DNA of 64,000 bases, taken from assembly GCF_900638305.1 (NCBI RefSeq), contig NZ_LR134506.1, positions 1,674,001-1,738,000 of the forward strand, given 5' to 3'. The DNA comes from Porphyromonas cangingivalis (GTDB lineage Bacteria; Bacteroidota; Bacteroidia; Bacteroidales; Porphyromonadaceae). Numbering within the stretch: position 1 is the first letter of the stretch; every line of letters starts with the position of its first letter. Positions 1 through 64,000 of the stretch are shown piece by piece. The position numbers and the translations under genes are program-made. Below the pieces are notes generated by a model that did no database searches, was not told the origin of the DNA, and saw only the letters and a list, made by a program, of their open reading frames with translations.

Positions 1-2
1 GG

Positions 3-287
3 ATCGTCGGCAAAGACCACAAAACGACAGGTCTCGGCTACTACCTCACCACAGCAGTGACCGTAGCACCCAAGGTCGAAGTCATCGGCGCACTCGATGG
101 ATACACGAGAGACACCGAGGCGAAGGACCTTCGCGGATCTTTTTATCTGGGTGTGCAGTACTGGTTCTACGGCAAATGTCGTCTGCAGATGCAGTACCGC
201 CTCACCTCGACCTTCACAGGGTACACCTCACACGTGACCGACTCCAACGAGCACGGACTCCTCGCACAAGCGCAGTTCGTCTTCTGA
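3..287 (+). CDS. Outer-membrane beta-barrel protein, C-terminal fragment
   Basis: This is the 3' end of a gene that begins left of the window; the reading frame is open from base 3. The visible 94 residues alternate polar and hydrophobic positions in strand-like stretches (for example FYLGVQYWFYGK and LQMQYRLTSTFTGYT). The protein ends AQFVF, a terminal aromatic as is usual for barrels inserted by BamA. A strong terminator follows about 40 bases downstream, so this is the end of a transcription unit. The family cannot be named from this fragment: it could be a porin or any small barrel. Membership in the outer membrane is an inference from strand pattern and C-terminus. Confidence 0.55.
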   Translation: MVGKDHKTTGLGYYLTTAVTVAPKVEVIGALDGYTRDTEAKDLRGSFYLGVQYWFYGKCRLQMQYRLTSTFTGYTSHVTDSNEHGLLAQAQFVF

Positions 288-330
288 TCCCGGGAGGCAT
301 AGACCTCTCACCACACATAAGAGCCCAACA

Positions 331-372
331 GGGTGTGCCGAAGTTTTTCACTTTGGCACACCCTTTCTTTTT
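331..372 (+). terminator. Rho-independent terminator after the barrel gene
   Basis: GGGTGTGCC(G)AAG pairs with CTTTGGCACACCC across a short T-rich loop and is followed by a T-rich run. The stem sequence recurs in other terminators of this window. Confidence 0.8.
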
Positions 373-578
373 GGGATGCTAAAAGGCCATGAGACATAAG
401 ATTGACACACTGAGCACCCAAAGAGAGACACTTTGCCCCAAACACGCCGAGCGAAGCAAAAGGCCGTCGGGATGAAGCAGGATAGAAATAATCTTGTAGC
501 ACCATCTCGTGGGGCTTCCATACCACGAGCAAAAATCCTAAATTTGGGGTGGACAATCAAGACTCACGACAACACGAC
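373..578 (+). promoter_or_regulatory. Leader region of the thiamine uptake operon
   Basis: This 206-base gap carries a -7-like box TAAATTTG at 539-546, about 33 bases before the pnuT start, and a hairpin CTCGTGG/CCACGAG at 506-512 and 523-529. I looked for a TPP riboswitch because the downstream genes handle thiamine. The conserved CUGAGA and ACCUGAUC-type blocks are absent, so no riboswitch is called. The hairpin may be an operator or an attenuator element, or may mean nothing. Confidence 0.4.
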
Positions 579-1154
579 ATGGACACCCTTCAAATCATAG
601 AGATCGTCGCTGCCCTTATCGGGATCATATACGTATGGCTGGAGATCAAGGCGAATATGTGGCTTTGGCCGGTAGGCGTCATCCTGCCATTCTTCTATAT
701 GTATATCTCGTTTGTGGGCGAGGTCTATGGCAATATCTTTGTCAATATCTACTACCTCATCGCCGCGATATGGGGCTGGTGGGTGTGGCACCGTCGAAGT
801 AGCGACACCCCCCAAGAGGACAAGATCATATATGCACCCCGACGCACGGCCGGCATACTCTTAGGTATCGCCGCTGTGGGCATCGCAGGTCTGACGCCTG
901 TCTTCGGACACTTCATGGAGAGCCCTTATCCCTTTTGGGATGCAACCGCCACAGTCATTGCCTTTGTGGGGATGTGGCTCTTGGCGAAGAAGTATATGGA
1001 GAACTGGTACTGTTGGTTCGTCTCGAATGCAATCTTCTGCGCCCTCTTTGCCCTCCAAGGCTTCTATGTCACCTGCGTATTCTTTGCGATCTATACGGTG
1101 ATGGCCGTCGTGGGGTATCTTAACTGGCGCAAACTAATGCAACAACAAGCATGA
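579..1154 (+). CDS. pnuT: PnuC-family transporter, probable thiamine uptake (PnuT-like)
   Basis: A 191-residue inner-membrane protein with about seven hydrophobic segments. It has the aromatic-rich pattern of PnuC carriers (IKANMWLWPVG near the start, AAIWGWWVWHRR around residue 70, MENWYCWFVSN in the C-terminal half). PnuC proteins move nicotinamide riboside; in Bacteroidota a branch called PnuT sits beside thiamine pyrophosphokinase and is taken to import thiamine. Here the next gene is that kinase, overlapping by four bases (ATGA), which is why I favour thiamine. The ATG at 579 is chosen because it places the first hydrophobic segment immediately; an ATG at 549 would add ten polar residues. 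Substrate is inferred from context. Confidence 0.82.
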   Translation: MDTLQIIEIVAALIGIIYVWLEIKANMWLWPVGVILPFFYMYISFVGEVYGNIFVNIYYLIAAIWGWWVWHRRSSDTPQEDKIIYAPRRTAGILLGIAAVGIAGLTPVFGHFMESPYPFWDATATVIAFVGMWLLAKKYMENWYCWFVSNAIFCALFALQGFYVTCVFFAIYTVMAVVGYLNWRKLMQQQA

Positions 1155-1828
1155 ACACACCCCAAGTCATCGACCTCAGAGCACGCCTCGACTTCGCTCC
1201 TGATGCGGTCATCCTTGCCCAAGGAGACTACCCTGCGGACAATGGGCTGAGACATATGATAGACACCGCCCCCCATCTCATCATCTGCGATGGTGCGGTC
1301 AATGGATTGCTCACACACTCGTCCCGCAGACCCGACTGTGTCATAGGCGACGGAGACTCGGTGCCGATGGACAAGTTGGCAGAGCTCGACATACCCTTCG
1401 TACACATCAGTGACCAAGATACCAACGACCTCACGAAGAGTATCAAGCATTGTGCAGAGAGGGGCTGGACACGTATCTGCATCCTCGGTGGCACAGGCCG
1501 TCGTGAAGACCATACGATCGGCAACATCTCTCTCCTGGGCGACTACCACAAGATGGGGCTGGAGGTGAGGATGATGTCGGACTTCGGCACGTTCGTCCCC
1601 ACTGAGGGGGCTGTGACCCTGCTTGTCGAGGAGGGGACACAACTTTCGTTCTTCAACATCGGAGGCAGACCATTCTCGGCACGAGGGGTGAAGTACCCAT
1701 TCGAAGAAGAGATCTTCGCACCTCTGTGGCAGGCTACCCTCAATGAGGCGACGGCATCGGAGGTCTGCCTGCTCTCTTCGGACGTGATCCTCGTATATGT
1801 CGCCCAAGAACGCAAACACCGCAAATAA
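1151..1828 (+). CDS. thiN: Thiamine pyrophosphokinase (thiamine diphosphokinase)
   Basis: Makes thiamine diphosphate from thiamine and ATP in the cytoplasm. The 225 residues carry the family signatures in order: CDGA at residues 46-49, CVIGDGDS at 63-70 (metal/ATP site), DQDTNDL at 88-94 (the conserved D-x-TD-type block) and LGGTGRREDHT at 112-122. The C-terminal part forms the thiamine-binding beta sandwich. Its start overlaps the transporter stop by four bases, so translation is probably coupled and the pair imports thiamine and traps it by pyrophosphorylation. Length and motifs are normal for the family; the next gene starts 10 bases later. Confidence 0.92.
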   Translation: MNTPQVIDLRARLDFAPDAVILAQGDYPADNGLRHMIDTAPHLIICDGAVNGLLTHSSRRPDCVIGDGDSVPMDKLAELDIPFVHISDQDTNDLTKSIKHCAERGWTRICILGGTGRREDHTIGNISLLGDYHKMGLEVRMMSDFGTFVPTEGAVTLLVEEGTQLSFFNIGGRPFSARGVKYPFEEEIFAPLWQATLNEATASEVCLLSSDVILVYVAQERKHRK

Positions 1829-1838
1829 ATCATACATC

Positions 1839-2597
1839 ATGCTGATACTACTTTCGCCCGCCAAACTCATGCGCTCCGTCTCAGTGACTCCGATAGAGAT
1901 GACCGCACCACGGTTCGAAGAGACGGCCGAACGCTTTGCCTTCGAGATGAGTGGAAAGAATATCGCTACCCTTGCTCACGAACTCAAGCTCGCTCCAAAA
2001 CTCGCCGAAGAGGTGCACTCTGTCTTTCAGGCCTTTGCCCAGGCTCCCAAGACGCCGGCCTTCATCGCTTACGATGGGATCGTCTTCAAGAACCTTTCGC
2101 CCGAGACCCTCACCGAAGAGGAGCGTGCGAGGGTGATCGCACAGCTGCGTATCTGTTCGTTCTTCTACGGCCTGCTCAAGCCAAGCGATGCGGTACGTAC
2201 CTATCGCATGGAGGGCGACGTGAGACTCGATGCCACAGATGGAAGTACGGTATTTGCTTACTGGCGCGAGAAGCTGACAGACATCCTCATAGAGGAGGTC
2301 AAGGCTCAGGGCGGCACGCTCCTCTTCCTTGCCAGCGAGGAGATGAAGCAACTATTCGACTGGAAACGTGTCCAAAAGATGGTGCGTGTCGTACATCCTC
2401 TCTTCAAGGTACGCAAGGACGGTAAGGTGAAGCAGATCGTCGTCTACACGAAGATGATGAGGGGACAGATGTGTCGTCATGCCATCGTCCACAAGATGAT
2501 GGGCACGGATGCCGAGATGCGTGCTTATGCCGATGTCGTGGGGGCATCCGAGCTCCAGGTGAGCAAGGACGGACTGACTTACACCTATATATTCTGA
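1839..2597 (+). CDS. yaaA: YaaA/UPF0246 family peroxide-stress protein
   Basis: A 252-residue cytoplasmic protein opening with MLILLSPAK, the hallmark start of the YaaA (DUF328) family, followed by the typical FKNLSPETLTEEE, FFYGLLKPSD and YRMEGDVRL blocks. In E. coli YaaA limits intracellular iron and DNA damage under peroxide stress; the role here is by family only. An upstream in-frame ATG (1797) lies inside the kinase gene, whereas 1839 gives the conserved N-terminus directly. The stop overlaps the start of the RNase H gene (TGATG), so the four genes from the transporter onward are probably one operon. Confidence 0.9.
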   Translation: MLILLSPAKLMRSVSVTPIEMTAPRFEETAERFAFEMSGKNIATLAHELKLAPKLAEEVHSVFQAFAQAPKTPAFIAYDGIVFKNLSPETLTEEERARVIAQLRICSFFYGLLKPSDAVRTYRMEGDVRLDATDGSTVFAYWREKLTDILIEEVKAQGGTLLFLASEEMKQLFDWKRVQKMVRVVHPLFKVRKDGKVKQIVVYTKMMRGQMCRHAIVHKMMGTDAEMRAYADVVGASELQVSKDGLTYTYIF

Positions 2598-3235
2598 TGG
2601 CAAAGGACGAGAAGAAGTGGTACATCGTCTGGTCGGGTCGTGAGCCCGGAGTCTATGAGACCTGGGACGAGTGCAAACGACAAGTGATCGGACAAAAGGG
2701 AGCGAGATACAAGTCCTTCAAGGGCATCTCTCGTGCCGAAGCCAAAAGCCTCCTCTTGGAGGGTGCCCCCGAAGTTGCCCGGACAAAGACTTCAAGCCCG
2801 ACCGCCATCCCCAAGGATCTACCTCCGATAGATCCCGATGCAATAGCCGTGGATGCCGCTTGTGCAGGCAACCCCGGAGTGATGGAGTACAGAGGGGTGA
2901 TGATAGAGACAGGGGATGTCATCTTCCATAGCCAAAAGTACCCCCGAGGCACGAACAACATAGGAGAGTTCCTCGCCATCGTGCATGCCCTCGCCCTCAT
3001 GGAGCAGAAGAGGCACATCGTCCCCCTATACTCCGACAGCAGGACTGCGATAGCGTGGGTGAAGAACAAAGCCGTCAAGACCAAGCTCCCTCGTGATGCC
3101 AAGACCGAGACCCTCTGGCAACACATCGAGAGAGCCCTCTCTTGGCTCAAGACCCACGACCTCTCGCCCTATACGATCCTGAAATGGGATACGGAGCACA
3201 GAGGAGAGATACCGGCAGACTTCGGCAGGAAATAA
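2597..3235 (+). CDS. Ribonuclease H with N-terminal viroplasmin-like domain
   Basis: Degrades the RNA strand of RNA-DNA hybrids. Residues about 6-45 (WYIVWSGREPGVYETW... YKSFKG) form the small hybrid-binding domain shared by eukaryotic RNase H1 and caulimovirus proteins; the catalytic domain follows. Active-site carboxylates are visible: Asp in AVDAACAGNPG, Glu in NNIGEFLAI, Asp in LYSDSRTA, and a terminal HRGEIPAD with the last His/Asp. Length (212) is usual for this Bacteroidota form. The ATG at 2597 overlaps the yaaA stop; the longer in-frame extension lies wholly inside yaaA and is rejected. Confidence 0.9.
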   Translation: MAKDEKKWYIVWSGREPGVYETWDECKRQVIGQKGARYKSFKGISRAEAKSLLLEGAPEVARTKTSSPTAIPKDLPPIDPDAIAVDAACAGNPGVMEYRGVMIETGDVIFHSQKYPRGTNNIGEFLAIVHALALMEQKRHIVPLYSDSRTAIAWVKNKAVKTKLPRDAKTETLWQHIERALSWLKTHDLSPYTILKWDTEHRGEIPADFGRK

Positions 3236-3460
3236 ATACGAGAAAGAGCCCGATAGGATGGGATCTTTTCAGATTAAATGACTACCTTGCGGTATCGGAC
3301 AGAGCTCATTGCAGATGGGGATATGTACGAAGTTTGAGACCGGCAGACAAGGGATGATATATCTCTGAAGTGGCTCTCTCCACGTACCATGGGTCAAGGA
3401 GCTTTTCACCACCCTCATCGGCACGCTCCACCGGTCTAACCCTTAGCTTTCGATACCGTC

Positions 3461-3928
3461 ATGAGTAAAAAGGTCAAACGTATATCTGATTTCCTATCTC
3501 ACACCGTGGTGGTGGGAATCCTTCTTTTCATCGCGATGTACTATCCCTCCATACCCGATCGGATACCCATCCACTACGATATGTATGGGCAGTGTGATGC
3601 CATGGGGGACAAGAGTAACCTCTTCATCGTACTTGGGATCATGGTCGGCGGATACATCCTGCTGGGGCTCATCAGCAGATACCCTCATAGATTCAACTAC
3701 CCCTTCGAGATCAAAGAGGCCAACAAGCTCCGGGTCTACTCCGTGGCGGCAGCCATGGTCAAAGCCCTGAGGGTCGTCTTCATGTTGACCTTTGCCTGCA
3801 TCACGATCTTCACGGCATTATCGGTGCGATTCCTCACCTCCGCTTTCACCCTCACTATCCTCATCTCGATCACCCTCATCCTCATCATCGGCAGTATCTG
3901 CATGAGTAAGGCCAACAAAGGACATTGA
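3461..3928 (+). CDS. DUF1648-type integral membrane protein
   Basis: A 155-residue protein with about four membrane helices. Near the N-terminus after the first helix it carries PSIPDRIPIHYDMYGQCDA, which matches the DUF1648 signature (P-x-x-IP-x-H-x-x-x-x-G). Such proteins resemble the membrane part of the Bacillus SdpI immunity protein, but no toxin gene is visible nearby. The 225 bases between it and the RNase H gene contain no recognisable gene or element. It ends shortly before a strong hairpin terminator. Function unknown. Confidence 0.7.
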   Translation: MSKKVKRISDFLSHTVVVGILLFIAMYYPSIPDRIPIHYDMYGQCDAMGDKSNLFIVLGIMVGGYILLGLISRYPHRFNYPFEIKEANKLRVYSVAAAMVKALRVVFMLTFACITIFTALSVRFLTSAFTLTILISITLILIIGSICMSKANKGH

Positions 3929-3995
3929 AAAAAAACCAAAGGTCATACAACAGTTCTGATCTCCTCACATCGAGGAGATAGAAAGAAAAACAAAC

Positions 3996-4038
3996 AAAAC
4001 AGGGTGTGTCAAATCTTTACTTTGACACACCCTGTTTT
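3996..4038. terminator. Bidirectional terminator between convergent genes
   Basis: AAAACAGGGTGTGTCAAA pairs perfectly with TTTGACACACCCTGTTTT around a 7-base loop. A-run on the left and T-run on the right let it serve the DUF1648 gene on + and the membrane gene on -. Confidence 0.85.
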
Positions 4039-4061
4039 GCGATCCGTCCGTCTCTCTCGGA

Positions 4062-4463
4062 TCACTTCTTGTCCTGCTTGTAGAAGATGATCGAAGGCAC
4101 CAACAGACCTACACCGCCGAAGAAAAGGACAAAGCCTAAAGTAAGGACTTCGATATTCTTCTCCACGAAGGAGGTATGGCTGTAACCCAACTGCTGTGAC
4201 ATGAAGTCGGCATAAGAGATGGCCAGCACACCCAAAAGCCCCACTGCCATACCGATGAGAAGCGAAGCGATCTTGATCCCCATCTTGTTGCTGAACATAT
4301 TACTCTTCGCAAAGAGGCTGGTATGGAGGCTCTGCGGATCGGGGCTTTCGCTGAGGTGGTCGATGAGCTTCATACGCTCGCTACGACGGATAAAGAGCTC
4401 GAATATCTTGTAGATAGTACCGAAGAAGAAGCCGATGCAGGCAACTGCCATTAATTCTTTCAT
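4062..4463 (-). CDS. DUF6249-like membrane protein, divergent from ECF sigma operon
   Basis: A 133-residue protein with an N-terminal helix (VACIGFFFGTIYKIFELFI), a short basic stretch RRSERMKLID, and two C-terminal helices (LLIGMAVGLLGVLAISY and LTLGFVLFFGGVGLLVPSIIF). This layout resembles DUF6249 proteins of Bacteroidota, which are often encoded beside ECF sigma factors. An ECF-type promoter (GTTACA/GACG on the + strand, read leftward) lies 56-81 bases upstream and is the mirror copy of the one before the sigma gene. I infer that it belongs to the sigma factor's own regulon. The biochemical role is unknown; it could be a stress-related membrane adaptor. Confidence 0.7.
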   Translation of the reverse strand: MKELMAVACIGFFFGTIYKIFELFIRRSERMKLIDHLSESPDPQSLHTSLFAKSNMFSNKMGIKIASLLIGMAVGLLGVLAISYADFMSQQLGYSHTSFVEKNIEVLTLGFVLFFGGVGLLVPSIIFYKQDKK

Positions 4464-4518
4464 GATTGTAAGTGTATTTTAAGTTTGTACATTGTTATCT
4501 GTCCGTTCTTACCCTTTA

Positions 4519-4544
4519 GACGCAAAAGAGCCGTGACGGTTACA
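4519..4544 (-). promoter_or_regulatory. ECF-type promoter of the DUF6249-like gene
   Basis: Read on the minus strand: TGTAAC (4544-4539), 16 bases, CGTC (4522-4519), followed by TAAAG. TGTAAC-N16-CGTC is the classic spacing of ECF sigma promoters. Confidence 0.75.
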
Positions 4545-4577
4545 CTTTTTTTGAGAAGAAAAATTATCTTCACAGAC

Positions 4578-4603
4578 TGTAACCGTCACGACTCTTTTGC
4601 GTC
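4578..4603 (+). promoter_or_regulatory. ECF-type autoregulatory promoter of the sigma operon
   Basis: TGTAAC at 4578-4583, 16-base spacer, CGTC at 4600-4603, then TAAAGGG. The predicted start lies about 15 bases before the sigma ATG at 4626, giving a very short leader. Confidence 0.78.
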
Positions 4604-4625
4604 TAAAGGGTAAAAGCACACCATA

Positions 4626-5180
4626 ATGGATCGACACCACCTACTGACAGATGAGGCTTGCATCGAGCGAGTGAAGGCCGGAGACACCGAGGCCTTCGGT
4701 CTCCTCGTGGGGCGTTACAACGACCGCCTCATCCGTATGGTGATGCCCCTTGTGAAAGAAAAAGCGGATGCCGAGGATCTCGTACAGGAAGTGATGATCA
4801 AGGCCTTCGAACACTTGGGGTCGTTTCATGGACAGTGTGCATTCTCAACATGGCTCTATCGGATCGCCTACAACCGTGCCGTGAGCGATATGAGACGAAA
4901 GTCGAAATACATCGAGATCCCCCTCGAAGAGGGTGTCATCTCCGATGAGGCGGATGACGAAGAGCAGGAGAGCCGACAGACTCCCGAAGCTCTCCAATGG
5001 GCACTCTCCCTCCTCGACCCCGGAGATCGGACTCTGCTATCGCTTTACTACGGCGAAGGGAAGTCGGTAGCCGAACTCTGTGTCATCACCGACCAATCCG
5101 CCTCGAACATCAAGATAAGACTCTTCCGCCTGCGTAACAAACTCAAAAAACTGATGTCCTCCTATGAAGAAAGACAGTAA
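4626..5180 (+). CDS. ECF-family RNA polymerase sigma-70 factor
   Basis: Directs RNA polymerase to a dedicated promoter class. The 184 residues contain sigma region 2 (about residues 12-95, with YNDRLIRMVMPLVKEKADAE, DLVQEVMIKAFEHL and STWLYRIAYNRAVSDMRRK) and region 4 (about 118-175, with LSLYYGEGKSVAELC and SASNIKIRLFRLRNKLKK, the helix-turn-helix). Length is normal. An ECF-type promoter sits directly upstream, so autoregulation is likely. The next gene, a membrane protein, overlaps by 17 bases and is the natural anti-sigma candidate. The stimulus sensed is unknown. Confidence 0.93.
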   Translation: MDRHHLLTDEACIERVKAGDTEAFGLLVGRYNDRLIRMVMPLVKEKADAEDLVQEVMIKAFEHLGSFHGQCAFSTWLYRIAYNRAVSDMRRKSKYIEIPLEEGVISDEADDEEQESRQTPEALQWALSLLDPGDRTLLSLYYGEGKSVAELCVITDQSASNIKIRLFRLRNKLKKLMSSYEERQ

Positions 5181-5562
5181 AACATACATACCTCACGAAA
5201 GCAGTCTCCGGGACGAAGGGTTGTCCCATCTCTTCGCTCGTCTCCCTGAACCTGAAGCCTCCCACCCCGAGGTGCGCCGAGCGATCATGTCCCGCATACG
5301 CGAGGTGGATGCTCGCCGTAAGCGTCGGGCAAAGACGCTCTTCTACATAGCCATAGGATTGGTCAGTGTCTTAGGACTCATCTTGTCGCTTGTCGTGATT
5401 CAAATGATCTTCCGCGACTCTCCTACCAAGGTGACAGACAGCTACACAGATCTGCTGGATGCCCTTTCGGGCGGTGCAGTGTATCTCGTGCCTTGTGTCT
5501 TCTTCTTTTACCTCTCCATCGACCTCTGGCTATCCCTCCGCAGGGACAAGTCTTCATCCTAA
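5164..5562 (+). CDS. Membrane partner of the ECF sigma factor (putative anti-sigma)
   Basis: A 132-residue protein with a cytoplasmic N-terminal part of about 58 charged residues (ARLPEPEASHPEVRRAIMSRI), then two membrane helices (about 59-83 and 103-122) and a short basic end. Its start lies inside the sigma gene, overlapping by 17 bases, which implies tight co-expression. Position and topology fit an anti-sigma factor that holds the sigma at the membrane. No zinc-binding HxxxCxxC motif is present, so it is not a ZAS-type anti-sigma. The role is inferred from context only. Confidence 0.6.
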   Translation: MKKDSKTYIPHESSLRDEGLSHLFARLPEPEASHPEVRRAIMSRIREVDARRKRRAKTLFYIAIGLVSVLGLILSLVVIQMIFRDSPTKVTDSYTDLLDALSGGAVYLVPCVFFFYLSIDLWLSLRRDKSSS

Positions 5563-5651
5563 GGATGAGGAGGGTAAATCCATTGACATTAAGGCTTATA
5601 AGCATCAACAACTGCTCGACTCTATCAAAAAAAACACAGAGATATCACTCG

Positions 5652-5731
5652 ACACATTCTGTCCCGGGACAGAATGTGTTCTGTCGCGCTCCGGAAAACA
5701 TTCTGTCGTACCACAGAAAGCTTTCCGGAGC
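5652..5731. repeat. Composite palindromic repeat, TTCTGTC/GACAGAA family
   Basis: Bases 5652-5679 are a perfect 28-bp palindrome (ACACATTCTGTCCC and its complement with no spacer). Next to it, GCTCCGGAAA (5688-5697) pairs with TTTCCGGAGC (5722-5731), enclosing a smaller palindrome TTCTGT/ACAGAA at 5701-5718. The TTCTGTC...ACAGAAAG module recurs before polA. It lies in the non-coding gap between the sigma operon and tsaE. Confidence 0.8.
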
Positions 5732-5754
5732 ATGACGTAATGCCATGAGATCGT

Positions 5755-5792
5755 CGGAGGGTGGAGGGAGGTGGAGGGAGGTGGAGGGAGGG
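5755..5792 (+). repeat. G-rich 10-bp tandem repeat
   Basis: Three direct copies of GTGGAGGGAG (5761-5790), flanked by further G tracts, give five GGG runs in under 40 bases on the + strand. This could fold as a G-quadruplex. It lies about 100 bases before tsaE; the remainder of the 5563-5890 gap shows no gene. Confidence 0.7.
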
Positions 5793-5890
5793 CAGTCCCC
5801 TGCCTCTTATCACAGAGGGGTTTAGTCGTTTTTAGGTCGATTTTCTTGTGTCAGTCGGGCTAATGAGTTAACTTAGTGTTTCTAAACGGA

Positions 5891-6322
5891 ATGAAAATGA
5901 AAGATATCGAAACCATTACTTATACCGAGGGTGAGCTCCCTTCTCTGGCCAAATCTTTGCTCGAAAAGTATGGCAAGGACAAGGTGTGGGCTTTCGATGC
6001 TCCGATGGGAGCCGGCAAGACGACCTTGATCAAAGAGTTGTGCCACACCCTCGGGGTGGAGGAGACGACTTCGAGCCCTACCTTTGCGATCATCAACGTG
6101 TACCAAAGCCCTGTAGGTGAGGTGTATCACTTCGACTGCTACCGCTTCGAGACCCTTGCGGATGCTTACAATATAGGTACGGAGGAGTACCTCGACAGTG
6201 GATCGTACTGCTTCGTCGAGTGGCCGGATGTGATCGCTCCGATCCTGCCTGACGATACGTTGTGGATCAAGATAGAGATCATCGACGGGATGACCCGTCG
6301 TCTCACCGTAAGGCAGGCCTGA
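5891..6322 (+). CDS. tsaE: tRNA threonylcarbamoyladenosine biosynthesis ATPase TsaE
   Basis: Works with TsaB and TsaD to make the t6A modification at position 37 of ANN-decoding tRNAs; ATP hydrolysis by TsaE resets the complex. Walker A is visible as GAGKTTLIKEL at about residues 40-50, then SSPTFAIINVY, HFDCYRF, GTEEYLDSG and FVEWPD, all family marks. Length is 143 residues from the ATG at 5891; an ATG two codons later (5897) and one at 5876 are also in frame, and the exact start is unresolved. The following small gene begins three bases after the stop, suggesting an operon through at least the TPR gene. Confidence 0.93.
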   Translation: MKMKDIETITYTEGELPSLAKSLLEKYGKDKVWAFDAPMGAGKTTLIKELCHTLGVEETTSSPTFAIINVYQSPVGEVYHFDCYRFETLADAYNIGTEEYLDSGSYCFVEWPDVIAPILPDDTLWIKIEIIDGMTRRLTVRQA

Positions 6323-6325
6323 GTC

Positions 6326-6565
6326 ATGTCTCCCGTTACGCTGATCCGTATCGTGCTTGTGGTGATGTTCATCCTGCCGGGGAGCATCTCTTTCGTTGCC
6401 GGAGTGACCGGTAGCCGTTGGTTCTTTTCGTCTCAGGGGACGAAGTACTTCCGAGGTACGTTCGGACTGATGGGTGCACGGATCTTCTACACCCTGCTGG
6501 GACTGCTCCTCATCGCTTGCGGTATCTATGGTCTGATCGATCCCGAACATTTGCTGAGACGATGA
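6326..6565 (+). CDS. Small two-helix membrane protein (Imm17-like)
   Basis: A 79-residue protein with an N-terminal helix (IRIVLVVMFILPGSISFVAGV) and a second near the C-terminus (IFYTLLGLLLIACGIYGLI), joined by a loop ending in GLMGARIFY. The G-x-x-GARxxY turn before helix two resembles the short immunity-17 family and similar uncharacterised Bacteroidota membrane proteins. No polymorphic toxin is visible nearby, so an immunity role is not supported by context. It overlaps the next gene by four bases (ATGA). Confidence 0.65.
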   Translation: MSPVTLIRIVLVVMFILPGSISFVAGVTGSRWFFSSQGTKYFRGTFGLMGARIFYTLLGLLLIACGIYGLIDPEHLLRR

Positions 6566-8661
6566 GATTTTCGACAAATTTACCGAACATCACCTTGACA
6601 ATGAAACACTTGAATCCCATACGCCACTTCATCCTCAACCATGAGATCTTTGGTGCGATACAGATGCTCGAAAAGGAGGCTGTCCCCGAAGTGAGGGATG
6701 CACTCTCGACAATAAAGGAAAACTACTCCTTCCTCTCCGGCTACTTCGTAAGCGGTGGGGACGATCCCGAGCGTGCACGCCTGCTCGATGAGATGAGGAT
6801 GACTCTGGAGGGGGTACGCTATCGCAACGAACTCCTCAAGATAGGCAAATACAGTTACTTCGTGCCCTCACATCACCTCGATGTGGAGCGGGAGGCATCG
6901 CCTGTGCTGGCTCTCGTACAGATGTTGCAGGAGGGTTATGAGCCGGAAGAAGCACCCGGATTTCAGGTGCTGGAGACGTTGTTTGACAAGCTGTGGCAGG
7001 CTCCTCATCTCTCCGATGAAGAGGTGTCGGCACTTCGTTACGTGATGACGGATGGGGAAGGGACTTTCGTGGCTCGTACATTGATCGGTGCGTTGTACCT
7101 CGGACTGTCGATAGGGATAGAGCCTTCGAAGTACGGACTCCTCTTGGAGGCTTGTCGCCACAGCGCACTTGCCGTGCGTGTCCCGGCTTTGGCGGCATTG
7201 CTCCTTGTCTCTGCACAAAATGCGGAAGAACTCCGCGAACTTCGTACCGAGCTTTGGGAGGAAGCTCAGTCTCTTGTCACCATCGCCGAGCCGGAAGAAC
7301 TGTTTGCGGCTTGCAATGCGATCTTCTCTTCGTATCGCACGGAGGAAGACCACCGTATATTCGTCGAACGCATAGAGCCCCAACTCAACGACATCGCACA
7401 GAAGATGAACCTACTCAGGGGAGATGACCTCTTCGAGCGTCTCAAGGATGCGGAAAAGACGGGCGAGGTCTCCGACATCGAACGAACGGTGCTGGATATA
7501 CAGGACGAATTGCCGAAGGATAGGGATCTCACATTTCATACGATACACAAGATGAAGGGCTATCCCTTCTTCGACTCGATACCAAGGTTTTTCCTCCCAT
7601 GGGACAAGCGACATCCCGTGTTGGACACGGAGAATGCCGCAGCGTTCGAGAAGCTACTGCCGATGACCTTCAGGGACGGCATGGTGTGCTCTTCGGACTG
7701 TTATTCGTTCGGGAGCATAGAGTACTGGAAGCAGTTCGTCGAGATGCTCGGGGGCAATCTGCCTGACCTCACAGGAGTGAAGATGGTGCAGGATGCGGAC
7801 TACTATGCCAAGGATTTTGTCTTCGGACTTTACCGTTTTTTGAAGTTGTCGTCATGGGGAGAGAAGTTCCCCGACCCATTCGGAGAAGGTCTTGAGATCC
7901 TGGACATCGATCTCATGGGGCGTGTGTACGACCTGCCGCACCGTCAGGTGTTGCACCGGCTTATCGAGCGACTCGTCACCCTCAAGGAGTACACCCTCGG
8001 CATATCGATGGCGAAGGGGCTCATGCCGACGACCGGTAGCGAAGATACGCATCTATTGAGGCTCCTCGCCGTGGCTCATTACAGAGCCGAAGACTACGAC
8101 AATGCGCGAGCAACACTCGAACAAATCGTGAAGACCGAGGGGCTCTCTTCGGCAATAGCTCTCCGTCTCGGAGCCCTTTATGAGCGTGCCGGAGAGTCGG
8201 AAAAGGCATTCGGGCTCTACGAACAGGCTTATGCCGACGCACCCGAAGATAAGGGGCTTGGCGATGTCTATGCCCGAAGACTGATCGAGAGGGGCTCTCA
8301 TGAAGAAGCATTGAAGGTGCTCTATGCCCTCTTCTTCGCCACAGATGGGAAAGAGCATGAGATCGTGTCGCTCTTGGCAGAGGCTCTACTCATGGCAGGC
8401 AAGGCACAAGAAGCTCTCGAAAGACTTTCGGAGCTGCCTTCAGAAGATGACAAAGTCTTCATCAACAAACAGATCGCACGGATCATCCTTGGCGAACGCT
8501 CAGGTGCACTCGCCGACCTCGCCCCTTGGTGCTCGGAGCATGATGACCGTCTGCACCGATTTTCGACACAAGTCAGACATGTCTTGCCTGCTCACGGCTG
8601 GACCAAAACCGATATTTCGCTCATCCTTGATGCACTGACAATAGCTATATCAAAACTATGA
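6562..8661 (+). CDS. Large TPR-repeat cytoplasmic protein
   Basis: A 699-residue protein without signal peptide or membrane helix, rich in Leu/Ala/Glu and helical throughout. The C-terminal third shows tetratricopeptide-like repeats (for example HYRAEDYDNARATLEQIVK, LGALYERAGESEKAFGLYEQA and EALLMAGKAQEALERLSEL), which usually form protein-binding superhelices. The N-terminal two thirds have no family I recognise but look conserved in style with unannotated Bacteroidota proteins. The ATG at 6562 overlaps the previous stop (ATGA); an alternative ATG at 6601 is also plausible. It overlaps the following lipoprotein gene by four bases. A scaffold role is inferred only from the repeats. Confidence 0.75.
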   Translation: MRFSTNLPNITLTMKHLNPIRHFILNHEIFGAIQMLEKEAVPEVRDALSTIKENYSFLSGYFVSGGDDPERARLLDEMRMTLEGVRYRNELLKIGKYSYFVPSHHLDVEREASPVLALVQMLQEGYEPEEAPGFQVLETLFDKLWQAPHLSDEEVSALRYVMTDGEGTFVARTLIGALYLGLSIGIEPSKYGLLLEACRHSALAVRVPALAALLLVSAQNAEELRELRTELWEEAQSLVTIAEPEELFAACNAIFSSYRTEEDHRIFVERIEPQLNDIAQKMNLLRGDDLFERLKDAEKTGEVSDIERTVLDIQDELPKDRDLTFHTIHKMKGYPFFDSIPRFFLPWDKRHPVLDTENAAAFEKLLPMTFRDGMVCSSDCYSFGSIEYWKQFVEMLGGNLPDLTGVKMVQDADYYAKDFVFGLYRFLKLSSWGEKFPDPFGEGLEILDIDLMGRVYDLPHRQVLHRLIERLVTLKEYTLGISMAKGLMPTTGSEDTHLLRLLAVAHYRAEDYDNARATLEQIVKTEGLSSAIALRLGALYERAGESEKAFGLYEQAYADAPEDKGLGDVYARRLIERGSHEEALKVLYALFFATDGKEHEIVSLLAEALLMAGKAQEALERLSELPSEDDKVFINKQIARIILGERSGALADLAPWCSEHDDRLHRFSTQVRHVLPAHGWTKTDISLILDALTIAISKL

Positions 8662-9749
8662 AAAGATTGATACCCAACATCCTTGCCCTCCTCGTGCTGG
8701 CAGTCCTGATGTTTTCTTGCGGAAAGCGTAAGGCCCTGGACAAAGGTCTGTGGGCTTTGGAGATCGACTATACCTCCTCATCACCACTCGACTCGGTGTG
8801 GTACTTGTACACTTTCGGTACCCATTCGGTAAGCATAGACACTTTGGAGAGAGCATCCGTGGAGGGTCGCATCACTTTCGAACACGTCTTCGAACGAGAC
8901 ACCCTCGATCTCTGTCTTCTCTATGACGGCTCAGGAGATATACTTTTACCCATCTTCCCCGACCCCGGCTATCAGTTCTCGACACTCAAGCTCGACAAGA
9001 AAAACCCGAAGATAAAAGCCGAAGGGATGCGTTATGCCGAAGACCTCACGAAATGGCTGAGCTTCTTGCGTGGAGAAGCACTCCCCGACAGCATCCGACA
9101 AGACAGTCTCCACACCTTCCTGACCTCGATGCTCCGCCACAAAGCAGGGGCAATGATCTTCACGCATTACAACCTCTCCGGTGACACCTCCGAGATCGCC
9201 AGGAGAGCCAGAGGCATCGGTCAGAACCTTATACTGGAGGACAGAGAACTCATAAACGTCATCGGGGTGAGCTCCAACAGATTATCTTACCTAGATCCGT
9301 ACAATCGTCACCGTAGCGTGGGTACGACACTTCCGATCGAAATAAAGGACAAGAAGGGCACATCGCTGCTGAAGGTGAGCACCTTTGCAAAGAAGAAAGG
9401 GGTGGCACTGTATCAGTTCACGACCCTTTACAAGGGTGACTCCCTCTCCACAGCCATTGCCACCAAGGTGATCAAGAAGATGGATTCGCTCAAGATACCG
9501 CTCCTCACCACGCTCGTAGAGACCGACAAGTTGCCCAAAGAGTGGAAGTCACATCCGATAGGTCAGGTGGCCAAGACACCGTCATACTTCCTCGTCGACT
9601 CCCTCGGAGAAGCGAGCGAGTTTGCGACCCAACGCCGTATCAACCGACTGCCCACCTATCTCCTCGTCGATACCCTCGGGATGATCAAGGAGCAGTGGCA
9701 CGAAGCCGACAGCGTATTTGCTCACTTCGCAAAGGAGCAGAAGAAATGA
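8658..9749 (+). CDS. Lipoprotein with a thioredoxin-like C-terminal domain lacking CXXC
   Basis: A 363-residue lipoprotein: the N-terminal signal ends in MFSCG, a good lipobox with Cys at residue 21. Residues about 30-130 resemble the DUF4369 domain often placed before TlpA-like thioredoxin domains in Bacteroidota. The C-terminal part has the strand pattern of a thioredoxin fold (LPTYLLVDTLGMIKEQW, where cis-Pro and the following strand are seen), but there is no CxxC pair, so disulfide exchange is unlikely. It overlaps the TPR gene by four bases and comM by four bases, so these genes are co-transcribed. Function unknown. Confidence 0.68.
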   Translation: MKRLIPNILALLVLAVLMFSCGKRKALDKGLWALEIDYTSSSPLDSVWYLYTFGTHSVSIDTLERASVEGRITFEHVFERDTLDLCLLYDGSGDILLPIFPDPGYQFSTLKLDKKNPKIKAEGMRYAEDLTKWLSFLRGEALPDSIRQDSLHTFLTSMLRHKAGAMIFTHYNLSGDTSEIARRARGIGQNLILEDRELINVIGVSSNRLSYLDPYNRHRSVGTTLPIEIKDKKGTSLLKVSTFAKKKGVALYQFTTLYKGDSLSTAIATKVIKKMDSLKIPLLTTLVETDKLPKEWKSHPIGQVAKTPSYFLVDSLGEASEFATQRRINRLPTYLLVDTLGMIKEQWHEADSVFAHFAKEQKK

Positions 9750-11314
9750 GCCACACCTCCGACACCCCTATCCTCGTCAAGGTCTTTGCCTCCGCGGTGA
9801 GTGGGATCAGTGCCACCACGGTCGTCATCGAGGCGCAGGCATCGAGAGGGACACGGTTCATGCTTGTCGGTCTGCCCGACACCGTCGTCAAGGAGAGCCA
9901 TCAGCGAGTGGTCACAGCGATCAAACAGAGTGGTCTTGCCTATCCCGTCATGCGGTACATCATCAACATGGCACCGGCAGACATCAAGAAAGAAGGGGCG
10001 AGCTATGACCTCCCCCTCGCCATCTCCATCCTCGCCTCCACGGGTGCGGTCTCGACCGAAAGGCTCGCCACTACCGTCATCATGGGCGAACTCTCCCTCG
10101 ACGGCTCCATCCAACCCGTCCAAGGCATCCTGCCTATGGCACTCACGGCAAGGAAAGAGGGTTTCGAGAGCATCATCGTCCCCTCCGCCAATGCCCGTGA
10201 AGCTGGGGTGGTCGAAGGGCTCAACGTCTACGGCGCAAGCCACCTCGCAGATGTCGTCGCCTTTCTCAATGGCGAAGACGAGCGTCTGCCCCGCCACGCA
10301 GGTGACGATGCTCTTTTTGACGAAGGGGATGCCTTCCCCCTCCTCGACTTCGCAGAGGTCAAGGGACAAGAGACCGTCAAGCGTGCCATGGAGATCGCCG
10401 CAGCAGGTATGCACAACATCATCATGGTAGGACCTCCGGGCAGTGGCAAGTCGATGATGGCAAAGAGGTTGCCCACGATCCTACCACCGTTCGATCCCGA
10501 CGAAGCTCTGGAGACCACTATGATACACTCCGTGGCAGGCACATTGCCGAGCGGTACCGCGTTGATGAAAGAGAGACCCTTCAGAGCACCCCATCACAGT
10601 ACTTCGAATGTCGCCCTCGTGGGTGGCGGATCTTTCCCCAAACCGGGAGAGATCAGTCTCGCACACAATGGTGTCCTCTTCTTGGACGAACTGCCCGAGT
10701 TTGCCCGCAATGTCCTCGAAGTCCTTCGTCAGCCTCTCGAAGACCGTGCCATCACCATATCGAGAGCAAAGATGACGACGACATTCCCGGCTTCATTTAT
10801 GCTCGTCGCTTCGATGAACCCCTGCCCTTGTGGCAACTACAATAATCCCCTCAAGGCCTGCCGTTGTGCCCCTTATCAAGTGACCTCCTACCTCAATCGC
10901 ATCTCGGGACCTCTCCTCGATCGCATCGACCTGCAGGTGGAGATCGTCCCCGTCCCCTTCGATGCCCTTGCCGACCGCACTCCGTCCGAGTCGAGTGCCG
11001 TGATCCGTGAGCGTGTCGTCAAGGCAAGGGAGATACAGCGTGAGCGATTCAAGGACTTCGCTCACATCTTCAGCAACGCACAGATGCCTCCCGCCCTCCT
11101 CAAAGACTTCGTCCGTGTCGACAACGCGGGACTCGAACGCCTCCGTGTCGCGATGGACAAGTTTGCCCTCTCGGCACGTGCCTATGACAGGATCCTCAAG
11201 GTCAGCCGTACCATTGCCGACCTCGCAGGGAGTGCGGACGTCACTGCCACCCACATCGGCGAAGCCGTGGGCTACCGACGACTCGACAGGGAGAGTTGGG
11301 GACAGTTCGGGTAA
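9746..11314 (+). CDS. comM: YifB/ComM family Mg-chelatase-like AAA+ ATPase
   Basis: A 522-residue cytoplasmic AAA+ protein. The N-terminal Lon-protease-like domain (residues 1-170, with GLPDTVVKES and ADIKKEGASYDLPLA) is followed by the AAA core with Walker A GPPGSGKSMMAKRL, Walker B VLFLDELPEF and a zinc-finger-like Cys cluster (MNPCPCGNYNNP...CRCAP). In Haemophilus and Vibrio, ComM is a branch-migration helicase acting during natural transformation; the Bacteroidota role is assumed similar. The start overlaps the lipoprotein stop (ATGA). An earlier in-frame extension lies inside the lipoprotein gene and is rejected. Confidence 0.92.
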   Translation: MSHTSDTPILVKVFASAVSGISATTVVIEAQASRGTRFMLVGLPDTVVKESHQRVVTAIKQSGLAYPVMRYIINMAPADIKKEGASYDLPLAISILASTGAVSTERLATTVIMGELSLDGSIQPVQGILPMALTARKEGFESIIVPSANAREAGVVEGLNVYGASHLADVVAFLNGEDERLPRHAGDDALFDEGDAFPLLDFAEVKGQETVKRAMEIAAAGMHNIIMVGPPGSGKSMMAKRLPTILPPFDPDEALETTMIHSVAGTLPSGTALMKERPFRAPHHSTSNVALVGGGSFPKPGEISLAHNGVLFLDELPEFARNVLEVLRQPLEDRAITISRAKMTTTFPASFMLVASMNPCPCGNYNNPLKACRCAPYQVTSYLNRISGPLLDRIDLQVEIVPVPFDALADRTPSESSAVIRERVVKAREIQRERFKDFAHIFSNAQMPPALLKDFVRVDNAGLERLRVAMDKFALSARAYDRILKVSRTIADLAGSADVTATHIGEAVGYRRLDRESWGQFG

Positions 11315-11356
11315 GATAAATATACGGGGCTATATGTTTTTGCCCACGAAAAGAAA

Positions 11357-11418
11357 TTTTGTCCCACGACAGAAAGCATTCTGTCAAACAACAGAAAAGA
11401 TTCTGTCGGCCGTCAGAC
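11357..11418. repeat. Tandem palindromes, TTCTGTC/GACAGAA family
   Basis: TTTTGTCCCACGACAGAAAG (11357-11376) and TTCTGTCAAACAACAGAAAA (11379-11398) are two small palindromes in direct order, followed by a third half-site TTCTGTC at 11401. They match the module at 5701-5720. They fill most of the gap between comM and polA and end 22 bases before the polA start. Confidence 0.75.
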
Positions 11419-11439
11419 AACAACAGACACTACACGATT

Positions 11440-14253
11440 ATGAAGAAGAAACTATATCTCCTCGATGCTTATGCCCTGATATACAGAGGCTATTTCGCAT
11501 TCATCCGCAACCCTCGCATCAACAGTCAGGGCAAGGACACTTCGGCCGTCTTCGGCTTCCTCCTCACCTTCGACGAGATCCGCAAGAAGGCCAAGGACGA
11601 CTACCTTGCCGTGGTCTTTGACCCCAAGGGACCTACCTTCCGCCACGAGACCTACCCCGAGTACAAGGCTCAGCGTGAGGAGACACCCGACTCGATACGT
11701 TTCGGTGTTCCTTACATCAAAGAGATCATCAAGGGGATGGGGGTACAGATCTACGAAGTCCCTCGCTACGAGGCGGATGACGTCATCGGCACGATAGCCA
11801 AGAGAGTAGGAGAGAGCGGAGAGGCAGAGGTACTCATGGTCACTCCCGATAAGGACTATGGCCAACTCGTGTCGGACAATGTCTTCATCTACAAACCCCT
11901 CAAAGGGGCAGAGTTCGAGCGCATAGGCCCTGCCGAAGTGGTGGAGAAGTACGGCATCCGCAACCACGGTCAGGTCATCGACCTCCTCGCCCTCATGGGC
12001 GATGCTTCGGACAATGTCCCCGGTGCACCGGGGGTGGGCGAAAAGACAGCAGCCAAACTCTTGTCTCAATACGACGATGTGGACGACATCTATGCCCACG
12101 TGTCGGAGATCAAGGGCAAACTGGGTGAGCGTCTTGCGGAGCATGAGGCACTTGTGAGACTTTCGCGCGAACTCGTCACCATCGTCACCGATGCGCCTGT
12201 GGACTTCGCCCTTGAGGACTGTAAGATCCGTGAGATAGACCTCCCTGCGATCACTCGCATATATGAAGAGCTGGAGATCAAGACCCTTCTCAAAAAGGTC
12301 ACGGAGGAGGCGACATCTACACCTGCCCCTTCCCCCACGGAGGTGCAGCAGGCTTCGCTCTTCGGGGATCTCTTTGCACCCAAGGCAGAGACGCCTGCCG
12401 AGGAGGACACGGCTTCGGATAGCCTTTCGAGCTACCGTACCATCTCGGACGAGAAGCCCGAATACCATACCGTCACCACGTTGAAGGGAGTCGAAGACCT
12501 TGCCCTCAGACTCATGCAGAGCGATGTCTTTGCATTCGACACGGAGACGGACGGACTCGATGCCCTTACCGCAGGGATCGTGGGGGCTTCGTTTGCCTGC
12601 AAGGAGGGCGAAGCGTGGTACATCCCCCTTCCCGAGGACAAGGCAGAGGCCACGGCTCTCCTCGCTCCCCTTGTACCTCTTTTTGCTCGCAAGGACATCC
12701 TCAAGGTGGGGCAAAACATCAAGTTTGACCTCGAAGTACTCATGCGTTACGGCATCACACCTTGCGCTCCCTACTTCGACACGATGATCGCTCACTACCT
12801 CCTCAATCCCGAACTTTCGCACGGCATGGACTATATGTCAGAGAATTATCTCGGCTATCGACCCATACCGATCACCGACCTTATAGGCCCTAAGGGTAAG
12901 AAGCAACTCAGCATGCGTGATGTGCCGGTCGAAAAGGTCGCTCCCTATGCGGCCGAAGATGCGGATGTCACGCTCCGTCTGTACCACTTCCTCCGTCCAC
13001 AGATCGAAGAACGTTCGTTGGGGAGTCTTTTCTACGACTTGGAGATGCCACTCATGGAGGTCCTTATGGCGATGGAGCAGGAAGGAGTCGCCCTCAATAC
13101 CGCTGAGCTACGCACCGTGGCGACGGATATGGAGGCTCGACTGTCGGTACTCGAAAAGGACATATATGAGAGCGCAGGGGTAGAGTTCAATATCAATTCG
13201 CCCAAGGTCGTGGGAGAGGTCCTCTTCGACCGCTTGGGACTGGGTAGCAAGCACAAAAAGACAAAGACAGGCAACTATGCCACCGGTGAGGAGATCCTCC
13301 AGAAGCTCAAGAGCGAGCACCCCGTGGTGGAGATGATCCTGCGTTATCGTGGTCTGCGCAAACTCCTATCGACCTATGTAGAGGCATTGCCCGAGCTCAT
13401 CAACCCTGCCACAGGACGCATCCACACGACTTACAATCAGACCGTGGCTGCCACAGGGCGTCTCTCCAGCACCAACCCCAACCTCCAGAACATCCCCATC
13501 CGAGACGATGATGGGCGTGAGATCCGTAAGGCTTTCACCGCCCATGATCCACAGACGGATGTATTCGTGTCTGCGGACTACTCACAGATCGAACTCCGTC
13601 TCATGGCGCACCTCTGTGGCGATGAAGCACTTGTCGAAGCGTTCCGTACGGGGCAGGACATCCATGCTGCCACGGCCGCAAAGATCTTCGGTGTAGCACT
13701 CGATGAGGTGACTTCGGAGATGAGACGTCGTGCCAAAACGGCAAATTTCGGGATCATTTACGGTATCTCATCGTTCGGCTTGAGCGAACGCCTGAGCATC
13801 CCACGTAAGGAGGCATCCGAACTCATAGACGGCTACTTTGCCTCTTATCCTAAGGTCAAGGCCTATATGGACAAGGTCATCGCCGAAGCTCGTGAAAAGG
13901 GCTACGTCGAGACCATCCTTGGTCGTCGTCGTTACCTCAAGGACATCCACGCAGGTAACGCTGTCGTGAGGGGTTATGCCGAGCGCAATGCTGTCAATGC
14001 ACCGATCCAAGGCTCTGCAGCAGACATCATCAAACTCGCTATGGTACGCATCTCAGAGCGTCTCGAAAAAGAAGCATTGGGGGCTAAGATGATCCTTCAG
14101 GTGCATGACGAACTCAACTTCTCTTGCCCCAAGGCAGAGTTGGATCGCCTCTCCGTCATCATCAGAGAAGAGATGGAAGGGGTATGCCCATCACTCTCAG
14201 TACCTCTCACTGTGGACATAGGCAGTGGTGACAATTGGCTCCAAGCGCACTGA
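11440..14253 (+). CDS. polA: DNA polymerase I
   Basis: Repair and Okazaki-fragment polymerase of 937 residues, full length. The N-terminal 5' nuclease (about 1-290) shows LYLLDAYALIYRGYFAF, VFDPKGPTFRHE and ALMGDASDNVPGAPGVGEKT. The 3'-5' exonuclease appears intact: FDTETDGLDAL, GQNIKFDLEVL and YAAEDADVTLRLY hold the catalytic acidic residues. The polymerase part has DYSQIELRLMAHL (motif A), RRRAKTANFGIIYGIS (motif B) and QVHDELNFSCP (motif C). The ATG at 11440 gives the standard N-terminus; an upstream in-frame ATG falls in the palindromic repeats and is rejected. Confidence 0.97.
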   Translation: MKKKLYLLDAYALIYRGYFAFIRNPRINSQGKDTSAVFGFLLTFDEIRKKAKDDYLAVVFDPKGPTFRHETYPEYKAQREETPDSIRFGVPYIKEIIKGMGVQIYEVPRYEADDVIGTIAKRVGESGEAEVLMVTPDKDYGQLVSDNVFIYKPLKGAEFERIGPAEVVEKYGIRNHGQVIDLLALMGDASDNVPGAPGVGEKTAAKLLSQYDDVDDIYAHVSEIKGKLGERLAEHEALVRLSRELVTIVTDAPVDFALEDCKIREIDLPAITRIYEELEIKTLLKKVTEEATSTPAPSPTEVQQASLFGDLFAPKAETPAEEDTASDSLSSYRTISDEKPEYHTVTTLKGVEDLALRLMQSDVFAFDTETDGLDALTAGIVGASFACKEGEAWYIPLPEDKAEATALLAPLVPLFARKDILKVGQNIKFDLEVLMRYGITPCAPYFDTMIAHYLLNPELSHGMDYMSENYLGYRPIPITDLIGPKGKKQLSMRDVPVEKVAPYAAEDADVTLRLYHFLRPQIEERSLGSLFYDLEMPLMEVLMAMEQEGVALNTAELRTVATDMEARLSVLEKDIYESAGVEFNINSPKVVGEVLFDRLGLGSKHKKTKTGNYATGEEILQKLKSEHPVVEMILRYRGLRKLLSTYVEALPELINPATGRIHTTYNQTVAATGRLSSTNPNLQNIPIRDDDGREIRKAFTAHDPQTDVFVSADYSQIELRLMAHLCGDEALVEAFRTGQDIHAATAAKIFGVALDEVTSEMRRRAKTANFGIIYGISSFGLSERLSIPRKEASELIDGYFASYPKVKAYMDKVIAEAREKGYVETILGRRRYLKDIHAGNAVVRGYAERNAVNAPIQGSAADIIKLAMVRISERLEKEALGAKMILQVHDELNFSCPKAELDRLSVIIREEMEGVCPSLSVPLTVDIGSGDNWLQAH

Positions 14254-14280
14254 TCCACCCTCAAACAACGAAGAAAAATC

Positions 14281-16185
14281 ATGAGACACACGGCAATACT
14301 ACTCCTATATACGGTGGTGGCTGTGTGTCTCTTTTCATTGTCCGCAAAGGCTCAGGAGCCACGGAGAGAAGAGCACACCGAGCTCCTACTGCGTCATATA
14401 GATGACGATGAGGAGCGTGAAAGGGTCGCCGAAGTCCTGCAAACCCTCCTTGATCACCCTCTCGATCTCAACAAAGCCTCATCCGAGGAGCTCTCCACCA
14501 TCCCCTTCTTCGATGCCTTTTTCGTCCGCAACCTTCTCCTCGAACGCTCACGCAGAGGGGGCTTTCGCTCCGTCTACGACCTCAAGCAGATCAGCGGAGC
14601 ACCGATATTGTACTTACCGCTGTTGGAACCATTCCTCACGGTCTCTCCGATGGATGAAGGACAACGCCCCATCCCTCGTCGGGGTCGCCTCCATATCGGA
14701 ACCGGCACAGATCTGTCCAAGGGGATAAAGTTCACCGACCGCCTTGCACCGATGATCCATTTCGAGAGCCTCTCCGAGCGTAGTTGGTCGGCTTATCTCG
14801 TCGCCGAAAGGGATAGAGGTGAGCCGGCCCAACCCCTGCACCGCGGACTCTTCGATCATCTCTCCTTCACCCTCACAAAGGCATGGGCAGGGCACACGGA
14901 CAATGCCCTCGATCATAGTCTCCTCATCGGGGACTTCAGGATCAATACGGGTCAAGGGCTGGTGATGGGGATGTCACGCTCCTACTTCTCCCACCTCGAA
15001 AGCCGGATGGGCACACCCTCCTTCGTGCGCTCACCCCTCCGCCCACATCATTCGGCAAGGGAGTACGGTTTCCTTAGAGGGGTTGCAGGACGACTGTCGA
15101 TGAGCGAAACCTTGTCGCTCAACCTCTTCTGCGGATACGAAGCCCTCGATGCTCATCTCGAAGGGAGACAAGTCCTCACCCTCTACCGCACGGGGATGCA
15201 CCGCACACCCTCGGAGCAGAAGCACCGAAATACGGCTCGTAGGGAAGTCGTGGGGAGCTATCTATCCCTCGACAGAGAAGCCTTCCACCTCGGTCTGCTC
15301 GGTGTGGCGCACCGTTATAGAGGTGAAGAAGGTACACTCATACGGCACAATCCCTCGGGACGGCAAGAGCCTGCACTCACCACCGCCCTCGACTGGCGAG
15401 TACAAGCAGGCGATCTGCTTCTCTGGGGCGAAAGTTCGCTCCCGATCCGTCAAGCCTTGGCAACGACAGCAGGCTTCTCTCTGTACGATGATTATTGGGG
15501 TCGATGGACCTTGGCAGGGCGTTATCTGGGCAAAGATTATGCCACCCCTTACGCCTCCCCCGAGAGCCGATACAGCAATGCACGCAATGAGAAAGCTCTC
15601 TCTGCGACATGGCATGGAGAAGTCGGTAGAGGCCTGCTGGGGACGCTTTATGCCGAGTATTATCGCTCTTTGGTGCCCGACCCTCGTCGCCGCTCTGAGC
15701 AAGGGAGACTCTTCTCCGCTCGCTTGGACTACCGGCATAGAGACTTTATGGCGACCATCCGCTGGCGAAGCCACCTCACGGACGAAGACCAACGCCACAG
15801 CTTGAGGACGACCCTCGACCGCACCATGAGCTCCGGATGGACGATAAAGTTCGGAGGGCAACTGTCCTTCAGACACCTCTCGGCACTCTCCAAGGCCGTC
15901 TCTCTCCGTCTGCGTTATGCCCAAGAGAAGCTACAATGCGAAGGCGGACTTCACCTCTTCGATGCCCGAGCCCTCCCCCTCCGTGCCGATGCCGCATATA
16001 TGCCCTACAGCTACTACATCCCGATGCTCCGAGGTGCAGGCCTGCGCCTCATCACCAAGGTGCGCCTATCCCTGAGCCCTCGCACCCTCCTTCACCTCCG
16101 CTACACCCCGACCCTCTACTTTCACCGTCCCACGACACCACTCTCACCCCTCCTCGATCTCGCCCTCTCCCATCGCCTCCACTGA
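14281..16185 (+). CDS. Helix-hairpin-helix protein with predicted beta-barrel body
   Basis: A 634-residue exported protein with a signal peptide ending near LSAKAQ (about residue 24). Residues 55-115 hold ComEA-like helix-hairpin-helix motifs (LDLNKASSEELSTIPFFDAF and RGGFRSVYDLKQISG). The rest, about 480 residues, is a run of amphipathic strands rich in aromatic and Arg residues, like outer-membrane barrels. This architecture is common but uncharacterised in Bacteroidota. It starts 27 bases after polA and may be read with it. DNA uptake is one possible role, given HhH domains bind DNA and comM lies two genes upstream, but that is speculation. Confidence 0.72.
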   Translation: MRHTAILLLYTVVAVCLFSLSAKAQEPRREEHTELLLRHIDDDEERERVAEVLQTLLDHPLDLNKASSEELSTIPFFDAFFVRNLLLERSRRGGFRSVYDLKQISGAPILYLPLLEPFLTVSPMDEGQRPIPRRGRLHIGTGTDLSKGIKFTDRLAPMIHFESLSERSWSAYLVAERDRGEPAQPLHRGLFDHLSFTLTKAWAGHTDNALDHSLLIGDFRINTGQGLVMGMSRSYFSHLESRMGTPSFVRSPLRPHHSAREYGFLRGVAGRLSMSETLSLNLFCGYEALDAHLEGRQVLTLYRTGMHRTPSEQKHRNTARREVVGSYLSLDREAFHLGLLGVAHRYRGEEGTLIRHNPSGRQEPALTTALDWRVQAGDLLLWGESSLPIRQALATTAGFSLYDDYWGRWTLAGRYLGKDYATPYASPESRYSNARNEKALSATWHGEVGRGLLGTLYAEYYRSLVPDPRRRSEQGRLFSARLDYRHRDFMATIRWRSHLTDEDQRHSLRTTLDRTMSSGWTIKFGGQLSFRHLSALSKAVSLRLRYAQEKLQCEGGLHLFDARALPLRADAAYMPYSYYIPMLRGAGLRLITKVRLSLSPRTLLHLRYTPTLYFHRPTTPLSPLLDLALSHRLH

Positions 16186-16512
16186 CAACAAAGAGAAAAG
16201 TCCGCCTTATCTCAAAGCAAACCTCAACATCTCCCAAAGCCAAAAGACTTCCGATCCCCTCCTCTTTCGGGATACTACCTTCGAAACAATGGGGGCTTAC
16301 ACACTTCTTTAGGACAGTATCAAGAACCATGAATGCTCTTTAGAAGCTTATCAAAATTTTAAGCGAGATACCATTAGCAAATGGTATCTCGCTTAAAGAT
16401 GTTTTTTAAGGAACTTCTATTTAGAAGTAATCTATAATTCAGTATCTGACTTTAAGAGGTACTTCAGTTAAAAGTCACTGATCTTTGAGTGACTCACAAA
16501 CGGTTCCTTGAC
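16186..16512. other. Non-coding gap between convergent genes
   Basis: This 327-base gap holds one strong bidirectional hairpin (16358-16397). No gene is recognisable in it. The base composition falls abruptly toward A/T from about 16340 onward, marking the edge of the AT-richer protease locus. Confidence 0.6.
16358..16397. terminator. Bidirectional terminator, perfect 18-bp stem
   Basis: TTTAAGCGAGATACCATT pairs perfectly with AATGGTATCTCGCTTAAA across the loop AGCA; a T-run follows shortly on the right. It separates the HhH gene (+) from the BACON lipoprotein (-). Confidence 0.85.
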
Positions 16513-18090
16513 CTATTCTTTAGGCTTAAACACTGATAAGTCTGTACGCCCTACTCTGATATCCAATAGTGGTTTGCCATCTCCTTCGCCACTGATGATG
16601 ACATAGCCAACATCATATCTCGTATTTGTATCCAAATTACCGAAGCGATGGAAAATCTGATCAGCATCCATACCGAGATAAATATACCCGGCCGCCTTCA
16701 TGAAAGTCTTAAACTCATCAGTGATATATGCCTTGTCGTTGACTACATAGAATGCCTTCGTCGTATCTCTATACACACGACGCATATAATAGAGTTTGTG
16801 GGTGTATTGATCGGTTTTTCCAAATTTGGGGAGTCTGAACCAAAAGCCATCAAAGAGTCGAGTCTCAGGATTATTTTCAGAATAATCAGCGCGAGTATAG
16901 CCATTTTTATTAGGCTTTGGAAGAGCAAGTCCCTCTGCATCATAAACGGCCTTAACCTCATCATAGGTCTTACCCTGGATTTCTTCGTCTTTGAACTGTA
17001 ACCAATCGAGTCTTTCACTCATAGGGACAGTTTTAAAGGTTTCCTGTGGCTCAACCTGTCTGGGTTCATATTCAAAATTTAGTGCATAGATATTCTTAGA
17101 TTCATCTATATTGATATATGCGTAGTAGGGATAGGTTTTATGATGATATTCGATCTGATCTTTGACGACTTCTTTCTCAAAGCCATTTTCCTTCATAAAG
17201 AGATCAAACGAAGGGTCTTTGAGATGTTTAGCTTCATTTGCAAGAAGGATAGCATTGGTGTAGTAATCTTTATTCTCAGGACTTATGAGATAGTTGACTT
17301 GAACAAATGCTTCACAATCTGCAGTATAGATATAAAAAGGATTGATCTCCACACTTCCATTCTTAGGGAGGACACCCGGTGTATATGCCAAGGCTGCACC
17401 ACGTGCGATCTCAAACCTATTTATATCTGCAAATCGTGTAGACCTACGATCGAGATATGGAAGGATATACTTAGGGGTACAAGCTTGGTGGATCGAGATC
17501 TCAACAAAGTCTGTAACTGTGGCTTTGAGGTATATCTTCCCGACACGTGGAGCAGATCCGGTGTTGGGTTGGGCATTGAAAGAGATCATATGAGATCCAG
17601 AGACATAGTCCACAGTAAGCCACTCTTTGAGAGTCTCATCCACTTCGATCTGGACTTCCTTGACGTTGGTCGCAAACGATACATCTATCGTACCACCAGC
17701 CTTAGTGAAATGAAGTTCTGAATGCTGTGGTTTAAGGACAATCTCCGAAGCAACTTGCTTGACAATGACCTGTGCATGTCTGTCCCCTGCATGTACAGAA
17801 ATACGTCCTTGGCGTGGACGACCATCCCTATTGGGTTCGACAACAACCTTGATATTGTTACCATCCTTTATTGGTGAGATCCAATCGGCTCCGGTATCCG
17901 CGATCCACTCCTCTTGATCGGTGATGACCTCTATCTGCTGCGTACCACCCGTATTTTTAAAGTCGAGCGCAGTCACTGAGAGTTCAAGAATCGCACTGTC
18001 ATTAGGCATATTTCCATCCTTACGACATCCTACAAAGGCAACGAGGATTGAGATAAGTGTCAGCCATGAGGCTAATGATTTAATTTTCAT
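16513..18090 (-). CDS. Lipoprotein with two BACON-like domains
   Basis: A 525-residue lipoprotein with a lipobox near FVGC (Cys about residue 22). Residues about 32-112 and 115-205 each look like BACON domains: beta-rich, with W-x-x-DTGADWISP in the first and the closing V-x-V-K-Q / IHQA strand. BACON domains are thought to bind carbohydrate or mucin. The remaining 320 residues, with repeated Tyr-rich stretches (YHHKTYPYYAYINID, YTHKLYYMRRVYRD), match nothing I recognise. It follows the PorV/Q-like gene by 92 bases on the same strand. Surface display at the outer membrane is likely; ligand unknown. Confidence 0.75.
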   Translation of the reverse strand: MKIKSLASWLTLISILVAFVGCRKDGNMPNDSAILELSVTALDFKNTGGTQQIEVITDQEEWIADTGADWISPIKDGNNIKVVVEPNRDGRPRQGRISVHAGDRHAQVIVKQVASEIVLKPQHSELHFTKAGGTIDVSFATNVKEVQIEVDETLKEWLTVDYVSGSHMISFNAQPNTGSAPRVGKIYLKATVTDFVEISIHQACTPKYILPYLDRRSTRFADINRFEIARGAALAYTPGVLPKNGSVEINPFYIYTADCEAFVQVNYLISPENKDYYTNAILLANEAKHLKDPSFDLFMKENGFEKEVVKDQIEYHHKTYPYYAYINIDESKNIYALNFEYEPRQVEPQETFKTVPMSERLDWLQFKDEEIQGKTYDEVKAVYDAEGLALPKPNKNGYTRADYSENNPETRLFDGFWFRLPKFGKTDQYTHKLYYMRRVYRDTTKAFYVVNDKAYITDEFKTFMKAAGYIYLGMDADQIFHRFGNLDTNTRYDVGYVIISGEGDGKPLLDIRVGRTDLSVFKPKE

Positions 18091-18182
18091 AGTAATATAC
18101 TTTGTTTAATAGTTTTACATTTATCTTCCGAAATAAAACCTTTCTCTCCTTCCTCAAAAAACTCAGGAGAGAAGAGTAAGGA

Positions 18183-19124
18183 TCAGAACGAGTGCCCGAT
18201 ACTAATGGTCAGAGCACCAATGCCCCCCTCAATGAGGATCTTATGATAGGTTGCATCGATTGAGAATGATCGATAAGAAACACCGATCCCGGCAGAAGCC
18301 ACCCGATAATCATTCTGTCCGTGAGTGTATCCTCCCCTGACAAAACACAAACGTCTGAAAGAATACTCCATACCTCCGCTCACCGACACACTCTGTGTCT
18401 GCGTAGGGAACACATATAGCTGAGTAGCCATTGCCATGGACAAGCGGTGGTCTGTGGCAATGTCGGTAGCTATCTCACCTCCGATATCTGTACGAATCGG
18501 TATATCTACCTTGGGTCTATCGTCACCATAATTGAGAGGCAAACCTACCCCAACGACACTCGCACCGACTGTATAATCCCACGATCTTCCTACCCATGCG
18601 ATTTGATCACCATAATGCAAAGAGGCATTACAGCCCACTGTCATTGCAGAGGTGTCGTACTTACTCCGTATAAACGAAGCACCCACAGACGTAACCAACC
18701 CATGCCATATCTTTGCCGCATAAGTCAGATCGGTAGTGAACCACCCGGGAGAGAGCGTCGTGCCATCATCGAGATTATACTCCAAACCTCCCATATACCT
18801 CAGCCCCGCCAAGAACGCATGACGACCTGTCTTATACCCTGCCCCAAGAGCATGATACTGTAGCCGTCCGGCTCCCTCAAGAGAGCTATGAAGTTGTCCG
18901 GTATAGGAGACATTGAAATTTCCGATCGAATTATAAAAAAATGACGCCGGATTGGTGTATATATACATTCCTTTGGAGAGCCCTACGGTATGACTTCCCA
19001 TGGCGAGTGCTCGTGCCGAGGGAGTGATATCAAGTATGGGAAGAGTATTGTTCTGTGCCGATACCGAAAGGGTTGTCCCCAATATGAGGGTCAAGAGAGT
19101 GGCACATATACTGTATCTTTTCAT
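18183..19124 (-). CDS. PorV/PorQ-family outer-membrane protein
   Basis: A 313-residue protein with a clear signal peptide (to about SVSAQ, residue 23), then the family opening LPILDITPSARALAMGSHTVGL, in which residues PSARALAMG mark the PorV/PorQ (UPF0164, FadL-fold) group. The strand pattern continues to the end ISIGHSF with a terminal Phe. PorV shuttles T9SS cargo from the translocon to the attachment complex, and PorQ belongs to the attachment complex that contains PorU. It lies 50 bases downstream of a subtilase with a T9SS sorting domain, which supports a secretion role. Whether it is the main PorV/PorQ or a dedicated paralogue is not decided here. Confidence 0.8.
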   Translation of the reverse strand: MKRYSICATLLTLILGTTLSVSAQNNTLPILDITPSARALAMGSHTVGLSKGMYIYTNPASFFYNSIGNFNVSYTGQLHSSLEGAGRLQYHALGAGYKTGRHAFLAGLRYMGGLEYNLDDGTTLSPGWFTTDLTYAAKIWHGLVTSVGASFIRSKYDTSAMTVGCNASLHYGDQIAWVGRSWDYTVGASVVGVGLPLNYGDDRPKVDIPIRTDIGGEIATDIATDHRLSMAMATQLYVFPTQTQSVSVSGGMEYSFRRLCFVRGGYTHGQNDYRVASAGIGVSYRSFSIDATYHKILIEGGIGALTISIGHSF

Positions 19125-19174
19125 TTTTTGATTTTGTATGTATTTTTAAGACATTAAACTTATGCTCGGAAAAG

Positions 19175-21976
19175 TTAGAGTTTGACAAAAGAACCCTTGT
19201 ACACCCCGAGCTCTCCCTTGACATAGATCGTGTATGTTCCCATTGCAAGGCGCTTAAGATTGAGAGGCACCTTGCCTGATGCTCTGACAATCATTGATTT
19301 CTTGTAAACCTGCTCACCACGTATGGTACGGATGTCTATATCCACCTTCTTCATATCTGGATTAACAAGGAGTAGAAGACGTGTCTTGACCGGATTGGGG
19401 GAGAGAGAGTAGACGAGATCCCCTTTATCGTTGACTACGGAGAGATCAAAAGATGACGACACAGCTTCGGTGATACCGTCGGTCACATATACGGTTACTC
19501 TCGTAACACCATTGCGTCCCGGAGTGATGAACAGCTTACCTCCCTCGCTTTTTACAGTAGCAACGGAAGGATCCTTGACCTCGACAGTACAAACGATGGG
19601 GAAGTTGGGATCAAGGGAGAAATGGTCTGAAAGGTCGATGGAAAGAGTCTCAGTATCACGTCCGATCACCATATTGCCGAAAGCTGTCTCAAGTGCTGGA
19701 GCTCTATAAGGAATTACCTCAAAAGGCACTTCTATCGTGGAGCGACCACCTAAGGCATCAGTAAGATCAACGAGTGCAAGATGCTTACCTTCGGGGGCAA
19801 CAGCACGTATGGTGAAGTATACCGTATCATCCTTTCTGCTGTATGAGACTCCTCGACTCTCGCCATGCACACCCACCTCGAAAGCATGGCCTTCGGCATC
19901 CTTAACCTTGAGTTCGAATGTCACCGGCATGGCCTTCGACACCTTGACCGGCAAGGAGGTGGAGAAAGTACCCGTTGGGGGAGTGTTTTTCTTAGTCGTA
20001 AAGGTTTTGTAGACAATTTTACTCTTGAGTCCCCAGCGGTCGATGGCAAAGAGGGCGTAATGATAAGCTCTACCATCGTCAAGAAAGCTATAATTTGCTG
20101 TCAATTGCGTCCCCGGTGAAATATTATAAGCAGGGATCTTACGCAACTCCGCCTTGGCGAGATCAGCTTCAGAAGTTATGGGTTCGGCAGATGAATAAAG
20201 GTGATAATATACAGGAAAGTTATCATCGGCATCCGCTACGGCAGACCACGAAAGTGTCATCTCGGTATAAGAGATATCAGCCGACAGATCCTTTATATCC
20301 TCAGGAGCCAACCCTTTGTTTTCAGCCAGACACATCGCAGCATCGATGACCCCCACTCCAAGTGTGGAGATTGGATAGTCGAGGTTTTTTTCGGTAATGT
20401 TTACGGGGCGTAGTCCACCGAGGATACGTTGCTTGAGATCTTCGTTGGTAAAGCCCGGACCACCAAACTTGGATACAACAAGAGCTGCGACACCGGAGAC
20501 ATGCGGACAAGCCATGGAAGTCCCCTCCATGGGGGCATACAACTTGCCAGGCTTGGACTGAGGCCATTCACAATCAGGGATCATAGTACTGTACACACCG
20601 TGATCATCACCATGAGCAAGTTCGCCGCCCGGAGCCATAATATCAGTCCAGAGACCGTAGTTGGTATATGAGGCTGCCTTCCACGAAGGTGCCATGGCCG
20701 TAACGGAGATGACAGCATCGTAGCGTGCAGGATGTGCGTCAAACATAAGAGCATCATTTCCCGCAGCGAAAAATAGCACTCCACCTTTCATCGGAGAGTC
20801 GGGACGTTGATTACCCTGGTCATCGCAGCCGGCAACTTTGATAAAATAGTCAATGGCATCCTTGACATGAACGGGCATTGTGGTGGCAGGGTATGCATAT
20901 CCCCAAGAGTTCTGGCTGATGACAGCACCGTGATTGGCTCCATAACGTATTGCATCGGCATTACCCCCCGAAAGCTCATCTTTACCAAAGATAGCACAGG
21001 ACATAATGCGCACACCGGAGTCTGCCGTACCATCACCTCCGGCGATTCCACAGAGTCCTTTACCGTTGTTATTACGTGCAGCGATAGTCCCGGCAACGTG
21101 TGTACCATGCCCTAACTGATCCCCAAGGAGGGTTCCGGTATTATTGACGAAGCTGTAGCCATAGATATCATCTATATAATTATTTTTATCATTATCTATG
21201 CCATCACCGGGGATCTCTCCCGGATTTCTCCAAAGGCTTTCGACAAGATCTTCATGCTGTACATAGAGCTCGCCATCAACGATAGAGACGATCACATCGG
21301 GTCTACCTGTAGTGATCTTCCATGCCTCAAAAAGATTGATATCAGCACGTAACTGACCATGAGAAAGGTTCCCCGTATTATGGTAATGCCACTGACGATG
21401 GAGCTCAGGATCATTGAAAGAAGTTTGCTTGCTGATCTCCTCACGGATCATCGCTTCTCGTACCATGATCCCCTCGGTAGGCTCAGGACGTGGAAGGCTG
21501 AAAGACTTAGACATAGGGTGTTGCATGCGTATCTCTGCCTCGACCACTTCAAACTCTCTTTGTCCATCGAAGCTCTGCAATGCCATATCAAGGCTTTTTG
21601 TCTCATCAAATGTTATACGGTACCAGCGATCCAAACCGAAACGCTTCTCCATGTTAGGAAACTTGGGATGGGGACGGAAGAGACGTTCGGCGCTACGCAC
21701 TGAAAGAGTTTTGAATGCTTGCATGACAGGCGATGAAACTCCCATAAGGGTAAGATCAGATGCCGAAAATGATTCGAGATTCACATCGGCAGTTTTAGCG
21801 ACCTTGACCAAGAGCACACCCGGAACGGCATTCTGAGGCGCGTACCTATTGGTATGGTTGCGCACCGAAACATCCGTGCTTGGGGCCTCGATGTCATCAA
21901 ATCCATAAGTTTCCTTACAGTTTGTGAACAAACTCATGGCACAGATGGCTGTACCAAGCAATACATAATTTTTCAT
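19175..21976 (-). CDS. Subtilisin-like S8 protease with T9SS C-terminal sorting domain
   Basis: A 933-residue secreted serine protease. The signal has a lipobox-like end (SLFTNCKE, Cys about residue 20). After a propeptide of roughly 200 residues comes the S8 catalytic core: Asp in VIVSIVDGELYVQHED, His in GHGTHVAGTIAA and Ser in GTSMACPHVSGVAAL. Fibronectin-III-like and other beta domains follow (about 570-850). The last 80 residues (LSPNPVKTRLLLLV ... LAMGTYTIYVKGE ... SFVKL) are a type A T9SS sorting domain. The ATG at 21976 gives the signal peptide directly; upstream in-frame codons overlap the promoter. Attachment to the cell surface is expected. Confidence 0.88.
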   Translation of the reverse strand: MKNYVLLGTAICAMSLFTNCKETYGFDDIEAPSTDVSVRNHTNRYAPQNAVPGVLLVKVAKTADVNLESFSASDLTLMGVSSPVMQAFKTLSVRSAERLFRPHPKFPNMEKRFGLDRWYRITFDETKSLDMALQSFDGQREFEVVEAEIRMQHPMSKSFSLPRPEPTEGIMVREAMIREEISKQTSFNDPELHRQWHYHNTGNLSHGQLRADINLFEAWKITTGRPDVIVSIVDGELYVQHEDLVESLWRNPGEIPGDGIDNDKNNYIDDIYGYSFVNNTGTLLGDQLGHGTHVAGTIAARNNNGKGLCGIAGGDGTADSGVRIMSCAIFGKDELSGGNADAIRYGANHGAVISQNSWGYAYPATTMPVHVKDAIDYFIKVAGCDDQGNQRPDSPMKGGVLFFAAGNDALMFDAHPARYDAVISVTAMAPSWKAASYTNYGLWTDIMAPGGELAHGDDHGVYSTMIPDCEWPQSKPGKLYAPMEGTSMACPHVSGVAALVVSKFGGPGFTNEDLKQRILGGLRPVNITEKNLDYPISTLGVGVIDAAMCLAENKGLAPEDIKDLSADISYTEMTLSWSAVADADDNFPVYYHLYSSAEPITSEADLAKAELRKIPAYNISPGTQLTANYSFLDDGRAYHYALFAIDRWGLKSKIVYKTFTTKKNTPPTGTFSTSLPVKVSKAMPVTFELKVKDAEGHAFEVGVHGESRGVSYSRKDDTVYFTIRAVAPEGKHLALVDLTDALGGRSTIEVPFEVIPYRAPALETAFGNMVIGRDTETLSIDLSDHFSLDPNFPIVCTVEVKDPSVATVKSEGGKLFITPGRNGVTRVTVYVTDGITEAVSSSFDLSVVNDKGDLVYSLSPNPVKTRLLLLVNPDMKKVDIDIRTIRGEQVYKKSMIVRASGKVPLNLKRLAMGTYTIYVKGELGVYKGSFVKL

Positions 21977-22045
21977 AGAATTATATAGTATGTTTATAGG
22001 TAATATTTTGAGCCTTAGCCCAACGTCTAACAAAGGCGTTGCCGG

Positions 22046-22053
22046 CAAAGTTA
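22046..22053 (-). promoter_or_regulatory. -7 box upstream of the subtilase locus
   Basis: CAAAGTTA on + reads TAACTTTG on -, matching TAnnTTTG. A possible -33 CAA lies about 21 bases further upstream. The protease start is about 70 bases downstream. Confidence 0.5.
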
Positions 22054-22533
22054 ATAAATTTAATTAATCAAAATCAATCTGAGATATGGACTTTAACCGG
22101 CAGAAAAAGAGGATAAAAGTTAAATCTAAAAAATAACGAAGGCATCAAAATCAGAAAAAATCATTCAAAACACGAATAAAGAAATTGCAACAAAAAGCCG
22201 TAACAGCTTATGCAACAAAATATTACAATGAAGCTACCATACCCTATAAGGATCTAAAAAGTGTCGATCGGTCAATATGCTTAGATTTCCACAATATCTC
22301 TTAACAAAGAGATATTCATGCATGGGAAAAAGAAATCATCTGTATACTTTTTTAACACTTCAAGAAATAGAAAGTATACTATCGCCTGACAGAACACATT
22401 CGCTCCCGGGGCAGAATCTGTTCTGCCCCGGGAGCGAATGGCTTGAAGGCAACGTACGGTGAGATACGAGTATACCTCTTATGATTGAGGGTGATGAGAG
22501 ATGAATGTGAAAAGCGATGATGCCACAAAGGGA
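22054..22533. other. 480-base gap with AT-rich DNA and a long hairpin
   Basis: From 22054 to about 22390 the DNA is AT-rich and holds no gene I can support. The only clear element is the 20-bp perfect inverted repeat at 22397-22440. The hydE stop lies at 22534. Confidence 0.5.
22397..22440. repeat. Perfect 20-bp inverted repeat, 4-base loop
   Basis: CATTCGCTCCCGGGGCAGAA pairs without mismatch with its complement, around the loop TCTG. It sits downstream of hydE and may act as its terminator, though there is no T-run on either side. CAGAA..TTCTG at the stem top and the adjacent GACAGAACACATT link it to the TTCTGTC family. Confidence 0.75.
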
Positions 22534-23583
22534 TCAAACCTCGATGTCAGGATGATCTCCGCGCTCCATGGAGACCTCGTAGCCGATGGTGGCGAACTGC
22601 TCTTGGAGCATACGGATGCCTTGGGCAGACTCACTTCCGAAGGCGGCTTTGTTGTCGTAGAGGGAGTAGTCCTTACGGAAGGAGGAGGGGGAGAGGTTCG
22701 GCATGACGACATTTGCCCCTGCGAGGATACCCCCGAGGCGACCTTGACCCGGTAGAGAGGCAAGTGCGGTGGTGGCAGGTATGAGGGCATGGGGGAGCAT
22801 GAGTCGACAGATGGCGATGAGTCTCAGAGTGAGATCAACGGTGCCGGCACGTCTGTCAGCAAAAGGAGTGGCGTGGTGTGGGATGAATGGTCCCAAGCCG
22901 ATCATCTCCGGCTGAAGATCTTGGATAAATCTGAGGTCCTTGATGATGTGTTCGAGCGTCTGTCCCGGACTGCCTACCATGATGCCCGTACCGGTCTGAA
23001 ACCCTATCTCTTTGAGCGTCCTGAGACATTCGATACGATAGTCCCGACTCATCCCCTCCGGGTGCAGTTCGCCATAATGTCCGGCATCGAAGGTCTCGTG
23101 TCGGAGGAGATAACGATTGGCACCGGCAGCCTTGAGACGTCGGTACTCTTCGGGCGTCTTCTCCCCGAGGGAAAGGGTGATGGCACAGTCGGGATAGGTC
23201 TGTCTCATCTCGGTGACGAGGTCGACGAGCCAGTCGATGTTTTGTCGGGGGTCCTCGCCCCCTTGGAGGACGAAGGTGCGCAAGCCCAAGGCATACCCTT
23301 CGGCACAACACGACATCACATCCTCGTGTGAGAGACGATAACGAGACACTTCCCTATTGCTACGACGGATGCCACAATAGTAGCAGTCGTTGCGACAGAA
23401 GTTGCTCACCTCGATCAAGCCACGGAGGTAGACCTTGTTGCCAAATACAGAAAGGGCGACCTCCCTTCCTCTCCGATGCAGGTACGAGATGGTCTCTGTA
23501 TCGGAGGTCGAAAGGAGGTCGAGTAGTTCGTGGTCAGATAGACTGTGGTTCGTCGCTAAGAGATCAACCGTGCATTGTGGCAT
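22534..23583 (-). CDS. hydE: [FeFe]-hydrogenase maturase HydE (radical SAM)
   Basis: A radical SAM enzyme that helps build the diiron subcluster of [FeFe] hydrogenase. The 349 residues contain the cluster motif NFCRNDCYYCGIR (CxxxCxxC), the downstream TFVLQGGEDPRQN strand, GIMVGSPGQT and PATTALASLPGQGR. It resembles biotin synthase but has the HydE pattern. The ATG at 23583 overlaps the hydrogenase stop by 20 bases, implying co-translation. HydF and HydG, the other maturases, are not in this window, so they must lie elsewhere if this enzyme is active. A PylB-like or other HydE homologue is less likely because of the neighbour. Confidence 0.88.
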   Translation of the reverse strand: MPQCTVDLLATNHSLSDHELLDLLSTSDTETISYLHRRGREVALSVFGNKVYLRGLIEVSNFCRNDCYYCGIRRSNREVSRYRLSHEDVMSCCAEGYALGLRTFVLQGGEDPRQNIDWLVDLVTEMRQTYPDCAITLSLGEKTPEEYRRLKAAGANRYLLRHETFDAGHYGELHPEGMSRDYRIECLRTLKEIGFQTGTGIMVGSPGQTLEHIIKDLRFIQDLQPEMIGLGPFIPHHATPFADRRAGTVDLTLRLIAICRLMLPHALIPATTALASLPGQGRLGGILAGANVVMPNLSPSSFRKDYSLYDNKAAFGSESAQGIRMLQEQFATIGYEVSMERGDHPDIEV

Positions 23584-25033
23584 AAGTCTCTTGTATCTTG
23601 GTAAGCTCTTTGTTGAGCTGGCGACGACCGGCCATGATATCGTTGTATGCGCTTGGTCCGGAGATACATCCACCGGGGCAGGACATGACTTCGATGAAGT
23701 TGCCCGGAGCTTTGCCTGCCTTGGCATAGCTACGAAGCATCTTGATGTTACCCTTGTTGAGGTCAGCCACTTCGATACCATTGACGCCGGTGGCACGAGG
23801 TCCGAGATAAGACTTCACCGCACCCATCACACCGCCGTTGTAAGCGAAGGCATGTGCCTCACGTACAGACTTGAACGACATCTGGTACTCCGGAGCTTGC
23901 TCGATCTCGATGCCCATACCTTGGAAGATCGCACCGACTTCCTCGAACGTGAGGATCATGTCCACCTCTTCGTCCCTGCGGAGCTCTGCACGCTTACCGA
24001 TACAAGGGCCGACGAAGACGATCTTACCGTTGGGGTACTTCTCACGAGCCACACGAGCAGCGTAGTACATGGGAGAACCGGTGTGAGAGACATAAGGCTT
24101 CATCTCAGGGATGTGCTTATTGACCAGCTCGATGTATGACGGACAGCATGATGTGGTCATGAAGCTCTGGCCTTCGTCGATCTTCTCAAGGAGCTCTTCA
24201 CCTTCGTTGCTGATCGTACCCATAGCTCCCTGAGCCACTTCGATGACGTCGGTAAATCCTATTTGTTTGAATGCGCCGTAGACCTGATCGATATTGGTCT
24301 TGAACTGTCCGAGGATCGAAGGTGCGATGATCGCAATGGTCTCCTCTCCACGGCGGATGCTCTGGAGGACGTCGAAGGTCTGTGAGATCTCAAAGATCGC
24401 ACCGAAAGGACAAGCATTGAGACACTTACCACAGTAGATACACTTACTCTCGTCGATGTGCTCGATGCCGTACTCATCCTTGCTGATGGCATTGACGGGG
24501 CAAGCCTCCTCGCAAGGCACGGGGATGTACACGATGGCGTGATAAGGACAAGACTTGTGACAGATACCGCAGCTGATACAAGTATCGTGATTGATCTGCG
24601 CCTGACCGTTCTTTTGGAAAGTGATAGAGTCCTTTGGGCAGTTGACATAACAGCTGCGAGCGACACAACCACGGCAGAGGTTGGACACCTCGTAGTTGAT
24701 CTCGACACAAGAGGTACAAGCCTCGTCGATGACACACATGATGTTTTCCTTCTCGGGAGCCTTACGATCCAAGGCCTTGCGAGCGTACTTCGATAGCGGA
24801 TCGATCTCGTCGACTTCGTCGCTCATGTCAAATCCGAGGAGTGGAAAGCTCTTGTACTTCCATACCGCACGCTCTTTGTGTGGACAACATCTACCGAGGG
24901 GTTTTGATCTGCGAGGGCTGAACTCGATGGGTAGATAGTCGATTTTTTCTACGAGTTCGTCATTCTTCCACATTTCGACGAGCTTGGCAAGCAGTCTGTG
25001 GCGAACGAACATCACGTTACTTGTGTATGCCAT
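23564..25033 (-). CDS. [FeFe] hydrogenase, group-B-like, monomeric
   Basis: A 489-residue catalytic hydrogenase. N-terminal ferredoxin region (about 95-225) has Cys-rich blocks CTSC...CRGC...CYVNCP, CISCGICHKSCP, CEEACP and CIYCGKCLNACP, enough for about three [4Fe-4S] clusters. The H-cluster motifs are TTSCCPSY (L1), VGPCIGKRAE (L2, with GPC rather than MPC) and VMSCPGGCISGP (L3, with MSCPGGC rather than MACPGGC). These variants are those of group B enzymes found in Bacteroidales and Clostridia. The physiological direction and partner are unknown; ferredoxin is the usual guess. It is the first gene of the unit with hydE and has a good -33/-7 promoter about 125 bases upstream. Confidence 0.9.
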   Translation of the reverse strand: MAYTSNVMFVRHRLLAKLVEMWKNDELVEKIDYLPIEFSPRRSKPLGRCCPHKERAVWKYKSFPLLGFDMSDEVDEIDPLSKYARKALDRKAPEKENIMCVIDEACTSCVEINYEVSNLCRGCVARSCYVNCPKDSITFQKNGQAQINHDTCISCGICHKSCPYHAIVYIPVPCEEACPVNAISKDEYGIEHIDESKCIYCGKCLNACPFGAIFEISQTFDVLQSIRRGEETIAIIAPSILGQFKTNIDQVYGAFKQIGFTDVIEVAQGAMGTISNEGEELLEKIDEGQSFMTTSCCPSYIELVNKHIPEMKPYVSHTGSPMYYAARVAREKYPNGKIVFVGPCIGKRAELRRDEEVDMILTFEEVGAIFQGMGIEIEQAPEYQMSFKSVREAHAFAYNGGVMGAVKSYLGPRATGVNGIEVADLNKGNIKMLRSYAKAGKAPGNFIEVMSCPGGCISGPSAYNDIMAGRRQLNKELTKIQETYATMHG

Positions 25034-25157
25034 AGGTTTTTATGATAAAGTATATTCTGTTCTTTATGCTATTATCACAAGGTAAATTTACCACTCGAAA
25101 GAAGGTGTAATTTCTTCGTTTTGAGATAATAAATCAGGGTTGTCGCTTTCGAACGCA

Positions 25158-25190
25158 CAAAGATAAGCCCAAAAGTCGATACAGTCCAAA
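25158..25190 (-). promoter_or_regulatory. -33/-7 promoter of the hydrogenase operon
   Basis: On the minus strand: TTTG (25190-25187), 21 bases, TATCTTTG (25165-25158). Both boxes match the Bacteroidota primary sigma consensus. It implies a leader of roughly 115-120 bases before the hydrogenase start, long enough to hold regulation. Confidence 0.65.
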
Positions 25191-25293
25191 TAATTTGGCT
25201 TGCTATATGTCTCATTTTGTGTCACTCGGGGGTTTTAACCATCCTTTTGCAATATTTTAACACATCCAAGAATGACCGACGCATGAGGACACG

Positions 25294-25382
25294 AAAAAAG
25301 TCGTTAGACTCGACAAAACGAGTCTAACGACTTTCGTCATCAAGTCTTACGACCTTTGATCGACTCTTCAACGACTTTTTTG
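25294..25382. repeat. AGTCTTACGACTT-family tandem repeat with inverted copy
   Basis: An inverted unit (AAAAAAGTCGTTAGACTCG, 25295-25313) faces three direct units of about 22, 20 and 22 bases (25318-25339, 25340-25359, 25360-25381). The first inverted/direct pair forms a 13-bp hairpin GTCGTTAGACTCG/CGAGTCTAACGAC. The array ends in a T-run on + and an A-run on -, so it may terminate transcription from both sides. Related arrays stand near 37.7, 43.0 and 52.8 kb. Confidence 0.8.
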
Positions 25383-25416
25383 GTGAGGTCGGTGGAGACT
25401 GGCGTATAAGCCTCAC

Positions 25417-25782
25417 TTATCTGTTTCCCAGCAATGCCATCGCCTCGGATCGGGAGTTGACGAAACTTACGTGTCTACCCTTGTTACTCTCAAGAATGAA
25501 CTCATCCAAACTCTTGCTCTGATATTTCGAAAAATCCCCTACGATTATCAATGGCATCCGGTACTGAACGAACTTTTGGAGTATTTCTCCTGCGATTTTG
25601 GTTTTTAGGTCAAAGAAGGCTGGTGTGATATCCTTCTCGTACATAACGACTTGTTCGATCCCCTGATAATACAGATTGCCCAGTAAATCCAAGCCATCAT
25701 CGATAGACTGCAGTATAGGTTCGTCTGAGACTATTTCGGCGACTTTCTTATCATTTATATCGAGAACTTGTATTTTCATCAT
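25417..25782 (-). CDS. DUF4180 domain protein
   Basis: A 121-residue cytoplasmic protein matching DUF4180 in outline: MMKIQVLDINDKKVAEIVSD, then DGLDLLGNLYYQGIEQVVMYEKDITPAFFDLKTKIAGEILQKF and RMPLIIVGDFSKY. The family is widespread, small and uncharacterised, often beside regulators. It lies 70 bases after the PPTase gene on the same strand; its codons are more AT-rich than those of gldE and ssb, so it may be a later arrival. Two adjacent ATGs (25782, 25779) are possible starts. Confidence 0.75.
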   Translation of the reverse strand: MMKIQVLDINDKKVAEIVSDEPILQSIDDGLDLLGNLYYQGIEQVVMYEKDITPAFFDLKTKIAGEILQKFVQYRMPLIIVGDFSKYQSKSLDEFILESNKGRHVSFVNSRSEAMALLGNR

Positions 25783-25852
25783 AATTGGATAATCTACTGA
25801 TAAATACTTTGTGGAATATGGGTCAAAATAGAGGATGTAAAACTGAGGATCA

Positions 25853-26506
25853 TCAGAGACTGCCGAGGGTGGAGAGATCGACCCAGGTGAGAGGTATATC
25901 GTCGGGACTATCGGGCGAAAGGGCATAGGTGAGGAGACCGAGATCTGCAAGGGGGAGGGTACGCACATGGTGCAGATGGTCGGGGAGGTCTTGAGGTTTT
26001 GAGAGGATGAGGAGGAGGTCTCCCTCTCTGCCTTGATACACGATTTTTTCGCCAAAGCCTGCAATCGCACCTTCGGCGAGCTTGTAGACGGTCTCCTTGG
26101 CACTCCAAAGCTCCACGGCCGATGTGCCGTCCGCATTCATCCGCCGGACCTCCTCTTCCGAAGCGTAACGAGAGAGGAGGAGTGCCGCCTTATCTCGCTT
26201 GGACTCTATGTCGATACCGATGCGTATCTCTTGAGGAGCAAGGGCTATGGCGACAGCCGTGGGACAATGGGAGACGGAGAGTGAGAGTGTAGGATACAGA
26301 GGGAGGTAAGGACTACCGTCGGGATGGTGTGCGAGGGCATCTTCTTCCGTACCCAAAACGTATCGGAGCAACGCCCGCACCACTGCCCGCTGGGTGAGGA
26401 GTTGATCCGCTCTGTCCGAGTCCTCTGTCATGAGAGGACGTATGTCTGCGAGGTAAATACCTACTTGATCGAAGTCATGTATGTCGCCGGGGCACGAGGT
26501 CATCAT
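25853..26506 (-). CDS. 4'-phosphopantetheinyl transferase superfamily protein
   Basis: Transfers phosphopantetheine from CoA to a Ser of carrier proteins. In 217 residues it shows the two family motifs: IGIDIES (about residue 95) and WSAKETVYKLAEGA (about 133-146), which supply the Mg/CoA-binding acids. The two-half layout before them (LSVSHCPTAVAIAL) fits the Sfp-like class. It overlaps gldE by four bases. In other Bacteroidota a PPTase also follows gldE, so the linkage is conserved; the carrier protein it serves is not shown here. Confidence 0.85.
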   Translation of the reverse strand: MMTSCPGDIHDFDQVGIYLADIRPLMTEDSDRADQLLTQRAVVRALLRYVLGTEEDALAHHPDGSPYLPLYPTLSLSVSHCPTAVAIALAPQEIRIGIDIESKRDKAALLLSRYASEEEVRRMNADGTSAVELWSAKETVYKLAEGAIAGFGEKIVYQGREGDLLLILSKPQDLPDHLHHVRTLPLADLGLLTYALSPDSPDDIPLTWVDLSTLGSL

Positions 26507-27846
26507 GAGTGAGTACCACCCTCTTGATCGGGTTCGGGACGCTTGATGAACTTCACCATGGAGATACGTCTGCGCCCCATCTCCAAGATGATGAAGCGGT
26601 GCTCATCGACCACGATCTCTTCGCCCACAATCGGAAACTCTCCCTTGATCTCCAGAAGTAGTCCTCCGATGGTGTCGACCTCTTCTTTCATCTCTTCGAT
26701 CATCGGCGACTCTTCGATCTTGACGATGCGGATGAAGTCTACGAGGGACAACTTCGCATCGAGGACATAAGAGCCGTCAGGCTCCTGCCGATAGAGACGG
26801 TCATCATCGTCGTACTCGTCGGAGATCTCGCCGACGATCTCTTCGAGGAGGTCTTCCATCGTCACGAGACCGGAAGTGCCGCCAAACTCATCGACGACTA
26901 TACCCACGTGAATCTTCTGCTCACGGAAGTCTTCGAGGAGACGATCGACCCTCTTGGAGTCAGGCACATAAAAGACCGGACGAAGGAGACTCTGCCAGTG
27001 GAACTCATCACCCTCCGAGAGGTGTGGCAAGAGGTCTTTGATATAGAGGATCCCCTTCATGTCGTCGATACGGTCGTCGTAGACAGGGATGCGTGAGTAC
27101 CCCTTGTCGATGACGAAACGGAGGACTTCGCTATAAGGGGTATGATATTCGAGTGCCACGATGTCGACACGTGGGGTCATGACTTCGGATGCTGTCTTGC
27201 TGTAAAACTTTACAATCTCGTTGAGCAACCCCTGCTCTTCGCTCGTCTCGGTGGTGAGCTGTATCGCCTTGGAAAGCTCATCGGCAGAGAGATCATAGGT
27301 CTTGCGGCGCATTGACTTGGTGAGACGACTGCCGAGGAAGACGAGAGGCTTGGAGATGGGGGTGAAGAGGACTTGCACCTTGCTCATGGAAGAGGCCGCA
27401 AAACGTGAGAACTGCAACGACTTGTTCTGACAGTAGATTTTTGGGAGTATTTCGCCAAAAAGGAGGAGCAAGAAGGTGAGCAAGACGACCTGCACGATGA
27501 AGCCCAGAATGGGGGCTGAGGAAAAGTCAAGGGTGTCGCTGACGATGTAGTTCGAAAGCATGACGATGGCGACATTGACCATGTTGTTGCCGACGAGGAT
27601 AGTGCCGAGGAGGCGTTCGGAGTCGGCGAGGAGTTCTTGGATGATGGTGTCTCTCTTGTCCTTGCTGTTGCGTATCTCATCGAGATCGGCAGGAGAGAGA
27701 GAGAAGAAGGCGACTTCGGAGCCCGACATATATGCCGAAAGCATCAGTAGGATGACTACCACAATGAGTGCCAGACCTGTAGCCCAAGTCAGAGGAGTTA
27801 CCGTAATGTCTGCAAATAGTTGCTGTAAATAACCGTCAATGTCCAC
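26503..27846 (-). CDS. gldE: GldE, CorC/HlyC-type membrane protein linked to gliding/T9SS
   Basis: A 447-residue inner-membrane protein. The N-terminal half is a DUF21/CNNM membrane domain with about four helices (ATGLALIVVVILLMLSAYM, ILGFIVQVVLLTFLLLLFGE). Two CBS domains follow (VMTPRVDIVALEYHTPY, GIVVDEFGGTSGLVTMEDLLEEI), and the end is a CorC_HlyC domain. The position directly after ssb and before a PPTase is the conserved gldE context. GldE supports the T9SS in gliding species; its usual partner GldD is not in this window. A general magnesium/cobalt efflux role cannot be excluded. Confidence 0.88.
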   Translation of the reverse strand: MDIDGYLQQLFADITVTPLTWATGLALIVVVILLMLSAYMSGSEVAFFSLSPADLDEIRNSKDKRDTIIQELLADSERLLGTILVGNNMVNVAIVMLSNYIVSDTLDFSSAPILGFIVQVVLLTFLLLLFGEILPKIYCQNKSLQFSRFAASSMSKVQVLFTPISKPLVFLGSRLTKSMRRKTYDLSADELSKAIQLTTETSEEQGLLNEIVKFYSKTASEVMTPRVDIVALEYHTPYSEVLRFVIDKGYSRIPVYDDRIDDMKGILYIKDLLPHLSEGDEFHWQSLLRPVFYVPDSKRVDRLLEDFREQKIHVGIVVDEFGGTSGLVTMEDLLEEIVGEISDEYDDDDRLYRQEPDGSYVLDAKLSLVDFIRIVKIEESPMIEEMKEEVDTIGGLLLEIKGEFPIVGEEIVVDEHRFIILEMGRRRISMVKFIKRPEPDQEGGTHS

Positions 27847-27901
27847 GTATTTTCTTCGTTATCTGTTTTTATGTGTGTCGACCCTGCACAAAACCGAGGT
27901 C

Positions 27902-28357
27902 TCAGAAAGGCAGGTCGGGGTCTTTCCCTTTGATCATGTCCGTGTACTTCTTGTACTTATCTCCGGCATCCTCAGGAGAGAGCGTGGTGACACCGGTCTC
28001 CATCGTCGTGCTGTCGTGCTGTCGGTCTCGACCGAGGAGCTCGACCTTGTCGGCGATGATCTCCGTCGTGCGCTGCGAACGCCCCTGCCTGTCGGTGAAG
28101 TCACGGTAGTGTATGCGACCTTCGACAAAGAGGTATGCTCCCTTTCGTACATACTTCTCCACAAACATCGCCGTGTACTTGAATGTCGTAATCTGATGCC
28201 AATCCGTCGTCGGTGGCACCTCTTCGCCGTTGGGCTTGACATACCCACGCTCGTTGGTGGCGAGAGAAAATGTGGCGACACAACTCTCCCGATCGAAGTA
28301 CTTTACCTCCGGATCTTTACCTACGTTGCCTATGAGTATGACTTTGTTGTACGACAT
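27902..28357 (-). CDS. ssb: Single-stranded DNA-binding protein
   Basis: A 151-residue SSB with the OB fold in residues 1-110 (MSYNKVILIGNVGKDPEVKY, SLATNERGY, WHQITTFKYTAMFVEKYVRKG, LFVEGRIHYRDFTD). It ends in PDLPF, the acidic tail with terminal Phe that recruits partner proteins. A -7 box (TATCTTTG on -) lies 14-21 bases upstream of the start, giving an almost leaderless message. It leads the unit ssb-gldE-PPTase-DUF4180. Confidence 0.95.
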   Translation of the reverse strand: MSYNKVILIGNVGKDPEVKYFDRESCVATFSLATNERGYVKPNGEEVPPTTDWHQITTFKYTAMFVEKYVRKGAYLFVEGRIHYRDFTDRQGRSQRTTEIIADKVELLGRDRQHDSTTMETGVTTLSPEDAGDKYKKYTDMIKGKDPDLPF

Positions 28358-28370
28358 AATTATACAAAGT

Positions 28371-28378
28371 CAAAGATA
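28371..28378 (-). promoter_or_regulatory. -7 box of ssb
   Basis: CAAAGATA on + reads TATCTTTG on -, a full match to TAnnTTTG, at 14 bases from the ssb start codon. Confidence 0.55.
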
Positions 28379-28512
28379 CATATTTTTTGTCACAGGTATC
28401 AGATATAAAGAGTTTTGAGTGGGAATATACGCTGTTGTGTAGGACTTGCATTCGAGTCAAAGTTTGAAAAGATTTTCTCACAGCTATGAGCTATGGGTTA
28501 AGTTAAAAGACT

Positions 28513-28520
28513 TATATTTG
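28513..28520 (+). promoter_or_regulatory. -7 box of the AlbA/Schlafen-type gene
   Basis: TATATTTG, full match to TAnnTTTG, about 100 bases before the start codon. No clear -33 is seen. Confidence 0.45.
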
Positions 28521-28619
28521 TCATAGAGAGGGGGGCTGTAGCACTCCTAAATATGGGAGCTCGACTTTCTCACATCCAACGACATATTCCTTGTTTCTTC
28601 CCAAAATAAATACACCATC

Positions 28620-30203
28620 GTGGCACTACCCATCAACATAGAAGATCTGCTCAACAAGCAACGAATAGAAAGCAATCGAATAGAATTTAAGAGAGGTTGG
28701 AACCCCTCAAAAATCTATCGGAGCATTTGTGCTTTTGCTAACGACTTCGACAATATCGGAGGAGGTTATATTCTTGTTGGCGTGGAGGAGGAGCATGGAA
28801 GAGCCAAACGTCCGGTATTGGGCATTCCAGAAGATAATATAGATAAGATTCAACAAGAGATGGTAAGCTTCAATAATAAGATCGATCCTTACTATCAACC
28901 TCGAATTTCGGTGGAAGAAGTCGACGGAAAAAGCATACTCGCTATTTGGGTACCTTCAGGATTGGATCGTCCTTACAAGGTGCCGGACGAAGTCAAATCA
29001 AAGAATGCCAAATATCATTGGTATATCCGATATGGAACGAACACCATCGAGGCTAAAGGTGAAGCCTTAGACGAATTGCGAGAAATGGCCAATAAAGTGC
29101 CGTTTGATGATCGAGGCAATGAAAACATCTCGATCAACGACCTCTCTCCGATATTGATTCAAGAGTACTTGAAAAAGGTGAGAAGTAAACTGTTAGAAGA
29201 GTTTGGTCATCTTCCATTAGAGTCAGTCCTCGAACACCTGGATCTCTTTGTCGGTCCCAAAGAGAGACGAATGATAAAAAATGTCGCTGCAATGATGTTT
29301 TGTGAAGAGAATTATCACTTCTTTCCCTATACACAAGTAGATATTGTCCTCTTTCCAAACGGAAGTATAAACAATCCCAACAATATGATAGAAGTTCCTC
29401 GTATTGTAGGGACTGTACCACAAATGATACAAGCGACATTGAGTTATCTGAGAACCAATGTCATAAAAGAAAAGATAATCAAGGTCAAAGATAAGGCTGA
29501 GGCAATTAAGTTTTTCAACTATCCTTATCAAGCCTTAGAGGAAGCTGTGGTAAATGCTCTCTATCATCGAGATTATCAAGTACGTGAACCTGTAGAAATC
29601 ACTATAGAGCCACATGAAATCAGGATTCTAAGCTTTTCAGGACCGGATCGCTCCATCAGCCTTGAAGAAATCCAAAAAGCTCAACGTCTCAGAGTACGCA
29701 GATACCGCAACAGGCGTTTGGGAGATTACCTAAAGGAGCTAAACTTATCGGAAGGTAGATCTACAGGGATTCCTACCATACAAAATGAGTTGCGCCGTAA
29801 TGGTTCACCAACTGCAAAAATAGAGACAGATGAGACCAGGACATACTTCTTGATCACAATTCCATGTCATCCTACTTTCATAGATGATAGAATAGATGAT
29901 AGAATAGATGATAGAATAGATGATAGAATAGATGATAGAATAGATGATATTTTAGGACATAATCTCAAGTCTGTAAGACAAAGAAAGGTCATACTTTTGT
30001 TGATAAAGTTCCCCCAAATCTCTTCTGAACAGTTGGCAAATCGTTTGGAAGTCTCTACTGCTACAATCTCACGGGATCTCAAAGCCCTTACCGACAAAGG
30101 ACTTATCAGCCGAATAGGAGGAAGAAAAGTGGGACAATGGGAAGTAGCCCTACCTTCAAATAGGGAAGAAGATAATATGCTGATTCCAAATGACGATAAA
30201 TAA
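28620..30203 (+). CDS. AlbA_2/Schlafen-like ATP-binding regulator with winged helix
   Basis: A 527-residue protein. Residues about 18-130 form the AlbA_2 (divergent AAA-4, Schlafen-like) domain (IEFKRGWNPSKIYRSICAFANDF, GGGYILVGVEE). A GHKL-type HATPase domain follows (about 295-410, with ALEEAVVNALYHRDY and GRSTGIPTIQNELRRNG). The last 80 residues are a winged helix (LANRLEVSTATISRDLKAL). Between them lies a five-fold DDRI repeat encoded by a 12-bp tandem. The gene is AT-rich compared with ssb and ruvA on either side, a sign of transfer. Such proteins are usually called transcriptional regulators; some Schlafen-like relatives act in defence. Function is unproven. Confidence 0.82.
   Translation: MALPINIEDLLNKQRIESNRIEFKRGWNPSKIYRSICAFANDFDNIGGGYILVGVEEEHGRAKRPVLGIPEDNIDKIQQEMVSFNNKIDPYYQPRISVEEVDGKSILAIWVPSGLDRPYKVPDEVKSKNAKYHWYIRYGTNTIEAKGEALDELREMANKVPFDDRGNENISINDLSPILIQEYLKKVRSKLLEEFGHLPLESVLEHLDLFVGPKERRMIKNVAAMMFCEENYHFFPYTQVDIVLFPNGSINNPNNMIEVPRIVGTVPQMIQATLSYLRTNVIKEKIIKVKDKAEAIKFFNYPYQALEEAVVNALYHRDYQVREPVEITIEPHEIRILSFSGPDRSISLEEIQKAQRLRVRRYRNRRLGDYLKELNLSEGRSTGIPTIQNELRRNGSPTAKIETDETRTYFLITIPCHPTFIDDRIDDRIDDRIDDRIDDRIDDILGHNLKSVRQRKVILLLIKFPQISSEQLANRLEVSTATISRDLKALTDKGLISRIGGRKVGQWEVALPSNREEDNMLIPNDDK
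29880..29948 (+). repeat. 12-bp in-frame tandem repeat (encodes IDDR)
   Basis: ATAGATGATAGA is repeated five times without error plus a partial sixth. Copy changes would keep the frame and alter only the linker length between the ATPase and winged-helix domains. Confidence 0.9.
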
Positions 30204-30273
30204 AGAATTGAGTGTCTCGTGCTAATTCTTCGTAACTTAGGGGTACGCATACACAATAAGTACACAACACTAT

Positions 30274-30885
30274 ATGATCGAATATTTGAGAGGCACCTGC
30301 GTGCAGCGCACTCCGACTTCGGCCGTCATCGATGTCCATGGCGTGGGGTACGAAGTCTTCATCACCCTCAACACCTACAACCACCTCGATGAGGGGCAAG
30401 GAGAGGTCAAACTCTTTGTACACGAGGTCATCCGTGAGGATACACACGACCTTTATGGCTTTGCCGAAGAGATCGAACGCCGCCTCTTCCGTATGCTCAT
30501 CACGGTCAACAGCGTGGGGGCAAGTACAGCACAAGTGATGCTGTCGACGTTCACACCGACGGATCTGGCGAAAAAGATCGCCAACGGTGACGAGGAGTCC
30601 CTCAAAGCAATCAAAGGCATCGGGGTGAAGACGGCTCAACGTATCATCGTGGATCTGAAGAAGAAGATAGCCAAGGAGATGGCCGAACAGCTCCATGCGA
30701 CACCCGAAGAGACCCTTATCGAGACTTCGGGCACGGACAAGGAGGTCATCGAGGAGGGAGTCAAGGCCTTTGTCGCCCTCGGTTATCCTGCCGCAGCAGC
30801 ACGTAAGGTGGCGGTGAAGATTGCCAAGGCTTATCCCGGAGTGTCCATCAACGATATGGTACGTATGGGCTTGAGGATGTTCTGA
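30274..30885 (+). CDS. ruvA: Holliday junction branch migration protein RuvA
   Basis: A 203-residue RuvA subunit that binds Holliday junctions and loads RuvB. Domain I (OB fold) is MIEYLRGTCVQRTPTSAVIDVHGVGYEV up to about residue 65; the helix-hairpin-helix pairs follow (FRMLITVNSVGASTAQVML and LKAIKGIGVKTAQRIIVDLK); domain III is at the end (VKAFVALGYPAAAARKVAVKI). Length and motifs are standard. sprA begins 39 bases downstream; ruvA-sprA is a conserved pair in Bacteroidota. Confidence 0.95.
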   Translation: MIEYLRGTCVQRTPTSAVIDVHGVGYEVFITLNTYNHLDEGQGEVKLFVHEVIREDTHDLYGFAEEIERRLFRMLITVNSVGASTAQVMLSTFTPTDLAKKIANGDEESLKAIKGIGVKTAQRIIVDLKKKIAKEMAEQLHATPEETLIETSGTDKEVIEEGVKAFVALGYPAAAARKVAVKIAKAYPGVSINDMVRMGLRMF

Positions 30886-30924
30886 TCCTCGGGTCCCTAC
30901 CCAGCCTTAGAGCGATAGCGAGGT

Positions 30925-33900
30925 ATGCGACGGTGGCTCTTCATCCTCTCCTGTCTCTGCCCATTGATGATGTGGGGGCAGGTAAGATACCCCCAGGACT
31001 CTATCGCTTATGATCCTCGTGGAGGACTTTATCTGCGTTATGTACGAGCGGAGGAGGGTGCCCCGATGCGCCTGAGACAGGCCTTCACGCCGAAAGAGTA
31101 TGTCGAGTGGAGACAGGCCGAGCTACGCCGTCGTTATGCCTTGGGACACAAGGGAGACAGCATCCCTCTGCCATCCTTTTTGGCAAAGGACACGATACCA
31201 AGACTCAAACCGAAGCTGAAATTTGACCTCATCGGGGACATCGTGCTCTCGGTGGGGAACAAGGTCATATCGGATGACAATCCGGCCGTGCCTGAGTCCC
31301 TCCGAAAGAGGAGTTATGTCGACTTCAAGCAGTCGGTCAATGTGCGTGCCACCGCGACCTATGGCGATCACCTCAAGATGGATGTCGGATACAATACCGA
31401 GAGCAGTCTGTGGGGAGAGTCGCGCCGCCTCAACCTCTCTTACAAAGGTGAGCGACACGATGCGATCAAGGGACTGGAAGTGGGAGACATCTCGTTCGTC
31501 TCGGCCAATCCGCTGATACAGGGGCTGTCACCTCTCTTTGGGATAAAGGGAGAGATGGACCTTGGAGCATTGAACATCAAGACGTTTGTCTCCAAACGTG
31601 AGGGAGCAAGTCGTCGCATGACGGTGAGAGGCGGACGACAAGTGCGCCCCTTCGAGATCCGAGGCTCTGAGTATGATAGAGCACGACACTTCTTCTTGTC
31701 TGAGTTTTTCGCACGTCGATACGACGAAGCTCTCAGTCTCTTACCGCTTGTGTCATCCGACCTCTACATCGAACGGATACAAGTCTGGGTCACCGCCCGT
31801 GCCAATGAGCGTTCGGCTCAAGTCATCGAACAAGTCGGGGCTCTGGCTTCACTGAGTACCGCACCGAGACCATCCGACAATCAAGACGACAAGCATTACA
31901 CCACCCTTTCGAGCCAACCCCTTTCGGCATGGAAAGCAGCCGCTTCGGGCACTTCGGACATCGAGGTGATGGAGGGTGCACGTCGTCTGCCTGAAGGAGC
32001 GTACAAAGTCAACAGGCAACTGGGCTACCTCTCGCTCAACACACCTCTCTCGGATAACGAGGCTCTGGCGGTGAGCTACGAATACACATACCAAGGGAGG
32101 CGTTACCGTGTGGGAGACTTTGCAGGGGACGACACTCCGTCGGACCTCATCCCTGCGGCACTGATAGCCACGAGAGCCAAAGAGCCGACATCACCGGTGT
32201 GGGATCTGATGATGAAGAATGCTTATGCCCTGCCGGGCGGCGGTCGTGGGCTGACGAGAGAAGATCTCAAGGTGGATGTACTTTACAAGGACTTCTCAGC
32301 CAATACCGAGCGTCGCAACATCACTCAAGGGTCCTTTGCCGGTCGATCGTGGTCGGAGCTCTTCGGGTGGGACAAGAGCGACGGTCAGGGCAGTGGGACG
32401 GCAGACGGGCGGTTTGATTTCGTTCCCGATGTCACGGTGGATACAGCTTTCGGGGTGCTCTTCCTGCCTTCCCGAAGACCGCTTGAGACCGTGATCCGTC
32501 GAGCCAATGGCGGTGCCTCGTACTATCCCACTTATGAGCAGTTGTACGACACGACTCAGATCGTTGCCCGACGCCTGACAGACATAGACCTCTTCAGTTT
32601 CAAGGGCGAATACTCTTCCGATGCACGGACGACCATCTTCCTCGGAGGGAGCGACATCGTCCCGGGCAGTGTCACGCTCACCACTCGGGGGCGACAACTC
32701 CAGGAGGGGGCGGACTTCTCGATCAATTATGCTTCGGGCGAACTGACCTTACTCCCCTCGGCAGCGATCTCCGAGTCCGAGGAGATAGAGGTCGTCATCG
32801 AAGAGCGTGACCGATCCTCCCGCAGAGACAAGACCCTCATGGGTATCGAGGCTACTTATGCGCTGTCGCCTTACCTCTCCGTGGGAGCGACAGCACTGGA
32901 CTATCGGGAGCGAGGGATACGTAGGCGGATACGATGGGGCGAAGAGCCGATACACAACAGGATGTGGGGGTTGCATCTGGATTATGGGATGACATCGGCG
33001 CGTTGGACAGAGTGGCTCAACACCCTCCCCATGCTCGAACTTGACGAACCCTCGTCTCTGAACATTCGCACAGCCTTTGCAAAGCTCGATATGGCAAACA
33101 AAGAGGATCAGGATATTGTCGTGGAGGATTTCGAACAAAGTACCACGACCTACGATCTCCTCGATCCATGGGCGTGGCGACTGTCCTCACCTCCTTCAGG
33201 GACAGACACTCCTCTTGACGGCGACCACAGGGCACTCTTGGCTTGGTACAGCATCGACCCTCGTCTGGTGCGTGAAGATCTCGGCAACATCATGCCCGAC
33301 CACCTTCGCCGAAACAAAGCTCAGAGACAAGGGCTGTTTGTCAGAGAAGTCCCCTACATCGAGCTCTTCCCTTCATCGGATCACACCCGACTGTCGAGTA
33401 GCTTTCTCAACACCGTCAATCTCTCCTTTTATCCCAAAGAGCGAGGCCCCTACAACCTCTCGACCACGAGCATCGACACGGAAGCCTACTTCTCCGATCC
33501 GATGCGGATGTGGGGGGGGGTGATGCGCTCGTTGCCGGTGCGAGACTTCGAGGCTGCAAGGGTCGAATACATCGAGGGTTGGTTCATGGATCCTTTTGCC
33601 GAAGCGACGACTCCGCCCAAGGGGGGCGAACTCATCATCGATCTCGGGCGACTCTCCGAAGACATCTTGGCAGACGATGCCCATGCCTACGAAAACGGAC
33701 TCCCCTCGACCCTCCACCCCGAACGAAAGACCTACGACATACCTCTCGGTCAAGCTCCTGCCGAACAGGTGCAGGTCTACGCTTTCGACCGTATGGGCGA
33801 CGAGGACAATCCCCAAGACATCGGTTACAATGGTCTGTCCTCGTCGATGGAGAAGACACACGGAGCTTATACCGACTTCCTCGATAAGATGGCAGGGTAC

Positions 33901-36900
33901 AGAGATGCCAAGCGTTGGAAGATCGACGGCACCGAAGCCCCTTTTCACCCTCTCAACGACCCGGCAGGAGATGACTATCAGTTCTACCTCGGTGACTTTT
34001 GGGACCGTGTGGAGGCCGACATCCTCACGAGGTATAAGTTCGTCAACGGTGTGGAGGGCAACTCCTCGACACGGACCATACACGGCCAGCAGTCGGCACG
34101 CTCGTGGATGCCCGACACCGAAGACCTGGACGGCGATATGCAGATGGACAAGACAGAAGCCTTCTTCCGTTATCGGATGAAGATCGACAAGGGCTCTTTC
34201 GAAGTCGGTCGCAACCACATCGTCTCACAACAAAAGACCGAGGTAGACACACCCGACGGAACCAAAGAGGTCACATGGTACAAGGTGCGCATCCCCCTCT
34301 CTCAGTACAGCGAGCGTATCGGCAGTCAGCCCTCTCTGCGAGACGTGAGGGGTATAAGGCTCTTTGTCAAAGGCTTTGAGGAGACGGTGCACCTGCGTTG
34401 GGCGGCACTGAGACTCGTCCGTAGCGACTGGTCACTCTTCGATGCGCCTCTGACGACGGATGATAGGCGCACCGGCGATGTAGCCTTGGGAGTCCTCAGC
34501 CTCGAAGAAGACAGCGGTCGCACACCAGTCCCCTATGTCTTGCCTCCCGGGCTTGACCGCGAAAGAGCGCAAGAGGTCTTCGACTCCGCACTCCAAGACG
34601 AGCGTTCGCTGAGCCTCCGTCTCGACCGCCTCGAAGGCCGACAACCCGTGGGGATCTACAAGTCCTTCCGCCACGACCTTCGTCACTACGACAAACTCAA
34701 GATGTATGTCCACGCAGAGTCGCCTGTGGACGATCCCAAGCTCCTCACCGATGGTGCGCTCGAAGTCTTCGTGAGACTCGGGAGGGACTACACTGAGAAC
34801 TACTACGAGTATAGACTTCCGCTCAAGGTGACGGCCTTTGCTCCGGATGGCACTCTCCCACTCAACGAGTACGACATCTGGCCTGTCGACAACAATGTCG
34901 AAATCCCTCTCCAAGAGCTCGCCCGTCTCAAAAACAAAAGAGATGCCGCCCTCGGTCACGACCCCTCTCGCCCTTTTGAAGAAGTACTTTCGTCACCTTC
35001 AAGGACGACAATCTCCGTGAAAGGGCATCCCTCCCTCGGTGATGTCACGGCAGTGATGATAGGTGTACGGTCGACCGTCGATCATACGCTCAGGGGCGAA
35101 GTGTGGTTTGACGAACTCCGTGTCTCGGGTACCGGTCATGGCGGAGGACATGCCCTCACCGCCCAAGCCGACCTCCGCCTCTCCGACCTTGCACGGATCG
35201 AAGTCTCCGGCACGACCCGTAGTGCAGGCTTCGGACTCATCGACAACAATATACGCCACCTCCGTATGGACGACAGTCGCCACTTTGATCTCAGAGGCGA
35301 ACTGAGGTTGGGCAAGTTTTTCCCCCCATCATGGAAGGCGGACATCCCCATCAAGTACCAACGTTCGTTCCGTCGCTCATCACCAAAGTTTGACCCCATC
35401 GCCGACGACATCCTCTACTCCGAAAGGCTCACCGCCCTCTCCGATGACGAACGCCAAGCCTACGACCTCAAGGTCTCCCACATCGAGCAGACCGGTCTCT
35501 TGTCGATCGAGGATGTCCATTTTGACATCAAAGACTCCATACCGAAGTTTTGGCACCCGGCCAACCTCCGTCTCGCTTACCGACAAGAGGAGAGCCGTCT
35601 CTCCTCGCCCGAACTCGCCGGGCACTACCGCCGTCACGCCACCTCCCACCTCATCTATGCTTTCACGGCACAGCCCAAGGGGATTGAGATCGACAAAGAC
35701 CTCACCCTCTATCCCTATCCGCAGGAATGGCAGGTCGTGTCGAGATGGCGACGCACCTACGACCACCGCAAACAGTGGGACAAGACCATCTTCGACAACG
35801 ACGACAAGGTCTCACACCACCTCTACCACCGCTTCGACTGGGAGCGTAGCCTCCGTATCGGATGGCAAGTGGCGGACATCCTCCGTCTCTCGTGGGACAG
35901 TATGACGAATGCCCTGATCGACGAACCTTTCGAGCGCGAACTCTCACGACACGGTGATGTCGCCTTCAGAGCCTTGTCCGACACCATCGCACACTCCCTC
36001 CTCCACCTCGGACGGACGGCAAGTTATGACAGTCGTGGGCACCTCAGTCTCCGGCTTCCGAAGTTCGAGCATCGTCTTCTCGAAGGACTCTCAGGCTCCC
36101 TGACCTTGACGGGCAACTACCGCTGGGATCGCGAAGCCCTCTCACACCGACAACTCTCCACAGGACACAATGTCCGTCGCACGACGATGAGAGACATCCT
36201 CCTCTCTTACCGACTCGAACGATGGCTACGACACCTGTCTCTCCGTCAGCGAGACAGTTGGGGCAGTCACATTCCCGGATTCCTGCCCGAGGCAGGGGCA
36301 TTCTTCGGACTGTCGAAAGGGGGTGACCTCACCGCCCCCGGACTCGGATATATGCTTGGCCTCGGAGACGAAGAAAAGCACCTCCGCCGGACGATAGACA
36401 AGGCTTGGGTCATCACCGACCGCAGTCGCCAACGCCCCCTCTCGTGGTACCACAACGCCGACTTTGAGGCCGAGCTCTCCTTCGCCCCTCTCAAGGGTCT
36501 ACGCCTCGACCTCTATCTCTCCCACATCCACCACTCCCGTGCCGAACTCCTCCCTGCCGAAGCCCACACTCGCCCCCGCCGTATGGGCTCGCTCTCGTTC
36601 TCCACGATCGGTCTCGGACACTTCTTTGATCGCCCTCTGCGCGAAGAAGGCTACCGATCCGCCCTCTTCGAGGATTACCGACACTCCATCCTTGCCCGAC
36701 GCTCGGCACTCAAGTCCGACTACATCGGCATGGACAATCCCCACGCCTCATCCCTGGCCGAAAAGATAACCCCCACCCACCCCGATGTCTTGGGACAAGC
36801 CTTTATGATGACTTATGCGAAAAGGATGAACCAAGGGGACAAGCTCCTTCCCGGGCTCACCGCCATACTCCCCAACTGGGGCATCCATCTTGATCTGACA

Positions 36901-37572
36901 GAGCTCTTTCCCCGACTGAAAAAACTCTTCCCCAAGCTCGAACTACAACACCGCTACCGCGGACGAATGGAGGTCAACAGCTATCGACTCCGTGACCATT
37001 GGCAAGGGTTCTCTTCGGACGAACGGATAGGTTTTGTCGAAGAAGCCGGTGGTAACCTCCGCCCAGGTGCTCTTTACGAACCATTGACGATGACCCAACG
37101 TGACGAACTCTCCCCCTTCATCGGCATCGAAGTCGGCATCAAGCACGGCCCTTCGTTCGATGTACGTTACAACAAAGTGCGCGAACTCACCCTCCTCCTT
37201 CAGTCCGCACGCCTCCTCGAACAGTACCGTGACGAAGTCCTCGCCGGCCTCCGTTACCGCACCAAGGTGCCGTCCGTCCTTCGCCTCTTCACGAAGAAGA
37301 AAGTCGAAGACTCCGCCCTCACCGCCCAATGCTCCATGACCCTCGGGCAGAACTACATCGTCTCCCGTGACCTCGGCCGATACACCGCCCAAGCCACCCA
37401 AGGCGTCCGATCCCTCACCACCCGCCTCGCCCTCGACTACACCATCACCACAGGTCTCTCCCTGAGGGGCTTCTACGATATCGACCGCCGTACCCCTCTC
37501 GTCTCCCTCCACACCTACCCTTTCATCTCCAAGTCCTACGGCCTCATGCTCCGCCTCAGCCTCCGCCCATAA
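30925..37572 (+). CDS. sprA: SprA/Sov, T9SS outer-membrane translocon
   Basis: The giant pore of the type IX secretion system, through which folded cargo crosses the outer membrane. The 2215-residue protein has a signal peptide (RWLFILSCLCPLMMWGQ) and family-typical openings such as RQAFTPKEYVEWRQAELRRRY. Most of the length is amphipathic strands of the 36-strand barrel and its plug (repeated YxxxL-type strands), with large soluble inserts. It is somewhat shorter than the 2400-2500 residues common in the family. It follows ruvA by 39 bases, as in related genomes. The subtilase with a sorting domain and the PorV/Q-like barrel elsewhere in this window are likely client and partner. Confidence 0.93.
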   Translation: MRRWLFILSCLCPLMMWGQVRYPQDSIAYDPRGGLYLRYVRAEEGAPMRLRQAFTPKEYVEWRQAELRRRYALGHKGDSIPLPSFLAKDTIPRLKPKLKFDLIGDIVLSVGNKVISDDNPAVPESLRKRSYVDFKQSVNVRATATYGDHLKMDVGYNTESSLWGESRRLNLSYKGERHDAIKGLEVGDISFVSANPLIQGLSPLFGIKGEMDLGALNIKTFVSKREGASRRMTVRGGRQVRPFEIRGSEYDRARHFFLSEFFARRYDEALSLLPLVSSDLYIERIQVWVTARANERSAQVIEQVGALASLSTAPRPSDNQDDKHYTTLSSQPLSAWKAAASGTSDIEVMEGARRLPEGAYKVNRQLGYLSLNTPLSDNEALAVSYEYTYQGRRYRVGDFAGDDTPSDLIPAALIATRAKEPTSPVWDLMMKNAYALPGGGRGLTREDLKVDVLYKDFSANTERRNITQGSFAGRSWSELFGWDKSDGQGSGTADGRFDFVPDVTVDTAFGVLFLPSRRPLETVIRRANGGASYYPTYEQLYDTTQIVARRLTDIDLFSFKGEYSSDARTTIFLGGSDIVPGSVTLTTRGRQLQEGADFSINYASGELTLLPSAAISESEEIEVVIEERDRSSRRDKTLMGIEATYALSPYLSVGATALDYRERGIRRRIRWGEEPIHNRMWGLHLDYGMTSARWTEWLNTLPMLELDEPSSLNIRTAFAKLDMANKEDQDIVVEDFEQSTTTYDLLDPWAWRLSSPPSGTDTPLDGDHRALLAWYSIDPRLVREDLGNIMPDHLRRNKAQRQGLFVREVPYIELFPSSDHTRLSSSFLNTVNLSFYPKERGPYNLSTTSIDTEAYFSDPMRMWGGVMRSLPVRDFEAARVEYIEGWFMDPFAEATTPPKGGELIIDLGRLSEDILADDAHAYENGLPSTLHPERKTYDIPLGQAPAEQVQVYAFDRMGDEDNPQDIGYNGLSSSMEKTHGAYTDFLDKMAGYRDAKRWKIDGTEAPFHPLNDPAGDDYQFYLGDFWDRVEADILTRYKFVNGVEGNSSTRTIHGQQSARSWMPDTEDLDGDMQMDKTEAFFRYRMKIDKGSFEVGRNHIVSQQKTEVDTPDGTKEVTWYKVRIPLSQYSERIGSQPSLRDVRGIRLFVKGFEETVHLRWAALRLVRSDWSLFDAPLTTDDRRTGDVALGVLSLEEDSGRTPVPYVLPPGLDRERAQEVFDSALQDERSLSLRLDRLEGRQPVGIYKSFRHDLRHYDKLKMYVHAESPVDDPKLLTDGALEVFVRLGRDYTENYYEYRLPLKVTAFAPDGTLPLNEYDIWPVDNNVEIPLQELARLKNKRDAALGHDPSRPFEEVLSSPSRTTISVKGHPSLGDVTAVMIGVRSTVDHTLRGEVWFDELRVSGTGHGGGHALTAQADLRLSDLARIEVSGTTRSAGFGLIDNNIRHLRMDDSRHFDLRGELRLGKFFPPSWKADIPIKYQRSFRRSSPKFDPIADDILYSERLTALSDDERQAYDLKVSHIEQTGLLSIEDVHFDIKDSIPKFWHPANLRLAYRQEESRLSSPELAGHYRRHATSHLIYAFTAQPKGIEIDKDLTLYPYPQEWQVVSRWRRTYDHRKQWDKTIFDNDDKVSHHLYHRFDWERSLRIGWQVADILRLSWDSMTNALIDEPFERELSRHGDVAFRALSDTIAHSLLHLGRTASYDSRGHLSLRLPKFEHRLLEGLSGSLTLTGNYRWDREALSHRQLSTGHNVRRTTMRDILLSYRLERWLRHLSLRQRDSWGSHIPGFLPEAGAFFGLSKGGDLTAPGLGYMLGLGDEEKHLRRTIDKAWVITDRSRQRPLSWYHNADFEAELSFAPLKGLRLDLYLSHIHHSRAELLPAEAHTRPRRMGSLSFSTIGLGHFFDRPLREEGYRSALFEDYRHSILARRSALKSDYIGMDNPHASSLAEKITPTHPDVLGQAFMMTYAKRMNQGDKLLPGLTAILPNWGIHLDLTELFPRLKKLFPKLELQHRYRGRMEVNSYRLRDHWQGFSSDERIGFVEEAGGNLRPGALYEPLTMTQRDELSPFIGIEVGIKHGPSFDVRYNKVRELTLLLQSARLLEQYRDEVLAGLRYRTKVPSVLRLFTKKKVEDSALTAQCSMTLGQNYIVSRDLGRYTAQATQGVRSLTTRLALDYTITTGLSLRGFYDIDRRTPLVSLHTYPFISKSYGLMLRLSLRP

Positions 37573-37675
37573 GAAGAATAAAAATCTCCTACAGAGATAG
37601 AAACACAAAGGAGAGGGAGAGGAGTTCGGGATGTGTTTATAAGGGTGCTTCGATCGGTGTAGAAGGTGACAAAAC

Positions 37676-37737
37676 GAATCGTTAGACTCGATGACGAAAG
37701 TCTAACGACCTTTGAAATCGAGTCTAACGACTTTTTT
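37676..37737. repeat. AGTCTAACGACTT-family repeat downstream of sprA
   Basis: TCGTTAGACTCGAT (37679-37692) pairs with ATCGAGTCTAACGA (37717-37730), with another direct unit AAGTCTAACGACCTTTGA between them, ending in a T-run. Same family as the arrays at 25.3 and 52.8 kb. Confidence 0.8.
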
Positions 37738-37810
37738 GGGGGCGGATATTGGGTAGAGAATGGGGGGCTCCCGATAGGCAGGGAGTTGGAGAAGTTCAAA
37801 ACACAGAAAC

Positions 37811-37849
37811 AGGGGCTGTGCCGTGGTGTTTACCTTTGGCACAGCCCCT
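37811..37849. terminator. Bidirectional terminator between sprA and the DUF4954 gene
   Basis: AGGGGCTGTGCC pairs with GGCACAGCCCCT around a 15-base loop, followed by a short T-rich run. It separates convergent genes. Confidence 0.8.
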
Positions 37850-37879
37850 ATTTGTGAGGTAGAGACGAGGACTCGGGCG

Positions 37880-39850
37880 TCAGTGCGTGATCTTCACGAG
37901 ACGTTCGAGGGTCTGTTCGCCGAGGGTTCGCTTCTTCTCTATGTGTTCGGTGACTTCGAGCACGATGGGGTTGTTTTCGATCGCTGCCATCTTTTCGTCG
38001 ATGTCGGCGTAGCGTTGGTTAGCAAAGCTGATACGCCCGACGATCTCATGCTCCTTGTAGGCATCGCTGTGGAGGTACTTGTCGATGGTGATGACGGCGT
38101 CCATCCACTCCTTGACGATGCGTGTGATGAGGGCGGAGTCGATGTCTTCGTGACGACGGATGCCGTACCAACGGCACATGAGGTGGTACGACCATTCCCA
38201 CTCCAAGTCGTAGTACGAGCCATGGAGAGATTGGAAGGCGGCATTGATCCCCGAGAGGTCGGAGAGTGTGCCGTCCTTGATACCTTCGACGATCTTGTCT
38301 ATCGCAGTCTTGGGAGCGATGAGCCCCGAGATGTCGAGCCATTCGCCGGCACTCCGGGTGTGCTTGGGCAGAAGGCAGGCACGAAGGCTCTCTTCGGAAG
38401 TGAGGTCCCAGTCCTTCATCTGCTGAATGACGGAATTGCCGATGAACTTCTTGATCCCGAGGTCGTAGGTCTTGAGGCCGTGCTCCAAGGAGGACGAACG
38501 TATGTTTATGTTGTTGTAAATGTACGTCTTGCCGTGGTGACCGATGAAGGCGCGGAGCTCCTTGAGGCGGTTGTAGCCTCGCTCCATCTTGCCGATGGTA
38601 AAGGGGCTGAGGAGGTTGAAGTTGATGCAGTCCGTGCGGTCCTCGGGATGACGGCGGTCACGCTGTGGCCACTTCTTCGCATCACGTATGGTACCGATGG
38701 AGCGCAGGTTGGCACCGGGGACGAGGTAGGATTCGTCGTCGTTCTCGATGACATACGAGAAGGGAAAGTCGGAGGTATCGATGTGGTGAACGTGTCGACC
38801 CATGATGAGGCTGAAGGGGGCGATACGTGAGGGCCAGAGGACGTAGGAGTCGCTGGTGGTCTTGCTCCCTCGCTCGACGACACCGAAGTGCATGGGGCCG
38901 AGCTTGTAGAGGTGATTGGACTGGTTCGAACCACTGCCTGCGTTGAGGAAGGAGTAGTGTCCTGCGATGAGGAGACTGCTCTTGTGCATGGTGACGGTGT
39001 AGGGACCGGCAAAGACTGCGCAGGACTCACCGTTTTCGCACTGACAGTTGGCAAAGAACAAGGAGTGTTCGGCAGAGAAGAGGCGGTCGATCTTGGTGGA
39101 CTGCCCCACGAAACAGTAGTGCACGACCGAGCCTCCGGAGATCTTCGCCCCCGAGGCTGCGATGAAGTGCTCCGCCATCACATTAGGTCCGATATAGACG
39201 GGACGAGAGGGCGTACTGTTGAGGCTGCAGTCTTCGAGGAGCGTGGCACCGTCGATGACGGTGTGTGCTCCGATGCGGGCGTTGATGATCGAGCCGGCGT
39301 TCTTGATCGTCACGTGCTGGCCGATATGTCCTCGGTCACTGCGGAGACTTTCGGTATAAGTGTCAAAGAGTCGTCCGAGACTCTGCTTGAGAGCCTTGTC
39401 GTGCCCCATGAATGCCATGAGATAGGCGGTATGGGCGGTGAGGAGGTCACATATCTTGATCTCTATGCCCCCCATCTCATCGAGGACGGAGACGGCAGTA
39501 CCGTTGCCAAAGGTCGAATCCCCCTTCATCGCCAAGGTGCAGATGTTGCTGATCGTGGTGTGATCACCGATGTCGTAACGTGAGATACAGTCGTTGACAT
39601 GGTCGATGCGGACGTGGTTGCCGATGTGACACTCGTGGATGAGGGCATGACGGATGCCGTTGGGGAGGGGTATGCCGAGCTCGTTGTCACGATAGCCCGA
39701 CAAGTCGCCGATGTAACACTTGCCGATGAAAGTGGAATAGAAGCAAGTGTCGGGATCGAACGCATCATGCACCTCGACGAGCGACCAGTCCTTGGAGTAA
39801 CAGCCGTTCTTCTTGAGAGCGGTTATCTCGATGTCTGTAAGATGTCTCAT
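37880..39850 (-). CDS. DUF4954 protein with left-handed beta-helix
   Basis: A 656-residue cytoplasmic protein. The first 350 residues show imperfect hexapeptide repeats of the left-handed beta-helix type (HECHIGNHVRIDHVNDCISR, IGQHVTIKNAGSIINARIGAHTVIDGATLLEDC, HYCFVGQSTKIDR). The C-terminal 280 residues are helical, matching the C-terminal part of DUF4954/DUF6819 proteins. Beta-helix enzymes often transfer acyl groups or bind sugar nucleotides, but the residues here do not reveal a substrate. It is the last gene of a probable unit dapA-permease-DUF4954, 21 bases after the permease. Confidence 0.85.
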   Translation of the reverse strand: MRHLTDIEITALKKNGCYSKDWSLVEVHDAFDPDTCFYSTFIGKCYIGDLSGYRDNELGIPLPNGIRHALIHECHIGNHVRIDHVNDCISRYDIGDHTTISNICTLAMKGDSTFGNGTAVSVLDEMGGIEIKICDLLTAHTAYLMAFMGHDKALKQSLGRLFDTYTESLRSDRGHIGQHVTIKNAGSIINARIGAHTVIDGATLLEDCSLNSTPSRPVYIGPNVMAEHFIAASGAKISGGSVVHYCFVGQSTKIDRLFSAEHSLFFANCQCENGESCAVFAGPYTVTMHKSSLLIAGHYSFLNAGSGSNQSNHLYKLGPMHFGVVERGSKTTSDSYVLWPSRIAPFSLIMGRHVHHIDTSDFPFSYVIENDDESYLVPGANLRSIGTIRDAKKWPQRDRRHPEDRTDCINFNLLSPFTIGKMERGYNRLKELRAFIGHHGKTYIYNNINIRSSSLEHGLKTYDLGIKKFIGNSVIQQMKDWDLTSEESLRACLLPKHTRSAGEWLDISGLIAPKTAIDKIVEGIKDGTLSDLSGINAAFQSLHGSYYDLEWEWSYHLMCRWYGIRRHEDIDSALITRIVKEWMDAVITIDKYLHSDAYKEHEIVGRISFANQRYADIDEKMAAIENNPIVLEVTEHIEKKRTLGEQTLERLVKITH

Positions 39851-39871
39851 AAGCTTGTCTTGGGATGAAGA

Positions 39872-41134
39872 TCAGTGCTTGACATCCTGCGCAGAGATAG
39901 CTCCGGGCTGTTCCTTGTAACGGAAGAGGATGGCAAAGAGGACCATGATCACAAAGGCATAACCTGCCAAGATGAACCACACGGTCTGCCATGCAGTGAC
40001 TCCGTCGTGGGTGAAGTGCTTGACGATCCATCCGCTGGCGAGACTGCCGATGATGGCACCGATACCATTGGTCATGATGATGAAGAGTCCTTGTGCCGAA
40101 GCGCGTATCTTGGTGTCTACTTCACGGTCCACGAAGATCGATCCCGAGATATTGAAGAAATCGAATGCCATGCCGTACACGATCATCGAGAGGACGAGGA
40201 AAACAAATCCGTCACCGGGATTGCCGATACCGAAGAACCCGAAACGAAGTACCCATGCCAACATACTGATGAGCATCACCCTCTTGATGCCGAATCGGCT
40301 CAAGAAGAATGGGATGGCGAGGATGAAGAGGGTCTCGGAGATCTGAGAGAGGGAGAGAAGGACGTTGGGGTACCTTACGGCAAGACTATCGGCATAATCG
40401 GCCTTGAAGCTGTCAAGGAAAGGATTGCCGAAGGCATTGGTGATCTGAAGACACGCTCGCAAGAGGACGGAGAAGATGAAGAATACCGCCATCTTTTGGC
40501 TCTTGAAGAGGACAAAAGCATCGAGCCCGAGTGTAGAGAGGAGGCTCTTCTTCTCCGCACCTGCGTCCCTATTGGGCGGACAAGCAGGGAGTGTAAAGCT
40601 ATAAATACCCAAGAGGATAGCGAAGCCGGCAGAGATGTAGAACTGCATCTCGCTACGTCCCGATCCCGAGAGGTCGACGATCCACATGGCGAGGATGAAA
40701 CCTACTGTCCCCCATACACGGATGGGAGGGAAAGTCTTGACGATGTCGAGTCTTGCCTTGTTGAGAGCCGAGTATGCTATCGTGTAGGTCAGTGCCAAGG
40801 TCGGCATATAACACATACACAAGAAGAGCATGAGGGCATAGAATGATCCGTAGTCCGTGGTGTTTGCCACAGCGATAAGGATACCGCCGGCGATGAGGTG
40901 AAGGATACCGAGGAGGCGTTCGGCGTTGACCCAACGGTCAGCGATGATACCGATGATACCGGGCATGAAGAGCGAAGCGATACCCATGAGGGCATAGACC
41001 GCACCGATCTGTTCGCCATCGGCACCAAGCTTTACAGCCATGTATCCTCCGAGAGAGATGAGCCAGGCTCCCCAGGTGGCGAACTGGAGGAAGTTCATTA
41101 CAGTCAGCCTGAGTTTGATGTTGTTGTTTTGCAT
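39872..41134 (-). CDS. MFS permease, nucleoside:H+ symporter type
   Basis: A 420-residue inner-membrane protein with about 12 helices. The opening LRLTVMNFLQFATWGAWLISLGGYM and the block GIIADRWVNAERLLGILHLIAGG match the NupG/XapB-like nucleoside permeases. A conserved signature PPIRVWGTVGFILAMWI starts helix five. Substrate is probably a nucleoside, coupled to protons, but this branch in Bacteroidota also includes poorly known members. The gene lies 35 bases after dapA and 21 bases before the DUF4954 gene. Confidence 0.85.
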   Translation of the reverse strand: MQNNNIKLRLTVMNFLQFATWGAWLISLGGYMAVKLGADGEQIGAVYALMGIASLFMPGIIGIIADRWVNAERLLGILHLIAGGILIAVANTTDYGSFYALMLFLCMCYMPTLALTYTIAYSALNKARLDIVKTFPPIRVWGTVGFILAMWIVDLSGSGRSEMQFYISAGFAILLGIYSFTLPACPPNRDAGAEKKSLLSTLGLDAFVLFKSQKMAVFFIFSVLLRACLQITNAFGNPFLDSFKADYADSLAVRYPNVLLSLSQISETLFILAIPFFLSRFGIKRVMLISMLAWVLRFGFFGIGNPGDGFVFLVLSMIVYGMAFDFFNISGSIFVDREVDTKIRASAQGLFIIMTNGIGAIIGSLASGWIVKHFTHDGVTAWQTVWFILAGYAFVIMVLFAILFRYKEQPGAISAQDVKH

Positions 41135-41169
41135 TGTTTTGAGGTATAACTTGATAATGATTGATTTGA

Positions 41170-42060
41170 TTATTTGCCGGTGATGTCACTCAGGACGGCA
41201 GCCATCTTTGCGCTGTTCTCATCCGTCATGGGGACGAGGGGCAGACGGAGATGACCGTTGAGCATACCCAAGTGCTTCATGGCCATCTTGATGCCCGAAG
41301 GATTGCCATCCACGAAGAGAAGGGGGTAAAGCTCCTTGAACGAGTGGTGTATCGGCAAAGCCGAAGTGATATCGCCCCGACGAGCCAAGCGCACCATCGT
41401 GCTGAACGCCTGCGGGAAGGCATTCCCGATGACCGAGATCACCCCATCGGCACCCATGGCGATGAGTGGATAGGTGATCGTGTCGTCACCGCTGAGTACG
41501 ATGAAGTCCGGCTCTCTCTGCTTGATGATCATGTCGATCTGACCGACGATGCCCGAAGCCTCCTTGATCCCGATGATGTTGGGGCACTCACGAGCGATGC
41601 GGAGTGTCGTCTCGGGCAACATATTGACCCCTGCACGAGCAGGGATGTTGTAGAGGATGATAGGTAGAGGGCTTGCCTCCGAAAGGGCTTTGAAGTGTCG
41701 ATAGAGTCCCTCTTGAGTAGGTTTGTTGTAGTACGGACACACGCACAAGAGGGCATCCACGCCCTCCTTGTCCATGGTGAGGATACGGTGGATGACCTTG
41801 TTTGTACCGTTGCCACAGACACCTACGACGAGAGGGATACGCCCTTTGTTGATCTCCTTGATGGTGCGGATGATCTCATCCTGCTCCTCGGTGGTGAGTG
41901 CAGGCGACTCCGCCGTCGTCCCTATGGCGACGATGAAGTCAGCACCGGCAGTTATCTGTAGTTCGACAAGTTCTCTGAGCTTTGCGTAGTCGACACTGTC
42001 GTCCTCCTTGAAGGGGGTGATGAGTGCCGTTCCCATCCCTTTTATTGACTTTGCATCCAT
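41170..42060 (-). CDS. dapA: 4-hydroxy-tetrahydrodipicolinate synthase
   Basis: Condenses pyruvate with aspartate semialdehyde in the lysine/diaminopimelate pathway. The 296-residue TIM barrel has GTALITPFKEDDSVD at the start, GTTAESPALTTEEQ, CPYYNKPTQEGLYRHF, the catalytic Tyr in ILYNIPARAGV and Schiff-base Lys in IIGIKEASG (about residue 165). The ATG at 42060 gives the usual N-terminus; the longer frame runs through the divergent promoter region and is rejected. It leads a three-gene unit on the minus strand with a -7 box TATCTTTG 26-33 bases upstream. Confidence 0.93.
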   Translation of the reverse strand: MDAKSIKGMGTALITPFKEDDSVDYAKLRELVELQITAGADFIVAIGTTAESPALTTEEQDEIIRTIKEINKGRIPLVVGVCGNGTNKVIHRILTMDKEGVDALLCVCPYYNKPTQEGLYRHFKALSEASPLPIILYNIPARAGVNMLPETTLRIARECPNIIGIKEASGIVGQIDMIIKQREPDFIVLSGDDTITYPLIAMGADGVISVIGNAFPQAFSTMVRLARRGDITSALPIHHSFKELYPLLFVDGNPSGIKMAMKHLGMLNGHLRLPLVPMTDENSAKMAAVLSDITGK

Positions 42061-42085
42061 TGTGATCCTTATGTTTGTATAGGCA

Positions 42086-42120
42086 CAAAGATAATTTTTT
42101 TGCCCTATATTTGTATCAAA
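42086..42120. promoter_or_regulatory. Overlapping divergent promoters for dapA and DUF5715 gene
   Basis: For dapA (minus): -7 box TATCTTTG at 42093-42086, possible -33 TTTG at 42120-42117. For the DUF5715 gene (plus): -7 box TATATTTG at 42106-42113. Only 12 bases separate the two -7 boxes, so polymerases on the two promoters should exclude each other. Confidence 0.55.
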
Positions 42121-42131
42121 AGTTGGCACAA

Positions 42132-42890
42132 ATGGAGATAGGACACAACACCGAAACAAGCGACATCGAATACCTGCACGACGAAGAGCGGATCAATTAC
42201 CTACCCCTCCTCGTCAGATATATTATCCCACTGATAATCATCACCCTTATCGGAGTGCTCTGGCTCGAGGACTTCATCACCCTTCCCTCTCGGGGGGAGC
42301 GCGAAGACATGGAGCATACGATGGTCACGAGCGGTATCAGATACAAGGGTAGCTTCCGCAGGGACTTCAACGACCTCAACGATCTCCAGCTCCAAGCCGC
42401 CGAACGCATCGGCATCCGCCCTCTCGAATCACGAGAAGCCCTCGACCCGGTCCTCGGTAAGCTCCGCGAAGTCACCAGCAACGACAGGATACAGATCGAC
42501 CCCCTCACCCACTCCGTACCCTACCTCGTCCCCAAGGCACACGACCTCCTCAACGAGATAGGTCGTCGATTCGTCGCCCGGCTCAAAGACAAAGGTCTGC
42601 CCCTCTATCGTCCGATCGTCACCAGCATCACCCGCACACGGCAAGATGTCAAGCGGCTCCAACGCGGCAATGTCAACGCCACCGACCACAGCACACATCT
42701 CTATGCCACCACCTTCGACATCAGCTGGCGCAGATACAAGAAGGTCGACCCCGACGAACCACGTGTGCTCTCGCCCGACGAACTCAAACACGTCCTCGCC
42801 ATCGTCCTATCCGATCTCAGAGCCGACGGACGTTGTTACATCAAGCACGAGATCAAACAAGCCTGCTTCCACATCACCACACGACCATGA
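42132..42890 (+). CDS. DUF5715 family single-pass membrane protein
   Basis: A 252-residue protein with one membrane helix near residues 30-48 (VRYIIPLIIITLIGVLWL), the rest probably periplasmic. The C-terminal half has the DUF5715 blocks: PIVTSITRTRQDVKRLQRGN, NATDHSTHLYATTFDISWRRY and KHVLAIVLSDLRADGRCYI. The HSTHLYATTFDISW stretch resembles the metal site of M15-type D,D-peptidases, so a peptidoglycan role is possible but not shown. The start at 42132 fits a TATATTTG -7 box about 20 bases upstream. It converges with the next gene across a strong terminator. Confidence 0.75.
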   Translation: MEIGHNTETSDIEYLHDEERINYLPLLVRYIIPLIIITLIGVLWLEDFITLPSRGEREDMEHTMVTSGIRYKGSFRRDFNDLNDLQLQAAERIGIRPLESREALDPVLGKLREVTSNDRIQIDPLTHSVPYLVPKAHDLLNEIGRRFVARLKDKGLPLYRPIVTSITRTRQDVKRLQRGNVNATDHSTHLYATTFDISWRRYKKVDPDEPRVLSPDELKHVLAIVLSDLRADGRCYIKHEIKQACFHITTRP

Positions 42891-42915
42891 AGAAATAGAC
42901 TGAAACGAGATAACG

Positions 42916-42953
42916 AAAGGGACACCCGACATCATCACATCGGGTGTCCCTTT
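42916..42953. terminator. Bidirectional terminator, 14-bp perfect stem
   Basis: AAAGGGACACCCGA pairs with TCGGGTGTCCCTTT around a 10-base loop, with a T-run to the right. It lies 25 bases after the DUF5715 stop. Confidence 0.85.
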
Positions 42954-42972
42954 TGTTTTGCCCATGAGACAC

Positions 42973-43009
42973 AAAAAAGTCGTCTGAGGCAATGATCACC
43001 TCAGACGAC
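42973..43009. repeat. Hairpin related to the AGTCGTxxGA repeat family
   Basis: An A-run followed by GTCGTCTGAGG (42979-42989) pairs with CCTCAGACGAC (42999-43009). The AAAAAAGTCGT opening matches the inverted unit at 25295, but the rest of the stem differs; it looks like a diverged single member. Confidence 0.6.
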
Positions 43010-43046
43010 CTGTTTCATCCGTCAGACCACCTTTTTCGGTACTCTC

Positions 43047-43601
43047 TTATGGCAGGATGATATAGTCCTGTGCCACGATGTGGTAGAAGGACAAGTAAGC
43101 CTTGCCACTCTCAGCCGTGCGTTGGGCGATCTTCTGTCGGAATGCCGCTATGCGATCCTCCACCGTGATTGCCGTCTCGCCACGAGACTGTCTGTCTGCA
43201 CTGCATCCGCCGAGGGGATCGTTGTGCCCTTGTCCCCGGCGTTCTCTGAGACGCTCCTCCCACTTCTGCAAGAAGGTCTCGTCGATGCGTTGTTCCTTGA
43301 GCATCCCACGCACGCAGAGCTTCTTTCCCGTACACTTTTCGTGGTCGAAGCCTCCCACCTCACTTCCGTCTATACGTATGACCTGACGACGCTCCGAACC
43401 TTTGAGAAACACCTTGCGCCCTGCATGACGACACGCATGGGTACAGAGTCCGTGGACGGAAATCTCCGTACCTGTGGAGGCTTCAGCGTTGCGGAGGACG
43501 GTATCCACATCGAGGGTATGACCGTCGGTGTAAGCCGATATGAGGAGTTCGGAAGCATCGGTGGCTGTGAGGGTGGCAGTTGCCGTAGAAGTAGTGTCCA
43601 T
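43047..43601 (-). CDS. Hypothetical Cys/His-containing protein, possible OB-like fold
   Basis: A 184-residue protein that I cannot assign. After a Thr-rich N-terminus (TTSTATATLTATDAS) comes a conserved-looking core: VHGLCTHACRHAGRKVFLKG, VIRIDGSEVGGFDHEKCTGK and KLCVRGMLKEQRIDETFLQKWE. The strand-turn pattern resembles a small OB-like nucleic-acid or ligand-binding fold, and CxHxC..H plus two further Cys could bind metal. Near the end a Cys/Gly stretch (DPLGGCSADRQS) and a helix follow. The ATG at 43601 is preferred to one at 43688, which would add a basic, unconserved-looking extension. No signal peptide is evident. Confidence 0.55.
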   Translation of the reverse strand: MDTTSTATATLTATDASELLISAYTDGHTLDVDTVLRNAEASTGTEISVHGLCTHACRHAGRKVFLKGSERRQVIRIDGSEVGGFDHEKCTGKKLCVRGMLKEQRIDETFLQKWEERLRERRGQGHNDPLGGCSADRQSRGETAITVEDRIAAFRQKIAQRTAESGKAYLSFYHIVAQDYIILP

Positions 43602-43927
43602 AGTCTTTGTTCTTGTCCTTAAAATAAGTCGTGAAGATTTCAAGCCGGAAAGGGGATGCGAGTCTTTGACACCCTTTTCCTCAGACAAAAATACGGAGGA
43701 TTATCCATGCACACAATGACAAAAATTAGGCATAATCCCTCCTCTTTCGTCCGTCATCATCACGATAATTGGGTACTGAGAGGATGGATAAAAAATGTGC
43801 GAAAAAAGTTTAAGTATTTATTTCCATAGAAATTTGTTTGTTCGGAAGAAAATAACTAAGTTAGGGTTGCAAATCAATAATTGTGAGTAATAAAATTTAG
43901 TAATCACCTTGATAAATACATCCAGCT
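43602..43927. other. AT-rich non-coding gap
   Basis: No gene is supported in this 326-base gap. The part from about 43790 to 43920 is AT-rich and probably holds the promoter of the small HTH gene, but no clean TAnnTTTG box is visible. Confidence 0.45.
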
Positions 43928-44197
43928 ATGACAAAAACATTGACATTCAACGAGCTAAGACGAATCAAAGACTCCCTTCCTGATGGGGCATCTCAGCGTA
44001 TTGCAGACGAACTCGGTATCAAAGTCGAAACGGTGCGCAACTACTTCGGTGGGCACAACTTCAAAGATGGACGTAGCGCAGGTATCAACATCCAACCCGG
44101 TCCCGACGGTGGTATCGTGGAGCTCAACGACTCCACAATCCTCGACAAAGCCAGAGAAATCCTCGCCGAGTACGAAGCGAGCAAGGGTGAAGCCTAA
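43928..44197 (+). CDS. Small helix-turn-helix DNA-binding protein
   Basis: An 89-residue cytoplasmic protein. Residues about 17-45 (LPDGASQRIADELGIKVETVRNYFGG) form a clear helix-turn-helix. The middle is a Gly-rich loop (INIQPGPDGGIVELND), and the end is a helix (ILDKAREILAEYEASKG). Similar small proteins are common in Bacteroidales, with no known function. It stands alone, with its own hairpin terminator, and is followed directly by the mobile island. Confidence 0.75.
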   Translation: MTKTLTFNELRRIKDSLPDGASQRIADELGIKVETVRNYFGGHNFKDGRSAGINIQPGPDGGIVELNDSTILDKAREILAEYEASKGEA

Positions 44198-44254
44198 GGC
44201 CGGAAGAGCACGGGCAGTGGGGCGATCTTCGGATCCCTTACATAGAATCATCTG

Positions 44255-44300
44255 AAAAGGTGTATCGCAGTCGAAAGACAGAGCGGTACACCTTTTCTTT
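44255..44300 (+). terminator. Terminator of the small HTH gene
   Basis: AAAAGGTGTATCGC pairs with GCGGTACACCTTTT (one G-T pair), followed by TCTTTTTAT. Confidence 0.8.
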
Positions 44301-44496
44301 TTATCCTCAAGGGGGAATCGATCCTCAAGAGGGGAGGCTCTTTCTCTTGAACTCTTATAAATAGTCACAGATATTCAATCTATTGCTTTTCAGCTATTTG
44401 TGTTCTGATTCAATAAAATGAGATTTCATAGAGAATCTTTGGTTATATCGATTTTTGGGTGTATTTTCGGGTGCAGAAACTACACACCCAGACAAT

Positions 44497-45798
44497 ATGA
44501 ATATCAAACGCAATATCATCTTTGCTCTTGAGAGTCGCAAGAAGGCAGGTGTTCCCATTGTGGAGAATGTGCCTATCCGCATGCGTGTGAACTTTGCCTC
44601 TCAGCGCATCGAGTTTACTACGGGATATCGCATTGATGCTGTTAAGTGGGATGCAGACAAACAGCGGGTCAAAAATGGTTGCACCAACAAGCTTAAGCAG
44701 TCGGCAGCCGAAATCAATCCTTCGCTCCTCGGCTACTATACCGAGATACAGGAAATATTCAAGAAGTTTGAGGTCGATGAGGTGATGCCTACGCCCGAGC
44801 AAATCAATGAGGCATTCAATGCTCTGCACAAACCTGCGGAGGAAGAAGTGAAGCCCTCCAAAAAGAAAAAAGCCACAGAGGGCAACGATTTCTATAAGGT
44901 CTTTGATGAGTTTGTGCGTGATTGTGGTCGACAGAATGATTGGACACACTCCACTTATGAGAAGTTTGCAGCCGTAAAGAATCACCTTTCGAACTTTCGA
45001 GAGGAACTCAATTTCGAGTTTTTCGATGAAAAGGGACTGAACGACTATGTCGCTTATCTTCGTGAGGTCAAGGAGATGCGTAATAGCACCATCGGCAAGC
45101 AGCTGGCATTCCTCAAATGTTTTTTGCGTTGGGCTTTCAAACAAGGAGTGCATCAGAACAATGCTTACGACACTTATAAGCCCAAACTCAAGAGCACGCA
45201 GAAGAAAATCATCTTCCTGACGTGGGATGAGCTGACGAAGCTCCGAGAGTTCGAAATACCTGCGAACAAGCAGGCTCTCGAACGAGTGCGTGATGTATTC
45301 CTCTTTCAATGCTTCACAGGCTTGCGATATTCGGATGTGTTCAACCTCCGCCGAAGCGATGTCAAAGGCGAGCATATCGAGGTGACCACCGTTAAGACCT
45401 CGGACAGCCTGATCATCGAACTGAACAATCACAGCAAGGCGATTTTGGATAAATATAAGGATGTAGCTTTTGAAGATGACAAGGTCTTGCCTGTGATTAC
45501 CAACCAAAAGATGAACGACTACCTCAAGGAATTGGCAGAGTTAGCAGGCATAGATGAGCCTGTGCGTCAGACGTACTACCGAGGTAATGAGCGTATAGAC
45601 GAGGTCACGCCCAAGTATGCTCTCCTTGGTACGCATGCTGGGCGTCGCACCTTCATTTGTAATGCCCTTGACCTCGGTATCCCTCCGCAGGTGGTTATGA
45701 AGTGGACAGGACACAGCGACTACAAGGCCATGAAGCCTTACATCGACATTGCAGACGACATCAAGGCGAATGCGATGAGTAAATTCAATCAGTTATAG
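44497..45798 (+). CDS. Tyrosine recombinase (site-specific integrase) of a mobile island
   Basis: A 433-residue integrase. The N-terminal arm domain (1-110) is followed by a SAM-like core-binding domain (about 125-225, FYKVFDEFVRDCG...NFREELNFEFFDEKGLNDYV) and the catalytic domain. Catalytic residues are visible: Arg in FTGLRYSDVFNLRR, HxxR in THAGRRTFICN, His in WTGHSDYKAMKPYI, and the nucleophile Tyr at KPYID. The ATG at 44497 gives the usual Bacteroidota start NIKRNIIFALESRK. The DUF1016 gene begins four bases after the stop, so integrase and cargo are one operon. Similar integrases move conjugative and mobilizable elements. Confidence 0.9.
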   Translation: MNIKRNIIFALESRKKAGVPIVENVPIRMRVNFASQRIEFTTGYRIDAVKWDADKQRVKNGCTNKLKQSAAEINPSLLGYYTEIQEIFKKFEVDEVMPTPEQINEAFNALHKPAEEEVKPSKKKKATEGNDFYKVFDEFVRDCGRQNDWTHSTYEKFAAVKNHLSNFREELNFEFFDEKGLNDYVAYLREVKEMRNSTIGKQLAFLKCFLRWAFKQGVHQNNAYDTYKPKLKSTQKKIIFLTWDELTKLREFEIPANKQALERVRDVFLFQCFTGLRYSDVFNLRRSDVKGEHIEVTTVKTSDSLIIELNNHSKAILDKYKDVAFEDDKVLPVITNQKMNDYLKELAELAGIDEPVRQTYYRGNERIDEVTPKYALLGTHAGRRTFICNALDLGIPPQVVMKWTGHSDYKAMKPYIDIADDIKANAMSKFNQL

Positions 45799-45802
45799 CC
45801 CT

Positions 45803-47080
45803 ATGAAACAAGAAATACAAGCCATAGACCGCAAGGACTTCGCTCCTATCGTACATGCCATCGGGACAGACATCGAGCAAACTCAGGTGCGCATCGTGGC
45901 ATCCGCCAATGCCGATATGCTCTTTCACTATTGGAAGGTGGGGCATTTCATTCTTTACCTCCAAGAGAGAGAGGGCTGGGGTGCTAAGGTTATTGACAAG
46001 CTCTCGGAGGCTATTCGCTCGCAATATCCCGATAAGAAAGGATATTCGGCTCGCAATCTGCTTTATATGTGCCAATTCGCCAAGGCTTATACATTGGAAG
46101 TCTTAGTGCAGCTGGGAGAGGCGGATAAGACATTGGCCAATCCTTCCGTGGAGCAGGTTTTGAAGCAAACGAAAGCCCTCAACGAAATTACGCAACAACC
46201 TGTTGCGTTAATTCAAAATGCAAATAATCAGACATTTGAATTAGTGCAACAACCTGTTGCACAATTAGGAGAAGTAGTTCAAACACTATCCTCCATCTAT
46301 CAGAAAGACATTCAGCAAATAGAAGAACTCTTCAAGCGTTCTGCGGTCGTTCGTACAAATTGGGCGAGCCATGTAATACTCCTCAATAGCAAGCTACCTC
46401 TTGGCGAACGCTATTGGTACATCACGCAAGCCGTCGCGAACGGCTGGAGTCGGAACGTGCTGAAAACACAGTTGGATACCAACCTCTTCGCTCGTCAGAT
46501 TGAGGCGAAGAAAGTAACCAACTTCGCAGTGCGTCTGCCCGAGCCACAGAGCGACCTCGCCAACTATTTGATGAAAGACCCCTACATTTTCGACATCATG
46601 GGGCAGACGGAGCAGATGGCGGAGCGAGACATTGAGCATCAGTTGGTGTCGCACATCACTAAGTATCTGCTCGAGATGGGTAGTGGCTTTGCCTTTGTGG
46701 CTCAGCAAAAGCATTTTCAGGTGGGCGAACAAGATTTCTATGCTGACCTCGTTCTTTACAACATTCAGCTACATGCCTATGTGGTCATTGAACTGAAAGC
46801 AACGCCTTTCAAGCCCGAATATATGGGGCAACTGAATTTCTACATCAATGTGATAGACGACACGCTCCGAGGCGAACACGACAATAAGACTATCGGCTTG
46901 CTGCTCTGCAATGGTGGCGATAAGGTTGTGGCTCAATATGCCCTCTCGGGTTATGAACAGCCAATAGGCGTCAGCGACTATCAGCTCACTAAGGCTATCC
47001 CCGATAATCTCCGCTCTACCCTCCCCAGCATTGAAGAAGTAGAGGAGGAATTGAATAAGATTGTAGAGAGAGAAATTTAG
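45803..47080 (+). CDS. DUF1016/YhcG-family PD-(D/E)XK nuclease protein
   Basis: A 425-residue protein. The N-terminal helical DUF1016_N part (1-115) shows ADMLFHYWKVGHFILYLQERE and YSARNLLYMCQFAKAY. The C-terminal part (about 175-400) carries the YhcG nuclease domain: WASHVILLNSKLPLGERYWY, FVAQQKHFQVGEQDFYADLVLYN and VVIELKATPFKPEYMGQLNFY, in which D and E-x-K supply a PD-(D/E)XK site. Such proteins ride with restriction-modification and defence islands. The linker (128-155) is encoded by two near-identical 19-bp palindromes in an inverted arrangement. It lies four bases after the integrase and 16 before another nuclease-like gene. Confidence 0.85.
   Translation: MKQEIQAIDRKDFAPIVHAIGTDIEQTQVRIVASANADMLFHYWKVGHFILYLQEREGWGAKVIDKLSEAIRSQYPDKKGYSARNLLYMCQFAKAYTLEVLVQLGEADKTLANPSVEQVLKQTKALNEITQQPVALIQNANNQTFELVQQPVAQLGEVVQTLSSIYQKDIQQIEELFKRSAVVRTNWASHVILLNSKLPLGERYWYITQAVANGWSRNVLKTQLDTNLFARQIEAKKVTNFAVRLPEPQSDLANYLMKDPYIFDIMGQTEQMAERDIEHQLVSHITKYLLEMGSGFAFVAQQKHFQVGEQDFYADLVLYNIQLHAYVVIELKATPFKPEYMGQLNFYINVIDDTLRGEHDNKTIGLLLCNGGDKVVAQYALSGYEQPIGVSDYQLTKAIPDNLRSTLPSIEEVEEELNKIVEREI
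46190..46262 (+). repeat. Nested palindrome pair inside the DUF1016 gene
   Basis: ACGCAACA-ACC-TGTTGCGT (46190-46208) and GTGCAACA-ACC-TGTTGCAC (46244-46262) are perfect 8-bp-arm palindromes. Between them TAATTCAAAATG and CATTTGAATTA are also inverted, so the whole 73-base block is one large imperfect inverted repeat. It is translated in frame as the protein linker. Confidence 0.8.
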
Positions 47081-47096
47081 TAAGATATTTTGTGTT

Positions 47097-48248
47097 ATGA
47101 TGGAGGATATACAAAAACTCTTATCTAAGTTGTCACACTTGCATAAAGTAGAACAAGAGAGAATTAAGAAAGAAAAGGAGGATGGGAAATGCTTTAATGT
47201 GTTTTCTGCACTGAATCTGAGCTCTGATGAAGTGCATTTACATTCACGCTTATTGGCAACATTACTCAACCCCAATGCTGACCATGGATTGGGAGATGTA
47301 TTTCTTAAATCTTTCTTGGGGACCATAGATTTACCTGAAAACTACATTATACATTGTAAAGGTCAGTTAGTTGAGAGGTATGTAGGAAAGGTAACACAGA
47401 CTGATGGAGGGCGGATAGATATCATTCTTGAAGATGGAAACCATGCCATCATTATAGAGAATAAAATCTATGCGAGCGACCAACCAAACCAATTGCTTCG
47501 ATATTACAACTATGGGAAAAAAGAGTTTGGGGAAAACAACTTCAAATTAGTTTATCTTACGTTATATGGTTGCGAGCCATCAGAGATATCATTGGGAGGA
47601 GAAATTTTTAATGTTGCCCAACTCTCCTATGGACAAGATGTATTAAACTTGTTGGAGGAGTTTGCACAGTCTCAATCTCCAAAACCAATCCATCGTACTA
47701 TCCAAGATTATATTGCTATTATCAAACAGCTCACATCCCAAGATATGGATACTGCATACAAAGAAAATGTTATTCAAGAAGCCATTGATAATATTAGTGC
47801 AACTTCAATATTACTGCAGCTAAGCGAAGAGATGGGAAAGGAAATCAGAGATAGGTATATATTTTCTCCACTGAATACATGGGCTAAGGACCAGAATATT
47901 TCTTATAAGGTAACCGAGGATAATGGAGCTCTACTCCTAGTACCTCAAAAATGGACAAATTATGCGATTCGTATAAAAACAGAGAATAGACATTATTGGG
48001 AACGTGTATGGATTAGTATAATTAAGAATTCTAATTCCTTCAATTCGACGGAAGAGAGAAAGCTTGATTGTTTCTCTGACCCTCCCCACGAAGATAATCT
48101 CTTTGGTTGGAGCTGGATTTCTGATGATGAGGGGAACAACTGGCATGATCCTGCGCAATATCCACAAATTTGTGAGAAAGAGGTACTTAATTGGATTCAG
48201 GATAAAATCAAAGAGATTATCAATCTGACAGAGAATGAGCAGTTTTGA
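47097..48248 (+). CDS. PD-(D/E)XK nuclease family protein (PDDEXK_4-like)
   Basis: A 383-residue protein. The N-terminal part has FNVFSALNLSSDEVHLHSRLLATLLNP, typical of the PDDEXK_4 family start, then the nuclease core: GGRIDIILEDGNHAIIIENK with Asp and E-x-K, and NQLLRYYNYGKKEF. The C-terminal 150 residues are unlike anything I can name (Trp-rich: WTNYAIRI, YWERVWISI, FGWSWISDD). It starts 16 bases after the DUF1016 gene and is clearly AT-rich. The two nuclease-like genes behind one integrase look like cargo with a defence role; that is an inference. It converges with the relaxase remnant with a gap of only four bases. Confidence 0.8.
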   Translation: MMEDIQKLLSKLSHLHKVEQERIKKEKEDGKCFNVFSALNLSSDEVHLHSRLLATLLNPNADHGLGDVFLKSFLGTIDLPENYIIHCKGQLVERYVGKVTQTDGGRIDIILEDGNHAIIIENKIYASDQPNQLLRYYNYGKKEFGENNFKLVYLTLYGCEPSEISLGGEIFNVAQLSYGQDVLNLLEEFAQSQSPKPIHRTIQDYIAIIKQLTSQDMDTAYKENVIQEAIDNISATSILLQLSEEMGKEIRDRYIFSPLNTWAKDQNISYKVTEDNGALLLVPQKWTNYAIRIKTENRHYWERVWISIIKNSNSFNSTEERKLDCFSDPPHEDNLFGWSWISDDEGNNWHDPAQYPQICEKEVLNWIQDKIKEIINLTENEQF

Positions 48249-48252
48249 GGGT

Positions 48253-49514
48253 TCAAAGTTTCCTCGCTCTATTTCGCCTAATAAGCTGTTGCCACTTGTG
48301 TTCGCACCAATCGGGGACAGATAAGCCGTTGATGGAGAGGAAGGGCTTTTGCTTTTGGTCTTTCTCAATACAGAGCATCGTGTCTTCCTCCTCGAAGTAG
48401 CGTCTGTACATCGAGGAGTAAACCTTGGCTTTGGCTCGCACGGCATTGCCTGTGCGGTACATCTGTGTGACTTGCTCATCTGAGAAGCCCATAAACGCTA
48501 AGAGCCTGCGTACATTGAGGAGGGCAAAGAATGGGGGCATAAATCTCTGAATAAAACTCCGCTCCTCCTCGTAGGCTTTCAACTCCTTACGCTGTTATTC
48601 CAGTTCCCTGTCCTTATCCTTGAACCTGTCTTGTAGGACGACAATCTCCTTGCGAATGTCGTTCTTTTCTTTTTCGCTGAGGTATTGAGCTTGTTCTGCC
48701 TCCTTTTCAAGAGATTCGATACGCTGTTCGGCTTTGTCCAGCTCTGAATTACCAAAAAATGAATAGAGCGTTCCCTTGATACGGAGCTTACCTGCTTTCT
48801 TTTCCAGTTGGGCAACATGCTCTTTGAGCTCAGCTTCCTCTGCCTTCTTGTTTTCGGTTGCTTTGACCAACTCTTTGTAATACGCCATGTTCATGCGATG
48901 CTTGGCTTCCGAGCCGTGAAGACCTCGTTCTAAGCCGAAGCCGCTCGGGCATAGGTCGTTTGATACTCTTCCAGCTTCTTGGGCGTGAGGACATCATCGG
49001 CACAGAGGCGCACCTTGTTTCGCTTGGTCTTGTACTTGCGTTTGCCGTTGTCGGCTTCATCCTTGGCTTTGCGTCTTTCGCCTTGCACGATTGGCACGAC
49101 GGTGGCGTGGATGTGGGGCGTCTCTTCGTCTGCGTGGAGCGTGGCTGCTACGACATTCTCCGCTCCGAAGGTCTGTCGTAGCCAATCCATCGAAGCCTCG
49201 CACCATTCAGAGAGTCGTCCTTCTTTTTCGATGCGGAGCATATCCTCGTGCGAGCCCGAGAGGATAAATCGCAAGGCTCGCACTTGATTGTCGGAGACCT
49301 TTCGGTAGATACCTGCGGTCGCTATTCGGTGCTCGATAGCCTGTGTTCGGCTCGTGATATTTTCTGGGAATTGCACCAGTTCCCGATTGAAGCATGTGCG
49401 AGAGGCATCGACATTATTCGGGGCGTATGTCCGCTCGATATGAGCGGTCACCCCCGAGTCGTTGCCTTTCGCCTTGTCTATATGTAATAAGACGCCAGTT
49501 CGATTTAAGCGCAA
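48253..49514 (-). pseudogene. MobV-family relaxase (mobilization protein), broken
   Basis: Remnant of a plasmid/transposon mobilization relaxase. The N-terminal catalytic part is clear: HIDKAKGNDSGVTAHIERT and ATLHADEETPHIHATVVPI, the HxDExTPHxH metal site. After YQTTYAR the frame is lost at about 48940-48950 by one base; the other frame continues as GFGLERGLHGSEAKHR and on through MNMAYYKELV. A TAA at 48595-48597 then interrupts the same frame after KDKDRELE, and the coding continues as QRKELKAYEEERS to 48253. The coiled coil (about 48600-48870) is otherwise intact. The natural start codon has been replaced by the end of an IS. Three lesions make a functional product very unlikely. Confidence 0.85.
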
Positions 49515-50556
49515 GTAGGAAGTTTGGGGTTTCTAACGATTTCAATATTCAGCTCAGGCTTCTTAGGGAGGAAGTTGTAAGCAATCAGCCCCGAGATAAG
49601 GTTGGTAAGAAAATTGTTAACACTACGATGTCTGGTATGCTCTATCTGACAGACGTTTTTGAGCATATCATTGACGGTCTCTATGAGAGTTCTTTTTCTT
49701 AGTAACACTTTGTCGTAAAGATGCATAAGAGAGTTCTTCATGTTTTTTTGATTCTTGTGATCATGTGAATATCATCGACAAAGAGTTGATCAAAAAGACT
49801 TTGGGAGATATAACCTCTATCTCCGATGAGTTTACCGAAAAGCTTCTTGGTGAAAGCCGAGTCCTTAAGGGGTTCTCTGTCATCACAATTGCCCGGAGTG
49901 ATTTGATATTTGATGATTTCTCCTTTGTCGTTGATGACAATGTGTAGCTTAAAGCCATAAAACCACCCCATGGTACACTTCCCTTTTCGAGCCAATCCTT
50001 TCATTGTCTTATGTCCTTGAGCTCGTTTGACATGACAGGCTCTCAGCGGGGTCGAGTCTATAAAAGAGATACCTGTACATTCGCCTAAACAGCACATATT
50101 CAGGAATGCGATGAGCTTGTATCCCACTTTACTTTGCAATTCGACAAATCGATTGTAGGAGACAAGATCAGGAAATTCGGATCGACACGAGTGGGTGATA
50201 TATTGTAGATAAAAAGCCTTGAGATCTCGGTACCTTGAGAGATGAAAGAGTATAAGGATGGTCATTACCTCACCGTCAGACATCCTAGACTTCCTGTTTC
50301 TACGCTTTTTACCATCCTTTTCTATACTCTTTTCCTTGATTGTTTGGTCAAAAAGCTTTGAGAAGTCATCTACCATACAAAAAATATCAACTATATTTGT
50401 CTTCATAAAGTGGCGTTTTATTTGTGTGTATCACCTTGGTTTTCAGATACTAATACACAAATCATTCGCCACTTTTTCAATTATAACCACAACTATGTTA
50501 GGCCGTTAATGTGGTTTGTGAGTTTGTTTCATTCTTCGTTTTCTTACGTCGAACTG
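49496..50556 (-). mobile_element. IS982-like insertion sequence
   Basis: A roughly 1.06-kb element with a DDE transposase on the minus strand. Candidate terminal inverted repeats are CAGTTCGATTTAAG at 49496-49509 and CTTACGTCGAACTG at 50543-50556, which match at 12 of 14 positions. The left end abuts codon two or so of the relaxase, showing that the IS landed on the relaxase start. No target duplication is visible, so a deletion may have removed the other half of the island. Exact ends are my estimate. Confidence 0.65.
49505..50406 (-). CDS. IS982-family transposase in two overlapping frames
   Basis: The first frame (50406-49738, 222 residues) holds [20 protein letters not shown], the first catalytic Asp in [14 protein letters not shown] and the second in LIGDRGYIS. 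The second frame (49741-49505) continues [20 protein letters not shown] and supplies the Glu in [11 protein letters not shown]. The break is at a run of seven A (49743-49749, T-run on +): eight A, or a -1 slip after AAA AAA, would join the frames. IS982 transposases are normally one open frame of about 300 residues, so this is either programmed slippage, a natural inactivating change, or a sequencing error in a homopolymer. Confidence 0.8.
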
Positions 50557-50602
50557 ACATTTTTTAATACAAGGATTGTCACAGAGATAGAGATAGTTGT
50601 CG

Positions 50603-50610
50603 TAACTTTG
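50603..50610 (+). promoter_or_regulatory. -7 box of the flavin reductase gene
   Basis: TAACTTTG, a full match to TAnnTTTG, about 40 bases before the start codon at 50650 and outside the IS. Confidence 0.5.
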
Positions 50611-50649
50611 GACATCCATTCATCCATAAAAATAAATACAACACAGACT

Positions 50650-51264
50650 ATGAACGTCCTACTCATCAACGGCAGTGCACGTGCCAAGGGGAATACCTTC
50701 ACCGCCCTTTCGGTCGTCGCAGAGATACTCCAAAGTGAAGGGATAGACACCCACATCATGCAGATCGGCACCAAGCCGATACAGGGCTGTACAGGCTGTG
50801 GGCGTTGCAAGACCATCGGACGATGTGTCTTCGAGGACGACTTGTACAACGAAGCTCGTGAGCGTATGCTCTCTGCCGATGCCCTCATCGTAGGATCGCC
50901 GACCTACTTCGCAGGCCCCAACGGCAGTCTCACAGCACTCCTCTCCCGCCTCCTCTACTCCAACAGGGATGCCGTCTCATACAAGCCTGCCGCGGCAGTC
51001 GTGGTGGCTCGCCGTGGAGGAGCGACGACGACCTTCGACAGTCTCAACAGATTTTTCATGGCGTGCAATATGCCCATCGTATCGTCTCAGTACTGGAACA
51101 TCATCCACGGTGAGACTCCGGGCGAAGTGCTTCAGGATGCCGAAGGGTTGCAGACCCTACGTGTCCTCGGGCGCAATATGTCCTGGCTCCTCAAAGGCAT
51201 CAAGGAGGCCGACAGACCTCTGCCTGAAGCCGAACCGAAGGAGCGCACCAACTTTGTGCGTTGA
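50650..51264 (+). CDS. NADPH-dependent FMN reductase / flavodoxin-like protein
   Basis: A 204-residue flavodoxin-fold protein. LLINGSARAKGNTFTAL is the FMN phosphate loop; GCTGCGRCKTIGRC (about residues 40-53) is the Cys-rich loop of iron-sulfur flavoprotein relatives; SADALIVGSPTYFAGPNGSL is the flavin ring loop. Proteins of this type reduce quinones, metals or flavins, often under redox stress. Its ATG at 50650 gives the standard N-terminus; the upstream frame runs back into the IS. It lies about 95 bases before nhaD on the same strand. Confidence 0.85.
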   Translation: MNVLLINGSARAKGNTFTALSVVAEILQSEGIDTHIMQIGTKPIQGCTGCGRCKTIGRCVFEDDLYNEARERMLSADALIVGSPTYFAGPNGSLTALLSRLLYSNRDAVSYKPAAAVVVARRGGATTTFDSLNRFFMACNMPIVSSQYWNIIHGETPGEVLQDAEGLQTLRVLGRNMSWLLKGIKEADRPLPEAEPKERTNFVR

Positions 51265-51359
51265 TCCCCCCTTGCAATCATCATCCGGAGGGCTTCGGTC
51301 ATCGGAGCCATCCACCACTTTCTTGTTTCACAGAGACAGACATTTAGGTAAGTACACGT

Positions 51360-52706
51360 ATGTTTGAAGTTTTATTCATCTCACTTTTCATCCTCGGCTA
51401 TCTCATGATAGCCCTCGAACACCCACTCAAGATCAACAAAGCAGCGACAGCCCTCGTCATGGGTACGGGGCTGTGGGTGCTGTACAGGTATGCCCTCACG
51501 GCCTTTGAGCCTGCTGTCAGCTCCGATGGTGTCGTCCCCCTCGTCGAGTCGCGCCTGATGGAGACGGTAGGAGAGATAGGAGAGACGATCCTCCTGCTCC
51601 TCGGAGCTATGACGATCGTGCAGGTCGTCGACTTCCATGGCGGATTCAGCTATGTCGCCGACATCGTCACCACACGCAAGAAGAGGACACTGCTGTGGGT
51701 CGTGGCATCGATAGCTTTCGTCTTCTCCTCCGTCCTCGACAACATGACCACCACCATCGTGATGATCATGATCCTGAGGCGCATCATAGGAGACAGAGAT
51801 CTACGACTCTTCTATGCAGGGATAGTCGTCATCAGTGCCAACGCAGGGGGAGCCTTCTCCCCCATCGGTGACGTCACGACGATCATGCTTTGGGTCAACG
51901 GCAATGTCACGGCAGGACACCTCATACCCTCGCTCCTCTTGCCAAGCATCTTTACGATCCTCATCCCCCTCATCGTCGTCACCCCTTTCCTACACGGTGA
52001 AGTCTGTCCGCCCGACGATACGGAAGTCTCTGCCGAAGAGGCCGCCCTTGCCGAGCTCCAGCACCGCATGACGAGCCATGAGAAGCTCATCATCCTCGCC
52101 CTCGGTGTCGGCATCCTCCTCTTCACCCCTGTCTTCAAGGCTGTGACGCATCTCCCCCCCTTCCTCGCCATGCTTGGCGGTCTCGGTGTCCTATGGATGT
52201 ACACCGACATCTTCTACAGACGCAGACGCAAATACATCAAAGAAGGGCTCATGCGACAGGTCAGCCTCGTCGTACAGACGGTGGACATCGCCACGCTCCT
52301 CTTCTTCTTCGGGATCCTCATGTCGGTCAAGACCCTCGAACTCACAGGCATCCTCGGCTCGCTCGCCACAGAGATGGAGATCCTCGGGCTGGAGACACAG
52401 AGCTTCCTCATCGGGGCTGCCTCATCCATAGTGGACAATGTCCCTCTCGTGGCTGCATCCATGGGGATGTACAAGATCGATCCCATGTCGGCTCAGCTCT
52501 GTGTCGATGGGGAGTTTTGGAACCTCATTGCCTACTGTGCCGGTACGGGAGGTAGCCTCCTTATCATCGGTTCGGCCGCGGGGGTGATCATGATGGGCTT
52601 GGAGAAGGTCTCATTTGCATGGTACCTCCGTCGCATCTCACCATTGGCAGTGCTGGGTTACATCGCAGGCTTCGGGATACTCCTCCTCCAGAGCCACCTC
52701 TTCTAA
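51360..52706 (+). CDS. nhaD: Na+/H+ antiporter NhaD
   Basis: A 448-residue inner-membrane antiporter of the ion transporter superfamily with about 11-13 helices. Family marks include EIGETILLLLGAMTIVQVVD, SSVLDNMTTTIVMIMILRR (the re-entrant Asn/Thr-rich segment), NAGGAFSPIGDVTTIMLW and the mirror repeat SSIVDNVPLVAASMGMY with GTGGSLLIIGSAAGV. NhaD exchanges Na+ (or Li+) for protons and helps alkaline and salt tolerance. A shared-stem terminator follows 22 bases after the stop. Confidence 0.92.
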   Translation: MFEVLFISLFILGYLMIALEHPLKINKAATALVMGTGLWVLYRYALTAFEPAVSSDGVVPLVESRLMETVGEIGETILLLLGAMTIVQVVDFHGGFSYVADIVTTRKKRTLLWVVASIAFVFSSVLDNMTTTIVMIMILRRIIGDRDLRLFYAGIVVISANAGGAFSPIGDVTTIMLWVNGNVTAGHLIPSLLLPSIFTILIPLIVVTPFLHGEVCPPDDTEVSAEEAALAELQHRMTSHEKLIILALGVGILLFTPVFKAVTHLPPFLAMLGGLGVLWMYTDIFYRRRRKYIKEGLMRQVSLVVQTVDIATLLFFFGILMSVKTLELTGILGSLATEMEILGLETQSFLIGAASSIVDNVPLVAASMGMYKIDPMSAQLCVDGEFWNLIAYCAGTGGSLLIIGSAAGVIMMGLEKVSFAWYLRRISPLAVLGYIAGFGILLLQSHLF

Positions 52707-52727
52707 ACTGACAATACCTTGCCACAT

Positions 52728-52767
52728 AAGGGGCTGTGTCACAATATCCTTGTCGACACAGCCCCTT
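52728..52767 (+). terminator. Terminator of nhaD
   Basis: AAGGGGCTGTGTC pairs perfectly with GACACAGCCCCTT around a 14-base loop; T-rich bases follow. Its stem is nearly that of the terminator after sprA. Confidence 0.85.
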
Positions 52768-52831
52768 CTTCACATCCGCCCCCGTATCTCCCACGCACAC
52801 AGCACCACAAAAAGTCCTTGGATCGTCTCAA

Positions 52832-52897
52832 TCAAGTCTTACGACTTTCGTCTTCAAATCTTACGACCTTCGTGATCAAGTCCTACGACTTTTTTTT
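52832..52897 (+). repeat. Three-copy 22-bp tandem repeat, AGTCTTACGACTT family
   Basis: Three direct units of exactly 22 bases (52832-52853, 52854-52875, 52876-52897), for example TCAAGTCTTACGACTTTCGT. The last unit ends in a run of eight T. No inverted unit is present here, unlike the arrays at 25.3 and 37.7 kb. Confidence 0.85.
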
Positions 52898-53015
52898 CGG
52901 GGAGCTGTCAGGCAGGACTCCATGATGGCAAAAGATCGAGACAAAGGAGATGCACGAAAGCACACTCATCGCAAATTTGTGTAAATTTATTAAAGTGGCT
53001 TTCTCTCAAAAAAAC

Positions 53016-53023
53016 TATATTTG
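53016..53023 (+). promoter_or_regulatory. -7 box of the ICMT-like gene
   Basis: TATATTTG, a full match to TAnnTTTG, about 53 bases before the start codon. Confidence 0.5.
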
Positions 53024-53075
53024 CACCGAAAATCAGAACAAACACAATTCATTAACAAATCAATCATTACAGACC

Positions 53076-53597
53076 ATGCAGTACATCATCATCACTTTCG
53101 CAGTCTTTTTTGCGCTCAGACTTGTGTCGCTCTCCTACTCGATTCGCAATGAGAAACGCCTCATCAGCAAGGGCGGTGTCCAGTACGGCAAGAAAAATTC
53201 GCTCCTACTCACCCTCGCACACATTGCTTACTACTTCTCTGCGCTCTATGAGGCTTATGCAAGGGGGATAGAGTTCAACAACCTTTCGGCTTGGGGCGTG
53301 GGTGTGATGGCCTTTGCCTATGTGATGCTCTTCTATGTCATCTACAAGCTCCATGACATCTGGACGGTCAAGCTCTACATCGTGCCGAACCAAAGGATCG
53401 ATACGAGCTTCATCTTCAAGGTCGTACGTCACCCCAACTACTTCCTCAACATCATCCCCGAGCTCATCGGTGTAGCCCTCCTCTGCAACGCCTGGTACAC
53501 ACTCATCTTCGGACTTCCTGTGTATGCGTGCCTCCTTGCTGTCCGTATCCGTCAGGAAGAGGTGGCGATGAAGCACCTTTGGGTCAAGGGCGAATAA
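53076..53597 (+). CDS. Isoprenylcysteine methyltransferase-like membrane protein
   Basis: A 173-residue protein with about four to five membrane helices. Near residue 113 it has VVRHPNYFLNIIPELIGVAL, the RHP-x-Y-x(8)-PE signature of the ICMT/phospholipid methyltransferase superfamily that binds S-adenosylmethionine, followed by RIRQEEVAMKHL at the C-terminus (the E-E cap). Bacterial members methylate small lipids or have unknown substrates. The chosen ATG gives a first helix at once; upstream in-frame codons overlap the promoter. It precedes the metal ATPase by about 95 bases but that gene has its own promoter. Confidence 0.75.
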   Translation: MQYIIITFAVFFALRLVSLSYSIRNEKRLISKGGVQYGKKNSLLLTLAHIAYYFSALYEAYARGIEFNNLSAWGVGVMAFAYVMLFYVIYKLHDIWTVKLYIVPNQRIDTSFIFKVVRHPNYFLNIIPELIGVALLCNAWYTLIFGLPVYACLLAVRIRQEEVAMKHLWVKGE

Positions 53598-53621
53598 GAT
53601 CTTTGCCCCACAAAAAGCATA

Positions 53622-53657
53622 TTGCAACTCGGTTGCAGGGGTTAATCCTTACATTTG
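53622..53657 (+). promoter_or_regulatory. Metal ATPase promoter with an embedded operator-like palindrome
   Basis: TGCAAC-TCG-GTTGCA (53623-53637) is a perfect 6-3-6 palindrome, lying just upstream of the -7 box TACATTTG (53650-53657). This is where a repressor would block the -33 region. The Fur-family gene at the end of the operon is the obvious candidate binder. Confidence 0.6.
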
Positions 53658-53693
53658 TGATAGGAAGAAAAACCACTTAACAACATCGTCATC

Positions 53694-55649
53694 ATGAGTT
53701 GCAATAATCATAATACCCAATCGTCTTGCGGATGTGGCACATCTCACTGCCACACCGGAGACAAGACATCGAAACGAAACGAATACATCCGCCTCGGAGT
53801 GGCGACAGCGATGCTCATCATCGGTGTCGCCCTCGGGTGGAATGGATTTACCTGCTGGGGGATATGTTGGTTGCCCAAGGCTTGGTATCTCTTCGCCTAC
53901 CTCCTCGTGGCCGAACCCATATTCGACTCGGCGTGGGAGCTGTGGAAGAAGGAGAGATCCGTCTTCAACGAACTTTCGCTCATGATCTTGGCGACCATCG
54001 GTGCCTTCTACATAGGAGAGTATCCCGAAGCCCTCACCCTCATCATCCTCTATACCGTCGGTGAGATCCTCCAAGACAAGGCGGTGGAGAAGGCTCGTCG
54101 CAACATCGGCGACCTGCTCGATGTGCGCCCCGATACCGTCCATGTCCTGCGTGACGGCAAGGAGGAAGAGACACATCCGTCCCAAGTCTCCGTGGGTGAG
54201 GTGATCCGTCTGCGTGTGGGCGAACGTGTCTCTCTCGATGGTACACTGTCTTCGTCTATCGCCACACTCGATACTTCGGCACTCACCGGAGAGTCAAGAC
54301 CTGTGGATGTCTCTCAGGGAGAGATGATCCTCGCAGGATCTATCGTGATGGGATCACCCATAGAGATGACGGTGAGTCGCCCTTACTCCGAAAGTACGCT
54401 GGCCAAGCTCCTTCATCTCGTCGAAGAGTCGGGACAGTACAAGTCCAAGACAGAGACCTTCATCCGAAGGTTCGCACGTGTCTATACCCCTATCGTCACA
54501 GCTCTTGCGGTGCTTATCGTCACCGTTCCGTGGCTGTGGTCGATGTATGATGGGGGCTTCTACTATGACTTCCACACATGGTTTTATCGTGGGCTGGTAT
54601 TCTTGGTCACTTCGTGCCCATGCGCCTTGGTCATCGGTGTGCCTCTCGCATACTTCGCAGGCATAGGGAGTGCTTCGAAGCACGGCCTCCTCTTCAAAGG
54701 CAGCGTACATCTCGACAAACTGAGACAAATTACCGCCTTTGCGCTCGACAAGACCGGTACGGTGACACGTGGCAATTTTGATGTCACTTCGACAAAGCCG
54801 GCAGACGGTGCAGGCGAAGAGACTTTCCGTCTCCTCGTGGCTGTCGAAGGCCACAGCACTCACCCAATAGCTCAAGCCGTGTGCAGATACTTCGGCTTCG
54901 AGACGCTTCCCTCGGTGACAGACATCCATGAGGATGCAGGATTCGGGCTCACGGCACGTACCGAAAGCGGAAAGACCATCCTCGTAGGCAGTCCCAAGAT
55001 GATGGAGAAGCACGGTGTGGCCCTTCCCGAAGGGCTCATCGACGAGACCCACACCTTCGTCCTCATCGCCATCGACAACGTATGGCAAGGGGCTGTCCTC
55101 CTCTCAGATACCTACAAGGAGACGAGCACTCAGGCCCTCTCCGCACTGCATCAAAAGGGTGTACGTGAGGTCGTCATCCTCTCAGGAGACCGACAACCCA
55201 TCGTCGATGAGGTCGCTCGTACCGTGGGTGCTGACAGAGGTATAGGCGGACTATTGCCACAGGACAAGGTCAGAGAGGTGCAAGCACTCATCCGTGCCGG
55301 AGAGACCGTGGCATTTGTGGGAGATGGACTCAACGATGCCCCTGTCATGGCGATGAGTGATCTCAGCTTCGCTATGGGAGCCATCGGCAGTGATGCAGCC
55401 ATCGAAGCTGCCGATGTGGTCATACAGTCCGACGACCTCCTCCGTCTCTCCGAAGGAGTAGACATCTCTCGATTTACGCACCGTATAGTGCTCCAAAACA
55501 TTATATTTGCATTAGCCTTCAAGGTCATCATCATGATCTTGGCTACCGCAGGGCTTGCCACCCTCACCCTTGCCATCGTTGCGGACGTGGGTGTATCGCT
55601 CCTCGTTGTCCTCAATGCCATGAGGGTACTGGGCTTCAGAGTAAAGTAA
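53694..55649 (+). CDS. zntA: P1B-type heavy-metal ATPase (Zn/Cd efflux type)
   Basis: A 651-residue inner-membrane pump. It has the transmembrane metal site SCPCALVIG, phosphorylation site DKTGTVTRG, TGES in the actuator domain, the HP motif in GHSTHPIAQA and the hinge GDGLNDAPVMA. Instead of a ferredoxin-fold metal-binding domain, the N-terminus is a short Cys/His tail (CNNHNTQSSCGCGTSHCHT, first 21 residues). CPC with a Lys-rich hinge and the C-terminal DVGVSLLVVLNAMR (Asp in helix 8) fit the Zn2+/Cd2+/Pb2+ subgroup. A Fur-family regulator follows 21 bases later. Confidence 0.9.
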   Translation: MSCNNHNTQSSCGCGTSHCHTGDKTSKRNEYIRLGVATAMLIIGVALGWNGFTCWGICWLPKAWYLFAYLLVAEPIFDSAWELWKKERSVFNELSLMILATIGAFYIGEYPEALTLIILYTVGEILQDKAVEKARRNIGDLLDVRPDTVHVLRDGKEEETHPSQVSVGEVIRLRVGERVSLDGTLSSSIATLDTSALTGESRPVDVSQGEMILAGSIVMGSPIEMTVSRPYSESTLAKLLHLVEESGQYKSKTETFIRRFARVYTPIVTALAVLIVTVPWLWSMYDGGFYYDFHTWFYRGLVFLVTSCPCALVIGVPLAYFAGIGSASKHGLLFKGSVHLDKLRQITAFALDKTGTVTRGNFDVTSTKPADGAGEETFRLLVAVEGHSTHPIAQAVCRYFGFETLPSVTDIHEDAGFGLTARTESGKTILVGSPKMMEKHGVALPEGLIDETHTFVLIAIDNVWQGAVLLSDTYKETSTQALSALHQKGVREVVILSGDRQPIVDEVARTVGADRGIGGLLPQDKVREVQALIRAGETVAFVGDGLNDAPVMAMSDLSFAMGAIGSDAAIEAADVVIQSDDLLRLSEGVDISRFTHRIVLQNIIFALAFKVIIMILATAGLATLTLAIVADVGVSLLVVLNAMRVLGFRVK

Positions 55650-55670
55650 CGACTAAAAATAATTTGTGCC

Positions 55671-56129
55671 ATGTGTGATCATCCCGAAAAAAAGAAAGTG
55701 CTGAGCATCAACGAACTTGAAGCTCTCTTCGGACAGGAGGGAGTGCGCCCCACGGCACTCAGAGAGCTTATCTACACGACCCTTGCCCAAGCCGACGAAG
55801 CCCTCTCCCTCGGCGACATCGAGGTGCGTCTGTCGACGGTGGACAAGAGTACAATCTCTCGCACACTCCATCTCCTCGAAGGGGTAGGCGTGATCCACCG
55901 CATCAATGATGGCACAGGAGCGATCAAGTATGCCGTCTCACAGATCGATGCAGAGGAGCACAACGAGTCTCCCCATGCACACTTCTACTGCTTGCGTTGT
56001 GGCAAGACGGTGTGTGTCGAACAGACGACCCTGCCTTCGATCGAACTCCCCGAAGGCTTCACTCCACAAGTATTGGACCTCATCATCCAAGGGGTATGCC
56101 CGGCTTGCAACGCTTCGAAAAAGAAATAA
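55671..56129 (+). CDS. Fur-family metal-responsive repressor
   Basis: A 152-residue regulator. The winged helix is LFGQEGVRPTALRELIYTTL ... DKSTISRTLHLLEGVGVI, and the dimer domain has HAHFYCLRCGKTVCVE with a CxxC, then CPAC near the end, giving the structural zinc site. The family includes Fur, Zur and PerR. Being 21 bases after a Zn/Cd-type ATPase suggests it senses zinc or related metals and controls efflux, which would be opposite to a standard Zur that controls uptake. The operator is likely the palindrome at 53623-53637. Metal and mode are inferred. Confidence 0.85.
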   Translation: MCDHPEKKKVLSINELEALFGQEGVRPTALRELIYTTLAQADEALSLGDIEVRLSTVDKSTISRTLHLLEGVGVIHRINDGTGAIKYAVSQIDAEEHNESPHAHFYCLRCGKTVCVEQTTLPSIELPEGFTPQVLDLIIQGVCPACNASKKK

Positions 56130-56152
56130 GCCCTCCACCCCCTCACCATAAA

Positions 56153-56198
56153 ACAAGTGTGCCACGAGCCATCAATATAAGGCTCGTGGCACACTTGT
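56153..56198. terminator. Bidirectional terminator, perfect 18-bp stem
   Basis: ACAAGTGTGCCACGAGCC pairs without mismatch with GGCTCGTGGCACACTTGT around ten bases, T-rich on the right. It separates the metal operon from the convergent AbiE pair. Confidence 0.88.
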
Positions 56199-56251
56199 TT
56201 GTCTTCCCTACCTCCGTCCTTAGGCGACTTTCTTTCGAACTTATATAACAT

Positions 56252-57163
56252 TCATATTTTCAGATGATCTAAGAGTTTTTGTATGCCTTGGGCAAATTTT
56301 TGGGGATCTTTCTCTTTTAGTTTTGAGATATTTTGGAGCTTCCACTGCACAGATGGAAAGGCGCTGAGATCTCCCACGGGACATAGATCCCATTTGGGGG
56401 CACCGTGCTCAAACGACAGCAGAAAGGCTCTATCTCCATCATCTAAACTATCATTCACTTTTTGGATAAGTGTACACCTTGCTTCTTTGTAATCAGAGTA
56501 AGAAAAGGGGATTTCTGTCATTCCTCTGAATTGATTTTCAAGTGCTCCCTCTTGATCTACATCGTGAGGAGCAAGGGACTCGATGATAGGCTTATCACTC
56601 CCCAATAGTGCCAACAGCAGCCCACCTTTGACGCATCCCCAAGCCTCATCCTTGATGTATTTGCAATCAAAAATATCTCTCGGATGCTGTCGGCTTAATG
56701 CCGCAGCAATCTTTCCTCCATAGAGTTGGGAGTATGGAACAAGTCTGGCTTTACAATCAGCCTGAAACTCTTCTCTCGCTTTGGGGCAAAGTGTACGGAC
56801 ATCCACTTCCCCAAGGATACCACGCTTGGTTCCATTTACTTCTATTTTGACCATTGCTCCTTGATAGGCACATTTTAACTTCCAAATATCAGGTTCGTGT
56901 ACCACTTTAATTCCTGGTATACTACGCTCTATCAAGGCCTTTAACTTCGCCAGATGAAAATTGATTTTGTCCAAACTCTCTTTGCGAGGCTCGATAGGGA
57001 TATAGGTCAGGTCAACATCTACAGAGTAACGAGGGAGATCTTGGTGAAACAAATTGATGGCCGTACCTCCATGGACGGCAAAATCCTTGATCTGATATAC
57101 CAGAGGCATGATGCGGATCAGCAATGCCACTTGATGCTTGTACTGTGTATCATTCATAGTCAT
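56252..57163 (-). CDS. abiEii: AbiEii toxin (nucleotidyltransferase) of a type IV TA system
   Basis: A 303-residue protein of the AbiEii/DUF1814 nucleotidyltransferase family. The active-site region is FAVHGGTAINLFHQDLPRYSVDVDLTY (GG...DxD), followed by KIEVNGTKRGI and VPYSQLYGGKIAAALSRQHPRDIFD. AbiEii proteins transfer nucleotides to tRNA acceptor ends and halt growth, giving phage abortive infection. The C-terminal part is intact. It overlaps the antitoxin gene by 14 bases, which is the normal order (antitoxin first). The codon use is AT-rich, consistent with a mobile defence cassette. Confidence 0.88.
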   Translation of the reverse strand: MTMNDTQYKHQVALLIRIMPLVYQIKDFAVHGGTAINLFHQDLPRYSVDVDLTYIPIEPRKESLDKINFHLAKLKALIERSIPGIKVVHEPDIWKLKCAYQGAMVKIEVNGTKRGILGEVDVRTLCPKAREEFQADCKARLVPYSQLYGGKIAAALSRQHPRDIFDCKYIKDEAWGCVKGGLLLALLGSDKPIIESLAPHDVDQEGALENQFRGMTEIPFSYSDYKEARCTLIQKVNDSLDDGDRAFLLSFEHGAPKWDLCPVGDLSAFPSVQWKLQNISKLKEKDPQKFAQGIQKLLDHLKI

Positions 57164-57914
57164 GGAGTTCTTGGGGGATTGTCATTCGGTATTTGTTGAT
57201 GTACACCCCCGACTTGACCAACTGTAGTTTGTGTGTGCCTAAGTCTACGTCAGACAGATCCAACTCGTCAAACCAATAGTGGCCTGCCTTTTCGGCCATA
57301 TAGAGAAAGACCCGTTTGAGTCGGTAGTGTTTGGTGGTATGGAGGAGATGCTGTACTATGTCGGGACGTAGAGTAGTGAGTTGCTCCATTATATAAAACA
57401 AGTCCATATATCCGTAATGTCGGGGAGCAAGAAAAAGGCACTCCATAAAGGCTTGTTCGGGGGCAGAGACAAGCAAATCCCAGTCGAGATACTTCAGACT
57501 TGTTACTTGAGGTACCAAAAACACCTCTGTCCCAAATGCTCTGAACTCACGGTCAAAGGCCTCTGCCCTCATCCATTGAGGGGTAGTCTCTTGTCTCGAA
57601 GTTACCATGAGCAGCGGCTTCCCCATAGGCACATAGTGGTTGAATCCCCACAGCTCCAAGGCTGAATGTGCGGCAACTCTGAAGTCCTTTTTGAGTTGGG
57701 TATTGTACGACACCAATGCCCCGAAGGCTGACAAGGAGTCTCCTGTCCTATACATAACCCCTCTGCTCAGTGATGACAGCCAGCCCGAGGAGCGATAACG
57801 GTTGATGAGCTGAGGAGAGTACCCTTGTTTGTTCAGCCACGTGGAGAAGTATAAGCCCCCCTTCTGTCCCAATTGGAGCAATTGGTTTATTTTACTCTCT
57901 TTTAATATACTCAT
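57150..57914 (-). CDS. abiEi: AbiEi antitoxin of a type IV TA system
   Basis: A 254-residue protein. The N-terminal winged helix (about 8-60, GGLYFSTWLNKQGYSPQLINRYRSSGWLSSLSRGVMYRTG) is typical for AbiEi, and the C-terminal domain (VAAHSALELWGFNHYVPMG, APEQAFMECLF) blocks the toxin. AbiEi also represses its own operon by binding inverted repeats in the promoter. Inverted AATAAACT elements lie at the start codon (57912-57922) and at 58002-58014 and could be that operator. It is the first gene of the pair. Confidence 0.85.
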   Translation of the reverse strand: MSILKESKINQLLQLGQKGGLYFSTWLNKQGYSPQLINRYRSSGWLSSLSRGVMYRTGDSLSAFGALVSYNTQLKKDFRVAAHSALELWGFNHYVPMGKPLLMVTSRQETTPQWMRAEAFDREFRAFGTEVFLVPQVTSLKYLDWDLLVSAPEQAFMECLFLAPRHYGYMDLFYIMEQLTTLRPDIVQHLLHTTKHYRLKRVFLYMAEKAGHYWFDELDLSDVDLGTHKLQLVKSGVYINKYRMTIPQELHDYE

Positions 57915-58249
57915 AGTTTATTTTCTTCAGGTATTCTTCAACTACAAATATATAAACATTCGAATACTCTGACAAAGAAACAGTTTGTTTTTATGAGGTA
58001 TAATAAACTTATAGTTGATTAGTAAGAATTAAAATAAACCAACAAGGGCTCATCCTCAAAAAAGTCAGATGTCCGACTCTCCGAAAAAAAACTCTAACTT
58101 GTTGCATCACCTCAGACAAACTTCTTACATCTCCTTAGGCGACTTTTTGCGGAGGAGCGAAAGGAGGGTTGTCAAACTTTATAGAGATCATATTTGTTAA
58201 ACATAAAACAGATAATCAGAATTCAATAAATATCATACCTATATATAAT
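57915..58249. other. Divergent gap between the AbiE pair and gnd
   Basis: This 335-base AT-rich gap contains AATAAACTTATAG (58002-58014), inverted relative to CATAGTTTATT at 57912-57922, as a possible AbiEi operator. Near its right end is a gnd promoter candidate: TTG at 58169-58171, 17 bases, CATATTTG at 58189-58196. No gene is supported in it. Confidence 0.45.
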
Positions 58250-59704
58250 ATGGAACTATCTCACATAGGGCTCATCGGACTTGCCGTGATGGGCGAAAAC
58301 CTCGCTCTCAATATGGAGCGCAACGGCTTCCGTGTCTCTGTCTACAACCGTAGCGCAGAGCAGGTCGATAGATTTATGAACGGTCGTGCTGCAGGGAAAC
58401 GTTTTGCAGGACACAAGGACATTGCCTCGTTCGTGGCTTCGCTGGAACGTCCTCGCAAGATCGTCATGATGATCAAGGCCGGTGCTCCTGTGGATCAGGT
58501 CATCGATCAGCTCTTGCCTCACCTCGAAGAGGGAGACATCCTCATCGATGGGGGCAACTCCAACTATATCGACACCGAACGCCGTGTGGAATCTCTCCGA
58601 GCAAAGGGTATCCTCTTCGTCGGCTGTGGTATCTCGGGTGGCGAAGAGGGTGCACTCAACGGACCTTCGATCATGCCGGGTGGTGCGGTCGAAGCTCGCC
58701 CTCATGTGATGCCTATACTTCAGAAGATCGCTGCGGTGGCGAAGGAGGATGGTGCTCCTTGTTGCAACTGGGTCGGTGGCGGTGGATCGGGACATTTCGT
58801 CAAGATGATCCACAACGGGATCGAATACGGTGATATGCAACTCATCTCGGAGGCTTATTTCATCATGAAGAAGGTGCTCAACTACGACAACGACCACATG
58901 GCGGACATCTTCGCCACTTGGAACAAAGGTGTCCTTGAGAGCTACCTCGTGGAGATCACTTCGGACATCCTGCGTCGTAAAGACGAGGCAACGGGTACAC
59001 ACCTCATCGACATCATCCTCGATGCCGCAGGACAAAAGGGTACGGGCAAGTGGTCGGTGATCAATTCGCTCGAATATGGCATCCCTCTCAACCTCATATC
59101 GACAGCGGTCTACGAGCGTAGCATCTCTGCGCTCAAAGGCTTGCGTACCGAGGCTACAGAGCTGTACAACCTTCACCTCGTGCCACTACCGTTTACGGGA
59201 GAGCCCGTGAAGAAGATAGAGACTGCTCTCTATGCATCCAAACTCGTGTCTTATGCACAAGGCTTCCAACTCATGGCGGAGGCTTCGGCGGAGAGGGGCT
59301 GGGACCTCAACCTCAGCGATGTGGCTCGTCTGTGGAGAGGGGGATGTATCATTCGTTCGTCTTTCCTCAACAAGATCGCTGAAGCCTATGAGCGTAACGC
59401 TCAGCTCCCACACCTCCTCTTCGACGAATACTTCAAGAGCGAGATGATCAAGTCCCTCGAAGACTGGCGTGAAGTCGTCTCACTGGGTGCTCGTGTGGGT
59501 CTGCCGATACCGGCATACAGTTCGGCCCTCAACTACTTCCATTCTCTCACGACGGCTCGACTCTCGGCCAACATGATACAAGCGCAGAGAGACTACTTCG
59601 GTGCGCACATGTTCGAGAGGGTAGACAGACCGAGGGGAGAGTTTTTCCACGAAGATTGGGTCGGTCTGGGCGGAGATGCCGAGAGCACTGTCTACACCGT
59701 CTAA
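58250..59704 (+). CDS. gnd: 6-phosphogluconate dehydrogenase, decarboxylating
   Basis: Oxidises 6-phosphogluconate to ribulose 5-phosphate, CO2 and NADPH. The 484 residues show GLIGLAVMGENLALNMERNG (nucleotide loop), VYNRS, ILIDGGNSNYIDTERR, GISGGEEGALNGPSIMPGG, GSGHFVKMIHNGIEYGDMQL (catalytic Lys) and AAGQKGTGKW. Length is that of the long dimeric form. The ATG at 58250 is chosen for the family N-terminus (MELSHIGLIGL). zwf begins about 50 bases later, and pgl overlaps zwf, so all enzymes of the oxidative pentose phosphate branch are in one unit. Confidence 0.95.
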   Translation: MELSHIGLIGLAVMGENLALNMERNGFRVSVYNRSAEQVDRFMNGRAAGKRFAGHKDIASFVASLERPRKIVMMIKAGAPVDQVIDQLLPHLEEGDILIDGGNSNYIDTERRVESLRAKGILFVGCGISGGEEGALNGPSIMPGGAVEARPHVMPILQKIAAVAKEDGAPCCNWVGGGGSGHFVKMIHNGIEYGDMQLISEAYFIMKKVLNYDNDHMADIFATWNKGVLESYLVEITSDILRRKDEATGTHLIDIILDAAGQKGTGKWSVINSLEYGIPLNLISTAVYERSISALKGLRTEATELYNLHLVPLPFTGEPVKKIETALYASKLVSYAQGFQLMAEASAERGWDLNLSDVARLWRGGCIIRSSFLNKIAEAYERNAQLPHLLFDEYFKSEMIKSLEDWREVVSLGARVGLPIPAYSSALNYFHSLTTARLSANMIQAQRDYFGAHMFERVDRPRGEFFHEDWVGLGGDAESTVYTV

Positions 59705-59756
59705 AAGGTATAAAACACAATCTATGACATTGACAACAAGAAATATACAGCCGATA

Positions 59757-61289
59757 ATGCCGAAGTCCCTGATCCTCGTGATCTTTGGTGCTTCGGGAGA
59801 CTTGACGATGCGCAAGTTGGTGCCCTCGCTGTACCAACTCTTCATCAAGAACAAGATGCCCGAGCGTTTTGCCATCGTGGGGGCTGCCCGCACGGCTTAC
59901 ACCGATGAGGCATACAGGGATTATCTCTATGACAAACTCAAGGAACACTTGCCCGAAGAGGTATTCACCGAAGAGGTGGCAAGGGACTTCCTCCGTCATC
60001 TGTACTACCACGCCATGGATCCTGCCGAAGTGGGAGATTACGACGGCTTCAAGGATCGTCTCGAAAGTCTCGACAAGGAGCTGGACAATCCTCGCAACTA
60101 TGTCTTCTATCTCGCGACGCCTCCTCGCCTCTACGGTATCATACCTCAGCACCTGACATCCGTGGGACTCAACGAGGGCAATGCGCATGGTACGGAGGAG
60201 ATCCGTCGCATCGTCATAGAGAAGCCTTTCGGTTACGATCTGGAGTCTGCGCTGGAGCTCAACAAGGTATATACCTCTTCGTTCGAGGAGGATCAGCTCT
60301 ACCGTATCGACCACTTCTTGGGTAAGGAGACAGCACAGAACATCATGGCTCTGCGCTTTGCGAACGGTATCTTTGAGCCCCTCTGGAACCGCAATTACAT
60401 CGATCGTATCGAAATCACGGCGGTCGAAAACCTCGGCATCGAGGGACGTGGTGGCTTCTACGACGAGACGGGAGCACTCCGAGACATGGTACAGAACCAC
60501 CTCGTACAGCTCCTTGCTCTCACGGCGATGGAGCCCCCTGCGGTCTTCAACTCGGACACGTTCCGTGATGAGATCGTCAAGGTCTACCAATCTTTCAGAC
60601 CCCTCAAAGACAAACAAATACATGAGGAAGTCATCCGTGGACAGTACACGGAATCGATGGTCAATGGCAAACAGCTCAAGGCTTATCGAGGGGAGGACAA
60701 GGTCGATCCCGAGAGCCGTACGGAGACTTATGTCGCCATGAAGATGTATGTCGACAACTGGCGATGGGGCGGAGTACCGTTCTTCATCCGTACAGGTAAA
60801 CAGATGCCGACGAAGGTGACGGAGATCGTCGTCCATTTCAAGGGCACTCCACATTCGATGTTTACGCCCGACTGTACCGACTGTCATATCCCTAATGTCC
60901 TCACCATACGTATCCAACCCAACGAAGGTACGGCACTGCGTTTCGGCATGAAAGTACCTGGATCAGGCTTCGATGTCCAACAGGTATCGATGGACTTCTC
61001 CTACGATAAGCTCGGCGGCGTACCCGTCGGTGATGCTTACTCGCGTCTCCTTGAGGACTGTATGAAAGGTGATCCCACGCTCTTCACCCGAAGCGATGCC
61101 GTCGAGGCTTCGTGGAAGTACTTCGACCCCATCATCAAGGCTTGGAAAGAGGACGAGACGATCCCTCTCCACGGTTATCCTGCTCGTACGTGGGGACCGA
61201 AGGAGGCAGATGCACTCATGCCCGAAAGGCGATATTGGACCAACCCTTGTAAGAACCTCACCGATACCGACCTCTACTGCGAACTATGA
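59757..61289 (+). CDS. zwf: Glucose-6-phosphate dehydrogenase
   Basis: Oxidises glucose 6-phosphate to 6-phosphogluconolactone with NADP+. The 510 residues show VIFGASGDLTMRKLVPSLY (Rossmann loop), IEKPFGYDLESAL, RIDHFLGKETAQNIMALRFANG (catalytic His and substrate loop) and GVPFFIRTGKQMPTK. Start: ATG at 59757 yields PKSLILVIFGASG, like other family members; an ATG at 59724 would add 11 residues and is not excluded. It overlaps pgl by four bases. Confidence 0.94.
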   Translation: MPKSLILVIFGASGDLTMRKLVPSLYQLFIKNKMPERFAIVGAARTAYTDEAYRDYLYDKLKEHLPEEVFTEEVARDFLRHLYYHAMDPAEVGDYDGFKDRLESLDKELDNPRNYVFYLATPPRLYGIIPQHLTSVGLNEGNAHGTEEIRRIVIEKPFGYDLESALELNKVYTSSFEEDQLYRIDHFLGKETAQNIMALRFANGIFEPLWNRNYIDRIEITAVENLGIEGRGGFYDETGALRDMVQNHLVQLLALTAMEPPAVFNSDTFRDEIVKVYQSFRPLKDKQIHEEVIRGQYTESMVNGKQLKAYRGEDKVDPESRTETYVAMKMYVDNWRWGGVPFFIRTGKQMPTKVTEIVVHFKGTPHSMFTPDCTDCHIPNVLTIRIQPNEGTALRFGMKVPGSGFDVQQVSMDFSYDKLGGVPVGDAYSRLLEDCMKGDPTLFTRSDAVEASWKYFDPIIKAWKEDETIPLHGYPARTWGPKEADALMPERRYWTNPCKNLTDTDLYCEL

Positions 61290-63043
61290 TGCCCGGCTAC
61301 ACCTACCGTCCCGGTCCGCAAGAAGTGGCAGAAGCCCTCTCGGAGCGTATCATCCGTCTCTACGATGATGCGTCGTCATATCCGTTCAGCATAGCCCTCA
61401 GTGGCGGATCTACACCCAAGGTGCTCTTCGACTACTGGAGGGCTCACCCCGAGGTGCTCCAAGAGCGAGACATACACTTCTGGTGGGTCGATGAGCGTAT
61501 GGTGCCCGTGGAGTCGAAGGACAGCAACTTCGGCAATGCCCTCAGGGCGGTCTTCGATCCCATCGGTTATGATTCCGACAAGCTTCACCCGATAGCCTAT
61601 GTCGAGGGACAAAGCATCGACGAAGCCGTGGCGAAGTACAATTCAGAAGTCGAAGCCTTCAAGAAGGAATACGCAAAGCCGGAGCCTTTCGACCTCGTCA
61701 TCCTGGGTGTAGGCGAAGACGGACACACCTCTTCGCTCTTCCCGGGTCAAGAGCTTTACGACATCGACAAGGACTTCTTACGCTCGGTACACCCTGTCAA
61801 TGGTATAGAAAGGGTGGCACTCTCTTACGAAGGCATCCGCCGTGCACCGAAGTGTATCTTCCACGTCACAGGAGCATCCAAGACAGACAGACTCGCCGAA
61901 GTCATCTCACTCGCCGTGGGTAAGACTTCGGATATCGAGACAAGACGTCTGCCTGCGGCTTATGCCATGCGCATAGCACAGAAGGCTGAGATATTCACGG
62001 ACATCAAGCTCCCCACTTCGAGGAAGAGAGGTCTGTCCTCTCACCTCCTCAGTGGGATACTCAATCCCTCTTTGCTCTGGCTGTCGGTACTGCCCATACT
62101 GTTGGCCGAGAGCGAAGGGTTCGGTCTTTGGGGACTCACGCCACACCTCTGCGCTGCGGGACTCCTCATACTCTTTGCGGTCATACAGAGCCTCTTCAGG
62201 ATCAACTACCGCAGTCTCTATGCCCATCTGCCTCTTCTGCTTCTCATTCCGTTTCACAAGGTCATTCTTGTGCGCCTTATGGAGGGCATGATGTCTCTTT
62301 CAGGGAACTATTCTACACCTCTCCTTTTCGGTCTTATTGTCGTGGCAAGTATCTGGGGCATCTCCTCGATACGCACCTGCGAACTATCCAAGCATCCCAC
62401 CTGCCGTGAGCTCCTCTTCTCACACCGACTCATGGGTGCAGTCGCAGCACTTTACCTTCCGCTCTATATCGTCTTATCAGGCCATACATGGATGGATGGA
62501 GTGCTCCCTGCCCTCCTCATCGTATCGGTATGGGCGACGCACACACTGCGCATCCTCGGACGTGCACGACGAAGAGCCCGCACGACGATCCCTACATGTA
62601 TCGAAAGTCGCCAAGAGGTACGCGTAGCCATCATACGAGGGCAAGAGGTGTGGCTCACGCCAAACCCTTGTACCGATCGTGAAGAATGCCGAGACTATGA
62701 TCTCCCTTTCTCTACATTCATCAGATCCGGCGAAGATCGTCAGACCGCCTTGGATCGTCTCAAAAAACGTCTGCCGAAAGGGCATAACCCAAAGTTTTTG
62801 CTTCGTTACAACTCCGATGACAACGACGGTGGCCATGTCGTCTACCTCTACGTCATCAATCTCGGCACCGAGTGTCCTCCTCCCGAAGTGACCGTAGGGG
62901 GCGAGTTTTGGTGTGCTCGAAGGATCAACGAGGAGATCAACAAAGGTATGCTCTCTCCTGTCTTCAAAGAAGAGTATCAGTACCTCAAGCACACGATCCT
63001 CCTCGCCAATTCGATCGTCTCCAAGCGCAAGTGCGGTGCGTGA
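61286..63043 (+). CDS. pgl: 6-phosphogluconolactonase fused to a membrane domain and a Nudix-like domain
   Basis: A 585-residue fusion. Residues 1-240 are a complete 6-phosphogluconolactonase: ALSGGSTPKVLF, HFWWVDERMVPVESKDSN, VILGVGEDGHTSSLFPGQ and VTGASKTDRL. Residues about 255-430 contain some six membrane helices (LLWLSVLPILLAES, LCAAGLLILFAVIQSLF, HLPLLLLIPFHKVILV, PLLFGLIVVASIWGI, AVAALYLPLYIVLSG, LPALLIVSVWATHTL). Residues about 445-575 have a Nudix-like layout (LPFSTFIRSGEDRQTALDRL, YLYVINL, GGEFWCARRINEEI), but the REx2EE box is degenerate. No stop or frameshift separates the parts. Normal Pgl proteins are about 230-260 residues and soluble. The lactonase step is certain by homology; the role of the other parts is unknown. 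Confidence 0.88.
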   Translation: MMPGYTYRPGPQEVAEALSERIIRLYDDASSYPFSIALSGGSTPKVLFDYWRAHPEVLQERDIHFWWVDERMVPVESKDSNFGNALRAVFDPIGYDSDKLHPIAYVEGQSIDEAVAKYNSEVEAFKKEYAKPEPFDLVILGVGEDGHTSSLFPGQELYDIDKDFLRSVHPVNGIERVALSYEGIRRAPKCIFHVTGASKTDRLAEVISLAVGKTSDIETRRLPAAYAMRIAQKAEIFTDIKLPTSRKRGLSSHLLSGILNPSLLWLSVLPILLAESEGFGLWGLTPHLCAAGLLILFAVIQSLFRINYRSLYAHLPLLLLIPFHKVILVRLMEGMMSLSGNYSTPLLFGLIVVASIWGISSIRTCELSKHPTCRELLFSHRLMGAVAALYLPLYIVLSGHTWMDGVLPALLIVSVWATHTLRILGRARRRARTTIPTCIESRQEVRVAIIRGQEVWLTPNPCTDREECRDYDLPFSTFIRSGEDRQTALDRLKKRLPKGHNPKFLLRYNSDDNDGGHVVYLYVINLGTECPPPEVTVGGEFWCARRINEEINKGMLSPVFKEEYQYLKHTILLANSIVSKRKCGA

Positions 63044-63075
63044 CGAAGCACTCCCCCTCAAACAACATAGCATAC

Positions 63076-63118
63076 AAAAAGGTGTCTGTCCTGTGTCAAA
63101 CAAGACAGACACCTTTTT
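63076..63118. terminator. Bidirectional terminator after the pentose phosphate operon
   Basis: AAAAAGGTGTCTGTC pairs with GACAGACACCTTTTT across a 13-base loop and runs into T's. It separates pgl from the convergent lamin-tail gene. Confidence 0.88.
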
Positions 63119-63154
63119 TTCGTGGTACCACGGCATATACCGGAGGGAAAGATC

Positions 63155-64000
63155 TCAGAAACCTCGGTACAACCACTTCCCCTTGTAATGGAGGTCATGC
63201 TGTTTGTCAGAGCCTCTGATACGAATGGAGATGATATAGAGTCGTGTATCCCAAGACAGACGACTCTGTCGGAAGTCATCGATGAACTGAAGGCAGTCTG
63301 TACCTCGTTGGCTCACGAGGGGTTGTCCCAGCAGAGAGAAGACCTCCATCACGAGTCGATCGGCATAACGACGGGCATAACGCTCCAGCTGTGTGTAGTC
63401 GAGTTCGGGGTCATCGGGCCAGAGATCTCCCACCTCCTCTTCCTCTTCAGAAAGAGCCGGAAGGTCGTAGACAGAGTTGACCCGACCGGGTGTACCTCCG
63501 TTACTCTCTTTCAGTGCTCTTCGCCACGAACTTTCCTTGGTACCATCGAGCGTGGGAAGGCGGCGTTCGAGAGCAAAGCCGTTGCGGTCTTTGGTCGACG
63601 AACCGAGATGCTGACGACGGTAAACCACCCTATCGATGACTTCGTCCGTGGCATAAGCGTGCAGAGAGATCTCCGTATAAGTAGGACTGAGCGAGGGAAA
63701 GTCTATGCGCTCGATGAGTACATCTGTCGGCACATCTCGGTACAACCGTACCAAGGCATCAGGATAGGGAGTGAGGACGATGTATCCATGAGCAGGGATG
63801 AGATGCTCTGAGGTGACGAGTCTCCACTCGGTGGGATCGCCCTCAGGCTTATTGCGATAGCGCAGATACAAGTCTTGGAGACGGATGGGCTTGTCACTCG
63901 TGTTGTGAAGTTCGATGTACTTCTCTCCCGTCGATGGAGGTGAGAGGAGGAGCTCGTTGATGATGACAGTACCTGACACGACAGGCAGGGGACGCTTCAT
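63155..64000 (-). CDS. Lamin-tail-domain protein, 3' part only
   Basis: The gene continues beyond the right edge, so only the last 281 residues are seen; the Met at the edge is probably internal. VIINELLLSPPSTGEKYIEL followed by HNTSDKPIRLQDLYLRYRNK is the start of a lamin tail domain (about 110 residues), a beta sandwich found in many secreted Bacteroidota proteins. It is followed by an acidic linker (SEEEEEVGDLWPDD) and a C-terminal beta region (LVMEVFSLLGQPL ... LSWDTRLYIISIRI) that resembles FlgD-type Ig folds at the end of surface proteins. Export is likely but the signal peptide is outside the window. Confidence 0.75.
   Translation of the reverse strand: MKRPLPVVSGTVIINELLLSPPSTGEKYIELHNTSDKPIRLQDLYLRYRNKPEGDPTEWRLVTSEHLIPAHGYIVLTPYPDALVRLYRDVPTDVLIERIDFPSLSPTYTEISLHAYATDEVIDRVVYRRQHLGSSTKDRNGFALERRLPTLDGTKESSWRRALKESNGGTPGRVNSVYDLPALSEEEEEVGDLWPDDPELDYTQLERYARRYADRLVMEVFSLLGQPLVSQRGTDCLQFIDDFRQSRLSWDTRLYIISIRIRGSDKQHDLHYKGKWLYRGF

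Follow-up and report, generated by a model that had tools for sequence, protein, structure and literature searches.

The locus between two divergent genes of Porphyromonas cangingivalis raises the question of why two outward-facing promoters should be near-perfect mirror images of one another, spacers included, and whether this likeness serves a function or records a past event. All coordinates refer to the window, that is, the whole stretch of 64,000 nucleotides that was analysed. The earlier note had described arms of 34 nt at 4511-4544 and 4578-4611, matching at 33 of 34 positions in inverted order. The match is as described, and the repeat extends two bases further in each arm, to 4509-4544 and 4578-4613, where 35 of 36 positions are complementary across a 33-nt loop. 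In a window-wide search this was the strongest long inverted repeat; other inverted pairs of at least 26 nt in the 64 kb were at most 81% complementary, and perfect ones were no longer than 20 nt. Folded as single-stranded DNA, the repeat reached -40.8 kcal/mol (z = -14), and none of 200 shuffled sequences folded as well.

The repeat and its flanking genes

Each arm, read outward, contains TGTAAC-N16-CGTC, as had been noted before, and continues with TAAAGGGTAA. In the left arm (4509-4544, minus strand), which faces the DUF6249 gene, the -35 element TGTAAC lies at 4544-4539 and the -10 element CGTC at 4522-4519; in the right arm (4578-4613, plus strand), which faces the sigma operon, they lie at 4578-4583 and 4600-4603. 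The AT-rich loop (4545-4577) is located between the two -35 elements. The start codon of the DUF6249-like gene (4463) is about 55 nt past its CGTC, and the start of the sigma factor gene (4626) 22 nt past its own.

The left arm precedes a gene for a DUF6249-like membrane protein of 133 amino acids (4062-4463, minus strand), whose match to Pfam PF19762 (E = 6e-7) is slightly below the curated cut-off. The right arm precedes a gene for an ECF sigma factor of 184 amino acids (4626-5180, plus strand; Sigma70_r2, E = 3e-15; Sigma70_r4_2, E = 3e-7; TIGR02937 above its cut-off). With Sigma70 regions 2 and 4 only and a length of about 180 amino acids, this protein has the make-up of an ECF sigma factor. 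The end of the sigma gene is overlapped by an open reading frame of 132 codons (5164-5562, plus strand). Profile searches gave no family match for its product, which has a charged, cytosolic N-terminus and two hydrophobic segments, and which, judged from its position, is likely a small anti-sigma factor.

At the exact 16-base spacing, TGTAAC-N16-CGTC occurs in the 2.4-Mb genome only at these two sites, and a longer, stricter consensus searched genome-wide matched only the same two with fewer than two mismatches. The genome search proposed earlier as a way of listing a regulon consequently returned this pair and nothing more at the exact spacing; the relaxed pattern TGTAAC-N15-18-CGTC gave 9 sites genome-wide versus 27 for the reversed pattern, so that a wider regulon showed no enrichment.

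Conservation of the promoter pair in Bacteroidota

We searched Bacteroidota genomes with a DNA pattern that carried no gene information, using the reversed pattern as control. The control was essentially absent from the survey. Among the distinct divergent pairs found by pattern, 81 of 83 are flanked by a sigma gene of this family on one side and a DUF6249 homologue on the other, the same gene pair for which two outward ECF promoters had been proposed in the window; when loci fetched via the sigma protein are added, the count is 122 of 125. In 120 of 122 loci the sigma gene has a small open reading frame, mostly of 110-150 amino acids, 3' of it. When the spacing was set to 17 bases, six more loci came up; over all 17-spaced loci the highest agreement is that of L226, whose two arms share 12 of 17 spacer positions, including a block of 7 that adjoins the -35 element.

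Both strands carry -35 and -10 elements with a fixed spacing, in front of the sigma gene and of its partner gene, and the comparison gives strong support to a pair of outward ECF sigma-type promoters in 4509-4613. We infer that both depend on this very sigma factor, and since the core promoters are now nearly identical, equal control of the two genes appears plausible here. Among the papers searched in full text for DUF6249, none was about this family; the fixed module of sigma factor, small putative anti-sigma factor and DUF6249 protein provides a regulatory context for an uncharacterised family.

Several loci depart from the usual arrangement. Compared with a usual gap of about 25-50 bp, the -35 boxes are only 2-5 bp apart in six of them (L037, L079, L112, L116, L137 and L144), where simultaneous binding of two polymerases would hardly be possible. 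In one genome (G885) the divergent promoter pair occurs twice, on contigs C38 and C45. In L036 and L038 (genomes G017 and G019) the sigma promoter is kept and the DUF6249 gene is still divergent, the intergenic region measures about 480 bp, and an outward promoter of this type was not seen on the DUF6249 side. L034 (genome G021), which is near-identical to P. macacae L070, retains the sigma gene with its promoter, but tyrosine-recombinase-like open reading frames stand in place of the DUF6249 side, which suggests a mobile-element insertion at the divergent site.

Arm identity across loci

The two arms were compared in 108 non-redundant pairs over 13 inner spacer positions. In 106 of these loci the two spacers resemble each other about as little as spacers paired at random (about 4 of 13). 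The present locus is one of the two outliers, with 12 of 13 positions alike. The other (L124) comes from a metagenome-assembled genome labelled Alistipes, and agrees at 13 of 13 inner positions and 16 of 16 positions of the whole spacer; it has 29 identical bases per arm, a 30-nt loop and the same gene order. No close relative that would reveal the direction of copying in L124 was found among 268 genomes of its family or in its two-species genus.

The comparison of the 108 pairs indicates that arm identity is not part of the promoter design. In locus pairs with sigma identity of at least 90%, spacers of the same arm have 11-12 of 13 positions in common and spacers of opposite arms 3.9; the two arms have separate histories, each being inherited on its own. 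A slow concerted evolution acting on the arms generally was considered and found no support: the arms are inherited separately, and mean spacer agreement with the two outliers omitted was 4.2 versus 4.0 for shuffled pairing (p = 0.08). Conserved arm identity, which the earlier note had proposed to look for in relatives and whose loss it had named as a refutation, is lost there as far as the sequences show, and the promoters are kept; this loss counts against a function of the identity, not against the promoters.

Probable direction of copying

The closest ortholog (L002, in genome G007) belongs to a second species of the genus; its sigma factor is 68% identical, and it keeps both promoters around a 34-nt loop, with different arms. 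The sigma-side arm of the present locus matches the opposite, DUF6249-side arm of L002 at 9 of 13 spacer and 12 of 12 downstream positions, versus 5 of 13 and 7 of 12 for its true counterpart, the sigma-side arm. The DUF6249-side arm matches its own counterpart in L002 at 8 of 13 and 11 of 12 positions, and its downstream TAAAGGGTAA is also found at the ortholog's same-side promoter. Of the 538 locus pairs whose sigma factors are at least 60% identical, only this one has a cross-arm agreement of at least 9. After CGT, sigma-side promoters of the outgroup loci (L002, L034 and L031) read CTATA or CTATG and DUF6249-side promoters (L002 and L031) read CTAAA; the present genome has CTAAA on both sides.

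Because of the cross-arm match to L002 and of CTAAA on both sides here, it is most likely that the DUF6249-side promoter overwrote the sigma-side promoter in this lineage, with the left arm as probable donor and the right arm as probable recipient. With one close relative and two outgroups as guides to the ancestral state, an imperfect repeat appears to have been made near-perfect by several changes in one arm that match the other arm. Measured against the one relative, 11 of the 14 informative sites favour this direction and 3 oppose it; the direction rests mainly on that relative, and the downstream TAAAGGG recurs in unrelated loci. In 10 of the 12 genomes searched in the genus no sigma ortholog was found at E <= 1e-30. 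The arms' spacers differ at one position, and because of this single mismatch the copying event would be either not brand-new or incomplete.

Origin of the arm identity

In our reading the locus is a conserved pair of divergent ECF promoters whose sigma-side member was overwritten with a copy of the DUF6249-side one, probably through template switching during replication; we give this reading a probability of roughly three in four. The pair would be self-controlled: sigma factor released from its anti-sigma factor would drive transcription outward on both sides, so that sigma factor, anti-sigma factor and DUF6249 protein rise together. Normally the two promoters are alike only in their -35 and -10 elements. 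Since these elements form short inverted repeats with one another, they could serve as seeds of about 8-10 bp at which a polymerase can switch template between the arms. A single switch by DNA polymerase would have transferred a copy of the DUF6249-side promoter to the sigma side, together with its spacer and first downstream bases. The palindrome would then be a mutational scar on functional promoters and not a separate element.

Homologous recombination between arms on sister chromosomes would convert one arm into the other with the same sequence outcome, and the arms are now 36 bp long. Before the event, however, identity between the arms was probably limited to blocks of about 8-10 bp, as judged from G007, and blocks of this size are short for homologous recombination. 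We regard this route as improbable, though it fares best among the alternatives, and given the short seeds template switching is the more likely mechanism.

It is less probable still that the 36-bp symmetry is itself functional, either bound by a dimeric regulator or forming a cruciform that tunes both promoters. The near-perfect arms, spacer included, and the strong predicted hairpin (z = -14) would fit such a role, but the symmetry is absent from the ortholog and from 106 of the 108 loci where these two genes flank the promoters. The additional regulator and the functional cruciform that had been suggested for the site are therefore not supported.

The earlier note had also offered recent duplication-inversion or gene conversion as the origin of the repeat. 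Conversion agrees with the cross-arm match to L002. Creation of the second promoter anew by duplication-inversion would account for nearly identical arms, but both promoters are already present, with the same spacing, in G007, G034 and other Bacteroidales, the arms in G007 and G034 being different, and we consider it very unlikely. The least credible alternative is convergent selection, in both arms, of the spacer that suits this sigma factor best: loci do have conserved bases at the start of the spacer (C, then T or G), but agreement between arms at the middle positions does not go beyond base composition in 106 loci, and each arm is inherited separately.

Two further candidates were set aside. 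A structured 5' RNA had been proposed, but except for its last few bases the repeat lies upstream of the expected transcription starts, and an Rfam search of 3000-7000 gave no match. An invertible promoter would have nothing to switch, and the loop has the same orientation in the present genome (G000) and in G007.

On the reading of copying by template switching, divergent ECF promoters may be a natural substrate for occasional promoter-to-promoter copying that resets the ratio of sigma factor to partner expression in one step, with at least two independent events, in a Porphyromonas-family and an Alistipes lineage; we give this generalisation an even chance. Copying of this kind suggests a way in which back-to-back promoters of one sigma factor could be made equal by a single mutational step. 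Its frequency can be counted (2 of 108 loci), and a donor arm, a recipient arm and a relative that serves as control are at hand.

Comparison with known systems

Replication template switching at short inverted repeats is a documented cause of multi-base changes and homogenises the arms (PMC8604942); quasipalindrome correction, or homogenisation of inverted-repeat arms, is also treated in PMC7202029 and PMC3820800. The present case resembles quasipalindrome correction in that one arm of a short imperfect repeat appears to have been rewritten from the other in one multi-base event, with short shared seeds and a short loop. The cases in PMC8604942 concern yeast coding genes with arms of up to 16 bp, whereas here two bacterial promoters and a 36-bp arm are involved. 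The spacer inversion seen in some of the yeast cases (PMC8604942) did not occur here.

ECF21 with Dma-type anti-sigma factors (Das1/Dma1, Das2/Dma2) and EcfO-Reo of Bacteroides/Phocaeicola (PMC13088901, PMC13114119) likewise have a Bacteroidota ECF sigma gene adjoining a membrane anti-sigma gene. However, Dma- and Reo-type anti-sigma factors span both membranes and have a C-terminal beta-barrel, whereas the adjoining putative anti-sigma factor here has 132 amino acids and two hydrophobic segments. The invertible promoters of Bacteroidales polysaccharide loci (PMC13114119) share with this locus inverted repeats at a promoter. In our case, in contrast, the arms themselves contain the promoters, which face outward, the loop was found in one orientation, constant between the two species, and no recombinase was present among the neighbouring genes examined.

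Other features of the neighbourhood

Between the DUF1648 and DUF6249 genes, a perfect 19-bp inverted repeat (3995-4039) may act as a terminator. Directly 3' of the putative anti-sigma gene, positions 5657-5742 contain overlapping imperfect palindromes with the units ACATTCTGTC, CGGAAAAC and CTTTCCGGAG. They are followed at 5760-5791 by 3.2 copies of a perfect 10-bp tandem repeat, GGTGGAGGGA, which is G-rich and possibly quadruplex-forming. Right after a TsaE gene, a small membrane open reading frame at 6326-6565 matches Imm17 (PF15562, E = 5e-11).
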